DNA of 47,841 nt from Kiritimatiellales bacterium (lineage in GTDB: Bacteria; Verrucomicrobiota; Kiritimatiellia; UBA8416; JAIOPI01). The stretch is taken from positions 1 to 47,841 of the forward strand of contig CAMFEP010000003.1 in the NCBI GenBank assembly GCA_945949405.1, read 5' to 3'. Below, piece by piece: positions 1 through 47,841 of the stretch. The notes beneath the pieces were generated by a model. It saw only the letters and a list, made by a program, of their open reading frames with translations. It did no database searches and had not been told where the DNA came from. The stretch's first letter is position 1. Every line of letters starts with the position of its first letter. The translations under genes were made by a program, and so were the position numbers.

Positions 1-939
1 GTTCTCGAGCTTGATCCCGAGATCTTCCGTCAGGCAACGGCCACCGGTCAGCACCGCGATGTCTTCCAGCATGGCCTTGCGGCGGTCGCCGAATCCCGGC
101 GCCTTCACCGCGCAGCACTGCAGGGTCCCGCGCAACCGGTTGACCACCAACGTCGCGAGCGCTTCGCCCTCGACATCTTCCGCGATGATCAGCAACGGCT
201 TGCTCGCCTTCGCCACGTTTTGCAGCAAGGGCAGCAGATCCTGCAGACTGGAGATTTTCTTCTCCTGAATCAGGATGTAGGCATCCTCGAGCACGGCCTC
301 CATACCCTCCGAATCCGTCACGAAGTACGGGGAGAGATAGCCCTTGTCGAACTGCATGCCTTCCACCACGTCCAGCGTCGTCTCAATGGTCTTGGCTTCC
401 TCGACGGTAATCGTCCCGTCCTTGCCAACCTTGTCCATCGCGTCGGCAATCTTGCTGCCGATCTCGACATCGCCGTTCGCGGAAATCGTGGCGACCTGCG
501 CGATTTCGGTATGCTCCTTGACCTTCTTGGCCTGCTTGCTGATCGCTTCCACGACCACCGCCACGGCCTTGTCGATCCCGCGCTTGAGGCTCATCGGGTT
601 TGCGCCGGCGGTCACGTTCTTCAAGCCTTCGCGATAAATCGCCTCGGCCAGCAACGTCGCCGTCGTCGTCCCGTCGCCCGCCGTGTCGCTCGTCTTGCTC
701 GCGACTTCGCGGACCATCTGGGCGCCCATGTTCTCAAACTTGTCCGGCAGATCGATTTCCTTCGCCACCGTCACGCCGTCCTTCGTGATCAACGGGGAGC
801 CGAAGCTCTTGTCGAGAATCACGTTGCGGCCTGCAGGCCCGAGGGTCACTTTCACGGCCCGGCTCAACTTGGTCACGCCTGCCAGAATCGACTGGCGCGC
901 CTCGTCGTCGTACTTCAACTGCTTGCCTTTATCAGCCAT
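1..939 (-). CDS. groEL: Chaperonin GroEL (Hsp60), N-terminal part, cut by window edge
   Basis: Partial gene: 313 codons are visible and the frame runs off the left edge. It is absent from the ORF track because it has no stop inside the window. The translation starts [16 protein letters not shown] and contains the nucleotide-binding signatures TLGPAGRNV and AGDGTTT (about residues 88-93, with the ATPase Asp), then the apical domain to about residue 313. GroEL forms the tetradecameric folding chamber in the cytosol and works with GroES. The ATG at 939 is preceded by AGGAG about 8 bases upstream. It is the third gene of a dnaK-groES-groEL operon, 48 bp after groES. Confidence 0.97.
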
Positions 940-987
940 CTTTCGTCTCCTGTTTTTAGTTGCGATTCGTTTTGCGTCCGCGCACCG

Positions 988-1275
988 TTACTCCAGCACG
1001 CCCAGAATGTCCTCTTCGCGCACAATCTGGTATTCCACGTCGTTGATCTTGATCTCGGTCCCGCCGTACTTGGGCAGCAACACGCGATCGTTCTTCTTCA
1101 CGTTCATCGGGATCAGCTTGCCATCATCAGTCTTCTTGCCTGGTCCCACGGCAACAACTTTGCCTTCCTGGGGCTTTTCCTTGGCCGAATCCGGAATGAT
1201 GATTCCACCCTTTTTGGCCTCTTTTTCCTCAATGGGCTGAATCAAAACGCGATCTCCCAGCGGTCTGATATTCAT
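988..1275 (-). CDS. groES: Co-chaperonin GroES
   Basis: A 95-residue protein of normal GroES length. It starts [14 protein letters not shown] and carries the mobile-loop region ([18 protein letters not shown], about residues 19-36) and the roof segment. It caps the GroEL ring during ATP-driven folding. The start ATG has AAGGAG 11 bases upstream. It sits between dnaK (57 bp upstream) and groEL (48 bp downstream), so the three genes are very probably co-transcribed. No CIRCE operator lies in the groES leader. Confidence 0.97.
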
Positions 1276-1332
1276 CGTGTGTTTTACTCCTTGTGTTGTC
1301 TGCTATCCCGAATGAGCGAGTTATCTTGCCCG

Positions 1333-3294
1333 TCAGGTCTTCTTTTTCTTCTTGTCGTCATCCACCATTTCGAAATCCGCGTCGATGACCTCGTCCGGGC
1401 CGCTGCCCCCCGCCTTGGCCTCTGACTCCGCACCCGCGCCGGTATCGCCCGCCGTCGCACCGCCTGCGGCCGCGCCACCCGCGCCTGGCGCCGCGCCACC
1501 CTGCGGCCGCGCATACAGATCCTGCGAAATCGCCTGCATCTTGGCCGTCAGGGCTTCGACCGCGGCTTTGATCTTGGCCGTGTCGTCGGTCTTGATCGCG
1601 GACTTCACGTCCTCGATCGCCGCCTCGACGCCGGACTTCTTGTCCGCCGCCACCTTCTCACCGTTTTCCTTGAGCAGCTTCTCGGTCTGGTACACCAGGT
1701 TCTCCGCCATGTTGCGCGTTTCCACGCTCTCGCGCTTCAGGCGGTCTTCCTCGGCGTGCACTTCCGCATCCTTCACCATCTGGCTCACTTCTTTTTCGTT
1801 GAGCCCGCTCGATGCGGTGATGGTGATCTTCTGCTGCTTGCCCGTGCCCAAATCCTTGGCGCCCACGTTCAGAATACCGTTGGCGTCGAGGTCGAATTCC
1901 ACCTCGATCTGCGGCACGCCGCGCGGCGCCGGCGGAATCCCATCCAGATGGAACTTGCCGATCGACTTGTTGTCCCCGGCCATCTTGCGCTCTCCCTGCA
2001 AAACGTGGATCTCCACCGAGGGCTGATTGTCCGAGGCCGTGCTGAAAATTTCGCTTTTCTTGGTCGGGATCGTCGTGTTGCGCTCAATCAGCGTCGTGAA
2101 CACGCCGCCATTGGTCTCAATGCCCAGCGAAAGCGGGGTCACGTCAAGCAGCAGCACGTCCTTGACGTCACCCTTGAGAATGCCCCCCTGAATGCCCGCG
2201 CCAATCGCCACGACTTCGTCCGGATTCACGCCCTTGTGCGGCTCTTTCCCGAAAAGCTCCTTGGCTTTCTCCTGCAACTTGGGCATGCGCGTCTGACCAC
2301 CCACCAGCACCACTTCGTCCACCGTCTTGACGCCCGCGTCACGCAGGCACGCCTGGCAGGGCCCGACCGTACGCTCAACGAATTTGTCCGTGAGCTGCTC
2401 CAGCTTGGAGCGCGAAAGCGTCACGTTGAGATGCTTCGGTCCCGATGCATCCGCCGTGATGAAGGGCAGGTTGATTTCCGTCTGCTGTGCCGTGGACAAC
2501 TCGCACTTGGCCTTCTCCGCGCCTTCCTTGAGGCGCTGCAGGGCCATCGTGTCCTTGGTCAGGTCGATGCCGTTTTCTTTTTTGAACTCGGCGTTGAGCC
2601 ATTCGATGATGGACTGGTCCAGGTCGTCGCCGCCGAGGTGCGTGTCGCCGTTCGTGGCCTTGACCTCAAACACCCCGTCGCCAATGTCGAGAATCGAAAC
2701 ATCGAACGTGCCGCCGCCGAAGTCATAGACGGCAATCTTCTCGTCCTTCTTCTTGTCGAGCCCATACGCCAGCGAAGCCGCCGTCGGCTCGTTGATGATG
2801 CGCAGCACGTCCAAGCCCGCGATGCGCCCTGCGTCCTTGGTCGCCTGGCGCTGACTGTCATTGAAATACGCCGGCACCGTGATCACCGCCTGCGTGATCG
2901 CCTCACCCAGGAACGCTTCCGCATCGACCTTGAGCTTCTGCAAAATCATCGAGGAAATTTCAGGAGGAGAGTAGACCTTGTCGCCAATCTTGACGTGCGC
3001 GTCCCCGTTCTTGGCCTTGACGACTTCGTATGGAACCAACGAACTCTCCTGCACGACTTCATCGTACTTGCGCCCCATGAAGCGCTTGATCGAGTACACC
3101 GTGTTTCGCGGGTTAGTCACCGCCTGGCGCTTGGCCGCCTGGCCCACCAGACGCTCGCCGCTCTTGGTGAACGCCACCACCGACGGCGTCGTGCGCGCAC
3201 CTTCCGCGTTGGGCACAACCACCGGCTCGCCGCCTTCCATCACGGCCATACACGAGTTCGTCGTCCCCAGATCGATACCCAAAACTTTTGACAT
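1333..3294 (-). CDS. dnaK: Molecular chaperone DnaK (Hsp70)
   Basis: Full-length DnaK of 653 residues. The N-terminal ATPase domain begins [15 protein letters not shown] and includes the phosphate-binding and connect motifs ([25 protein letters not shown]). The substrate-binding domain follows from about residue 390. The C-terminus is an Ala/Gly-rich linker and the acidic tail [20 protein letters not shown], typical of bacterial DnaK. It folds nascent and stress-damaged proteins with DnaJ and GrpE, neither of which is in this window. The start ATG is preceded by AAAGGA. It is the first gene of the dnaK-groES-groEL operon. The 511-aa plus-strand ORF over it is an antisense shadow. Confidence 0.98.
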
Positions 3295-3369
3295 GGCTGC
3301 GTTCCTTTCTCAACCCGACATAAATTCTCGCGCTCCCTCTAGCACTCCCCATGCCACCGTTTTGAAAAA

Positions 3370-3394
3370 CCCTGAACCCTGAACCCTGAACCCT
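3370..3394. repeat. CCCTGAA tandem repeat
   Basis: Three and a half direct copies of the heptamer CCCTGAA, in the dnaK upstream region. Confidence 0.85.
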
Positions 3395-3424
3395 TTATTG
3401 CAAAACGACTTATACTAATTTTAA

Positions 3425-3455
3425 AATCATCCAATCCCCCAATCATCCAATCCCC
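3425..3455. repeat. AATCATCCAATCCCC direct repeat, two copies
   Basis: Two identical 15-mers separated by one base, upstream of dnaK. No function is apparent. Confidence 0.85.
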
Positions 3456-3517
3456 ACCGCGCCATTCCGTCCCACCTAAGCCTGCTCCTCCCCCAACCGC
3501 GCCACTCTGTCCCTCCC

Positions 3518-3545
3518 CCTTCGTGTTCTTCGTGCACTTCGTGGT
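3518..3545. repeat. TTCGTG-periodic element (single arm)
   Basis: CTTCGTGTTCTTCGTGCACTT then CGTGGTG: three TTCGTG units at a 9-bp period ending in a GGT foot. It matches the right arm of the inverted element at 16573-16634. Confidence 0.6.
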
Positions 3546-3598
3546 GAAGCCACCGAAAAAGACGTGACGCCACCGTCCACGCCTCTACAATCGCCCTC

Positions 3599-4063
3599 AT
3601 GAAAAAACGTTCTCCCACTCCGAAAAAAAGTCCCGCCCCCCGCGGCCCCCAACGCAAAATCTACCTCTGCGGCCCGATCATGGATGAAGTCGACGGCCAT
3701 GCCCGCGAGTGGCGCACCACCGCCGCCAAAGTACTCGCCAAACATTTCAGGATTCTCGACCCCATGCGCCGCAATTTCAAGGACCGCGAAGTCGACAGCG
3801 CCAACGAGATCGTCGAATTCGACCTCCAGGACGTGCGCGAAGCCGACATCATCCTCGTGAATTACAACAAGGCCTCGATCGGCACCTCGATGGAAGTCTT
3901 CTACGCCAGCAACGACCTGCAGAAATTCGTGATCGCCTTCTCACCCTTCTCGTTCAAGGATTCCAGCCCCTGGATGGTACGCTTCTGCACCAAAATCCTG
4001 CCGTCATTGGAAGATTCAATGGACTACATTCTCGAACATTTCGTGGCCCAACACTTCGATTAA
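3599..4063 (+). CDS. Nucleoside 2-deoxyribosyltransferase-like protein
   Basis: A 154-residue protein. After a basic, Pro-rich tail of about 19 residues it shows the family's opening strand motif (KIYLCGPIMDEVDGHAREW), then DPMRRNF, EIVEFDLQDVREADIILVNY and GTSMEVFYA. The last carries the Glu that acts as nucleophile in nucleoside 2-deoxyribosyltransferases. Such enzymes swap bases between deoxynucleosides or hydrolyse the N-glycosidic bond, in nucleotide salvage or detoxification. The fold assignment is fairly secure; the substrate is not known. It is divergent from dnaK and stands alone. The ATG at 3599 has no strong Shine-Dalgarno. Members of this fold also include DNA-modification and nucleotide-sanitising enzymes, so the function could differ. 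Confidence 0.75.
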   Translation: MKKRSPTPKKSPAPRGPQRKIYLCGPIMDEVDGHAREWRTTAAKVLAKHFRILDPMRRNFKDREVDSANEIVEFDLQDVREADIILVNYNKASIGTSMEVFYASNDLQKFVIAFSPFSFKDSSPWMVRFCTKILPSLEDSMDYILEHFVAQHFD

Positions 4064-4068
4064 CAAGC

Positions 4069-4100
4069 GTTCGCGTTCATTCGCGTCCATTCGCGGTTTC
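4069..4100. repeat. TTCGCG-periodic element (single arm)
   Basis: Perfect 10-bp period: TCGCGTTCAT, TCGCGTCCAT, TCGCGGTTTC. It ends in the GGTT foot shared with the inverted elements of the ruv operon and lies immediately before the zf-TFIIB gene. Confidence 0.75.
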
Positions 4101-4106
4101 TTTTCT

Positions 4107-4616
4107 ATGAAATGCCCCAAATGCCATGCCGCCTTGAAACCCGCCGCGGTCGCCGGCGTGGAGATCGACCGCTGTACCGCCTGCAACGGTCAGTGGTACG
4201 ACGACGGCGAAGTCGCCAAGCTGGTCCCCCTGCTCGCGGAGATCGAAAACGCGCCCGGCGCCGATCTCACCAGAAATTTGCAACACCCGCAGGCCGCGCC
4301 GCCCGCGCACACCCTGCCCTGCCCCCGCTGCCAGGGCACCATGCGCACCTTTAACTACGCCTACGACTCCAACATCATGCTCGACCGTTGCGACGCCTGC
4401 CGCGGCATCTGGCTCGATGCCGGCGAGTGCAACGCGATCATCCGCCACGTCAGGGGCAACCCGAAACTGAACCGCATGGGCGAGGCCATCGCCAAAAATA
4501 TTGCCGAAGCGCATCAGCGCCAGGACGTGATCGAGAAAGTCGTGGGCTGGAACAACCCCATCGACGACGCCCAACTCCTCGTCGGCATCTTCCGCGCCCT
4601 CCGCGGCGCCGCCTGA
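4107..4616 (+). CDS. Double zf-TFIIB zinc-ribbon protein
   Basis: A 169-residue protein with two zf-TFIIB-type zinc ribbons. The first runs MKCPKCHAALK to CTACNGQWYDDGE (residues 1-35). The second runs CPRCQGTMRTF to CDACRGIWLDAGE (about 72-112). Both have the paired CxxC ligands and the W-x-D-x-G-E signature. The remaining C-terminal 60 residues look helical with no known motif. These proteins are common but poorly characterised; zinc or nucleic-acid binding is inferred. The start ATG follows the TTCGCG repeat directly. It is not obviously in an operon with the gene before it. Confidence 0.8.
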   Translation: MKCPKCHAALKPAAVAGVEIDRCTACNGQWYDDGEVAKLVPLLAEIENAPGADLTRNLQHPQAAPPAHTLPCPRCQGTMRTFNYAYDSNIMLDRCDACRGIWLDAGECNAIIRHVRGNPKLNRMGEAIAKNIAEAHQRQDVIEKVVGWNNPIDDAQLLVGIFRALRGAA

Positions 4617-4636
4617 TTGATTCTTAAAATCCGAAT

Positions 4637-4664
4637 GGAGGGCGAGCCTCCGGCGAGCCGTTCC
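4637..4664 (+). repeat. GGAG-headed REP-like hairpin
   Basis: GGAGGGCGAGCCTCCGGCGAG then CCGTTCC. The same phrase recurs at 12170 and in altered form at 6467. It lies between the convergent zf-TFIIB and caspase genes. Confidence 0.6.
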
Positions 4665-4690
4665 GAATCGAGCCGCTCCTCGCCGCCCCC

Positions 4691-5557
4691 TCAAAACCCG
4701 CGCAAACAAATCGGTTCGGGCCAGTCCCCATACTGCGTCATACGCGGCTGCTGCCACCCGCCCGTCTCGGTCTCAACCAACTGCTGCAGATCGCGCATCA
4801 ACTCCGCATCCGGCTTGCGCCCCATGATGGAATCGTGTTCCGTCGTCGCCAGCGCATTCAGCAACCCACCCGTGAACACACCGTGCCCGTCCGATTCAAA
4901 CGCCATTTCGCCAGCGCCCGAGGACGCCACCACCGCCACGATGCGATTGGAAACCCCGCCCGTCCGCACATCCGCCATCCCGTCCGCCACCGCATCCGCC
5001 AGCATGGCGCCATGGCAGGCATCAATGAACACCGTCAGATAGCGGTTCGGCAGATCGGCCAGCATGGACGCCACGTCCGCCATCGCCAGGCCTTCTTCCA
5101 GTTCCCGCCCCTTGTGGCAACCAAAGGGCACCAGATAGCCGTCATACCCGCCCGCCGCATTGGACTGGCGCAGCGCGTGGCCCGAATAAAAAAACGTCAG
5201 CACATCCTCCGGCCCCAGCCGCGCGTGCAAGTCGTCAATCGCGGCCACGATCTTCTCCCGCGTCGCGTCCCCATTCAACAGCAGGGTCAAGTAATCGAAG
5301 CCACGCTTGCGCGCCAGCCCAGCCATGCCGATCGCATCGTTGGTGGCATAGGCCAGCCGCCCGTATTCAGGATATTCGCTGATCCCCACGATCAACGCAT
5401 AATTCCGTGCCGCCGCCGCGGTTTCGCCCCTCACAACTGCCGTTGCGAGCACCAAAACCAGGATCGCCGGAAATACTCGTGAAAACCCGATCCAGACGGG
5501 AGGGGCGGCCGCCTGGCCGACCTGTTTTCCGGAGATGGCTGGCCAAAATCGTTTCAT
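4691..5557 (-). CDS. Secreted caspase-like (peptidase C14) protein
   Basis: 288 residues from the ATG at 5557 (the ORF-track start at 5572 is a TTG). A hydrophobic segment (VFPAILVLVLATAVVRG) follows an unusually long N-region, suggesting export or membrane anchoring. The caspase fold then starts at NYALIVGISEYPEYG, has the catalytic His in LTFFYSGHA and the catalytic Cys in VFIDACHGA, and later SSGAGEMAFE and HGVFTGGLLNAL. It therefore looks like an active C14 protease, probably periplasmic. The N-region segment KQVGQAAAPPV is encoded by a GGAG-headed repeat, so the leader may have been extended by insertion. No partner gene is adjacent. Confidence 0.85.
   Translation of the reverse strand: MKRFWPAISGKQVGQAAAPPVWIGFSRVFPAILVLVLATAVVRGETAAAARNYALIVGISEYPEYGRLAYATNDAIGMAGLARKRGFDYLTLLLNGDATREKIVAAIDDLHARLGPEDVLTFFYSGHALRQSNAAGGYDGYLVPFGCHKGRELEEGLAMADVASMLADLPNRYLTVFIDACHGAMLADAVADGMADVRTGGVSNRIVAVVASSGAGEMAFESDGHGVFTGGLLNALATTEHDSIMGRKPDAELMRDLQQLVETETGGWQQPRMTQYGDWPEPICLRGF
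5497..5530. repeat. GGAG-headed REP-like repeat inside the caspase-like gene
   Basis: GGGAGGGGCGGCCGCCTGGCC then GACCTGTT. It is nearly identical to the intergenic copy at 39869-39900 and related to 21727. It is read in frame as part of the N-terminal region of the caspase-like protein. Confidence 0.8.
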
Positions 5558-5688
5558 CAACACGCGTTCCAAAATTCCTGGAGATTGTCACATCAATCAT
5601 CGTCACATCCTCTCCATCCCAAAATCCGGCCCGCAGCATACGCCGCCCCCCACCCAGGTCAAGCGCCACCCGCATGCGTTATTTTCTG

Positions 5689-5706
5689 ACGATTTTTGCG
5701 AATCGT
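5689..5706. promoter_or_regulatory. Candidate operator (inverted repeat) upstream of vapB
   Basis: ACGATT-N6-AATCGT, a perfect 6-bp inverted repeat ending two bases before the -35 box of the vapB promoter. A palindrome here suits autoregulation by a ribbon-helix-helix antitoxin; this is inferred. Confidence 0.4.
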
Positions 5707-5707
5707 T

Positions 5708-5735
5708 TTGACAAAAAAGCATAAAACCATAAATA
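5708..5735 (+). promoter_or_regulatory. Promoter of vapBC, probably giving a leaderless mRNA
   Basis: Consensus -35 TTGACA (5708-5713), 16-bp spacer, -10-like TAAATA (5730-5735). Transcription would start about 7 bases later, at or next to the vapB ATG (5743). No Shine-Dalgarno precedes that ATG. Confidence 0.5.
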
Positions 5736-5742
5736 TGCCTAC

Positions 5743-6009
5743 ATGCGCACCACCTTGGATATTCCGGATGCCTTGGGCCGCCGCGCCAAGCTCTTGGCTG
5801 TGCGGCGCGGGATCAGCTTCAAACGTTTGGTGACCGAGGCTATCGAACAGATTCTGGATGCAACCAGCAGCAAACCTTCCGGACGTCCGCTTGCGTTTCC
5901 ACTCGTGCGCAGCCACAAACCTGGTTCTATGAACTTAAAACCCGACGAAATTCACGCCCTGCTCGTCCGCGAAGAAGCCGCCGCCTATGAAACTGCTATG
6001 CGACGTTAA
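5743..6009 (+). CDS. vapB: VapB-type ribbon-helix-helix antitoxin
   Basis: An 88-residue protein. The N-terminus MRTTLDIPDALGRRAKLLAVRRGISFKRLVTEAIEQIL is a ribbon-helix-helix DNA-binding unit (residues 1-40). The C-terminal half (LKPDEIHALLVREEAAAYE) would wrap the toxin. It should neutralise the downstream PIN toxin and repress the operon. It overlaps vapC by 23 bases, typical of translationally coupled antitoxin-toxin pairs. Family-level assignment is good; VapB is used as a generic name. Confidence 0.8.
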   Translation: MRTTLDIPDALGRRAKLLAVRRGISFKRLVTEAIEQILDATSSKPSGRPLAFPLVRSHKPGSMNLKPDEIHALLVREEAAAYETAMRR

Positions 6010-6424
6010 CCTCCTGCTCGCACTCGTCGCCGAACGTCACGCAAAACATCGCGACGTGCGAACATGGTGGGAATCCCTGCCGGCCGATGAGACGATTTCC
6101 ATCTGCCGCCCCGTGCAAACCGCCCTGCTGCGCCTGCTAAGCACCGAGGCGGTCATGGGCAATGACACCCTGTCCCTGCCGCAAGCCTGGTCCGTCTATG
6201 CCACCCTGCTCGCCTCCGGCCGCTTCGCCCTGGCCCTCGAACCCATGGGCCTCGACCCCCAGTGGGAACTCCTCTGCCGCCCCTTCGGCCGCTCCCCCAA
6301 AGTGGTCATGGACGCCTACCTCGCCGCCTTCGCCCTCACCGCCCCCTACCGCCTCGCCACCCTCGACCACGCCTTCAAATTATTCCCAAAACTGGATCTC
6401 TGCTTCCCGCTCCAGAATCCTTGA
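5987..6424 (+). CDS. vapC: VapC-type PIN-domain toxin ribonuclease
   Basis: A 145-residue PIN domain. The first acidic residue is in MKLLCDVNLLLAL (Asp6). The middle motif is ICRPVQTALLRLLS, as in the mycobacterial-type VapC subfamily, where R..Q..LLRLL is conserved. The later metal-binding acids are in VVMDAYLAAFA and LATLDHAF. VapC toxins are Mg2+-dependent RNases that cut tRNA or rRNA. All core acidic positions seem present, so the toxin is probably functional. It overlaps the end of vapB. The target is not predictable. Confidence 0.85.
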   Translation: MKLLCDVNLLLALVAERHAKHRDVRTWWESLPADETISICRPVQTALLRLLSTEAVMGNDTLSLPQAWSVYATLLASGRFALALEPMGLDPQWELLCRPFGRSPKVVMDAYLAAFALTAPYRLATLDHAFKLFPKLDLCFPLQNP

Positions 6425-6466
6425 AAGGTGGGCGGGCGACGCCATTGGCCCGCATACGCCCGAACT

Positions 6467-6536
6467 GGAGGGCGCTTGTCCGCCATAGCTTCCGAGCGAC
6501 GGCGGAAGCCGCCGGCGAGCCGTTCCCTCCTATCTC
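6467..6536 (+). repeat. GGAG-headed REP-like sequence, diverged
   Basis: Starts GGAGGGCGCTTGTCCGCC and ends GCCGGCGAGCCGTTCC, like the repeats at 4637 and 12170 but with an enlarged middle. It lies between vapC and the DUF4160 gene. Confidence 0.5.
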
Positions 6537-6592
6537 GCCGCGACCTTCGTACATTGTCTGGCACACAACATCCCGCGAATGTACAATTCCCC

Positions 6593-6826
6593 ATGCCCAC
6601 GATACTTCGGGTCAAAGGGTACCGGCTGTTTTTCGTAAGCTTTGATGGTTCAGAGCCAATGCATGTGCACGTACGACTTGGCGATCTCGGGGCAAAAGTA
6701 TGGATGCGACCAATCAAGATTGCCTGGTCCGAGTTCAATCCGCACGAAAACGCCGAAACGCTCCGCATCGTACGAGCCAATCGCGAATTGATTCAGGAGA
6801 AGTGGAATGAGCACTTCAAAGCCTAA
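6593..6826 (+). CDS. DUF4160 family protein
   Basis: 77 residues from the ATG at 6593; the longer track ORF starts within repeat sequence. MPTILRVKGYRLFFVSFDGSEPMHVHVRLGD is the DUF4160 signature, with the His-rich HVHV motif, and WSEFNPHENAETLRIVRANRELI follows. The family is small, cytosolic and usually paired with DUF2442, as here, where the next gene overlaps by 20 bases. A toxin-antitoxin-like role has been suspected for such pairs, but the function is not established. Confidence 0.75.
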   Translation: MPTILRVKGYRLFFVSFDGSEPMHVHVRLGDLGAKVWMRPIKIAWSEFNPHENAETLRIVRANRELIQEKWNEHFKA

Positions 6827-7121
6827 ACAGGGAGCTTCAGGCGTGCGCGCCACCGGCTTGATCGTGGCCGACGACGGCTTCACGGTTTGCCTCGCCGACG
6901 GACGCTGCATTTCCGTGCCCTTCGCCTGTTTTCCGCGCCTGGCCGGCGCAACCCGCGCAGAACGCGCGCATTTTGAAGTGTATGCCGACGGGAGACTCCT
7001 GCACTGGCCCGCCATCGACGAAGACATCGAAGTCCAACACATCCTCGACGGCCGCTTGCCCGTAAAGGCCCCCCATCGCGTCACCGCAGTTGCAGAATCC
7101 CGGCCCAAGTATGGGGCGTGA
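6807..7121 (+). CDS. DUF2442 family protein
   Basis: A 104-residue protein. The central part (VRATGLIVADDGFTVCLADGRCISVPFACFPRL) is the DUF2442 pattern of short strands ending in a P-x-x-x-P-R-L turn, followed by HWPAIDEDIEVQHIL. It overlaps the DUF4160 gene by 20 bases, so the two are translationally coupled. Partner of DUF4160; the biochemical role is unknown. Confidence 0.75.
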   Translation: MSTSKPKQGASGVRATGLIVADDGFTVCLADGRCISVPFACFPRLAGATRAERAHFEVYADGRLLHWPAIDEDIEVQHILDGRLPVKAPHRVTAVAESRPKYGA

Positions 7122-7373
7122 CGGCGCAATCGGCGAAAGCGGGGATGTGTCGGACACGACAATCATCGCGCAGCCATCCACCACGCCCGATAATGCGAGC
7201 CGGGTGAAAAGTCCTCGGGTCTTCGACCGCCATTCTTGCTGGCATGCCATTCAGCGGCAAGCGCCGGAAACTCATCCACTAATGTTGTTCGCGGTTTTTG
7301 CATGTTTTCCCGCAGGAAAACCTAGAGTACTTCCTGCAAGTGACGCCCCAACAGGCCAAAACACGCCCCCCCC
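7122..7373. other. Intergenic region with a possible PIN-gene remnant and a hairpin
   Basis: No intact gene in 252 bp. On the minus strand from 7166 the frame reads MIVVSDTSPLS, the usual N-terminus of DUF3368-type PIN proteins, but then loses similarity, so it may be a decayed toxin start. A 7-bp hairpin GTTTTCC-CGCA-GGAAAAC lies at 7304-7321, 50 bp downstream of ruvB. It lacks a T-run. Confidence 0.35.
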
Positions 7374-8393
7374 CTACAACCCCAACTCCCCCGCCTGCGC
7401 CCGCGGCTTCAACCCAAACCGCTCGTAACAAAGCTCCGTCACCACCCGCCCCTTGGGCGTGCGGCGCAAATAGCCTTCCTGGATCAGGTACGGCTCGTAA
7501 ACATCTTCGATCGTGTCCTGCTCCTCGCTCACGGATACCGCCAGCGAGCCCAACCCCACCGGCCCGCCGGCGAACTTGTGCAGGATCGTTTCGAGGATAC
7601 GCTTGTCCATGTCGTCAAGGCCGTGGCGATCGATGTCGAGCATCGTCAAGGCCTGATCCGCCACCGTGCGCGTGATTTTGCCCTCCGCCTTGACCTGCGC
7701 AAAGTCGCGCACACGCCGCAATAAATTATTGGCGATGCGCGGCGTGCCCCGCGCGCGGTGCGCGATTTCATCCGATCCCTCCGCATCCATCTCCACGTTC
7801 AACAGACGCGCAGAACGGTCCAGAATCTGATGCAGTTCGTCCGCGCCGTAGTAATCCAGCCGGTTGGAAATCCCGAAGCGCGAGCGCAGCGGCGCTGACA
7901 ACAATCCGCTGCGCGTCGTCGCCCCCACCAACGTGAAACGCTTCAACTCGATGCGCACCGATCGCGCATTGGCCCCCTGGTCAATCATGATATCGAGCAT
8001 GAAATCTTCCATCGCCGTGTAGAGATACTCCTCAACCGCTTTCTGCATGCGATGAATCTCATCAATAAAAAGCACGTCGCCGCGCTCGAGACTCGTGAGC
8101 AACCCCGCGAGGTCGCCGGCCTTGTCGATCACCGGCCCGGACGTGACCTTGATGTTCACGCCCATGGCCTCGGCGACGATGTGCGCCAGCGTGGTCTTGC
8201 CCAGCCCCGGTGGCCCCGAAAGCAACACATGGTCGAGCACGTCGCCGCGCTGCTTGGCCGCCGCCACCGCCAGCTCCAGCCGCCCGCGCACCTTGCCCTG
8301 CCCCACAAAATCGTGAAACGACCCCGGCCGCAAACTCAAATCGAGTTCGCGGTTCGGCCGGTTTAACGCATCCGTTGCCAATCGTTCGGTCAT
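7374..8393 (-). CDS. ruvB: Holliday junction branch migration ATPase RuvB
   Basis: 339 residues from the ATG at 8393; the track's upstream extension is repeat-derived. It is an AAA+ motor: Walker [10 protein letters not shown] (residues 60-68), Walker [10 protein letters not shown], sensor I GATTRSG, the arginine-finger region RSRFGIS, and the C-terminal winged helix ([33 protein letters not shown]). RuvB hexamers drive branch migration with RuvA in recombinational repair. It is the last gene of yebC-ruvC-ruvA-ruvB. The 82-bp spacer to ruvA is filled by an AATCGGCAATC inverted repeat. Confidence 0.97.
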
Positions 8394-8399
8394 GATCTT

Positions 8400-8458
8400 G
8401 ATTTCCGATTGCCGATTGATGATTGCCGATTGCCCCACAAAATCGGCAATCTGAAATC
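8400..8458. repeat. AATCGGCAATC inverted-repeat element, ruvA-ruvB spacer
   Basis: Arms GATTTCCGATTGCCGATT (8400-8417) and AATCGGCAATCTGAAATC (8441-8458) pair at 17 of 18 positions. A third copy of the core lies in the loop. The same core recurs at 12391 in the mscS leader. Confidence 0.85.
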
Positions 8459-8475
8459 ATAAATCATAAATTGAT

Positions 8476-9069
8476 TCACGCGTTCAACGCCTTCTTGATC
8501 AACACTTCCACGCTGGCGTCCGGCAGCATCTGACGCACGGAGAGCACCAGCTTGCGCGCGTCGTCCTGCTTGTAGCCCAGTGACACCAGCGCCGCGATCG
8601 CGTCGCGCAAGGTCATGTCCATCTCGGACGCATCCGCCGGGCCGGCCAGCGCCTCGAGCGCCTCGCCGGCCGAAAACTTATCCTTCAACTCCACGATCAT
8701 GCGCTCGGCGGTCTTTTTCCCGATGCCGGAAATCGACGCGAGCCGCTTGAGATCGCCGCCCACGAGAGAGGCCTTGAGTTCACGCACGGAAAGCCCGCTC
8801 AACGCGCTCAAGGCCAGCTTGGGGCCGATGCCCGAGACGTTCAATAACAGTCCAAACATCTGCCGTTCCGCGGGCGTCAGGAAACCGAACAGCAGGTGCG
8901 CATCCTCGCGCACGTGATCATGCGTCAGCAACCGACAGCGCTCTCCCGTCGCGGGTAGCCGGTCAAAACTGCTCAAGGGAATAAAGATCTCGTAGCCGAC
9001 GCCCTGCACATCCAGCACCACCCGCGTGGGCTGCTTCTCCACCACCGTGCCGTCAAGAAACGCAATCAT
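8476..9069 (-). CDS. ruvA: Holliday junction DNA helicase subunit RuvA
   Basis: A 197-residue RuvA of usual length. Domain I is an OB fold (MIAFLDGTVVEKQPTRVVLDVQGVGYEI). Domain II has two helix-hairpin-helix motifs (VSGIGPKLALSALS, ISGIGKKTAERMIVELKDK). Domain III (DAIAALVSLGYKQDDARKLV) contacts RuvB. The tetramer binds the junction and loads RuvB rings. It lies between ruvC and ruvB. Its leader contains an inverted TTCGCG element. Confidence 0.97.
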   Translation of the reverse strand: MIAFLDGTVVEKQPTRVVLDVQGVGYEIFIPLSSFDRLPATGERCRLLTHDHVREDAHLLFGFLTPAERQMFGLLLNVSGIGPKLALSALSGLSVRELKASLVGGDLKRLASISGIGKKTAERMIVELKDKFSAGEALEALAGPADASEMDMTLRDAIAALVSLGYKQDDARKLVLSVRQMLPDASVEVLIKKALNA

Positions 9070-9122
9070 CCCCGAGTCTCGCCTGTCCCCCCCGCCAATT
9101 CAAGCGCACAGTCGGAAGCGAC

Positions 9123-9194
9123 AACCGCGAATGCACGCGAATTGACGCCAATAAATCCGAATTCGCGTTCATTAGCGTTCATTCGCGGTTTCCT
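9123..9194. repeat. AACCGCGAAT inverted element, ruvC-ruvA spacer
   Basis: Left arm AACCGCGAATGCACGCGAATT, right arm AATTCGCGTT...CATTCGCGGTT. The right arm has TTCGCG units at about a 10-bp period, so the spacer RNA would fold into a long hairpin. Confidence 0.8.
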
Positions 9195-9203
9195 GTTCGC
9201 GGT

Positions 9204-9713
9204 TCAAATCGGCTCCGCGTCCAGCACCGCGTGCCCCGTGCGGGTGTTGAGATGGCAGATCGCCACGGCCAGCGCATCCGCCGCGTCTTCCTGGGGCATC
9301 ACATCCAGCGCCAGCAACTGCATCACCATGCGCGCCACTTGTTCCTTCTCGGCGCCGCCATGGCCCACCAGCGCCTGCTTGGCGCGCCGTGGCGCATATT
9401 CAAACACCGGTACCCCCGCGCAGGCGCAGGCCGCGATCGCCGCCCCGCGCACCTGCCCCAGAATGTCCGCCGTCTTGGCGTTGCGCTGAAAAAATCCGCC
9501 CTCAATCGCCGCCGCCCCCGGCGCGGTTTTGGCAATCAGCTCGCGGATTGCCTCGGAAATCCCGCGCAAACATTCGGAATGCCGCGCGCGCGGCGGAAAT
9601 TTGAGGGTCTGCATCGCCACGGCCGCCAGCCGCGTCCCCCGCGCCTCCACCACCGCCAGCCCCGGCGAACGCAAGGACGCATCGATGCCCAACACGCGAA
9701 AGCCCGGGGTCAT
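9204..9713 (-). CDS. ruvC: Crossover junction endodeoxyribonuclease RuvC
   Basis: 169 residues from the ATG at 9713; the track ORF extends upstream into repeat sequence. RNase H-like resolvase fold with catalytic acids in VLGIDASLRSPG (Asp11), AAAIEGGFFQRN (Glu71) and the C-terminal pair in MPQEDAADALAVAICH. It cuts Holliday junctions symmetrically with RuvAB. The start is supported by homology: family members begin within a few residues of the first Asp. It is co-operonic with yebC upstream and ruvA downstream, with repeats in both spacers. Confidence 0.95.
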   Translation of the reverse strand: MTPGFRVLGIDASLRSPGLAVVEARGTRLAAVAMQTLKFPPRARHSECLRGISEAIRELIAKTAPGAAAIEGGFFQRNAKTADILGQVRGAAIAACACAGVPVFEYAPRRAKQALVGHGGAEKEQVARMVMQLLALDVMPQEDAADALAVAICHLNTRTGHAVLDAEPI

Positions 9714-9735
9714 ATGTGTCCCCACAGGCCAAAAC

Positions 9736-9868
9736 AACCGCGAATGAACGCCAATGCACGCGAATTCGGAGTCAAACAAAAGGCAACGAAGGGAACGAAG
9801 CGTACTTCGTTATCTTCGTTGCCTTCTGTTCCCATCCCATTAGCGTCCATTCGCGTTCATTCGCGGTT
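9736..9868. repeat. Nested inverted element, yebC-ruvC spacer
   Basis: Outer arms AACCGCGAATGAACG...CATTCGCGGTT enclose inner arms GGCAACGAAG (9782-9791) and CTTCGTTGCC (9814-9823). It fills almost the whole 166-bp spacer. Confidence 0.8.
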
Positions 9869-9879
9869 CGCCCCTCTGC

Positions 9880-10638
9880 CTACCCCTTCGCCGCAATCGC
9901 CTTGAGCACGTCGTCCGACATGTCCATGTTCATGTAGACGTTCTGCACGTCGTCATGCTCTTCGAGGTCGCTCACGAACTTGAGCACCGAACCCGCCACG
10001 CCCGTATCCGTCACCGGCATCGGCGAGAGCGGCAACAGCGTCACTTCCGCACTCAAGGTCGGGATCTTGGCTTTTTCAAGCGCGTCGGTGACCATGTGAA
10101 ACACCGTCGGCGCCGTCAGAATTTCAAACTGGCCGCCGTCGCCGGTCATGTCATCCGCGCCCGCGTCGAGCACGATGCCCATCAATTTGTCTTCATCCAC
10201 GATCGTCGCATCCACAAAAATCTGCCCCTTGCGCTCGAACCCGCGCATGACGGCGCCCGGCGTGGCAATGTTGGCATTATGACGCGTGAAGGTGTGGCGG
10301 ATTTCCGCCGTGGCGCGGTTGCGATTGTCCGTCAGCACCTGGATCACCACCCCGATCCCACCGCTCACATAACCCTCGTACATGACCTCTTCATAAATCA
10401 CGCCCTCGGTTTCGCCCGCGCCCTTTTTGACCGCGCGTTCGATGTTGTCGGACGGCATGTTGTAGCTCTTGGCCTTCTGGATCAGCGTGCGCAAGGCGAC
10501 GTTGGACATCGGGTCGCTGCCGCCGCTCTTGGCTACGATCATCAGCTCCTTGCTCAACTTGCTGAAGATCTTGCCGCGCTTCGCATCTGCGGCACCCTTC
10601 TTGTGCTGAATCGTCTTCCACTTGCTATGACCACTCAT
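9880..10638 (-). CDS. yebC: YebC/PmpR-family regulator / translation factor (TACO1-like)
   Basis: A 252-residue YebC-type protein. It begins with the family signature MSGHSKWKTIQHKKGAADAKRGKIFSKLSKE and shows NIERAVKKGAGE and VYEGYVSGG-like segments. The C-terminal acidic part is MDMSDDVLKAIAAKG. YebC proteins were first described as transcription factors and more recently as factors that help ribosomes through proline stretches. The yebC-ruvCAB order is widely conserved. Strong Shine-Dalgarno AAGGAGA before the ATG at 10638. Confidence 0.95.
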   Translation of the reverse strand: MSGHSKWKTIQHKKGAADAKRGKIFSKLSKELMIVAKSGGSDPMSNVALRTLIQKAKSYNMPSDNIERAVKKGAGETEGVIYEEVMYEGYVSGGIGVVIQVLTDNRNRATAEIRHTFTRHNANIATPGAVMRGFERKGQIFVDATIVDEDKLMGIVLDAGADDMTGDGGQFEILTAPTVFHMVTDALEKAKIPTLSAEVTLLPLSPMPVTDTGVAGSVLKFVSDLEEHDDVQNVYMNMDMSDDVLKAIAAKG

Positions 10639-10742
10639 ACCCCGCCTCTCCTTGGAAAAACCTCGTTAGACTGGCCATAATATCCCGTGGCACCCAACTC
10701 GTCATCAGGAAACCACTGCCCCGCGCAATGCTTCTCTTCCTC

Positions 10743-10768
10743 GTAGGGGCCGCGCTCGCGCGTGCCCT
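10743..10768 (+). repeat. GTAG-headed REP-like hairpin
   Basis: GTAG followed by GGGCCGCGC-TC-GCGCGTGCCC, an imperfect stem. Confidence 0.5.
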
Positions 10769-10819
10769 GTTTGTTTTGAGGTCTTTGCCTGCCCGCAGCG
10801 CTACGCACGGGCCTCCGCT

Positions 10820-10846
10820 GTAGCTGGCCTCGTTGAGGCCGGCTAC
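10820..10846 (+). repeat. GTAG-headed hairpin
   Basis: GTAGCTGGCCTC-GTT-GAGGCCGGCTAC, a 12-bp stem with one mismatch. Here the GTAG is itself part of the stem. Confidence 0.75.
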
Positions 10847-10988
10847 GGCCCCGCATCCCACAAGTCGACATCCACCCGCCAAGGCCACCTCCTACAGTTG
10901 TCCACCTTCCTCGGGGTCGGAATCGTATATATGCGAAGAAAAATCCTTCGAATCCCCCCTCCGCCAGTCAAGTATCCTATACAAACCA

Positions 10989-11017
10989 TTGCAGTATGCA
11001 GCCAAACAGCCTATAGT
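10989..11017 (+). promoter_or_regulatory. Sigma-70 type promoter of the desaturase gene
   Basis: TTGCAG (10989-10994), 17-bp spacer, TATAGT (11012-11017), 85 bases before the ATG. Two matches short of full consensus. Confidence 0.6.
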
Positions 11018-11102
11018 CCCATCACCTTAGTACAAAACCAGACGCCCTGCACAAACCGTCAAACCGACCCGCGCAGGCCGAAAGCCCGTATTGGAGCATT
11101 TT

Positions 11103-12155
11103 ATGGAAACAGCACCCACAGCCTCCGCGGCCACCCAGGAACCAGCCCCCACGAACCGCTGGTGGTGGCGCTCAATCGTCGAACGCTACGAAAAGCCCTC
11201 GTCTTTGCGCAGCCTCTGGCAGATCACGAATTCAATGGGCCCCTACCTGATCCTCTGGGGCCTCATGATCTGGGCCCTACAATCGCACCACTACTGGCTG
11301 ACCCTCCTCATGGCCCCCCTCGCCGCCGGCTTCCTCGTGCGCATCTTTATCATCTCCCACGATTGCGGCCACGGCGCCATGTTCAAAAGCCCTCGCGTCA
11401 ATCGCTTCTGGGGCGTGATCGCCTCCCTGCTCTGCGCCACCCCCTACCATTTTTGGTTGAGTGAACACGGCCGCCATCACGGCGCCTCCGGCAACCTCGA
11501 CCGCCGCGGCGTGGGAGACATCTGGACCCTGACCGTCCAGGAATACCTCGCCAGTTCCCGGTTGCGTCGCATCTGGTACCGCATCTACCGCAATCCCTTC
11601 ATGATGTTCGGCCCCGGGGCCTTCGGCATCATGGCCCTGCGCTACCGCATTCCCAAGGGCGCCCGCAACAAGAAGGAACGCTTGAGCGTCCTCTGGACGA
11701 ACGTCGGCTTGCTCGGAATCATGCTGGGCATGACCCACTGGATCGGCCTCAAGGAATTTTTGATGATCATCGTCCCCATCCTCTCCGTGAGCAGCGCCAC
11801 CGGCGTCTGGCTCTTCTATGTGCAACACCAGTACGAGGGCGTGCGCTGGGATCGCAATGAAAACTGGGATTTCCTGACCCAGGCGATCGAGAGCAGTTCC
11901 TACTATCGCCTGCCGCGCGTGCTGCAGTGGTTCACCGGTAACATCGGCTACCACCATGTGCACCACTTGAGCCACCGCATCCCCAACTACAACCTCGAAA
12001 AGTGCCACCGCGAAAATGAAATCTTCAGCCGCGCACGCCAGATCACCCTCTGGTCCAGCTTAAAGTCCCTCACGCTCCGCCTGTGGGACGAAGAACAGCG
12101 CAAACTCGTCGGCTACCGCGCCCTGCGCATGGCCCGCCGCAGTTCCGCCACATAA
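11103..12155 (+). CDS. Membrane fatty acid desaturase
   Basis: 350 residues from the ATG at 11103, which has GGAG 6 bases upstream; the track start at 11091 is a TTG. The three His boxes of the membrane di-iron desaturases are present: HDCGH (86-90), HGRHH (122-126) and GYHHVHH (about 284-290). Hydrophobic segments lie at about 46-80, 100-118 and 195-235. The pattern is closest to acyl-lipid delta-12/omega-3 type desaturases. It would insert double bonds into membrane lipid acyl chains, often in cold adaptation. Monocistronic, with its own promoter. Regiospecificity cannot be read from the sequence. Confidence 0.88.
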   Translation: METAPTASAATQEPAPTNRWWWRSIVERYEKPSSLRSLWQITNSMGPYLILWGLMIWALQSHHYWLTLLMAPLAAGFLVRIFIISHDCGHGAMFKSPRVNRFWGVIASLLCATPYHFWLSEHGRHHGASGNLDRRGVGDIWTLTVQEYLASSRLRRIWYRIYRNPFMMFGPGAFGIMALRYRIPKGARNKKERLSVLWTNVGLLGIMLGMTHWIGLKEFLMIIVPILSVSSATGVWLFYVQHQYEGVRWDRNENWDFLTQAIESSSYYRLPRVLQWFTGNIGYHHVHHLSHRIPNYNLEKCHRENEIFSRARQITLWSSLKSLTLRLWDEEQRKLVGYRALRMARRSSAT

Positions 12156-12169
12156 TTTTCATTTGCACT

Positions 12170-12197
12170 GGAGGGCGAGGCTGCGCCGAGCCGTTCC
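12170..12197 (+). repeat. GGAG-headed REP-like hairpin
   Basis: GGAGGGCGAGGCTGCGCCGAG then CCGTTCC, the same phrase as at 4637. It lies just after the desaturase stop codon. Confidence 0.6.
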
Positions 12198-12264
12198 CAT
12201 CCCGCCCTTTCGTCCTCCTTGCCCGTTGGCCGGTGCCGTTCTCGCGCCTATGGGCTTGCCCGCC

Positions 12265-12295
12265 GTAGGTGGGGTGGCGCAACGCCAGCCCATCC
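12265..12295 (+). repeat. GTAG-headed hairpin
   Basis: GTAG followed by GGGGTGGCG-CAA-CGCCAGCCC, an imperfect stem, between the desaturase and mscS. Confidence 0.5.
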
Positions 12296-12371
12296 AGCGC
12301 CGTCATGGCGTCGGCCAACAGCACCACTCCAACTCTTGCCAATCCGCCCCCCTTTCCCTACCCTTGCCCCC

Positions 12372-14198
12372 ATGACGTATTCCCCTCATCAATCGGCAAT
12401 CGGCAATCGTAAATCGGCAATCTCCCTCCTCCTCCTCTCCCTCCTGGCCCTCGCCCCCCTCGGCACACCCCTGCCCGCCCACGCCCAGGACACGCCCGCC
12501 ATTGCCGCCACCAACGCCCTGACTAAAACCGAGCAGCGCGAACTCGAACGCAAACGCCGCCAGGCCGAGATCGCGCGCCTCGAAGCCGAACAATCCCAGC
12601 GCCGCGGCGAAATCTCCGAACGCGAAGCGCGCCTCGCGGAACAGCGCTCCGGCAACGCCACGTCCCGCCTGCGCGAACTCCTCGGCGCCATCGACGAGAA
12701 CGACCCGCGCCCCATGGAGGAAATCGCCCGCCTGCGCACCGCTGCCGAAAACCTGCGCGAGGAACGCACACGCCCCGAAAAACGCCTGGAACTCCTGCAC
12801 AAGCGCGGCGAAGCCCCGGATCGCGAACAGGTGGAACTCACCGAGCGCCTCGTCAACCTGAATGAAAACATCCAGCTCCACCGCCTGCTCATCAACCGCT
12901 GGATCGCACGCAGCACCCTCGGCATGGAAGCCGATCGCCTCGATAAGGTGATCACCGGCCTGCCCGTCAACCCCCGCCCCAGCGTGCGCCTGCTCGCGGA
13001 AAAACGCCGCAACGGGAATGCGGAACACACGCGCCTGACCGAACTGGATGCCAACATGGCCGAGTTGGCCGCCGTGCGCAGCGACATCGCCCCCGCCCTC
13101 GAACTTCTCGAAAATAAATCGGCCCAGCTCGCCGAAACCATCCAACTGCTCGGGGATAAATACGACCTCACCCGCACCCGCGAGGTGCGCGACCAGCTGG
13201 ATACGGAAAAAAGCCGCCAGGATCCCTATGCCGAACGCCTGGAAATCTTAAAGAACCAGGTCGGCGCCATCGACGAAACCCTCGCCGAAAACACCCGCCT
13301 GTGCGACCTGTACCGCACCGCCTTGGTCGTGCTCGACGAGGACCTCGACGCCATCGTACACGACTATTGGCGCAGCGTCCTGGTGCCTCTCGCCTCAATT
13401 GCCGTTCTCTTCACCTGCTATTTCATCATCAGCCGCCTCTTCCTCCCGCGCGTCTATAAACGCGACCGCCTTTTCGTCGCGCGCCGGGTGGGTCTGTATG
13501 TCTCGATCATGCTGATGATCGGCGTGATCCTCGGCTTCTTCTTCGACGACCTGCGCCCCTTCGCCACCACCCTCGGCATCGCCGGCGCCGCCGTCGTCAT
13601 CGCCCTCCAGGACCTCTGCTCATCCTTCGCCGGCTGGTTCGTGATCATCGCCAGCCGAAAAATTCACGTCGGCGACCGCATCGAAGTGGATGGCAAGATC
13701 GGCGACGTTCTCGACCTGCAATTGCTGCGCACCACGGTCCTGGAATTGCGCAGCGGGCTGGGCGTCGATGAACCCACCGGCCGCGTGATCGTCATCCCCA
13801 ACAGCTTCATCTTCAAGGGCAGCTTTATCAACTTCAACCACGTCCACCCCTACATCTGGAACAAGATCGACATCACCATCACCTACGAAACGCCCTTCCG
13901 CGACGCCGAGGCGCTGCTGAAACGCATTCTGGAGGAGGAAACCCGCCTGGATTTCGAGGCCGCGCGCGCGGGCGCCGGCAAAATGGAAAAAGCCTATGGC
14001 GTGGCCGATACGGAATACGTCCCAAAAATGTATTCAACGATCGCGGACAACGGCGTGCTCTTCCGCCTGCTCTATGTCGGCCACTACCGCCGCGTGGACG
14101 ACGTCCGCAACCGCCTCAACACCCGCATCCTGCGCGAATTCGACGCCGACAAACGCATGCAACTCGCCTACCCCACCCAGCGTCAGTTGAACGGCTAA
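12372..14198 (+). CDS. MscS-family mechanosensitive channel with long N-terminal coiled coil
   Basis: 608 residues from the ATG at 12372. Signal peptide (SLLLLSLLALAPLGTPLPAHA), then a long charged coiled-coil region (about 55-325, periplasmic by analogy with MscK/MscM-type proteins). Hydrophobic segments follow at about 335-357 and 372-390, and the pore helix and beta domain start near residue 400 (TLGIAGAAVVIALQD, HVGDRIEVDGKIGDV, VIVIPNS). The channel releases solutes on hypo-osmotic shock. Residues 6-18 (HQSAIGNRKSAIS) are encoded by an AATCGGCAATC repeat, so the leader's first part is repeat-derived, or the true start lies just after it. The stop overlaps the convergent DUF2961 gene by 4 bases. 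Confidence 0.88.
   Translation: MTYSPHQSAIGNRKSAISLLLLSLLALAPLGTPLPAHAQDTPAIAATNALTKTEQRELERKRRQAEIARLEAEQSQRRGEISEREARLAEQRSGNATSRLRELLGAIDENDPRPMEEIARLRTAAENLREERTRPEKRLELLHKRGEAPDREQVELTERLVNLNENIQLHRLLINRWIARSTLGMEADRLDKVITGLPVNPRPSVRLLAEKRRNGNAEHTRLTELDANMAELAAVRSDIAPALELLENKSAQLAETIQLLGDKYDLTRTREVRDQLDTEKSRQDPYAERLEILKNQVGAIDETLAENTRLCDLYRTALVVLDEDLDAIVHDYWRSVLVPLASIAVLFTCYFIISRLFLPRVYKRDRLFVARRVGLYVSIMLMIGVILGFFFDDLRPFATTLGIAGAAVVIALQDLCSSFAGWFVIIASRKIHVGDRIEVDGKIGDVLDLQLLRTTVLELRSGLGVDEPTGRVIVIPNSFIFKGSFINFNHVHPYIWNKIDITITYETPFRDAEALLKRILEEETRLDFEAARAGAGKMEKAYGVADTEYVPKMYSTIADNGVLFRLLYVGHYRRVDDVRNRLNTRILREFDADKRMQLAYPTQRQLNG
12391..12422. repeat. AATCGGCAATC repeat at the mscS start
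   Basis: Three AATCGGCAATC-type units in a row, the same core as in the ruvA-ruvB spacer, here translated within the mscS leader. Confidence 0.8.
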
Positions 14199-15763
14199 TA
14201 TGCCCCGCCTGTGCCGGTTGTAGTGTCGCGCGTCCCGCGCGAGTCCCGGTAATATAAAACGAGCGCCTCATAGTCCATGGTCCCCGGCGCCACCCCCCAC
14301 GCTTCCGTTTCAAACCGTGCGTGTTGATGAAAGGGCAGCCGGTCCAGGACGTGATAGCGATGCATCGCGGTGAGCCGCCCGGTGCGCTGATCGTCCACAA
14401 TCGATTGCCCGCGTAGGGGGTGCTCAAACACGCTTCGCGAACACCAAGCCAATCCGAAATAATCCTCCGTCCCCGTGCCCTGCCACGCCGGGCCAAGCAC
14501 CGAATCCAGATAGATGCGCTGGTCACCTTCTCCCCACCACTCAGGCGTTCGACTGTCGACCTGAATCACGCACCCCACGATGTGTCCCGCGCCCATCAGT
14601 GTCGCGAGCACAAGCTGATTGGCGCCATCGGTCTGAAGATGGGCATGCACGGACGCCTGCGCGCCAAAACGCATGTCCGTTCCAATGGGCGTGCGGTCGA
14701 CTTCCATGGCATGGCGGATGCGCACACCCCAGTCTGCGCTGTTGCGAATCATAATCCGGGCCTTGCCAAACGGCATCGGCCAGCGCAATTCCACCCGGGC
14801 GTCATGCACGGTGGCCGGAAGCGAACGTACATTTTCCATGACGCGCGAAACCCCCGCGAGCAGGTGCAGGGGCGCATCCAGAGCGGGCGTTGCCGCGCCA
14901 TCCCAGAGCGCCACCACGTGCAAGCCCGCCAATTCCGCCTTGCCGCCCGCTTCCAACACGATTCTCGAAATCGTGCCCGGATTCTCGCTCGTGAAGAGTT
15001 CAGTTTCCGCGCCCGCGGCGATCTCAACCACCTGCGTCGGCGCCCTGGTGCTGCCTTCCGACGTTTCCAGCCATGTGCGCCCCAACGCCTCCAGAACCGC
15101 TCCGCCACGCTGCACGTCGTCCAAGGTAAACGCGTTCAAGATCCCGCCCGGCGGCAGCGTATTCCAGGCAATCTGATAATACAGCTCCGCCAGATCTTTT
15201 TTGTGAGGCACACGCACCACCACCCGGCAGAAATTCGTATGCACGATCGGAAAATGCAGATTGTAGCCGTTGGCGGTCAGCCCGGCGAAGGGCCCTTGCT
15301 TGGGAAGAAAACCGCCAAGCAGGAAATCCGTGAACGGCATCTCCAGCACCGGCGCGTCGTTGCGATCAATGAAGAGGCGGATGGACCCCACCGGATTGGC
15401 TGACCACATCCACGTCAACATGCCCGGGCCGCGCATCTCCGCCAATGTCGCATCCACAAAACCATCGTGCTCCTCCACACGCTGGAAGAACCCATGATCC
15501 ATGTCGCCAAAAATTTGCGGGGCGAGATTCGCCAGCATCGCCCTGCCCGGAACGGATGCGCTGGAAAACTGGCGCGATCGCGCCCACGCGGGAACAGGCT
15601 CCGCCAGGCTTGCCAGCGTCTGCTCGCGCAAGACCGATGACCACGACACACCGGCGGGCAGCTGATAGACAGGTGCGGGCTTGCGCGCACAGGCCAGCAC
15701 CGCAAGGAGAAATCCCAGGCAGGTCGCAAGCCTGGCCTTACGATTCGGAATCCGCTTCCGCAT
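14195..15763 (-). CDS. DUF2961 (GH172-like) lipoprotein
   Basis: 522 residues. The N-terminus has a lipoprotein signal (CLGFLLAVLAC, lipobox near residue 25). The body matches the DUF2961 family, now linked to glycoside hydrolase family 172, with the jelly-roll strands FIDRNDAPVLEMPFTDFL and the conserved QGTGTEDYFGLAW segment. GH172 members hydrolyse or rearrange D-arabinofuranosyl or fructofuranosyl glycosides; the substrate here is unknown. Strong Shine-Dalgarno GGAGGAG lies inside the 3' end of rsmI, whose stop it overlaps by 26 bases, so the two are coupled. The C-terminal RDSRGTRDTTTGTGG is encoded by a GTAG-headed hairpin. Confidence 0.8.
   Translation of the reverse strand: MRKRIPNRKARLATCLGFLLAVLACARKPAPVYQLPAGVSWSSVLREQTLASLAEPVPAWARSRQFSSASVPGRAMLANLAPQIFGDMDHGFFQRVEEHDGFVDATLAEMRGPGMLTWMWSANPVGSIRLFIDRNDAPVLEMPFTDFLLGGFLPKQGPFAGLTANGYNLHFPIVHTNFCRVVVRVPHKKDLAELYYQIAWNTLPPGGILNAFTLDDVQRGGAVLEALGRTWLETSEGSTRAPTQVVEIAAGAETELFTSENPGTISRIVLEAGGKAELAGLHVVALWDGAATPALDAPLHLLAGVSRVMENVRSLPATVHDARVELRWPMPFGKARIMIRNSADWGVRIRHAMEVDRTPIGTDMRFGAQASVHAHLQTDGANQLVLATLMGAGHIVGCVIQVDSRTPEWWGEGDQRIYLDSVLGPAWQGTGTEDYFGLAWCSRSVFEHPLRGQSIVDDQRTGRLTAMHRYHVLDRLPFHQHARFETEAWGVAPGTMDYEALVLYYRDSRGTRDTTTGTGGAY
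14220..14246 (+). repeat. GTAG-headed REP-like hairpin inside the DUF2961 3' end
   Basis: GTAG-TGTCGCGCG-TCC-CGCGCGAGTC. On the minus strand it is translated as the C-terminal tail of the DUF2961 protein. Confidence 0.65.
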
Positions 15764-16559
15764 CGTTTAACTCCTCCGGATCCTCGCTCTCTGCCTCTTC
15801 CCCCTCTGCGTCTCCGCGGGAGCTGTCCAATTCGCGCCCATTCGCGCCCATTCGCGGTTCTTCTGGCTCCATGTCCCGCCTGAACTTCGGATGATTCCCC
15901 GCAATCACAACCGTGATCTCCCCGCGCGCGCCCTGCTCCGTAAACTGCTTCGCCAGATCGCCCAGAAACCCGCGCACCACGCGCTCGAATTTCTTGGTCA
16001 GCTCCAGGCACACCGCCGCTTCACGATCCCCCAGCACCGCATGCGCCGCCGCCAACGTTTTCCCGATCCGATGTGGCGATTCGAAAATCACCAGCGTGTG
16101 CGCCGCCTCGCGCTCTTCCTCGAAAAACCGGCGCAGCACCCCCGGCTTTTTGGGCGGATAGCCCTTGAAGGTGTAGCTAGACGTGGATAGCCCCGAACTG
16201 ACCAGCGCCACCGTCACCGCCGAGGGCCCGGGGATCACCACCACCTCCAACCCGCGCCGCGTCGCCTCGCGCACCAGCCGGTAACCCGGATCGCTCACCC
16301 CCGGATACCCGCCGTCCGTACACAACGCCACGGTCTTGCCCGCCGCCAGATCCGCCAGCAGCCGCTCGCCCGCGCGCTCCTCAATCCCTTCGCGATACGA
16401 AACCAGCTCCGGCGGCCGCGTGATGTTGCTCGCCGTCAGCAAAATGCGCGTGCGCCGCGTGTCTTCACACGCAATCACCTGCGCCTCGGACAAAACCCGC
16501 CGCGCGCGCGGACTCAAGTCCTCCAGATTCCCAATCGGTGTGGCCACGATGTACAACAT
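15738..16559 (-). CDS. rsmI: 16S rRNA (cytidine-1402-2'-O)-methyltransferase RsmI
   Basis: 273 residues from the ATG at 16559 (MLYIVATPIGNLEDLSPRA, the usual RsmI start). SAM-dependent tetrapyrrole-methylase fold: ACEDTRRTR, ALCTDGGYPGVSDPG and VVVIPGPSAVTVALVSSG, then FKGYPPKK and FESPHRI. It methylates C1402 in the ribosomal P site with RsmH. The conserved part ends at about residue 228 (ARGEITVVIAGN). The remaining 45 acidic residues (EPRMGANGRELDSSRG...) are encoded by TTCGCG-type and CTCTGC-type repeats and are probably an acquired tail. It lies downstream of hflX and overlaps the DUF2961 gene. Confidence 0.95.
   Translation of the reverse strand: MLYIVATPIGNLEDLSPRARRVLSEAQVIACEDTRRTRILLTASNITRPPELVSYREGIEERAGERLLADLAAGKTVALCTDGGYPGVSDPGYRLVREATRRGLEVVVIPGPSAVTVALVSSGLSTSSYTFKGYPPKKPGVLRRFFEEEREAAHTLVIFESPHRIGKTLAAAHAVLGDREAAVCLELTKKFERVVRGFLGDLAKQFTEQGARGEITVVIAGNHPKFRRDMEPEEPRMGANGRELDSSRGDAEGEEAESEDPEELNDAEADSES
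15831..15860. repeat. TTCGCG-periodic element inside the rsmI 3' end
   Basis: Three perfect 10-mers: TTCGCGCCCA, TTCGCGCCCA, TTCGCGGTTC. Translated as part of the RsmI C-terminal tail. Confidence 0.8.
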
Positions 16560-16572
16560 AAAACTTTCAAAA

Positions 16573-16634
16573 AACCACAAAGACACCAAGAGTTCCTTCG
16601 TGCTCCTCTTCGTGCCCTTCGTGCCTTCGTGGTT
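16573..16634. repeat. AACCAC inverted element, hflX-rsmI spacer
   Basis: Left arm AACCACAAAGACACCAAGAG, right arm of TTCGTG units ending CTTCGTGGTT. It has the same AACC/GGTT ends as the ruv-operon elements but a TTCGTG core. Confidence 0.75.
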
Positions 16635-16652
16635 GTCCCCTCCGCCTCCCCG

Positions 16653-17768
16653 TCATCGCCCATCCTCCCTCGCCCAACGCGGCATGACCTCCACGATCCG
16701 CGCCCGCAACTCATCCATCCCCGTGCCGTCCCGCGCCGAGATGGCGATGCTGCCCGGAAAATCCACACGCAATGGCGGCAGCGCCTCCGCCGCGCCCGGC
16801 GCGTCGCACTTGTTCCACACCAGCAACCGCGGCACCTCGTGCGCCTTGATCTCACGCAGCGTTTCGTCCACCACGCGCAAATGATCGCGCACGTGCGGGT
16901 GCGCCGCGTCGGACACCACCAGCAGCAAATCCGAAAACACCGCCACCTCCAGCGTCGATCGGAACGACGCCACCAGCCCGTGCGGCAGCTTGCGGATGAA
17001 TCCCACCGTATCCGACAGCATCGCCACACGATCCGGCAGCAGATGCACCAGCCGCGTCTTGGTATCCAGCGTCGCGAAAAGCCGGTCGTCCACGTAGGCA
17101 TCCGCCCCCGTGAAGGCGTTGAGCAAGGTCGACTTGCCCGCGTTCGTGTAGCCCACCAGCGACACCACCGGCCACTGCTTGCGTCCGCGCGTCTGTTGCC
17201 GGCGCAACTGGATCGATTCCAGTTTTTTCTTGAGATCGCGCATGCGCCGCCGCATCGGCTCGTTGCGCAATTGCAGCGGGCTTTCGCCCGGCCCCTTCAT
17301 GCCGATGCCGCCCTTGAATCGTGCCTGTTTTTCCGAGACCGGCAGCCGCGAAACCAAATACTCCAGTTGCGCCAGCTCCACCTGCACCTGCGCCTCGGCC
17401 GATTTCGCGCGCCGCGCAAAAATCTGCAGAATCAGCTCCGTGCGGTCGATCACCTTGATGCCCAGCGCCAGGTCCAGATTGTTGACCTGCATCGGCGAAA
17501 GGTCGTTGTCGAAGATGATCACGTTGGCGTTGGCTTCGCGGCAGGCCATCTGGATATCCTCCAGCTTGCCCTCGCCCACGAGCAGCCCCGGCGCGGGTCG
17601 CGGCCGGCGCTGCGTGACGCACCCGACCACCGCCGCCCCCGCCGTGTCCGCCAGGCGCTCCAGCTCGGCCAGCGAATCCGCCGCCTCCTCGCGGCTCTGC
17701 CGCCCCAGAATCACCTGCACCAGCAGCGCCCGCTCCGCCGCCACACTCGCGGATAATTTCGCTTTCAT
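16653..17768 (-). CDS. hflX: Ribosome-associated GTPase HflX
   Basis: A 371-residue HflX. The N-terminal HflX domain (residues 1-180, with the nucleotide-binding glycine segment PGLLVGEGK and the ARFKGGIGMKGPGE loop) is followed by a helical linker and the G domain: G1 GYTNAGKST, G2 region TLDTKTR, G3 DTVGFIRKLP, G4 NKCD. It splits stalled 70S ribosomes under stress. The N-terminal fold has alternative nucleotide chemistry in some species. It lies upstream of rsmI with an inverted repeat in the spacer. Its own leader contains a TTGCGCC repeat right at the ATG. Confidence 0.96.
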   Translation of the reverse strand: MKAKLSASVAAERALLVQVILGRQSREEAADSLAELERLADTAGAAVVGCVTQRRPRPAPGLLVGEGKLEDIQMACREANANVIIFDNDLSPMQVNNLDLALGIKVIDRTELILQIFARRAKSAEAQVQVELAQLEYLVSRLPVSEKQARFKGGIGMKGPGESPLQLRNEPMRRRMRDLKKKLESIQLRRQQTRGRKQWPVVSLVGYTNAGKSTLLNAFTGADAYVDDRLFATLDTKTRLVHLLPDRVAMLSDTVGFIRKLPHGLVASFRSTLEVAVFSDLLLVVSDAAHPHVRDHLRVVDETLREIKAHEVPRLLVWNKCDAPGAAEALPPLRVDFPGSIAISARDGTGMDELRARIVEVMPRWAREDGR

Positions 17769-17769
17769 G

Positions 17770-17798
17770 TTTTTGCGCCTTCTGCGCCTTTTTGCGGC
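17770..17798. repeat. TGCGCCTT-periodic element in the hflX leader
   Basis: TTTTGCGCCTTCTGCGCCTTT then TTGCGGC: about 10-bp units with a GCGG end, the same layout as the TTCGCG elements. It directly precedes the hflX start codon on the minus strand and could cover the ribosome binding site. Confidence 0.6.
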
Positions 17799-17815
17799 AA
17801 ATCCAAATCAGCCTC

Positions 17816-18088
17816 CTAATGCTTGTCCCCGCGCTTGGGCCGTTGCTCGCCCAGCACCGAACTCCGCTTGCGCGCCCCGGAATTTTCGCGCCGCAACTCC
17901 TTGCGGGTCTTCACCTGCGGGCGCTTCTGCCAGAGCCGGAATTCCGCCTGCAGCGTCGCGTTGTCGAAGCCCGCACAGCGCCGCCCGGCGCGCCACTGGT
18001 CACGCGGCGTGGCGAAATGCCAGCATCGGTCCCCCAGATTCAGCGGGCAGGCATGGCATTTGCGAACGGGTTTGGCACTTGGGACCAT
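17816..18088 (-). CDS. Small cysteine-motif protein, function unknown
   Basis: A 90-residue protein, not recognised. The N-terminal half has a C-x2-C ... C motif (KCHACPLNLGDRCWHF, residues 10-25) and a further Cys in GRRCAGFDN, a possible zinc or Fe-S site. The C-terminal half is very basic (KTRKELRRENSGARKRSS), suggesting nucleic acid or ribosome contact. It lies upstream of hflX in the same direction, 47 bp away, which could make it a ribosome-associated partner. This is inference from context only. Confidence 0.55.
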   Translation of the reverse strand: MVPSAKPVRKCHACPLNLGDRCWHFATPRDQWRAGRRCAGFDNATLQAEFRLWQKRPQVKTRKELRRENSGARKRSSVLGEQRPKRGDKH

Positions 18089-18166
18089 GCGAGTAAATCA
18101 GTCCGCTTTCTGGCCGAATCGAAGTCGGGGTCGGAATCGGGATCGGAATCGCTTCCGTTTGAGATT

Positions 18167-18787
18167 TCAATGTTCGGATTTCGAATTTTCCGCCGCCCCC
18201 GCCTTGGGCGAGAAGACCAGCACCGCCGAATTCAAGCAGTAGCGCAGGCGCGTCGGCTTGGGCCCGTCGTCGAACACATGCCCCAAATGTGCATCGCAAC
18301 GCGCACACAATATTTCCGTGCGTCGCATGCCATGACTCCTGTCCACATGTTCCGCGATATTTTCTTCGCAAATTGGACGAAAGAAACTGGGCCAGCCCGT
18401 GCCGGAATCAAACTTGGCCGTCGACTCGAACAGCGGAAGGCCGCAACACACGCAACTGTACACGCCGTCCATGTGATTATCGACAAATCGCCCGCAGAAG
18501 GCCGGTTCCGTGCCCTTGCCCCGCGCAATTTTATACTGCTCCGGCGTGAGCAATTTGCGCCAGTCCGCATCCGTCTTGACAACCTTTTGCATGGTTTTGA
18601 CCTCCGTCAGCTTTCCCTGCGCATCCGTTTCACGCACCTGCACAAATTCCGCGGGCGGCGGCGTGGCGACAGGCACGGCCTTGGCCGGCGCCAGTTCCGT
18701 GTCCGGCGCCGCGCGTAACCAAAGTACGCAACTGAGCCCGACAGCCCCAAGAACCAGCGCAAACTTTCCCGCATCACCTCGATTCAT
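18167..18787 (-). CDS. msrB: Secreted methionine-R-sulfoxide reductase MsrB
   Basis: 206 residues from the ATG at 18787; the track ORF extends upstream without reason. The N-terminal hydrophobic anchor or signal ([18 protein letters not shown]) is followed by an MsrB domain: [22 protein letters not shown], zinc Cys pairs CVCCG and [14 protein letters not shown], the HLGHVF motif and the catalytic Cys in [13 protein letters not shown]. It repairs oxidised methionine, here probably in the periplasm. It ends in a short Lys/Ala/Ser tail. It is divergent from the cupredoxin-like gene, 75 bp apart. Confidence 0.92.
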
Positions 18788-18862
18788 GCCCGCAGTATAC
18801 CCGCGGAAGTCATGAAAACCAATCCTTGTTGCCACCCCCGCCTGCGCCCTACCATTCCGCCC

Positions 18863-19486
18863 ATGCGCCACGCAATCCAAACCGCCACGCTGTTCCCACT
18901 CCTGTTGGCGCTCGCGGCCGGGCCCGGCGATGCCGCGGAAAAAACGAATACAGTCGATTCTGTCGGCGGCTCTGGCTACGTCATGAACGGCGCGACTCGC
19001 CCCGAGCTGACCCTGGTCCGCGGTCACAGCTACCTGTTTCAAGCCAGCGCGGCGCCCAGCTTTCATCCGCTCAAATTATCAACCAGTGCCACGGGCGGCG
19101 GCGGAACATCTATTTTCACCAACAAGGTCACCGGCCCACAGCCCTGTTGCGGATCGGGCTGCAGTGCCACCTCGTTCGTGTTCGCACCCGATAGCACCAC
19201 GCCGGATTTGCTCTATTACCAGTGCAATGTGCACCAAAATCTCGGCAACAAAGTCCACATCGTCAACCCGCCCGCCTTTTCCGGCTTCACGGAAACCAAC
19301 GGCCTGATCGGCCTCACCTTCGCCAGCGCCTACAGCACCACCGCCAGCGTGCAGCGTGCCACCGATCTCTTTTCCAACGACTGGCTCACCGTCCAGACCC
19401 TCACCAGCACCCCCGGCAGTATCTCCACCACCATCAGCAACACCTCCGCCACCGAGTTTTACCGCATCCTCACGCCCCTGCCGTGA
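18863..19486 (+). CDS. Secreted cupredoxin-like protein
   Basis: 207 residues from the ATG at 18863. Signal peptide ([16 protein letters not shown]). The cupredoxin-like fold has FHPLKLS (first His ligand) and [18 protein letters not shown], matching the Cys-x2-His-x4 ligand loop of plastocyanin-type proteins, but with Asn where the axial Met is expected. A CCGSGC motif lies between. The C-terminal 60 residues are a Ser/Thr-rich strand region ending [10 protein letters not shown], like short C-terminal domains of secreted PVC proteins. A copper site is likely but altered; it could also be a structural domain. It converges with the antiporter gene, 12 bp apart. Confidence 0.65.
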
Positions 19487-19498
19487 GGGGCGTGGCGC

Positions 19499-21517
19499 TC
19501 ACCCGCGCAACACCTTGGCCGCCATCGCCAATTGCTGCCGGTCCCCCAACAACAGCACCTGGTCCCCCTCCTGCAATTCCTCATCAGGCCCCGGATTCAC
19601 AATGGTGCGTCCCACGCGCTCAATCGCCACGATGCTGGCCCCCGTCTCGGCGCGCAGCGCAAGCTCGCGAATGCGCTTGCCCGCCACCGCCCCGGCGACG
19701 ATCACCACGGAATCCATCGCCGCGTCACGCAACAAAGCCGGCAGGGGAAGGGCTGGCCCCTGCGGCTCCGAATGCGGCTGCGTCCAGGTCTCGACCAGCG
19801 CAAATTTGCCCCGCGTGTACAACCGGTTGAAGGTGGTGCCAAAAAAGAACACCGCCACCCCAATCACCACCAGCAACTCGAGCAGCAGATGCCGCGGCGG
19901 CAGAATTGTGGAACTCAACAACAAGGTGATCACGCCAAGCCCCGCCACGCAGAGCGCCAGAAACATATTCTCCACCACCCGCCGCAATATGGTCACATGC
20001 CTCCCCGCCGTCGCCGGGATGCTGATCTCCGCCAGCATCATGCCCAACGCCTGCAGCTTGCGAAACGTCGCCACGTAAATCGGCAGCGCCACCACCACCG
20101 CCAGCGTCCAGAACGCCGTGCGCGCCCCTCCCGGCAGGCGTTCCAACCCCGGCAAGGTCTGGACCAGCGAGGACCGCGCCGCGAATGCCGCGCTCACGAA
20201 GACACCCGCGATGAGCGCCACATTCAATAAATTCTGCCACACCAGGCTGCGCACCACGGCCAGCCCCTGATGCCGCTTCCCCGCATGCTTCAAGGCCGCG
20301 GTCCACCGCGTGTATAAATCCAAAGCCTCCCCCACCGGCCGGGGCGTGGCGCGCCCAAGCCGGCTCACCAGTCCGTCCGAGCCCCGGATCAGGTAGGGCG
20401 TCAACAGGGTGGTCAACACCGAAACCGCAACGGCAATCGGATACAAAAAGTCGCTCGTTACGTTCAGCGATAGGCCGAGTGCCGCAATAATAAAGGAGAA
20501 TTCCCCGATCTGGGCCAGCCCCATGCCCACCCGCAACGCCGTCCGGGGCCGGTTCCCCGCCAGAAACATGCCCAAACTGCAGGCCAGCACCTTGCCCAGA
20601 ATAAAGGTGACCGTGATGATCGCGATCGGCCAGGCATAGGTGCGCAGCAGCGCGGGATCGATCAGCAGCCCGATCGCCACAAAAAATACCGCGCTAAACA
20701 TATCCCGCAGCGGCTGGGTCAGGCGTTCGATCCGCGCCAGGTCGCGCGCCTCGGCAATCACCGCGCCAATCACGAACGCGCCCAAGGCCACGCTGTAGCC
20801 CATCTTGACCGCCAGCAACGATGACCCGAAGCAAAGCCCTAACACGGTCACCAGCAGCATCTCGTCACTCTTGTACCGCCCCACATGGTTCAGCAGCCGC
20901 GGCACCGCGATCAGCCCGATCACCAAAACCATCACCAGAAAAATCGCCAGGCGCCCGATCGTGGTCCCCACCGCCGCCACATCCATGGATCCGGTCATGG
21001 CAATGCCCGAAAGCAGCGCGATCATGATGATCGCCAGAATGTCTTCGATGATCAGGATGCCAAAAATCAACTCGGCAAACCGCTCCTTGCGCAGCCCCAG
21101 CTCACCCAGCGCCTTGATAAGGATTGTGGTCGACGAGATTGCCAGCATGGCCCCAAGGAAGATGCTGTCCATCGTGCCCCAGCCAAAGCCTCGGCCCAGC
21201 CCATAGCCAATGGCGATCATCACCGAAATTTCCAGCACCGCGGCCAGGGCGGCGGATTGTCCCACCTGCTTCACCTTGCGCAGATTGAACTCCAGCCCCA
21301 GCGAGAACATCAGGAAGATGATCCCCAGCTCGGCCAGCGTCTCGATCGTCTCCCGCTCCTGCACCAGCGGAAACGGCGGCGTGTGCGGGCCGATGATCAG
21401 CCCCGCCAGGATATACCCCAGCACCACGGGCTGCTTGAACCGGTGGCACAGGAGCGTCACCACCCCCGCCACAATCATCACCACCGCCAGATCCTGCAGA
21501 AAAATCAACGCATGCAC
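19499..21517 (-). CDS. CPA2-family cation/proton antiporter with C-terminal RCK_C domain
   Basis: 672 residues from a GTG at 21517. The N-terminal 12 or so membrane helices match the KefB/KefC family: VLGYILAGLIIGP, LGIIFLMFSLGLEFNLRK, LAISSTTILIKALGE, ILIIEDILAIIMIAL, VALGAFVIGAVIAEA, GLAQIGEFSFIIAALG. A middle region (about 400-580) has further hydrophobic segments not usual in KefB. The C-terminus (about 590-672, GASIVAIERVGRTIVNPGPDEELQEGDQVLLLG) is an RCK_C regulatory domain. No RCK_N (KTN) Rossmann domain is visible. It exchanges K+ or Na+ for H+ in the inner membrane. Confidence 0.9.
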   Translation of the reverse strand: MHALIFLQDLAVVMIVAGVVTLLCHRFKQPVVLGYILAGLIIGPHTPPFPLVQERETIETLAELGIIFLMFSLGLEFNLRKVKQVGQSAALAAVLEISVMIAIGYGLGRGFGWGTMDSIFLGAMLAISSTTILIKALGELGLRKERFAELIFGILIIEDILAIIMIALLSGIAMTGSMDVAAVGTTIGRLAIFLVMVLVIGLIAVPRLLNHVGRYKSDEMLLVTVLGLCFGSSLLAVKMGYSVALGAFVIGAVIAEARDLARIERLTQPLRDMFSAVFFVAIGLLIDPALLRTYAWPIAIITVTFILGKVLACSLGMFLAGNRPRTALRVGMGLAQIGEFSFIIAALGLSLNVTSDFLYPIAVAVSVLTTLLTPYLIRGSDGLVSRLGRATPRPVGEALDLYTRWTAALKHAGKRHQGLAVVRSLVWQNLLNVALIAGVFVSAAFAARSSLVQTLPGLERLPGGARTAFWTLAVVVALPIYVATFRKLQALGMMLAEISIPATAGRHVTILRRVVENMFLALCVAGLGVITLLLSSTILPPRHLLLELLVVIGVAVFFFGTTFNRLYTRGKFALVETWTQPHSEPQGPALPLPALLRDAAMDSVVIVAGAVAGKRIRELALRAETGASIVAIERVGRTIVNPGPDEELQEGDQVLLLGDRQQLAMAAKVLRG

Positions 21518-21839
21518 AGTGCCACAGGCAATGCCAAAAAACAGCCGCCAAGGCCACTAGAAATCCTCCAAAGAGACGTTTGGGATCACGAAATTTGGCG
21601 GCCGGGTCCAAAGCCGCGGACCACCGTTATTGTGTATGTTTCAATCCGGGGTGGACCGCGGCGTCCCGACGCGGTCAGGCTTCGGAATGCGCAAACGTCT
21701 ATGGCGGGCTGTCGCCCGCAACCCAACGGGAGGGGCGGCCGCTTGGCCGCCCAAGCGCCGCGTGGCCGCGGCCCCACCCAAAACATACACGCAAACGTGT
21801 ATCCGGTTCAAAAAGGTTCTAAACAGTACACAACCAAAA
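21518..21839. other. Intergenic region between antiporter and tRNA-His, occupied by a composite repeat
   Basis: 322 bp without a gene. Half of it is the 159-bp composite inverted element at 21632-21790. A short palindrome ATACACG-CAAA-CGTGTAT follows at its right end. No promoter was recognised. Confidence 0.6.
21632..21790. repeat. Composite hairpin element with GTGTATGTTT terminal inverted repeats
   Basis: GTGTATGTTT at 21632-21641 and its exact complement AAACATACAC at 21781-21790 flank three hairpins: GACCGCG...CGCGGTC (21654-21676), GCGGGC-TGTC-GCCCGC (21704-21719) and the GGAG-headed GGGCGGCC-GCTT-GGCCGCCC (21729-21751). It looks like a non-autonomous mobile or structured element. Confidence 0.7.
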
Positions 21840-21916
21840 TGGGGCGAGTGACGGGGATCGAACCCGCGACATTCAGAACCACAATCTGACGCTCTACCAA
21901 CTGAGCTACACCCGCC
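21840..21916 (-). tRNA. tRNA-His (anticodon GTG)
   Basis: The minus strand folds as a full cloverleaf. G-1 (21916) is followed by acceptor GCGGGTG pairing with CACTCGC (one G-U), D arm GCTCAGTTGGTAGAGC, anticodon stem-loop CAGATTGTGGTTCTG with anticodon GTG, and T arm GCGGGTTCGATCCCCGT. Discriminator C73 opposes the extra G-1, the identity pair of tRNA-His. CCA is encoded in the genome (ends at 21840). Confidence 0.97.
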
Positions 21917-22034
21917 ATGCGCTGGCAGCGGCCGGCACGCGACCGCCCACCATTGACAAGCCCATTACTCTAGCCAGCCCCCTGCCGAGTTCAACCCTTT
22001 TCGCGCATCGAAATCAGATCTCCGGGAAATCTGT

Positions 22035-22065
22035 ATCCGCGTCCATCCGCGTTCAGATGCGGTTT
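22035..22065. repeat. TCCGCG-periodic element (single arm, diverged)
   Basis: ATCCGCGTCCATCCGCGTTC then AGATGCGGTTT: about 10-bp units with a GCGGTT end, related to the TTCGCG elements. It lies between tRNA-His and the PgaB-like gene. Confidence 0.6.
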
Positions 22066-22124
22066 CCGCGTTCCCTTCAAAATGCCGCTTGCAGTCTGAC
22101 CGGCCCGGATTAAGCTCTTTCGGC

Positions 22125-25049
22125 GTGAAGAAGTTTTTGCGATTGAGCTTGTTATGCATCCTGTTGGACGGCCCGCTCGCCGTTGCCAATCCCCTTCCCG
22201 ATGCTCCCGCCGCGAATAATCCGGCCCCGGAAACCAGCCAGCCAACCGTCGCCTCGTTCGCCGCGCAGGCGCGTTCGCAGATTGATGCGCGGCTCCTTGA
22301 TGAAGCCTCCCACACCTTGCAGCAGGGCTTGGAGGTCTTCCCGGATAGCGCCCTCCTGCTGCGCCTCAAGGGTGCGCTAGAACGCCGACAGGGCAACAAT
22401 GCCGCGGCACTCATTACCCACGAAGCCCTCGCCAAGGCCGACCCAGCCAACGAAGCAGACAGGTCCGTGCTGGCCCTGCTCCTGGCAGACGCCGCCACCC
22501 GCGCCACCACCCAGGACGCCGCCGCCATGCTCGCCCGCGCCATGCCACTTTCCGACTACAACGCCGATATCACCGCCGCTTACTGTCTCGCCGCCGCCCG
22601 CGTCAAACAACCCGAAGCCGTGATCGCCGCCTACGAACACCTCGACGCGCCGCATCGCGAACACCCCAGCCTGCTCACCGCCGCCGCCGCCAGCTACCGC
22701 GAACTGGAGCGCTTCGACGATGCCGCCACCCTCTATGACCGACTGCTCACCGCCTCGCCCAAAGACCCGGCGCTGGCCGACGCCTACGTCGACGCGCTGC
22801 TCAAGGGCCAGTCCGCCACCACCGGCGCGCGCGTCGCCGCCGCCGCGAAACGGCACCCCGACTGCCTCCCGCTGCTGCGCGCCTATGTGCAGTGGTGTCT
22901 CGATCACGGCGAACCCTGGCGCGGCCTGCAAACCCTGACGCAAGTGCTCATGATGGCACCCGACGAACACAATGCCGCCAACCAGCGCGTCGCCCTCCTG
23001 GCCGACCTCGGCTGCGCCACCCTCGCCCGGGATTTCACCAAAACCTACAACACCACCATCGATGAGACCGTGCAGCAGCGTGTGCGCACCCGCATGGCGG
23101 AGGCAGAAGCCAACTGGCGAAGGATCGACAGCACCGCCGGCGCACCGTCTGACCTCCAGCCCGGACTCCAAACGGAACCCACAACAGCCCCCAAAGGCTT
23201 GCTGACGCTGGACTATGGCGACATCACCGAGGAAGCCGCGCCGGGTTCCACCAGCGTGGATCTGACCATGCTGATCCAGCAAATTGAGTATCTGCGTGGA
23301 CACGGCTTCAAATTCGTCAGCGATCGCGACGTGTCCGCCGCCAGGCGCGGGAAGAAACCTTTGCCGGCGCGGGCCGCGTTGCTCCTCTTCCACGGCGGAT
23401 TCGCCTCATTCGCCGAGCGCGTCATGCCCGTTCTCGAGCAATATCACTATCCCGCGCTCCTCGCCATTCCCACCGCAAAACTAGAGCAAAAACGCGTCGC
23501 CGCCCCCACGCCCGCCCTGATGACATGGGAACAGGTGCGCACCCTTGCCGCCAATCCGATGCTCACGCTGGTTTCCATGTCCCACAGTCTGGACAACGTT
23601 GCCCAAAGCAACCCACAGGGCCGCCTGGCCCCGGCCGCGCATTCCTGCCTCTATCTTCCCCAAACCTCGCGCTACGAAACCGTCGATGAATATCGCGAGC
23701 GCATCACGGCCGATCTCAAAACCTCCCAACGCCTGCTCGCCTCGCGCACGGGGCGAGTGACCGACATTCTGCTCTGGCCGGAGGGCGTCTATAATCACCT
23801 CACCCTCGATGCGGCGCGCATGCTCGACTATGGCCTGATGTTTGCCGCGGAAACCCCCAACATGCCAAGGGACACGGACGTATTCCCCACCTTCGTGCCC
23901 GTCGGCGCCACCACCCTGGAAAACTTCGCCAGCCGCGTTTGGCAGTGGGGCCTGCCCCCCAAGCCAGACACCCGCCCTTCCCTCGCCATGCCGCTCAATC
24001 TCGCCAGCGTCATCGGCAGCTCGGCGGATCAAACCCGCGCCAATCTCTCCACCGCCGTGGAGCGCGCCGTCAGCGCCGGGGTGGACACAGTCTATCTGTC
24101 CGCCTGCACGGACGAAAATGGCGACGGCGCCGCCGAATCCGCCTTCTTCCCCAACCGTACCCTGCCCATGAAAGCCGACCTCCTCGACCACGCCGCAAGC
24201 CTGCTGCGCTATCGCGGAATCGAGGTCGTGGTGGTCATGCCCGTGCTCGGCATCCACCCGCCCGTGAAGGAACCTGATCAACGCCTCCTCGTCATGGAAT
24301 TCCACCTGGGCCAGGTTGCCCCGGACCCCTGGCGCTTCCGCCTGACACCATTCCACCCGGAGGCCCTCCGCATGATTCGTGAATTGCACGAGGATCTGGC
24401 CGCGCACGTGGACCTGGACAACGTGCTCTTCGGCCGTGACGCCTACTTGACGGATTTTGAGGATGGAGGCCCCATGGCCGCGGCATTCGCCCGTGAAAAA
24501 GCCGGCATTCACGAGCGCAATCCGAAAGAGTTTTCGCCCGACCAACGCCAGCAGTGGGTGGCGTTGAAATCCGTTACCATCGGCAATCTTCTCGACGACC
24601 TGCAGGCCGCCATTACCCTCTGGCACCCCTCCGCCCGGTTTGGCCGCTTCCTCTATGCACCCGTCCTGCTCGATCCCATCGCCCGTGAATGGTTTACCCA
24701 GGACTACCAGGCAACCCTCGCCAAGTACCACTTCGTCTGTGTCGACGCGAATCCCGAACTTTATGCGACGGAATCCCCCCTGGCCTGGCTGCATGATCTC
24801 GCCGCCAAGGCTGCGGCAACCCCTCAAGGCATCGAAAAAACCGTCTTTTGCATCCCCCTTCTGCAGGACAAACAGGAAGATTGGCTGTCAAAATCATCCT
24901 GGACCAAACGCACCGTGGAATTGGGCTCCGCCGGCGCCCGGCATATGGCCTTTGAGCCCGATCTGCCCCTCCAGGATACCCCCTCCCTGTCCTCCATTCA
25001 GGCCGTTCACAGGGCAATCGACCGTCTCACCCCCACCCCAAAACACTAG
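22125..25049 (+). CDS. TPR protein fused to a PgaB-like deacetylase/hydrolase with lost catalytic motifs
   Basis: 974 residues from a GTG at 22125, with a signal peptide (FLRLSLLCILLDGPLAVA). Residues about 50-340 are TPR-like helices. Residues about 360-610 match the deacetylase domain of PgaB/HmsF: NPQGRLAPAAHS, YETVDEYRERITADLKTSQ and LLWPEGVYNH. The catalytic FDDGY motif reads FHGGF (His423-Gly424), and the second metal His after SMSHS is missing. Residues about 640-960 match the PgaB C-terminal hydrolase: VDTVYLSACTDENGDG, FFPNRTLPMKADLLDHAA and LFGRDAYLTDFED, where PgaB has FHDD. It probably binds poly-N-acetylglucosamine-like glycan without cutting it. No pgaC or pgaD is nearby; the polysaccharide locus follows. 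Confidence 0.75.
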   Translation: MKKFLRLSLLCILLDGPLAVANPLPDAPAANNPAPETSQPTVASFAAQARSQIDARLLDEASHTLQQGLEVFPDSALLLRLKGALERRQGNNAAALITHEALAKADPANEADRSVLALLLADAATRATTQDAAAMLARAMPLSDYNADITAAYCLAAARVKQPEAVIAAYEHLDAPHREHPSLLTAAAASYRELERFDDAATLYDRLLTASPKDPALADAYVDALLKGQSATTGARVAAAAKRHPDCLPLLRAYVQWCLDHGEPWRGLQTLTQVLMMAPDEHNAANQRVALLADLGCATLARDFTKTYNTTIDETVQQRVRTRMAEAEANWRRIDSTAGAPSDLQPGLQTEPTTAPKGLLTLDYGDITEEAAPGSTSVDLTMLIQQIEYLRGHGFKFVSDRDVSAARRGKKPLPARAALLLFHGGFASFAERVMPVLEQYHYPALLAIPTAKLEQKRVAAPTPALMTWEQVRTLAANPMLTLVSMSHSLDNVAQSNPQGRLAPAAHSCLYLPQTSRYETVDEYRERITADLKTSQRLLASRTGRVTDILLWPEGVYNHLTLDAARMLDYGLMFAAETPNMPRDTDVFPTFVPVGATTLENFASRVWQWGLPPKPDTRPSLAMPLNLASVIGSSADQTRANLSTAVERAVSAGVDTVYLSACTDENGDGAAESAFFPNRTLPMKADLLDHAASLLRYRGIEVVVVMPVLGIHPPVKEPDQRLLVMEFHLGQVAPDPWRFRLTPFHPEALRMIRELHEDLAAHVDLDNVLFGRDAYLTDFEDGGPMAAAFAREKAGIHERNPKEFSPDQRQQWVALKSVTIGNLLDDLQAAITLWHPSARFGRFLYAPVLLDPIAREWFTQDYQATLAKYHFVCVDANPELYATESPLAWLHDLAAKAAATPQGIEKTVFCIPLLQDKQEDWLSKSSWTKRTVELGSAGARHMAFEPDLPLQDTPSLSSIQAVHRAIDRLTPTPKH

Positions 25050-25245
25050 CACCCACCGTTAAACGGGGGCGCTGGGCTCATGGGGATGCCTTTCCCAATA
25101 TTTTCCCGCATTTACGCTGGACTTTCACAACCTGTTTTTGTACAGAACTCATGCGCTTCGGCTCGGAAAAAATGTCGGGTGTTCAATGAACACCACCCCG
25201 CATGCAAGGCGATTCGAGTGGGGCAACCCACGGGAGTATTGCTGC

Positions 25246-25770
25246 ATGAAGTCACGATCTAGCTCGGATGTCTGGTTCTCATCTACGCTTCTTTCTCTCG
25301 GGATGCTGTTCCTCGCCAGCATTCGCGCAACGGCCGCCAATGGCGCATCGGCCGAAATCAAAGTCCCGATCATCATGGAAGAAGCAACGGTGCGCGGAAA
25401 AGTCGCCGTATTGGAATCCGCCCGCGAGGAGCGCAAGGTCATCTCCGGCCTCAAGGTGGAGGTCTATTCCACAAAGGTCGCGGAAACCCAGGAAAAGCAT
25501 CGCTGGGGTAAACAGCCAACCACCACACAATTGGAAAAAAACAAGTTGCTCCACGAAACCCAGACAGATGATTTGGGGCTGTTCGACCTACCCCTCTTGG
25601 ACGTGGGCGATTATCTGCTGCATGTCAGCCAGGTTCAGTTCCGCCTCACCGTTATTTCCCAGTCAGCCGAGCGCGCAGGACAATCCGAGCCAAAGGTCCT
25701 GTTGATCCTGATTCCGAAGGAAGTCGTGAGCCTCCGTTCGGAAGAAAAGCCAAAAGAGCCCGCACCTTGA
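25246..25770 (+). CDS. Small secreted protein with a beta-sandwich regulatory-type domain
   Basis: 174 residues from the ATG at 25246, with GGGAG 10 bases upstream; the track start is too early. Signal peptide (LLSLGMLFLASIRATA). The mature part (ATVRGKVAVLESAREERKVISGLKVEVYST ... TDDLGLFDLPLLDVGDYLLHV) has the pattern of carboxypeptidase-regulatory-like (transthyretin-like) beta sandwiches. It ends in a Lys/Glu/Pro tail. It shares layout with the gene at 27195, so the two may be distant paralogues. Function unknown; a role with the neighbouring polysaccharide genes is inferred. Confidence 0.6.
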   Translation: MKSRSSSDVWFSSTLLSLGMLFLASIRATAANGASAEIKVPIIMEEATVRGKVAVLESAREERKVISGLKVEVYSTKVAETQEKHRWGKQPTTTQLEKNKLLHETQTDDLGLFDLPLLDVGDYLLHVSQVQFRLTVISQSAERAGQSEPKVLLILIPKEVVSLRSEEKPKEPAP

Positions 25771-25777
25771 TGAATTG

Positions 25778-25803
25778 TTGCCCTGCCCCCACGGGCAGGG
25801 CAA
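25778..25803 (+). terminator. Hairpin downstream of the small secreted gene
   Basis: TTGCCCTGCCC-CCAC-GGGCAGGGCAA, an 11-bp perfect stem directly after the stop codon. No T-run follows, so it may be a weak or factor-dependent terminator or a 3'-end stabiliser. Confidence 0.5.
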
Positions 25804-26060
25804 ATCTTGCGCAATCTTGGGTTTTATTGAAAACCACGCGCAATTCCGTCGACAACCCCCACCGTCCACGCCCTTTGCCTGTCTCCGGGTATCCCCAATC
25901 CCCTTTGGTTATTTCCAGCCTGTAGCCAGCGGGGTCCCTTGGCCTTCGTCGCCACCTGGGCGAACACAGGCTGACCCGGGCCCCAACCTATGGACCCAAC
26001 AAGGCCGACTACAGCAGGCAAAATACACCATAAATCTTTGAAAATCCCAACATTACCCAC

Positions 26061-26097
26061 AAAAAAAGCGACCCTCCCAAAACTTGGGAGGGTCGCT
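26061..26097 (-). terminator. Rho-independent terminator of the barrel gene
   Basis: On the minus strand AGCGACCCTCCCAA-GTT-TTGGGAGGGTCGCT is a perfect 14-bp stem followed by a T-run (A-run at 26061-26066 on plus). It lies 25 bp after the stop codon. Confidence 0.92.
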
Positions 26098-26122
26098 TGA
26101 CAATCGGCACCTGGCGCTTCGA

Positions 26123-26719
26123 TTAGAACTCGCCGCGCACGCCGAACTGAATAGCAAGACTGGTCATCTCGAACGTGTCATCCGAGGGCGTCCCGCTGTT
26201 CGTGGTAACATCCAAAGACGTGTCGATCAAATCCACCGAAACCAGATACTTGATCTTGTCACCCATGGCGATTCCCACGCCCACGAGGAACCCGGTGTCC
26301 GAATCAAATTCGATGTCATCGTTCTCCAGCCACTCCGGGTCCGGAAAGTAAACCAACCCCACGCGCGGCCCGATGTCCAAGGACTCGGAAACCGAGATGT
26401 ACCCTTCCAACAGAATCTGCAGCATGAAGGAACGGAACCCATCGTTGATGATGACGCCGCCACCGCCCAAGAGGTCCACATAACACCTGTCACCAACCGG
26501 CATCCCCACACCCAAGGCAATGTTGGGCATCGTGTAGACTTCCGAGAGGCTTGTTTTCGAGCCATCGGCGCCCGTCACCGAAAACTTGTCGCCACTCGTA
26601 TCCAAGAGGATACTCGCCGGCTGTGCGTTGATCACGAAATCCAAGTCCGTTTCAGCGCGCGCGGATTGCAACCCCACGAGGGCAACCAACGCCGCCACCA
26701 ATCCCGTTGTCTTGTGCAT
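26123..26719 (-). CDS. Small outer-membrane beta-barrel-like protein
   Basis: 198 residues. Signal peptide (TTGLVAALVALVGLQSARA), then alternating-residue strands (NIALGVGMPVGDRCYVDLLGGG, LQILLEGYISVSESLDIGPRVGLVYF, GFLVGVGIAMGDKIKYLVSVDLID, SLAIQFGVRGEF) ending in the C-terminal Phe typical of BAM-inserted barrels. Size suggests an 8-strand barrel. Shine-Dalgarno AAGGA 6 bases before the ATG. It has its own terminator and is transcribed against its neighbours, so it is an independent unit. Function unknown. Confidence 0.7.
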   Translation of the reverse strand: MHKTTGLVAALVALVGLQSARAETDLDFVINAQPASILLDTSGDKFSVTGADGSKTSLSEVYTMPNIALGVGMPVGDRCYVDLLGGGGVIINDGFRSFMLQILLEGYISVSESLDIGPRVGLVYFPDPEWLENDDIEFDSDTGFLVGVGIAMGDKIKYLVSVDLIDTSLDVTTNSGTPSDDTFEMTSLAIQFGVRGEF

Positions 26720-26770
26720 GCTGTGTCCTTAGTTACACACGAGGGCTTTATGGCCCAAATCTGAAATCGA

Positions 26771-26799
26771 AGTCTAGCGGCGTGTTCCGGATGGCGCAA
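26771..26799 (-). promoter_or_regulatory. Candidate promoter of the barrel gene
   Basis: Minus strand TTGCGC, 17-bp spacer, TAGACT, about 50 bases before the start codon. Moderate match only. Confidence 0.35.
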
Positions 26800-27129
26800 T
26801 CATTTTGTGGGACTTTTCGCACGCCTCGATTTCACGCCCCACACTACTGTAAAAAACTGACCAGCGCTGTATCCATTCGCGACAGTGCTCAAGCCGTCAT
26901 ATGAATCAAGGGGACATCACCAAAACCCCATGCCAAGTCCGGCCACAACCCACTCGCCTTGGTTTCCGTCAGGCACCGACCTCTCGGCACGATTCGTGCT
27001 AAAACCACCCCATCGCATGGCAAAGGATGCAATCGCATGGGAAGTGTGGCCGTTTCGGGAAATGCCCGGTTGTTTGTGGAGGCCGGTAGCGCGGCGGGGC
27101 AAAACCAGAAAAATAAGCACGGAACAAGA

Positions 27130-27158
27130 TTGACGGGAGCAGTAGAAAAAACTACACT
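27130..27158 (+). promoter_or_regulatory. Sigma-70 type promoter of the small secreted gene at 27195
   Basis: TTGACG (27130-27135), 17-bp spacer, TACACT (27153-27158), 36 bases before the ATG. Confidence 0.6.
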
Positions 27159-27194
27159 CCTGACCATCTTTAGCAATGCGTGAAAGGAGACAGT

Positions 27195-27635
27195 ATGGTT
27201 AAGACAGCAACAACGCTTATGGTGCTGACGGCGGTTATGGCAGTCGGCATCGCACAGGCCGCGCCCGATGTGGCGGTGCTACCGGCTGACGTGCGAGGGA
27301 TCGTGTTGCTCCCCGATGGGGAGACGCCCGTGGACCGGCTGGCGGTCAGGGTATGGAATGCGGACACGGAAGAGGTCATCTACCGGACCAGAACGGACCG
27401 GGATGGCATCTTCGATGTACCCAAGCCGGAGCAGGAGGGGAACTTCTATGTCACGGTCGGGCCTGTCAGGATCGATATGCGCATCCTGACGGCGCGTGCC
27501 GGTGTCACCCCCCAGCCGCATGGGTTCGTCGTGGTTATCCCGAAACGGATGCCCCTGATCGCACCCTTGGTTCCGAGTACGATCACAGCGACAGCCGGAG
27601 CCTTGGCTCTGGCACCTGAAGTCGTGAGCCCATAA
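27195..27635 (+). CDS. Small secreted beta-sandwich protein
   Basis: 146 residues from the ATG at 27195, with AAGGAG 6 bases upstream. Signal peptide (TATTLMVLTAVMAVGIAQA). The mature domain (DVRGIVLLPDGETPVDRLAVRVWNADTEEVIYRTRTDRDGIFDVP ... GNFYVTVGPVRIDMRI) fits a carboxypeptidase-regulatory-like beta sandwich. A hydrophobic Pro/Ala C-terminus follows (PLIAPLVPSTITATAGALALAP), possibly a membrane or surface anchor. It has its own promoter and a strong terminator, so it is probably well expressed. It lies just before the polysaccharide export operon and is similar in layout to the gene at 25246. Confidence 0.65.
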   Translation: MVKTATTLMVLTAVMAVGIAQAAPDVAVLPADVRGIVLLPDGETPVDRLAVRVWNADTEEVIYRTRTDRDGIFDVPKPEQEGNFYVTVGPVRIDMRILTARAGVTPQPHGFVVVIPKRMPLIAPLVPSTITATAGALALAPEVVSP

Positions 27636-27672
27636 AGCGTACATCGGGCTTCGAATCAACGAAGTACCTTGA

Positions 27673-27707
27673 GAGAGCAGCAGGGAAACCTGTTGCTCTC
27701 TTTTTTT
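27673..27707 (+). terminator. Rho-independent terminator after the small secreted gene
   Basis: GAGAGCAGCAGG-GAAA-CCTGTTGCTCTC (12-bp stem with one G-U, GNRA-type loop) followed by seven T. Confidence 0.95.
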
Positions 27708-27831
27708 GTCGTGACCCACTTTGAATTGTGACCGCGGAAGGCGCGGACAACTTGCCCACCCATGCTGCGCGGCGCCAAGCAACACAGCACGTCGCACCCT
27801 TCCCGCCCCTGTGACACCCGCCCCTGTGGCC

Positions 27832-27860
27832 TTGTCAGTGCGCCCCGCTCCAGTTATAGT
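27832..27860 (+). promoter_or_regulatory. Promoter of the polysaccharide locus
   Basis: TTGTCA (27832-27837), 17-bp spacer, TATAGT (27855-27860), 50 bases before the wza-type start. The next genes follow without an evident terminator. Confidence 0.65.
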
Positions 27861-27909
27861 CGCGCCCGAATCATGCTTGGATCGAATCTGCGTTTCAAAA
27901 AGGATGCTT

Positions 27910-29385
27910 ATGTCGCCGTGGTTGCACCCCACTCGCTGCTTGCTCGTTATGCTCGGCGTTGCCTGCCTCGCCGGTTGCAGTAGTCAGGATTTTGGCACGA
28001 CGACTGGCGGCATCAATGACGTGGTGGAGACCGGCCAGTCCTACACCCCCAAGGGCGACGAGGCCGCCATCCAAGCCCGCGCCCAACAACTGGCCAACGC
28101 CTTGCTCGCCTGGCAACGCCAGCAGGGCATCGCGAAAGAGGATTACTCCATCGGCCCCGATGACGTGCTCGCCGTCACGATCTTCGACCTCACCACCCCC
28201 GGTGAACCCACCGTACAACGCCTGACCGTGACCCAAAATGGCATGGCGCTTCTTCCCTTGATCGGGGAAGTTCTCGTCGCCGGCTTGACAGCCCGGCAGG
28301 CCGAGGCGCGCATCATCGGCCTCTACGCGGGCGAGTATCTCAAAGATCCACGCGTCACCGTGGAGGTCGCCGAGTTCAAGAGCGCACCCGTCGTGGTCAC
28401 GGGCGCCGTGGGCAGCCCCGGCATCTATTATCTCCAACACAACCGCAGCACCGTGCTGGATATGCTCTCACTGGCACAAGGTCTCTCCGCCAGCGCCGGC
28501 CAGGAATTGCTGATTGTGCGCAACCGCGCCAACGCCGCAATCCCGGCCGCCGCGTCCAGCCCGGATGCCGGTATGGATGATGAGGCCACGCTCGATTACG
28601 ACTTCTCCAAATTCCCCGCCGAATCCAACTCGGTTGTCGCGGCCACGGACGCGCACACAGCCCCATCGACCAACACCATCCTGACCCCATCCATATCGCC
28701 CGCCGAGACGAAGAAATCGCGCCTTCATCTCTTCGGCAAAAAAAGCACGGGGAGCGCGAAGCCGGCACCCACCGTGGCGGCCACCGAGTCCACCCCTGCC
28801 GAAAAACCAGCGAAGAAAAAGTCCGCCAAATCGTCCCGCAAGAAAAACAAGAACACAGCCGACACCAACGCAGTCGAGGCCGTCACCGAAACACTCCCGC
28901 TCGCCGCCGCCGATTCCGATACTGCGGACACCGGCGACGAAGACGGTCCGGAAATGATCACCGTGGATTTGAAGCGCCTGCTCGACCGCGGCGACATCCG
29001 CCTGAACGCCACCATCCTCGGAGGCGACATCATCACCGTGCCCGCGCGCCAGTTGCACTATGTCTATGTGCTCGGCTATGTGCAACGCGCCGGCGCGTTT
29101 GAAATCGAGGCCGGCAACGAAACCATCCCCGCGCTGCAGGCCGTAGCCCTCGCCGGAGGCCTCTCACCGTCGGCCCGCGCCCAAAATTCATTCCTCATCC
29201 GCCAATCCGATAACCGCCGCCAGGTCATTCCCGTGAACCTCACGAAAATAGCGCGCGGCGACGACCCCCCGGTATTCATGCAACCAGGCGACAGCCTCGT
29301 CATCGGTTCCAGCTGGCTCGCCAAATTGGGCGAATTCATCAAACCGTCGGCAAGCGTGGGGGCCAGCGTCTCTCCTGTGCCATAA
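27910..29385 (+). CDS. Wza-type polysaccharide export lipoprotein with a disordered insert
   Basis: 491 residues from the ATG at 27910 (AAGG 6 bases upstream; the ATG at 27904 is too close to it). Lipoprotein signal MLGVACLAGC. The poly-export domain begins YSIGPDDVLAVTIFDL, and SLBB domains follow (APVVVTGAVGSPGIYYL; LHYVYVLGYVQRAGAFEIEAG). The first SLBB is interrupted at about residues 208-345 by an Ala/Ser/Lys-rich, low-complexity insert (EKPAKKKSAKSSRKKNKN). It should form the outer-membrane export channel that works with the Wzc-like protein 81 bp downstream. First gene of the locus. Confidence 0.88.
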   Translation: MSPWLHPTRCLLVMLGVACLAGCSSQDFGTTTGGINDVVETGQSYTPKGDEAAIQARAQQLANALLAWQRQQGIAKEDYSIGPDDVLAVTIFDLTTPGEPTVQRLTVTQNGMALLPLIGEVLVAGLTARQAEARIIGLYAGEYLKDPRVTVEVAEFKSAPVVVTGAVGSPGIYYLQHNRSTVLDMLSLAQGLSASAGQELLIVRNRANAAIPAAASSPDAGMDDEATLDYDFSKFPAESNSVVAATDAHTAPSTNTILTPSISPAETKKSRLHLFGKKSTGSAKPAPTVAATESTPAEKPAKKKSAKSSRKKNKNTADTNAVEAVTETLPLAAADSDTADTGDEDGPEMITVDLKRLLDRGDIRLNATILGGDIITVPARQLHYVYVLGYVQRAGAFEIEAGNETIPALQAVALAGGLSPSARAQNSFLIRQSDNRRQVIPVNLTKIARGDDPPVFMQPGDSLVIGSSWLAKLGEFIKPSASVGASVSPVP

Positions 29386-29466
29386 AGACGTCGCCTGGGC
29401 ACAGGCATGGACACGCCGCCACGCGGAAATCCGCTCGCTATAATTCACGAAAACTGGGAAGGCAAC

Positions 29467-32400
29467 ATGGCCGAACAACACACGCCGCCGCCGGGCGCCC
29501 ACGATGCCCACACCGCTGGTCAACCCATCTCAATCCTCTGGGAATATCTCGGCATCCTGCGCCGCCGCGTCTGGGTCATCCTGCCCATCGTGATCATCGC
29601 CTCCACGATCGGCCTCATCAAGGCCTTCCAAACCCCGCGCATCTACCGCGCCACCACACGCATGCTCGTGGAACGGCAGGCTCCCAACGTGATGAAATTC
29701 GGCGCCGATTCGCAGGAAGGTGAATCCTACGACCCGGATTTCTACAGCACCCAGACAGAGCTCATCCGCAGCCGCGCGGTCATGGATACCGCCCTCCGCG
29801 AACCGGGCGTCTCCAAACTGTTTTCCAGCGGCGAGCAAACCGCCAGCCAATCCTCCTGGGCCGGCGAATTGAAGCGCACACTCCTCGCGGCGCTGGGCGC
29901 CGAACCCGCCCCGCCTCCGGAAGCCTGGGTGCTGCTGCGCGACAAGGTCGTCGCGATCCATCTGAAGGATTCACACTTCATGACCATCGATGCCCTGGAC
30001 GGTGAGCCCAATGCCGCGGCGGACATCGCCAATGCCGCGGCACGCGCCTATCAGGAATACCACCGCGAACGCAAAATCGGCCAATTGGGCGTGGCCTTTA
30101 GCCTGCTGGAAAAGGAGCGCAACAAGGAGGAAGCCGATCTGTTGGAAGCGGAAAAAGCGCTCCAGGCCTTCCGCGAACGCGCGCGTAGCGTCACCGTCAA
30201 CTCCGCGGAGGACCAGCCCGCGATCGAGCGCCTCGAAAAACTCAATGAGCAACTCACCGACGTGCAGCTGAAACGCATTGAGTTGAGTTCCCAGATCGGT
30301 GTCATGAAGCAAGCGCTCGATTCGGATACGCAGGTTGGCGAGGCGATCAACGAGCGCCTCTTCACCATCCCGGTCATCCAGACCGACCTCGGCCTGTCCG
30401 AAACACGCAAGGCCCTCGCCGATGCGGAGAAGGACATTGCCGTGCTGGCCCAGACCTACGGCTTGCGCCACCCGCGCTACCAGGCGGCCCAGACCAACGT
30501 CACGCTCCTGCGCCAGCAATTCAAGGCGGCCCTGCGCGAAATCACCAGCTCCCACGATAACCGCCTCGAAATGCTGAAAAACCAGGAAACTGAAATCCAG
30601 AAGACCTATGAGGAACAAAAACTCACCGCCCTGGAACTTGCCAAGGAGTCTTTCGAGTACACGCGCCTGAAGAACGCGGCGGACCGCCACCGCGAATTGT
30701 TCGATTCAATTGTGGAGCGCATGCGCGAGGTGGACGTCACCTCAAACCTCGCCCAAACCAACATTCAAATCATCGAAAAGGCATCCCCACCCCTATCACC
30801 CGTCAACCAGGGCCGCTTCCGCAAGGTGCTCGCGTCCGCATTCTTCGGCTTCCTGTTCGGCGCCATGCTCGCCCTCATGTTCGAAAGCCTGGACGACACC
30901 ATCAAAACGCCCGAGGACATCAAGAGCCGCTTGCGCGCGCCGTTCCTCGGTTTCATTCCGGCCGTGCAGCCGGAAACCGCCGCCGGGGAGGAAGGCAAGG
31001 AGCCCCCACCGCCACCTGATCTCAAACAACGTGCCCTGACCGCCTACCAGCAATCGCTGAAACTCGCAAGGCAGCGCCTCGGCATCTATTTTCCCAAGCT
31101 GGCACTCCCGGAAGACTTGAACGAAAATCGCGGCACCCCCGAGGAACGCGCCTACCGCGGAACGTTGGTCTTGTCCGAACCCATGTCGTCCATCGCCGAA
31201 GCCTACCGCGGCATCCGCGCCAGCCTCTTCTATTCCATTCCCGCCGAGGAAATCAAAACGCTGTCCATGACTTCCAGCCGCCCGCAGGAAGGCAAGACCA
31301 CCACCTCCTGCAACCTCGCCCTGTCCATCGCTCAAACCGGCAAACGCGTGCTGCTGATCGACGGGGACTTGCACCGCCCCTCCGTGAACACGGTGCTCAA
31401 CCTCGAAAATAAAGTGGGCCTGACCAGCGTGTTGGTGGGGCAATCGACATTCGAAGCCGCCCTGCAAAAAATCGTGCACAATGGCAAGACCGTCGAGCAT
31501 CTCGATATTCTGGCCGCCGGCCCTTCCACCCCCAACCCGTCGGAACTGCTGGGCTCCAATGTAATGCGCGACCTTCTCGCCGCCGCCCGCAAGGCCTACG
31601 ACTGGGTGCTCGTGGACACCCCGCCGATCCTCTTCGTGTCCGATGCCGGGATCTTGAGCACGATGTGCGATGGCGTCATCATCGTCGTGCGCTCGGGCAA
31701 CAGCACGCGATCGCTCCTCAACCGCACCACCGAACAACTGGCCGGCCTCAAGGCCCGCATCATTGGCAGCATCCTCAACGGCGTGGTCGTGGCGCGCATG
31801 GGACGCTACTACTCCTCCTATTACAGCTATGGCTATGCGCGCTATGCCAAGGAATACCAGCGCACCTACTACAGCGGCGAAGAAGGCACGGCGGGCAGCG
31901 AGGCCGCGGAAGAAACCGCGCAGCGGCGGGAACTGCCCCGCGGCGTGCCAGCGTCAACCGTGACGCCCTCCGGACCAACCCCGGCCTCCGTCGTCTCCGC
32001 CGCCATCGCCGCCGCCGCGTCACCCGCACCAATTGCCATACCCCCGCCACCCGCCGTCACCGCCAAGACGCCAGACGCCCCGGCCCCGGAGATCGACCGC
32101 ACCCGCGCACGCGAATTGCAGAGCCGCCTCATCCGTGCCGAGCAGGAGACCCAACAGGCGAGCGCCGAACGCGAAGTGGAACGCCAGTCCATCGCCCGCG
32201 TCCGCGCCGAACTCGAGGAGGCGCGCCATACCATACGCGAGTTGGAAGCGCTGCACCCGCAAGCCACGCTCGCCGCCAAAACCGCGGAAGCACAACTCCA
32301 AGACCTGCGCATCGAGCATGAAGCCCTGCGGCGCGAAATCGAAGCCGAACGCGGTGCCCGGCGGCGCGCCGATCAGCGCAGCGCGGAGTTGGAACATCGC

Positions 32401-33696
32401 CTCGCGAAGCAACCGGCCCCCACCGCCCAGGCCCCCAGCGCGGGCCTTGCGGCGCTCGAAGTCCAGCTCGCCGAGGCGCGTCGGGAAATTGATGCCCTCG
32501 CCGGCGCGCGCGCGGATCGCGATGCCGCGCTGCAACGCGCGGAAAGCCAGGCTGCCCAATGGCAGCAACGCGCGAAGTCCACGGAGTCGCTCGTGGAGGA
32601 AACAAAGCGCCAGCTTGCCGGGAAACAAACGGCTCACGATACGTTCGCCGCTGAAGTGGAAGATGCCAAACGCCAGCTCGCCGAGGAACGCACGCGCGCC
32701 GACCGGCTGGCCACGGACCTCGCCAAACAGGAACAGGATGCCAATCGCAAGCTGGACGAACTGGCCGCCCGCCTGGATGACGCGCACAAGCAGGCCAAGG
32801 CCGTGCCCGTGGCGCCCACACCGCAGGTTGTGCAGGAGACCTTGCGCCGCGCCGATTCCTACCTTTCCACCGGCAACTACACGGAAGCCCGCAGCGTGTT
32901 GCGCACCCTCGTGGAAAGCGCTCCCGGCGTGGATGAAGCCTGGGAGTTCCTGCTGGACACGCTGCTGCTGGGCCACGATCAAGCCGAGTTGACGGAATGG
33001 CTCCGGCGCTTTCCGGAACAGTACGGCCTGCCCACACATGTGCCGTCCCTCGCGGAAGGGCACCGCGCGCTGCTGCAAAACAACTCCGACCTCGCGCTGC
33101 AATACTACGAGTCCGCCCTCAAGGAACGCAAATCCGGGCGCGCCGCGCAGGAAGGCGTGCTGCGGGCCGCCATCCAAAAAGGTGACACCGATCTGGTCCG
33201 GGCCCGCATCCAACGCCTGCTCTGGACCCATCGTCAAAGCGCCTATGCCCACTATGTCGTGGCCTACCTCTATGTGCTCGACAACAAACCGGCACGGGCG
33301 GAAAAAGCGCTACGCAAGAGCCTCGGACTGCGCAAGACGCCGGAAGCGTTGATGGATCTCGCCTGGCTCTTGAGCGAACGGCGTGAGCATGATGAGGCCG
33401 AGCAGTTGGCTCGTGCCGCCAGCGTGCTATACCCAATCATCCCCACCGCGTGGGAAACCCTGGGCGTCATCCTCACCCGCGCGCAACGCTATGCGGAAGC
33501 CGAACGTGCCCTGCAGCGCGCCCACGCCCTGGCCCCGGGCAGCACGAGCACGATGCTCTACCTCGCCGAACTCTATCTGCGCCAGGGAAACAAGAATGCC
33601 TCCATGGAACTGGGGGCGCGGCTCGCCGGCATGCAGGGCCGCCTCACACCGCCGGAAGTCGCACGCTTGAGCGCGTTGCGCGCCAAGCTGGCCTGA
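29467..33696 (+). CDS. Wzz/BY-kinase (Wzc-like) protein fused to a coiled coil and TPR tail
   Basis: 1409 residues from the ATG at 29467 (GGGAAGG upstream). Order: a chain-length Wzz domain with membrane helices at about 34-53 and 452-470 and a long periplasmic coiled coil; a tyrosine autokinase domain with Walker A RPQEGKTTTSC (about 603), Walker A' LLIDGDLHRP (about 628) and Walker B VLVDTPP (about 713); and a Tyr cluster GRYYSSYYSYGYARYAKEY at about 780-800. In ordinary Wzc the protein ends there. Here a Pro/Ala linker, about 230 residues of coiled coil (875-1110) and TPR repeats (1120-1409) follow. It controls polysaccharide polymerisation and export with Wza. The extra cytoplasmic tail may recruit partners. 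Confidence 0.9.
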   Translation: MAEQHTPPPGAHDAHTAGQPISILWEYLGILRRRVWVILPIVIIASTIGLIKAFQTPRIYRATTRMLVERQAPNVMKFGADSQEGESYDPDFYSTQTELIRSRAVMDTALREPGVSKLFSSGEQTASQSSWAGELKRTLLAALGAEPAPPPEAWVLLRDKVVAIHLKDSHFMTIDALDGEPNAAADIANAAARAYQEYHRERKIGQLGVAFSLLEKERNKEEADLLEAEKALQAFRERARSVTVNSAEDQPAIERLEKLNEQLTDVQLKRIELSSQIGVMKQALDSDTQVGEAINERLFTIPVIQTDLGLSETRKALADAEKDIAVLAQTYGLRHPRYQAAQTNVTLLRQQFKAALREITSSHDNRLEMLKNQETEIQKTYEEQKLTALELAKESFEYTRLKNAADRHRELFDSIVERMREVDVTSNLAQTNIQIIEKASPPLSPVNQGRFRKVLASAFFGFLFGAMLALMFESLDDTIKTPEDIKSRLRAPFLGFIPAVQPETAAGEEGKEPPPPPDLKQRALTAYQQSLKLARQRLGIYFPKLALPEDLNENRGTPEERAYRGTLVLSEPMSSIAEAYRGIRASLFYSIPAEEIKTLSMTSSRPQEGKTTTSCNLALSIAQTGKRVLLIDGDLHRPSVNTVLNLENKVGLTSVLVGQSTFEAALQKIVHNGKTVEHLDILAAGPSTPNPSELLGSNVMRDLLAAARKAYDWVLVDTPPILFVSDAGILSTMCDGVIIVVRSGNSTRSLLNRTTEQLAGLKARIIGSILNGVVVARMGRYYSSYYSYGYARYAKEYQRTYYSGEEGTAGSEAAEETAQRRELPRGVPASTVTPSGPTPASVVSAAIAAAASPAPIAIPPPPAVTAKTPDAPAPEIDRTRARELQSRLIRAEQETQQASAEREVERQSIARVRAELEEARHTIRELEALHPQATLAAKTAEAQLQDLRIEHEALRREIEAERGARRRADQRSAELEHRLAKQPAPTAQAPSAGLAALEVQLAEARREIDALAGARADRDAALQRAESQAAQWQQRAKSTESLVEETKRQLAGKQTAHDTFAAEVEDAKRQLAEERTRADRLATDLAKQEQDANRKLDELAARLDDAHKQAKAVPVAPTPQVVQETLRRADSYLSTGNYTEARSVLRTLVESAPGVDEAWEFLLDTLLLGHDQAELTEWLRRFPEQYGLPTHVPSLAEGHRALLQNNSDLALQYYESALKERKSGRAAQEGVLRAAIQKGDTDLVRARIQRLLWTHRQSAYAHYVVAYLYVLDNKPARAEKALRKSLGLRKTPEALMDLAWLLSERREHDEAEQLARAASVLYPIIPTAWETLGVILTRAQRYAEAERALQRAHALAPGSTSTMLYLAELYLRQGNKNASMELGARLAGMQGRLTPPEVARLSALRAKLA

Positions 33697-33731
33697 TGTT
33701 GAGTTAACCAAACCCATCCGAACGGACACGC

Positions 33732-35783
33732 ATGGACAGGGCGACGAAGACACAGCGCATCCTCGAAAGCCTTGCGCGGTGGCTGGTCACGGCGGCGGTG
33801 GTCCTCGCACCGTGGCTCTTTGGCTCCACCGATCCTTGGGCCTATCTCCTGATCAGCGGCCTCGTCGGCAGCGGCGGCATCATCTGGCTCTTTGCCCTCG
33901 TCTGCTCCCCCGCGCCACGCATTCGCATCCCCGGGATGACCGCGCTGCTGCTCGGCCTGATTGCCTATGCCGCCATCCAGGGCAGTCCCATGCCGGCCTC
34001 CATCACGAAAGTGTTCAATAAAATTTCGTACACAGTCACGGATCCCGCGCGCTCCGTGCTGGCCCAGGTGGCCACGGCCACGACCCCAACGCCCGCGGCC
34101 GCGCCCAACATCATCCCCTCGTCGCTTTCCATTTCACTGCCCGCCACACGCTCCAGCATCGGTCTCATGATCGCCTGTGTGCTCGCCTTTCTCGTGCTGG
34201 TCAACACCAGCCGCGGCTGGTCGGACATCAATCGCGCGGCAGGCGTCGTGGTCGTCTCCGCCTTCATCATGGCCGTGCTGGGCATGGTCCATAAACTTTC
34301 GGGATCTCAGGAAATCTTTTGGTTTCACACGCCACGCTTCGGGGGCAACGTGTTCGGCCCTTTCACAAACAGGAACCACTTCGCGGCCTACATAAACATG
34401 GCCCTCGGCCTGGTCCTCGGATTGTTCCTCACCTCCCGTCCGCTGGGACAGGCCGGCGCCGGCATGGATTGGCGCGAACGCCTGGCCTGGTTTTCCTCCC
34501 GCGGGGCGAGCCGAAGCCTGCTCGCGGCCTTCGCCGTGGTCATCATGGGCGCCGCCGTATGCATGTCCCTCTCACGCGGCGCCATCTTGAGCCTGGCCCT
34601 CACCTTGGGCGGACTTTGCCTGCTGCTGGGGCGCGCCCATCCCGCACTGGCCAAAGCCCGCGCGACACTTATCGCCGTGTCCGTCGCCATGATCGCGTTG
34701 ATGCTGATCCTGGGCGTGCGTGAAATCGTGCAACGCATGGGCAGCCTTAAAGAGGTCGCCAGCAACCCCTTCGCCGACATGCGTTTCATCGTCACCCGCG
34801 ATTCACTCGGCATCATCGCAGACGCACCGCTGCTGGGCACCGGCTTCGGCACCTTCCGCCATGTCTACACCATGTACCAAACCCCGCCCCTGACCTTGCG
34901 CTGGCTGCACGCGCACAATGACTGGGTCCAATTGTTCGTGGAAGCGGGGCTGCTCGGTGCGGGATTGTTCATTGCCGCGATTCTGGCCGGCCTGCTCGTC
35001 GTGCGCCGCCGCCTCACCGACACCGCAGACACGCCCCGCCTCATGCTGCTCGGCATCAGCGTGAGCCTCGGCACCATCGCCTTCCACAGCTTCATCGACT
35101 ACGGCCTGCACAAGCCCGCGAACACGCTGATGCTGGCCTTTTGCGCCGCTCTGGGAATCGCCGCCGTGCATCTGCGCCGCACCAGCCCCACCCCCGCCGC
35201 ATCGCGCACGCAGCCAGTAGCCGCGGCGCTGCGCGCCGTGGACTCGCGCCCCCTTCCTCCGGGCCTCCTGCGCGTGCTGGCCCTCGTCGCGCTCGCCGGG
35301 CTGGTCTGGCTGCTCCCCCTCCGCATGCGCGAATTGCGCGGGCAGCTCGCCTTCAGCCGTTTCCTCTATCTCAAACGCCTCACCGAAAAAGTCTCAACCT
35401 CGGAAGAATTGGCGCGCACCGTCAGTGGCGCCCGGAGCGAAGCCATGCTCGTCAACGCCTTCGCGCGCTACGACGCCGATGCCCTCGCCGAACTCACCTC
35501 CGCGCTGCTGCGCTGGTCCGGCGATGCCACCCTCGATCGCGGCGAACGCGCGGCGCTCTCGCAACAAGCCGCCAGCCTCGCCTTCTGGTCCGTCTGCGCC
35601 GCCCCTTCCGACTACCTGCCTTGGCTCTCCCTGGCCCGGACCCAGATGTCCCTCGGCCACTGGGACGAAGCCGATCTTTGCTTGCAGCGGGCCAGGGAGT
35701 TGGTGCGCCACCCCGCCGACGTGAAGATGTTTGAGATCCTCCGCCATCGCGAGAGCGACGCCGCCGAGCGGCAAATTCCTTGA
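33732..35783 (+). CDS. O-antigen ligase/polymerase (Wzy_C) family protein with C-terminal helical tail
   Basis: 683 residues with 10 or more membrane segments. The Wzy_C/WaaL signature is present: FGPFTNRNHFAAYINMALGLVLG, MSLSRGAILSLALTLGG, LGTGFGTFRHVYTMY and WLHAHNDWVQLFVEAGLLG. The C-terminal about 130 residues after the last helix look TPR-like (LAFWSVCAAPSDYLPWLSLARTQMSLGHWDEADLCLQRA). It acts in the inner membrane, either polymerising repeat units or ligating the chain. It lies 35 bp after the Wzc-like gene. A second Wzy-like gene is at 43046, so this one may be the ligase. Confidence 0.82.
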   Translation: MDRATKTQRILESLARWLVTAAVVLAPWLFGSTDPWAYLLISGLVGSGGIIWLFALVCSPAPRIRIPGMTALLLGLIAYAAIQGSPMPASITKVFNKISYTVTDPARSVLAQVATATTPTPAAAPNIIPSSLSISLPATRSSIGLMIACVLAFLVLVNTSRGWSDINRAAGVVVVSAFIMAVLGMVHKLSGSQEIFWFHTPRFGGNVFGPFTNRNHFAAYINMALGLVLGLFLTSRPLGQAGAGMDWRERLAWFSSRGASRSLLAAFAVVIMGAAVCMSLSRGAILSLALTLGGLCLLLGRAHPALAKARATLIAVSVAMIALMLILGVREIVQRMGSLKEVASNPFADMRFIVTRDSLGIIADAPLLGTGFGTFRHVYTMYQTPPLTLRWLHAHNDWVQLFVEAGLLGAGLFIAAILAGLLVVRRRLTDTADTPRLMLLGISVSLGTIAFHSFIDYGLHKPANTLMLAFCAALGIAAVHLRRTSPTPAASRTQPVAAALRAVDSRPLPPGLLRVLALVALAGLVWLLPLRMRELRGQLAFSRFLYLKRLTEKVSTSEELARTVSGARSEAMLVNAFARYDADALAELTSALLRWSGDATLDRGERAALSQQAASLAFWSVCAAPSDYLPWLSLARTQMSLGHWDEADLCLQRARELVRHPADVKMFEILRHRESDAAERQIP

Positions 35784-35906
35784 TTGCCCGTTTCTCGCAC
35801 CGCGACGAATTTTGCCAGTTTATTCCTGCGAATCCGTCGCATATGGCGCATAATCGACCGGGACGGAGTCTGCCCGCGTATCCCCGATTTTATCCGGATT
35901 TTCTGC

Positions 35907-37463
35907 ATGTCCACTGAACGACAAATCGCCTTGAGCACGGGCGGCCGCTATACCGCCATTGCCATCTCGACCGTGATCGGGTTCGTCCTCACGCCGTACC
36001 TCATCCATGCCATCGGCGTGATGGCCTACGGCTTGCAAGCGCTTTCAACCCAGACCATTCAGATCGTAAGCCTCGCCGCCACCGCCATCGGCGTCAGCTA
36101 TGAACGCCATGCCGCCGCGCACTATGCCCGCAAAGAATTCGATCGCATGAACACCATTCTCTCGGTGGGCCTGCAACTGTCGCTGATCTCCGCCAGTTTA
36201 TTGCTCGCCGGCGCCCTCGTGTCTGCCCTCTATGCCAAAAGTTTTTTTGACCTCCCGGATGAACTCGTGCATGACGCCCGCCTTGTGCTTGCCATCACCG
36301 GCTTCGCCGCGGCGTGCCATATCGTCTACGGCGTTTGGAAATCGCCCCTCTTTATCACACAGCGCTTCTATCTCGAATCGCTGGGCCAGATCCTCGCCAC
36401 CATCGGCGCCGCCGTCGGCGTGGTCCTGATCTTTAACTGGCACCACCCCTCAATCATCACTTGGGTCCTGCTTGCCTGTGGCCTGCGCGTCTTGCTGGAA
36501 TGGTGCTGCGTCATTCCCCTGTGCCGGCGCGCCCTGCCCGAAATGCACGTGACGCTGCGCAACACCGCCTCCCGTGCACAATTCGTGAGCATCTTGAGCT
36601 TCGGCGGCCTCACCTTCCTCGCCGTCATCGGTTCGTTGCTCTATTACGCCTGCGATTCGATCATTATTGCCAATCTGGATTCGCTCGGCATCGGACAGGT
36701 CACCTACTACAGCGTGGCCCAACGCTGGGATCCGCAAATCCGCATGGTGATCACCGCCTTCGGAGGCGTACTCACGCCGCTGATGACCGCCGACGCCGCC
36801 GTCGGCAACCTCGACCGCCTGCGTAACACCGTCCTGCGCGGATCACGCTACGCCCTGATCCTCGCGCTCTACCCCTCCATCGTGCTCGGAGTCTTTGCCG
36901 TCCCATTCTTCCATTTATGGCTCGGCCCGGAATTTTCGGAGGCCAGCGTGCCCGTCCTGCGGGTGATCCTCGTGGGCCTCGTCGCGTCCGTGCCCGGCAT
37001 CATCGCTTACCAGGCCCTCACCGCCCTTGGCCAACTCAAATGGGCCGCCGTGACCACCCTCGCCGCCGGCGTGCTGAATATTGTCCTCGCCATCGTCCTC
37101 GTGCGCTTCGCGCATCTCGGCCTGGTCGGTGTCGCCATTGCCAGTGCCAGCGCCATCATCATCGTCCATGCCGTCTGCTTCCCCATCATCTTAAGCCGCG
37201 CTGCCGCGTTACCGGTGACGACCCTGGGGTTGCACGGCGCCCTGCGCGCCTTGCTCGGCGGCCTCCCCCTGCTCGCCTTCGGCCTCGCCATCCACCAAAT
37301 CTGGCACGCCCGCAACCTCATGGAACTGATGCTGCAGTTCGCCGTTTGCGGCTTGTTCTACGCCGCCAGCGTCTGGACCATCAGCCTCACCAGCGAAGAT
37401 CGACGCAAGGTCCGCTCAGCCCTCGCAACCCTGCCCGGCCTAAAATCCCGCGCCCCACGCTGA
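35907..37463 (+). CDS. Wzx-type polysaccharide flippase
   Basis: 518 residues from the ATG at 35907; the track start is a TTG in a 123-bp spacer. It has 12 or more membrane helices in the MOP/polysaccharide-transport pattern: TGGRYTAIAISTVIGFVLTPYLIHAIGV at the start, LSFGGLTFLAVIGSLLYYACDSIIIANL in the middle, and LVGVAIASASAIIIVHAVCFPIIL. It would flip the undecaprenyl-linked repeat unit to the periplasmic face. It lies between the Wzy_C gene and the first glycosyltransferase. Confidence 0.85.
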   Translation: MSTERQIALSTGGRYTAIAISTVIGFVLTPYLIHAIGVMAYGLQALSTQTIQIVSLAATAIGVSYERHAAAHYARKEFDRMNTILSVGLQLSLISASLLLAGALVSALYAKSFFDLPDELVHDARLVLAITGFAAACHIVYGVWKSPLFITQRFYLESLGQILATIGAAVGVVLIFNWHHPSIITWVLLACGLRVLLEWCCVIPLCRRALPEMHVTLRNTASRAQFVSILSFGGLTFLAVIGSLLYYACDSIIIANLDSLGIGQVTYYSVAQRWDPQIRMVITAFGGVLTPLMTADAAVGNLDRLRNTVLRGSRYALILALYPSIVLGVFAVPFFHLWLGPEFSEASVPVLRVILVGLVASVPGIIAYQALTALGQLKWAAVTTLAAGVLNIVLAIVLVRFAHLGLVGVAIASASAIIIVHAVCFPIILSRAAALPVTTLGLHGALRALLGGLPLLAFGLAIHQIWHARNLMELMLQFAVCGLFYAASVWTISLTSEDRRKVRSALATLPGLKSRAPR

Positions 37464-37477
37464 TCGCCTCTGAAATT

Positions 37478-38647
37478 ATGCACCTCGCCTGGATCTCAAC
37501 GTTTGCCATGGACGAATGCCGCGGCGGTTGGCCGGCCGCGCACCACGGACTTTTTCAGGCCATGCAGCATAACGTACCTCGCCTCACCGCCATCGGACCC
37601 CTCACCGCCCCCGTCGACGCCTGGGCCAAGTGGCGCAGCCGCCTCGCCGCCGCCTGCACCGGCCGCCGCCGCTTGTGGCCCTACTCCGACCGCCGCCTCG
37701 ACGCCTTCGCCGCCGCGTACCAGTCGCGCATCCCACAACCCCCGCCCGATGCCGTGCTCTTTTTTGGCGTGGCCGAATTTTTGCGCACAACCCCGCAAGT
37801 CCCCTTCGCCTGTTACACCGATTCCGCCTTCGTCCCCTTCCTCGAAACCTATCACGCGCACCGCCATTACGCCGTCGCGGAACTGCGCCGGCTGAAGGAA
37901 CTCGAAAGCGCCTGGCTGCGCCGCCAGCTCCGCGTCTTTACCTCGTCCAGCTTCGCCGCCCAACAAATCGTGACCCGCTACAGCCTCTCCCCGGAGCGCG
38001 TCGTGCCCGTCGGTATCGGCGCCAATCTTTCCGCCGCACCACCCACCGCAATCGCATCCCCGCGCCGCCGCAGCGTCCTCTTCGTCAGCACCGACTTCGC
38101 GCGCAAAGGCGGCCCCCTCGCCCTCGCCGCCGTGCGCCTCGCGCGCGTGCAATTGCCCGACCTGACCCTCGACGTGATTGGCGACTATCCCGCCCAAGCC
38201 GTGCGCCAGCCCTTTGTCCGCACCCACGGCTGGATCGATAAAAATACGCCGGAAGGCCTCGCGCGCTTTGAATCCCTGCTCCAGCAAAGCGGCGTCCTCC
38301 TGCTGCTATCGCGCACCGACCTCACCCCCACCGCATTGTGCGAAGCCTTCGCCTACGGTTTACCCGCCATCGCCTCCGCGGTCGGCGGCATCCCGGAAAT
38401 GATCGTGGATGGCGAATCCGGCTGGCTCGTTCCATCCGGTGCCACCGCCCCACAAATTGCGGAACGCCTCGTGGCCGCCCTCACCAATCCCGCCCGCCGC
38501 GACGCCTGCGGCCACCAGGCACGGCGCGCGTACGAGACGCGCTGGAACTGGAATTCCGTCGCCCACGCCATCATCACCGAACTGAAAACCGCAATTGTAG
38601 GGGCGTCGATTGCGACGCCCGCAAATACAATGGCGGCTCCATCATGA
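37478..38647 (+). CDS. Glycosyltransferase, GT4-like
   Basis: 389 residues from the ATG at 37478; the long upstream part of the track ORF is a shadow of the flippase gene. GT-B fold: N-terminal MHLAWISTFAMDECRGGWPAA, C-terminal donor half with VLFVSTDFARKGGPLALAAVRLA and the EAFAYGLPAIASAVGGIPEMI motif. It transfers a sugar from a nucleotide donor to the lipid-linked unit; the sugar is not predictable. The C-terminal end (AIVGASIATPANTMAAPS) is encoded by a GTAG-headed hairpin. It overlaps the next gene by ATGA. Confidence 0.82.
   Translation: MHLAWISTFAMDECRGGWPAAHHGLFQAMQHNVPRLTAIGPLTAPVDAWAKWRSRLAAACTGRRRLWPYSDRRLDAFAAAYQSRIPQPPPDAVLFFGVAEFLRTTPQVPFACYTDSAFVPFLETYHAHRHYAVAELRRLKELESAWLRRQLRVFTSSSFAAQQIVTRYSLSPERVVPVGIGANLSAAPPTAIASPRRRSVLFVSTDFARKGGPLALAAVRLARVQLPDLTLDVIGDYPAQAVRQPFVRTHGWIDKNTPEGLARFESLLQQSGVLLLLSRTDLTPTALCEAFAYGLPAIASAVGGIPEMIVDGESGWLVPSGATAPQIAERLVAALTNPARRDACGHQARRAYETRWNWNSVAHAIITELKTAIVGASIATPANTMAAPS
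38597..38620 (+). repeat. GTAG-headed REP-like hairpin inside a glycosyltransferase 3' end
   Basis: GTAG-GGGCGTCG-ATTG-CGACGCCC, a perfect 8-bp stem, translated as the last residues of the gene at 37478. Confidence 0.75.
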
Positions 38648-39822
38648 AAGTCGTCGTCGCGCAAAAAGGCAGTCGCGAACATTTTCTGGTGGCCCGCGCC
38701 CTGCACCGCCAGGACATGCTCGCGCAGCTTATCGTGGATTGGTACCCACCCGCCGGCCTGCTGGGCCGCTTTCTGCCAATGGCTTTTGGAAAGCCCTGCG
38801 AAGAACTACCCCGCGAAAAAATCGCCGCCATGAATACCCTCGGCCTGCAGTTCCGCTGGCGCCAACGCGCCGCCACACGCACCGGGAATCCGCATGCAGC
38901 CTTTCTCGCCACGGATGCCATGTTTGCCCGCCGCATCGCGGCCCGCCGCTTGCCGCCCCACGATGCATTTTTCGGCTATGCCTACGCCTCCCTCGAAGCC
39001 CTCGAAGCCGCCCGCGATCGCGGCACCCTCGCCGTCGTGGATCAAATCGACCCCGGCTTTCCAGAACAACAACTCGTCGAAGCCGAGGCGCGTGCCTGGC
39101 CACAACTCGCCCTGCCCAGCCCCCCGGTGCCCCCCGCCTATTTCGACCGTGCCCGCCGCGAGTGGCAGATCGCGGATATCATCGTCGTCAATTCCGAGTG
39201 GACCCGCGAACTTCTGCGCCAGGACGGCGCTCCCGATTCAAAAATCGCCGTCCTGCCGCTCGCTTATGAACCGCCAATTGCTCCCGCACCACGCCAGCAC
39301 GCAAACCGCCCCTTGCGCATCCTCTGGCTCGGATCCGTCTCGCTCCGCAAAGGCATTCAATATTTGATCGAAGCCGCCCGCCAACTCACGGATGCGCCCG
39401 TCGAGTTTCACATCGCCGGCCCCCTGCACATCCGCCACAAGGCCCTCGACACTGCCCCCGCCAACATGCGCTGGCTCGGTCATATTCCCGCCGCCAATGC
39501 CACCGCGCTCTACGCCGCGTCCGACCTCTTCGTGCTCCCCACGATCTCCGACGGCTTTGCCATCACCCAGCTCGAAGCCCTCGCCCACGGCCTGCCCGTC
39601 GTGGTCACGCCCAACTGCGCCCGCGTCGTGGAAGACGGCGCCACCGGTTTTGTCGTACCGCCTCGCGACCCCACCGCGCTCGCGGAAGCCCTGCTGCGTT
39701 TCGTGCGCGATCCTCAATTACTCGAAACCATGTCACCGCGCTGTATCCGCCGCGCCCGGGAATTTTCCATTGATCGATATTCCCGCCAACTCGCCACCCT
39801 GCTGCAGGAACGTATCCAATGA
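38644..39822 (+). CDS. Glycosyltransferase, GT4 family
   Basis: 392 residues. GT-B fold with the donor half RPLRILWLGSVSLRKGIQYLIEAARQL, the interval AASDLFVLPTISDGFAITQLEALAHGLPVVVTPN (EX7E-type motif) and GFVVPPRDPTALAEALL. The acceptor half has IIVVNSEWTRELLRQDG. It starts inside the stop codon of the preceding glycosyltransferase (ATGA), so the two are translationally coupled. Sugar specificity unknown. Confidence 0.85.
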   Translation: MKVVVAQKGSREHFLVARALHRQDMLAQLIVDWYPPAGLLGRFLPMAFGKPCEELPREKIAAMNTLGLQFRWRQRAATRTGNPHAAFLATDAMFARRIAARRLPPHDAFFGYAYASLEALEAARDRGTLAVVDQIDPGFPEQQLVEAEARAWPQLALPSPPVPPAYFDRARREWQIADIIVVNSEWTRELLRQDGAPDSKIAVLPLAYEPPIAPAPRQHANRPLRILWLGSVSLRKGIQYLIEAARQLTDAPVEFHIAGPLHIRHKALDTAPANMRWLGHIPAANATALYAASDLFVLPTISDGFAITQLEALAHGLPVVVTPNCARVVEDGATGFVVPPRDPTALAEALLRFVRDPQLLETMSPRCIRRAREFSIDRYSRQLATLLQERIQ

Positions 39823-39868
39823 AATATCCGCGTCAACTTTACACGGTAAAATCCCCGCCAACTGCCAT

Positions 39869-39900
39869 CGGGAGGGGCGGCCGCCTGGCCGCCCTGTTCC
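39869..39900 (+). repeat. GGAG-headed REP-like hairpin
   Basis: GGAG-GGGCGGCC-GCCT-GGCCGCCC then TGTTCC, a perfect 8-bp stem in the 90-bp spacer between two glycosyltransferase genes. Nearly identical to 5497-5530. Confidence 0.8.
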
Positions 39901-39912
39901 AGGACTACACCC

Positions 39913-41103
39913 ATGCCTGATGTCCCCGCAAAAAATTGCGCCGTCCTCCACGTGGCCCTCAATCCCATCACCGGCCCCTGGAGCGTCATGCGCGAACTGG
40001 CCCTCGCTCAGGCCGCCTCGGGCCTCTATGCCGGTGTCGGTTTCGGCATCATTCACGATGCCGCCTGGCCATCCCTCTATCTCGATGAATTGCACAACAC
40101 CCAACTCCCCGCGTTCGAACGCACCACACCCAAACTCTTCGGCACCGCGTCCTTTCTGTGGCAGGTCTTCCGCCGCCCCGGCATCGAATCCTGGGTGGCC
40201 GCCTTCCGCCAACAGACCGGCGCCCAACGCGTCGTCGTGCATTTCCATAACGCATGGATGAGCGGCGTCTTTCTCCCCTTGCACACCACCACCGGCGCGG
40301 ACACTATATGCGTCGCCACCATTCACGGCGTCAATGCGCAGCTCGATGGCAAACCCCTCCGCCGCGCCGCCCACCGCTGGATGGCGCGGCGCCTGGCGCA
40401 TGCGCCAGCCCACCTGACCTCGGTCGACACCGCCAACCTCGCCCTCGCCGAATCCATGTTCGCCCTGCCTCCCGCGCGCTTCACGGTGATTGCCAACGGC
40501 GTCCCCGCCGCATCCCGCCCCGGCTGCCCCTTCGCCCACGGTGCCGCGGAGTTCACCCTCGGCCACGTCGGCAGCATCACGGAACGCAAAGGCTGGCGCC
40601 TCGCCGCCGAAGCCGCCGTGCGCGCCGCGTCCACCGGCCGCCGCGTCCGCGTCCTCATCGCCGGAATCGGCGATGAATCCGCTGACGCCACCGCCTACGC
40701 CACACAGCACCCCGCCGTCGTCACCTACCTCGGCCACCGCAACAACCCCCGCGAGTCCATCATGCCGGAACTCGATCTGCTCGCGGTCATGTCCGTGCAG
40801 GAGGGCCTCCCCATGTCGATCATCGAAGCCCAGTCCGCTGGCGTCCCCGTCGCCGCCACCAGCGTCGGCGGAATCCCCCATGCCGTGCGACCCGGCATCA
40901 GCGGCCACCTCGTCGAACGCTCCGTGGACGCCCTCTCCCACGTCATCTGCGATCTCTACGACCACCGCGAAACGCTCGCCGCCTTGAGCACCACCACCCT
41001 GGCCTTGTTCCGCAAAGAATTTGCCATCGATCACGTCGTTCGCCAGTATCACACCCTGTATATGCAGCCCAACCCCCTTTTCCCAATGTCCACGGCCCCA
41101 TGA
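39913..41103 (+). CDS. Glycosyltransferase, GT4 family
   Basis: 396 residues. GT-B fold: acceptor-side NPITGPWSVMRELALAQAA, VVVHFHNAWMSG; donor-side FTLGHVGSITERKGWRLAAEAAVRAA, LLAVMSVQEGLPMSIIEAQSAGVPVAATSVGGIPHAV with the usual EX7E Glu pair. It follows a REP-like hairpin and overlaps the next gene by ATGA. Substrate unknown. Confidence 0.85.
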   Translation: MPDVPAKNCAVLHVALNPITGPWSVMRELALAQAASGLYAGVGFGIIHDAAWPSLYLDELHNTQLPAFERTTPKLFGTASFLWQVFRRPGIESWVAAFRQQTGAQRVVVHFHNAWMSGVFLPLHTTTGADTICVATIHGVNAQLDGKPLRRAAHRWMARRLAHAPAHLTSVDTANLALAESMFALPPARFTVIANGVPAASRPGCPFAHGAAEFTLGHVGSITERKGWRLAAEAAVRAASTGRRVRVLIAGIGDESADATAYATQHPAVVTYLGHRNNPRESIMPELDLLAVMSVQEGLPMSIIEAQSAGVPVAATSVGGIPHAVRPGISGHLVERSVDALSHVICDLYDHRETLAALSTTTLALFRKEFAIDHVVRQYHTLYMQPNPLFPMSTAP

Positions 41104-42125
41104 CGTCTATCCCCACCATCGGCATTTGCATCCCCACCCGCAACCAGGCCGGCACCCTGGCCGAAACGCTCCACTCCGCCTTCGCCCAAACCCGCGCGCC
41201 CATCGACGTGATCGTCTGCGACGACGCCGGCTCCGACGACACCCCCGCCGTGATCGACACGTTTCGCGCGCAATTGCCCGCCGATCAACGCGCCATCTTG
41301 CGCTATGTCCGCCACCCGCAAGCCCTCGGCATCGGTGGCAATTTCGATTTCGCCGTGCGCGCCGCACACGGCACCTATTGCGTGAAAGTCGATTCGGATG
41401 ATGTACTGGAACCCACGTACATTGAAACCCTCGCGGCGCTGCTCGACGCCCATCCCCAGGCGGGCTGGGCCCATTGCAACGTGCTGAACATCCATCCCGA
41501 TGGACGCCCCATCAGCCTCGCCCACAACCGCAAACGCTCCGGCTTCGCCCCGCCCCCGCAAGTGTTCCAGTCTTACCTGCATCACAACGACACCTGCCAT
41601 TGCGTCTTGATCCGCCGCGCCGCGTACGAAACCGCAGGCGGCTATCGCCCCGTCATGCGAACCTGCGAGGACTGGCTGCTCTGGCTGGAGATGTGCCTTG
41701 CCGGTTTTGGCAATGTCTATTGCGAACACCCGCTCGCCCGCATGCGCAAATACCACGACCGACAGGAACTCATGGCCCGCCGCCGGCTCGATTTTGTCGA
41801 CGCCGCCGCCCGCATGCTCGCCACCATGGAATCGTCCCTCACGGAAGCCCGCGCCCACACCCTCGGCGTGTCGCCCGCCTCCGCCATCACCACCCTGCGC
41901 AACAGCGTCGCCGGTCAGGTCCGCTATGCCGTCCTGCACGAGGCCGACCCCGCCGTGCGCACGCGCCTGCTGGACGCCATCATCCAGTTCGCGCCCACCC
42001 CGCGAAACCGGCTCTGGTGCCAGGCCGCCCGCCGTCTTCCCCCACCACTCATGCGCCTGCCCACGCAACTCGACGCCGCGGCGCGCCACGTCGCGCGCAA
42101 AACCCTGCAACTGTTTCGAGGATAA
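41100..42125 (+). CDS. Glycosyltransferase, GT2 family
   Basis: 341 residues. GT-A fold: IGICIPTRNQAGTLAETL, VIVCDDAGSDDTPAVID, LGIGGNFDFAVRAAHG and the metal-binding DxD in KVDSDDVLEPTYIE, then MRTCEDWLLWLEMCLAG carrying the catalytic-base acid. It inverts the anomeric bond of a nucleotide-sugar donor. No membrane helix, so it acts at the cytosolic membrane face. Coupled to the previous gene by ATGA, 6 bp before the next. Confidence 0.87.
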   Translation: MTSIPTIGICIPTRNQAGTLAETLHSAFAQTRAPIDVIVCDDAGSDDTPAVIDTFRAQLPADQRAILRYVRHPQALGIGGNFDFAVRAAHGTYCVKVDSDDVLEPTYIETLAALLDAHPQAGWAHCNVLNIHPDGRPISLAHNRKRSGFAPPPQVFQSYLHHNDTCHCVLIRRAAYETAGGYRPVMRTCEDWLLWLEMCLAGFGNVYCEHPLARMRKYHDRQELMARRRLDFVDAAARMLATMESSLTEARAHTLGVSPASAITTLRNSVAGQVRYAVLHEADPAVRTRLLDAIIQFAPTPRNRLWCQAARRLPPPLMRLPTQLDAAARHVARKTLQLFRG

Positions 42126-42131
42126 CACGCC

Positions 42132-43040
42132 ATGAATATTCCCGACCCAACGCGCTGCGCCATTCTCATCCCCACGCGCAACCGCCCCGGCATTTTACGC
42201 GACAGCCTCACGCGTATTCGCGAAGCCGGATTCGGCAACCTTTCTCTCTGGATCTATGACGATGTCTCGGATGACCCCGGCGCCATCGCCCGCGCCGCCA
42301 CCGAAGCCTGGCCCGGCGCCCATGTGATTCATGGAAAAGTCCACGCCGGCCAGGCGCACGGCCGTAACGTCCTGCTCCAGTCCTGCCAGTGCGAGTTCGC
42401 CATCATGCTCGATGACGATCAGTATTTTCTCGAATCCGGCCGCCTCCTCGAACACCTCGACCCCGCCCGCCGTGATCCGGCCTGCGCCGCCGTGTCCTTC
42501 CAATGCCGCGACAAGGCCGATGGCCGCCTGGATGTGCCCGCGCACATCACCGCCCGCCGCTGCGCCTCGTTCATGGGCGGCTGCGTCATGTTCCACGTCC
42601 CCAGCATTCTCGCCGTCGGTGGCTATCGCGAATTCTGGGGCTACGGCTACGAGGAACCGGAACTGACCACGCGCCTCTTCGCGCGCGGCTACCATGTCTG
42701 GTACGATCCCTCAGTCCTGATCGAGCACAACCATATCATCACCTCGGAAGCCCGGCGCAATGATGTGGAGTATGATTTTTTTTATGTGCGCAATGTCCTC
42801 CTGATGTCGTCCATGAACATGCCGCTGTGGTTTGGTTTGCCGCTGGGCCTGTACCGCGCCATCCGCCGCGCGCTGGCCATCCACCGCAATCCCCTCACCA
42901 AATTCAAGGCCATCTTGAGCGGCTTTTACCGCACGTTCCGCCACTGGCATGAGCGCACCCCCATGTCCACCCGCGAAGCCGTCACCTGGCTGCGCTTCAC
43001 CCGCGACTGGTTCCGGTTCCGCGCTGACACAGGAAATTAA
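42132..43040 (+). CDS. Glycosyltransferase, GT2 family
   Basis: 302 residues. GT-A fold: AILIPTRNRPGILRDSL, LWIYDDVSDDPG, EFAIMLDDDQYFLESGRLLEHL (DxD) and GGYREFWGYGYEEPELTTRLFARGYHVWYDP, the galactosyltransferase-type C-terminal motif. It lies 6 bp after one glycosyltransferase and 5 bp before the second Wzy-like gene. Substrate unknown. Confidence 0.85.
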   Translation: MNIPDPTRCAILIPTRNRPGILRDSLTRIREAGFGNLSLWIYDDVSDDPGAIARAATEAWPGAHVIHGKVHAGQAHGRNVLLQSCQCEFAIMLDDDQYFLESGRLLEHLDPARRDPACAAVSFQCRDKADGRLDVPAHITARRCASFMGGCVMFHVPSILAVGGYREFWGYGYEEPELTTRLFARGYHVWYDPSVLIEHNHIITSEARRNDVEYDFFYVRNVLLMSSMNMPLWFGLPLGLYRAIRRALAIHRNPLTKFKAILSGFYRTFRHWHERTPMSTREAVTWLRFTRDWFRFRADTGN

Positions 43041-43045
43041 TTCGC

Positions 43046-44509
43046 ATGTCTCTTCTCCCCAGCCAGCCCCCGCCCGCTCCCGCGCACGACCCCGTCCCGG
43101 ATTCCAATTTTTTCGACTGCCGCCTCACGCGCGGCGAGGGATGGATTCTCGTGTATACCCTCATCAGCGCCATGGCCCTGCAATGCGAGCCCGTGCTGAA
43201 ATCGGTCTTCGCCTATCCCTTGATCATTGCGATGGCGATTCTGGGCTGGCTCTCGCCGTTTTCCGGCATGTTCTACATCGCCTGCGCCCAAAGCCTGCCC
43301 TTCCCGGAACACGCCCCCTTCAACCCCGCGCAGCTCGGCGTACTGACCTGGCTGGTCGTCGCGCTGCTGCGTTACCGAGGCCTGCGCTTCCACGGCATCA
43401 AACATCTCTTGGTCTATCTGCCATTCTTGCTGTGGATGGAATTACTCTGGGATGACCCCATCCCGGTGTTTTCGCTCAAAAGCGAGTACGCCAAGGCCAT
43501 CATGTATATGGTGATCGCCTGCCAGCTCATCAATGAATCGAAGGGGCGCCATCTGAAAAGCCTGATGGGCCTCTGCCTCGGAGCCTTGATGGTGACCAAC
43601 GCCTACTGGGGCGCGGCCCTGGGCCTGCCCATTCAACTTTCCGACTGGGGCGGCGCGCGCCAGGAATTTACCCGCCTGGGCGGTGCCCGCGCGGATTCGA
43701 TCATGGTTTGGCCGCCCACCCTCATGGGCGCCTTCGGCATCGTCGGCATCGCCTTCAGCGTCCTGACCCGTGCCCCCTCGCGCCAGACCTCCGTGCTCAA
43801 GTGGCTGGCCTGCGCCGTCTTCCTGCTGTCGCTGCCACCCCTGCTGGGAACAATGTCGAACGCTGCCTACCTCGGCTGGAGCCTGATGCTGGGATGGACC
43901 CTCTGGCTGATGCACATCCTGCATATTCGCGGCCGCCTGCCCATCCAGTTGGCCCGCAACGTCGTGGGCGCCTTGCTGATGTTCGCCTGCGCCATGGTCA
44001 TCTGCTACCAGACCGACACCCTGAACATCCGCTCGCGCATGCACGCCCTGAAAATCACCTATGCGGAGCAAAGCGAAGAATTCGGCCTCGCCGCATCCCG
44101 CTCACTCGACTGGCAATACTCAATCAAATCCATCGCCAGCCATCCGGTCACAGGCCGCGCCTTCGCCGAGGATACCGAGGAGGCGCCCCCAGGCTACCTC
44201 CCCTCCATGCCCGGCGAACACATGGGCAATTTTTTTTCCCACAATGTCTTTCTTGATATCGGCCGCCAGACCGGACTCCCCGGCGCCGCCATGCTGCTGA
44301 TCTTTTTCTTTTACCCGCTCGTGCGGCTCTGGCGCCGCCGCCAGTTCGATCGCTACATGGCCTTCATGCTCGCCCATTTCGCCCTGACCCTCTTCTGGAT
44401 GGTCCTCTCATTCCCCTTCTATAAAACCTTCTGGGCCTTCTGGATTCTGGCCTGCATCGCCGGCGATCCCATCCCACCCCCCGCCCGCACCCTCCGCGCT
44501 GCATCCTGA
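43046..44509 (+). CDS. Second Wzy-type O-antigen polymerase-like membrane protein
   Basis: 487 residues with about 10 membrane segments and a large periplasmic loop near the C-terminus. Typical features: LGTMSNAAYLGWSLMLGW, IASHPVTGRAFAEDTEEAPPGY, then MGNFFSHNVFLDIGRQTGLPGAAMLLIFFFYPLVRLW (the HN-x-FL-x5-GLPG type Wzy_C signature). It probably polymerises the repeat unit. The different protein at 33732 has the same general signature, so the division of labour is unknown. Tightly packed between glycosyltransferase genes. Confidence 0.78.
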   Translation: MSLLPSQPPPAPAHDPVPDSNFFDCRLTRGEGWILVYTLISAMALQCEPVLKSVFAYPLIIAMAILGWLSPFSGMFYIACAQSLPFPEHAPFNPAQLGVLTWLVVALLRYRGLRFHGIKHLLVYLPFLLWMELLWDDPIPVFSLKSEYAKAIMYMVIACQLINESKGRHLKSLMGLCLGALMVTNAYWGAALGLPIQLSDWGGARQEFTRLGGARADSIMVWPPTLMGAFGIVGIAFSVLTRAPSRQTSVLKWLACAVFLLSLPPLLGTMSNAAYLGWSLMLGWTLWLMHILHIRGRLPIQLARNVVGALLMFACAMVICYQTDTLNIRSRMHALKITYAEQSEEFGLAASRSLDWQYSIKSIASHPVTGRAFAEDTEEAPPGYLPSMPGEHMGNFFSHNVFLDIGRQTGLPGAAMLLIFFFYPLVRLWRRRQFDRYMAFMLAHFALTLFWMVLSFPFYKTFWAFWILACIAGDPIPPPARTLRAAS

Positions 44510-44511
44510 CC

Positions 44512-45711
44512 ATGCCTGCCATCGTTATTCTTTTTACGCGCTTCGGCCCCTACCACATGGCGCGCATCGCCGCCACTGCGCGCTTCGCCGCCGCCACGGG
44601 CGACGAAATCATCGGCATGGAAATCACCCGCACGGATCACGCCTACGCCTGGGGCCCCGTCGACGACACCCCCGCCTTCCGCCGCGTCACCCTTTTTCCC
44701 GACACCGGGTACGAATCGCTTTCGCCCGCGCAAATTACCGCCGCCCTGCAGCAGGCGCTCGACACCATCGCCCCCCGCGCCGTGGCCCTGCCCGGCTGGT
44801 CCTTCCCGGAATCCCTCGCCGGCCTCCGCTGGTGCCACCGCACGGGCGCCATCCCGATCCTGATGAGCGAAAGCGCGCGCGGCGACGCCTCACGCTCCAT
44901 CATGCGCGAATTCGTGAAGCGCTGCCTCGTCCGCCATTTCGCGGCCGCACTGGTTGGTGGAAGCCGGCACGCCGCCTACGCCGCCGCACTGGGCCTCGCC
45001 GCCTCTTCCATCCACCTCGGCTACGATGTCGTCGACAACGATTATTTTTCCGAGGGCGCAACCCAAGCCCGCGCCCAAGCCCCCGCCCTGCGCGCGCAAT
45101 ACCGCCTGCCGGAACGCTACATCCTCGCCTCCTGCCGCTTCATCCCTAAAAAAAATCTCGACCGCCTTCTCACCGCTTTTGCCGCCTTTCACGAAAAACC
45201 CGCCGCCGCCAACTGGCACCTCGTGCTCTGTGGTGATGGCGAACTGCGCCAATCTCTCGAACACCAGGCCGCCTCCCTCGGCATCGCCGCCTTCACGCAT
45301 TTCCCCGGCTTCACTTCCTATCGCGACTTGCCCATCTATTACGGCCTCGCCTCCCTCTTCGTCCACGCGAGCACCGTGGAGCAATGGGGCCTTGTGGTGA
45401 ACGAAGCCATGGCCGCCGCACTTCCCGTGCTCGTGTCGGAGCGCTGCGGCTGCGTGCCGGAATTGGTCCACAACGGAAAAAATGGATTCACCTTTAATCC
45501 GGAAAACATCGGGGACCTAACCGCACGCCTGACCCATATGACCACCTCGCCCGCCCATCTGTCCTCCATGGGCGCCGCCAGCCGCGACATCATCCGCCCC
45601 TGGTCCCCGGACCGCTTCGCCGCAGGCCTCATGGCCGCCCGCGACGCCGCCCGCCAAACCCCCGCCCGCCCCACCATCCTCGCCCGCACCGTGTTTTCCC
45701 TTGTGAAATAA
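44512..45711 (+). CDS. Glycosyltransferase, GT4 family
   Basis: 399 residues. N-terminal IVILFTRFGPYHMARIAATARFA, then the donor half LPERYILASCRFIPKKNLDRLLTAFAAF, HLVLCGDGELRQSLEHQAASLGI and VHASTVEQWGLVVNEAMAAALPVLVSERCGCVPELV. Starts 2 bp after the Wzy-like gene and ends 4 bp before the next glycosyltransferase. Substrate unknown. Confidence 0.85.
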   Translation: MPAIVILFTRFGPYHMARIAATARFAAATGDEIIGMEITRTDHAYAWGPVDDTPAFRRVTLFPDTGYESLSPAQITAALQQALDTIAPRAVALPGWSFPESLAGLRWCHRTGAIPILMSESARGDASRSIMREFVKRCLVRHFAAALVGGSRHAAYAAALGLAASSIHLGYDVVDNDYFSEGATQARAQAPALRAQYRLPERYILASCRFIPKKNLDRLLTAFAAFHEKPAAANWHLVLCGDGELRQSLEHQAASLGIAAFTHFPGFTSYRDLPIYYGLASLFVHASTVEQWGLVVNEAMAAALPVLVSERCGCVPELVHNGKNGFTFNPENIGDLTARLTHMTTSPAHLSSMGAASRDIIRPWSPDRFAAGLMAARDAARQTPARPTILARTVFSLVK

Positions 45712-45715
45712 CCAT

Positions 45716-46894
45716 ATGCACATCGCCACCATCACATCATCCATCTCTCGCAACGCCGGCGGACTCTTCCCCTTGATCCGCGGCCTCAACCATGCCCTGC
45801 TCTCACGCAACGTGCGCATCACCGTGCTCGGCCTCGAGGACGAGTTCACCGCCGCCGATGCGCCAGAATGGAAGCCCCTCGATCTGCGCACCTTCCCCGT
45901 ACACGGCCCGCGCGCCTTCGGTTACGCCCCCGACCTGCACCCCGCCCTCAACGCTCTCGCACCCGACCTCTCCCATGCCCACGGCCTGTGGATGTATCCC
46001 TCCGTCGTCAACAACGCCTGGGCCCAACGCACACGCCGCCCCTACCTGATTTCCCCGCAGGGCATGCTCGACCCCTGGGCCCTGCGCAACGCCGGCTGGA
46101 AAAAACGCATCGCCGGTGCCGCCTATGAAGACCGCCATCTGCGCAGCGCCGCCTGTCTCCACGCCGTCAGCGCCGCCGAAGCCGACGCCCTCCGCACCTA
46201 TGGTTTAAAAAATCCCATCTGCATCATCCCCAACGGCATCGATCTCCCACCACAAAATACCCCCACCCCCGCCGCCCCCTGGCCCGCCACATTTCAAAAC
46301 GGCCGCGCCGTGCTCCTCTTCCTCGGCCGCCTTCATCCGAAAAAAGGGCTCGTCCCCTTGCTGGATGCGTGGCACCAAATCATCCGCGACGATCCCCGCC
46401 ACGCGGATGCCTGGTGCCTCGCCATCGCCGGCTGGGATCAACTCAACCACCGCGCCGCCCTGGAACAACAAGCCACGCGCTTGAACCTCACCCGCCACAT
46501 CCATTTTTGCGGCCCGCTCCACGGCGACGCCAAAGATGCAGCCTTCCGCAACGCCTCGGCTTTCGTCCTGCCCTCGCACAGCGAAGGCATGCCCGCCGCC
46601 GTGCTGGAAGCCTGGTCCTACAACCTTCCCGTCATGATGACTCCCGCCTGCAATCTGCCCGAGGGATTTTCAGAACACGCCGCACTCTCCATCACGCCCG
46701 ACTCCACGGACATCGCGCGCGGCCTGTCTGAAGCATTCCGCCTCTCAACCGCCGACCGTGCCGCCATGGGCACCCGCGGCCGCACCCTCGTGGCCGATCG
46801 CTTCACGTGGGATTCGCTTGCCGCCCGCATGCACCGCGTTTATACATGGGCCGTGAACGGCGGAACCCCGCCCGCGGATGTTCGACTCAATTGA
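45716..46894 (+). CDS. Glycosyltransferase, GT4 family
   Basis: 392 residues. The N-terminal Rossmann half has HIATITSSISRNAGGLFPLIRGL and HAHGLWMYPSVVNNAWA. The donor half has AVLLFLGRLHPKKGLVPLLDAWHQI and FVLPSHSEGMPAAVLEAWSYNLPVMMTPACNLPEGF, the pattern of WcaI/WbaZ-like enzymes. It follows the previous gene by 4 bp. A GTAG-headed hairpin lies in the 73-bp gap to the acetyltransferase. Confidence 0.85.
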   Translation: MHIATITSSISRNAGGLFPLIRGLNHALLSRNVRITVLGLEDEFTAADAPEWKPLDLRTFPVHGPRAFGYAPDLHPALNALAPDLSHAHGLWMYPSVVNNAWAQRTRRPYLISPQGMLDPWALRNAGWKKRIAGAAYEDRHLRSAACLHAVSAAEADALRTYGLKNPICIIPNGIDLPPQNTPTPAAPWPATFQNGRAVLLFLGRLHPKKGLVPLLDAWHQIIRDDPRHADAWCLAIAGWDQLNHRAALEQQATRLNLTRHIHFCGPLHGDAKDAAFRNASAFVLPSHSEGMPAAVLEAWSYNLPVMMTPACNLPEGFSEHAALSITPDSTDIARGLSEAFRLSTADRAAMGTRGRTLVADRFTWDSLAARMHRVYTWAVNGGTPPADVRLN

Positions 46895-46910
46895 TCGTTA
46901 TTTATCCGAG

Positions 46911-46935
46911 GTAGGGACGGCGCTCCGCGCCGTCC
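46911..46935 (+). repeat. GTAG-headed REP-like hairpin
   Basis: GTAG-GGACGGCGC-TCC-GCGCCGTCC, a perfect 9-bp stem, followed by GTCCGGCC-type sequence. It lies between a glycosyltransferase and the acetyltransferase. Confidence 0.8.
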
Positions 46936-46967
46936 GTCCGGCCGTCCGTCCCTCATTAGGTGTATAC

Positions 46968-47531
46968 ATGCCTCAATCACCAGCACAGCCCCCCTACCGA
47001 AGCGAATTGAGCACCGCCAACCGCATCGCGCGCACCCTCTGGGCCCTCGTCCGTGCCCTCGCCTTCCGCCCCACTCCAACGCTTTTTTATCCCTGGCGCA
47101 ATCTGCTCCTGCGCCTCTTCGGTGCCCACATCGCCCGCGGCGCGCGCGTCTATCCCTCCTGCCGCATCTGGGCACCTTGGAACCTGCGCATGGCGGATCA
47201 CAGTTGCCTCGGCCCCTTCGTGGACTGCTACAACGTCGCCCCCATCTCTCTCGGCGCCCACGCCATCGTCAGCCAGTACAGCCACCTCTGCGCCGCCACG
47301 CACGACCCGGATGACCCTGCCTTCCCCCTGCGCACCGCGCCCATTGCCATCGGCGCCCAAGCCTGGGTCTGCACCGATGTCTTTGTCGGCCCCGGCGTCA
47401 CCATCGCCGATGGCTGCGTCGTCGGCGCGCGCTCCAGTGTCTTCCGCGACCTCCCCGCCTGGACCATCTGCCACGGCTCCCCCGCCCGCCCGGTGCGCGA
47501 ACGACGCCGGCAGCCGGCGAACGCCGCATGA
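46968..47531 (+). CDS. WcaF-like hexapeptide-repeat O-acetyltransferase
   Basis: 187 residues from the ATG at 46968; the track start lies in the repeat. Left-handed beta-helix hexapeptide repeats: IARGARVYPSCRIWAPWNLRMADHSCLG and PIAIGAQAWVCTDVFVGPGVTIADGCVVGARSSVF. The catalytic His lies in the loop LCAATHDPDDPAF, as in WcaF/LacA-type enzymes. The N-terminal YPWRNLLLRLFGAHI is typical of WcaF. It acetylates a sugar hydroxyl of the polysaccharide, using acetyl-CoA. ATGA overlap with the next gene. Confidence 0.88.
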   Translation: MPQSPAQPPYRSELSTANRIARTLWALVRALAFRPTPTLFYPWRNLLLRLFGAHIARGARVYPSCRIWAPWNLRMADHSCLGPFVDCYNVAPISLGAHAIVSQYSHLCAATHDPDDPAFPLRTAPIAIGAQAWVCTDVFVGPGVTIADGCVVGARSSVFRDLPAWTICHGSPARPVRERRRQPANAA

Positions 47532-47841
47532 ACCTGCTCCTCCTCAACCAGTTTTACGCGCCGGACCCCGCCCCCACCGGCCAGTTCCTGCGCGACCTCG
47601 CCCAAACCCTCGTGGCCCGCGGGCACCACGTCGCCGTGATTTGCTCCTCCCGCGCCTACGAAGGCAACACCCACTACGCGCCCCGCGAAACCCTTGACGG
47701 CGTCGACGTACACCGCGTGAAAAACTCGCACTGGGGCCGCGCCACCGCCACGGGTCGCATCCTGGATTACCTTTCTTTCTTCGCCGCCGCCTCCGCCCGC
47801 GCCAGATCCCTCCGCCCCCGCCCTGATTTCACCCTCTCCCT
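47528..47841 (+). CDS. Glycosyltransferase, GT4 (WcaI/WbuB-like), cut by window edge
   Basis: Only the first 104 residues are visible; the frame is open to the edge. The start MNLLLLNQFYAPDPAPTGQFLRDLAQTLVARGHHVAVICS matches the N-terminus of WcaI/WbuB-type glycosyltransferases, which often sit beside WcaF-like genes. The ATG overlaps the acetyltransferase stop codon. The donor-binding half is outside the window. Confidence 0.8.
   Translation, partial: MNLLLLNQFYAPDPAPTGQFLRDLAQTLVARGHHVAVICSSRAYEGNTHYAPRETLDGVDVHRVKNSHWGRATATGRILDYLSFFAAASARARSLRPRPDFTLS

Follow-up and report, generated by a model that had tools for sequence, protein, structure and literature searches.

We analyzed a stretch of 47,841 nucleotides, hereafter called the window, which is contig 3 of a Kiritimatiellales MAG (163 contigs, 1.96 Mb, 76% complete). 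The following genes lie at the locus.

27904..29385 (+), upstream neighbor: Wza-type outer-membrane export protein (Poly_export and SLBB; Pfam)
29467..33696 (+), whole gene: Wzc-type polysaccharide co-polymerase/BY-kinase with a C-terminal TPR domain, 1409 aa
33732..35783 (+), downstream neighbor: Wzy_C polymerase/ligase, 683 aa, with 13 predicted TM segments and a TPR-like C-terminal domain
35784..37463 (+), Wzx-type flippase (MatE; Pfam)
43046-44509, second Wzy_C protein

Further along the cluster come glycosyltransferases (between 36917 and 46894) and a protein that matches hexapeptide transferases only weakly. Judged from its predicted gene content, the locus is a standard Wzx/Wzy polysaccharide (exopolysaccharide) cluster. 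The genome harbors two LMWPc phosphatase genes (on C12 and C54), none of them within the window.

Positions 29407..33696 (+) form a single open frame without internal stop. The ATG at 29467, with GGAAGG directly 5' of it, is most likely the start of the kinase-TPR gene, leading to a predicted protein of 1409 aa. Domain calls with Pfam and NCBIfam, together with motif reading and structure prediction, gave the domain order Wzz, BY-kinase, 10-Tyr cluster, disordered linker, two helices of ~105 residues each and eight TPRs.

29536..29799 (+), Wzz domain, residues 24-111, with TM1 at ~35-53 inside (PF02706, E=5e-9, above cut-off; hydropathy)
30664..30882 (+), GNVR region and TM2, residues 400-472 (PF13807, 20.8 bits, under cut-off; TM at 454-472)
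31147..31866 (+), cytoplasmic BY-kinase domain, residues 561-800 (TIGR01007, solved-structure matches, motifs)
31807..31872 (+), Tyr cluster YYSSYYSYGYARYAKEYQRTYY, residues 781-802, 10 Tyr, overlapping YxY at 786-790 (motif reading)
31873..32094 (+), Pro/Ala-rich linker, residues 803-876, predicted disordered (pLDDT 28-45 over most of it)
32095..32406 (+), long helix 1, residues 877-980, 104 residues, coiled-coil-like heptads (AlphaFold2; z=3.8)
32440..32778 (+), long helix 2, residues 992-1104, 113 residues, weaker heptads (AlphaFold2; z=2.1)
32821..33690 (+), C-terminal TPR domain, residues 1119-1408, 17 helices forming eight hairpins and a cap (AlphaFold2, Foldseek, Pfam)

The Wzz domain is flanked by two membrane segments (35-53 and 454-472, from hydropathy); PF13807 (GNVR) was above cut-off in the relatives G001 and G016, unlike in the window protein. 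The BY-kinase domain, placed at about 565-800 by the family models, scored 181 bits with TIGR01007 (cut-off 108) and matched the solved CapB, Etk and Wzc kinases with E values of 1e-28 or better, down to 1e-43. Its motif set is complete, with EX2RX2R at 578-584, Walker A at K610, Walker A' at D632/D634 and Walker B at D717. By sequence, the closest solved kinases are CapA/CapB of S. aureus and Etk (E 1e-35 to 1e-43), which have a kinase core like that of the window protein. However, CapB is a separate kinase chain, whereas the window kinase is fused to Wzz and TPR parts, and we know of no TPRs in CapB or Etk.

Like Wzc of E. coli K30/K-12, the window protein combines a Wzz domain, two membrane segments and a cytoplasmic BY-kinase with EX2RX2R and Walker motifs, and both have a Tyr-rich tail with YxY and an adjoining wza. 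E. coli Wzc stops at this tail, whereas in the window protein the Tyr cluster is internal and 607 more residues follow its last Tyr, with the TPR domain last. Ending at or near the Tyr cluster is the usual Wzc layout, as seen in close orthologues of the window protein, but is not essential to the family. Since the Wzc/PCP-2a sequence features that we tested (Wzz with two TM segments, kinase motifs, Tyr cluster, gene neighborhood) are all present and only the end at the Tyr cluster is missing, we consider the protein a Wzc variant and not a new system.

The first-pass annotation had described about 600 residues past the Tyr cluster, consisting of a linker, a long coiled coil and TPR repeats. 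The frame and the AlphaFold2 models bear out this layout. In the model of residues 475-1409, built with relatives, the kinase part took a kinase fold, and disorder was predicted at ~775-874, spanning the Tyr cluster and the linker. The TPR part modeled alone (1105-1409) reached a mean pLDDT of 93 and a pTM of 0.87, and TPR families matched above the Pfam cut-off within residues 1127-1387. Foldseek with this TPR model returned consensus TPR proteins and APC/C TPR subunits; at the level of a predicted structure, this is fold likeness and not kinship. The heptad periodicity of the long helices lies above that of the shuffles against which z was computed, and "coiled coil" appears a fair name for them. 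A conserved membrane segment past the kinase was considered and rejected: residues 840-858 are Ala/Pro-rich (hydropathy 1.7), and the linkers of relatives are charged or proline-rich at this place. Because no conserved membrane segment follows the kinase, the tail should be cytoplasmic.

We compared 31 genomes of the order and found the fusion kinases in two of its families. Besides the window genome (G000), seven genomes carry the kinase-TPR fusion. Complete cases are G000, G001 and G003 in family f1 and G016, G026 and G028 in family f14; in G024 the gene runs off the end of its contig, with the tail located on another contig, and in G021 the kinase front is missing. In the kinase tree, a branch supported at 90/97 has the fusion kinases on the same side. 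Kinase orthologues in four other genomes (G012, G013, G010 and G004) end soon after the Tyr cluster, and the G005 kinase has a longer, non-TPR tail. Given these tail-less orthologues elsewhere in the order, the TPR domain is best seen as an addition. The coiled coil, taken at first as a defining part of the layout, did not hold up as a conserved feature: the helices occur in G000 and G003 only, whereas the TPR domain is common to all eight fusions.

A fusion seen in a fragmentary MAG (163 contigs, 76% complete) could in principle be two genes merged by a sequencing or assembly error, that is, by a missed stop or frameshift past the Tyr cluster. However, the frame also runs into the TPRs in five other, separately assembled genomes (G001, G003, G016, G026 and G028), so that six assemblies including that of the window read through. 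Furthermore, the TPR part is constrained at the codon level. Within f14, its dN is 0.17-0.35 against a dS of at least 1.4, a near-saturated synonymous change, and by these rates purifying selection acts on it. We therefore reject the artifact, which we regard as extremely improbable; the fusion proposed at first pass is real, and the stop or frameshift that would have split it is not seen in the six assemblies.

The surroundings of the gene are similar with and without the tail. A Wzy_C gene adjoins wzc in every relative checked, and the order wza-wzc-wzy was found with the TPR tail in G001, G003, G016, G026 and G028 and without it in G012 and G013. Since the tail-less orthologues retain this locus, the TPR tail seems dispensable for the basic function. 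Such close tail-less orthologues at the same locus, and a linker that is poorly conserved among relatives, would fit a tail that is a tolerated passenger, inherited by descent and of little effect. We consider this quite improbable, because the TPR frame has stayed open and under purifying selection despite near-saturated synonymous change, the tail has been retained in two families, and a similar fusion exists separately in Planctomycetota (see below). Within f14, identity is 58-72% for the TPR part versus 77-92% for the kinase, and the window tail is only 26-38% identical to the other tails. The TPR part thus changes faster than the kinase, and any surface that is bound could therefore vary from one lineage to another.

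When the tail was searched alone, the only other match in the same genome at E <=1e-10 was a TMEM260-like protein (E 6e-32), whose C-terminal TPR region aligns with the window tail at 32% over 258 residues. A like-sized protein matching the tail was present in most genomes of the order. The TMEM260-like protein has ~1060 residues in the five genomes read out, and in the three proteins scanned against Pfam a PF11028 TMEM260-like membrane part is followed by C-terminal TPRs. By sequence comparison, the closest relative that we found for the tail outside Wzc proteins is the C-terminal TPR region of a TMEM260-like (DUF2723, PF11028) GT-C membrane glycosyltransferase. Kinship with PrsT (XrtA/PEP-CTERM) was also considered and is weaker, the TIGR02917 match being far under cut-off and the TMEM260-like protein being the sole other match in the genome at the above threshold. 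The TMEM260-like protein is an integral membrane glycosyltransferase, whereas the Wzc tail is predicted to be cytoplasmic. The human TMEM260 and TMTC enzymes have their TPR-bearing or variable module on the lumenal side (PMC11292533).

The f1 tails and the f14 tails each form a supported group, and the best tree sets the two apart without rejecting a single origin (AU p 0.25), whereas the kinases of the fusion proteins form one group. In the scenario that we propose, the TPR domain would have been joined to the Wzc tail in an ancestor of the two Kiritimatiellia families.

We then looked at the spread of the fusion beyond the order. The fusion profile was run over 240 genomes belonging to the class and 388 belonging to the phylum, and the matches listed include no more TPR fusions of the same kinase. 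In 246 genomes of Planctomycetota, at least three (G512, G582 and G600) encode another BY-kinase with about three TPRs after it. In these proteins (L193, L194 and L195), the TPRs follow the BY-kinase in frame, as in the window protein. However, they have about three repeats, a tail of ~165 residues and few Tyr, compared with the eight repeats and the 10-Tyr cluster of the window protein. Because the Planctomycetota kinases are distant from those of Kiritimatiellia, a separate fusion is likely, and a join made separately in Planctomycetota suggests that the combination is useful. In Pseudomonadota (399 genomes around a Variovorax genome), none of the ~100 strong matches listed reaches a TPR in open frame; the sole long frame, of 1068 aa, stops four residues past the kinase match. 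Plasmid records gave no match spanning 80% of the query. All four scans, of the class, the phylum, Planctomycetota and Pseudomonadota, are genome samples, from which rarer or more distant fusions could escape.

In the literature that we found, in which subscription journals are thinly represented, no publication deals with a Wzc or BY-kinase bearing a TPR tail, and the Planctomycetota proteins are not described there either. At first pass no characterized protein of this layout was known. The layout is not unique, since two families of the order have it and Planctomycetota have a kinase-TPR fusion that was formed separately.

Enzymes of the Wzc type control the length to which surface sugar chains grow. 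In E. coli Wzc (PMC11986026, PMC12881504), the Tyr tail inserts into the active site of the neighboring subunit, phosphorylation proceeds inward from the C-terminal end, the octamer disassembles after the fourth phosphorylation, and dephosphorylation permits reassembly, likely around Wzy. By analogy, the window protein would form an octamer cycling through phosphorylation of its Tyr tail, and the disordered linker would allow the internal Tyr cluster access to the neighbor's active site. Y785, Y790, Y793, Y797, Y801 and Y802 are invariant among relatives (alignment A1). Since the cluster is conserved though internal, and a flexible linker follows it, the same chemistry is possible with a TPR array trailing behind.

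At first pass, a kinase ring with a protein-binding scaffold attached was put forward, and this holds as anatomy: the BY-kinase and the Tyr cluster are intact, the eight-repeat TPR domain is predicted with high confidence, and no conserved TM segment lies between them. We favor, as reasonably probable, an ordinary Wzc-type PCP-2a of a Wzx/Wzy system with its tail extended by a TPR domain, in which the cytoplasmic TPRs would bring a putative partner to the export ring. Beneath the kinase ring there would be as many as eight TPR arrays, to which a partner from the cytoplasm or from near the membrane would be drawn while the polymerase assembles; disassembly of the ring would reduce this multivalent binding. 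The long helices of G000 and G003 would serve as a spacer that varies in length. Against this reading stand that no gene co-occurring with the TPR tail was found, that the TPR part changes quickly and that tail-less orthologues keep the locus. The partners named at first pass (glycosyltransferases, Wzy and cell-envelope proteins) are speculative. The neighboring Wzy_C protein, a member of the same pathway, also has a TPR-like extension, but this domain is predicted to be periplasmic, after 13 membrane segments, and we judge it unlikely as a direct partner of the cytoplasmic TPRs. In a more specific and less probable version, the tail would be a phosphorylation-switched docking platform: ring assembly would gather up to eight TPR arrays, which would attract enzymes of biosynthesis or proteins of the envelope, and phosphorylation would scatter the arrays.

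The main rival to partner recruitment is self-regulation of the ring, in which neighboring TPR domains, aided by the long helices, would contact one another or the kinase and so adjust the stability of the octamer or phosphatase access without any outside partner. Wzc output tracks octamer stability (PMC11986026); the heptad-patterned long helices could pair between protomers, and the rapid evolution of the tail is as expected of an internal tuning element. However, the long helices are absent from the other fusions seen, an array of eight TPRs makes a large, open superhelix of a type typical for peptide or protein binding, and in the monomer model of residues 475-1409 (overall pTM 0.41) no TPR-kinase contact is confidently predicted. 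We therefore regard self-regulation as possible but rather unlikely, and retain partner recruitment as the preferred reading.

To our knowledge, the coupling of Wzc's cytoplasmic kinase ring to the cytoplasmic enzymes that build the sugars is not settled. With its own protein-binding arm, a natural Wzc such as this offers a direct bait for the partners of such coupling, and its mid-chain Tyr cluster makes the fusion a test of the ratchet model of Wzc. If the docking-platform reading were true, polymerization and recruitment would be coupled inside one protein.

Among the non-Wzc relatives of the Wzc tail that we found, the nearest was the TPR domain of a protein encoded in the same genome (G000), and proteins of similar size are present in most genomes of the order:

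L168:2927-6100 (G000, contig 4), TMEM260-like membrane glycosyltransferase carrying its TPR domain at the C terminus

The Wzy_C neighbour of the kinase (window 33732-35783), for which 13 membrane segments are predicted, carries a conserved and probably periplasmic TPR-like domain at its C terminus, which is also present where the Wzc of the genome lacks the tail. The same cluster encodes another Wzy_C protein, and either this one or the neighbour may act as a ligase instead of a polymerase:

43046-44509 (window), second Wzy_C protein

TPRs were also observed at the N terminus of a further window protein, where they resemble the TPR part of PgaA; the protein looks like segments from two different Pga proteins fused together:

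22089-25049 (window), PgaB-like poly-GlcNAc deacetylase/glycoside hydrolase

Two kinase genes in other genomes of the order were also noted:

L045:7581-8810 (G021), kinase-TPR gene without the Wzz part and the kinase front
L044:8242-11241 (G005), orthologous kinase with a long acidic and proline-rich tail

The G021 contig runs on past the point where the front is missing, and this gene is either broken or misassembled. Since the tail of the G005 orthologue is not a TPR domain, the tails 3' of the Tyr cluster differ within the order. In three Planctomycetota genomes, a BY-kinase is followed by about three TPRs and its cluster is Tyr-poor, apparently representing a fusion separate from that of Kiritimatiellia:

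L193:2112-5069, BY-kinase-TPR protein
L194:637-3624, BY-kinase-TPR protein
L195:485-3472, BY-kinase-TPR protein
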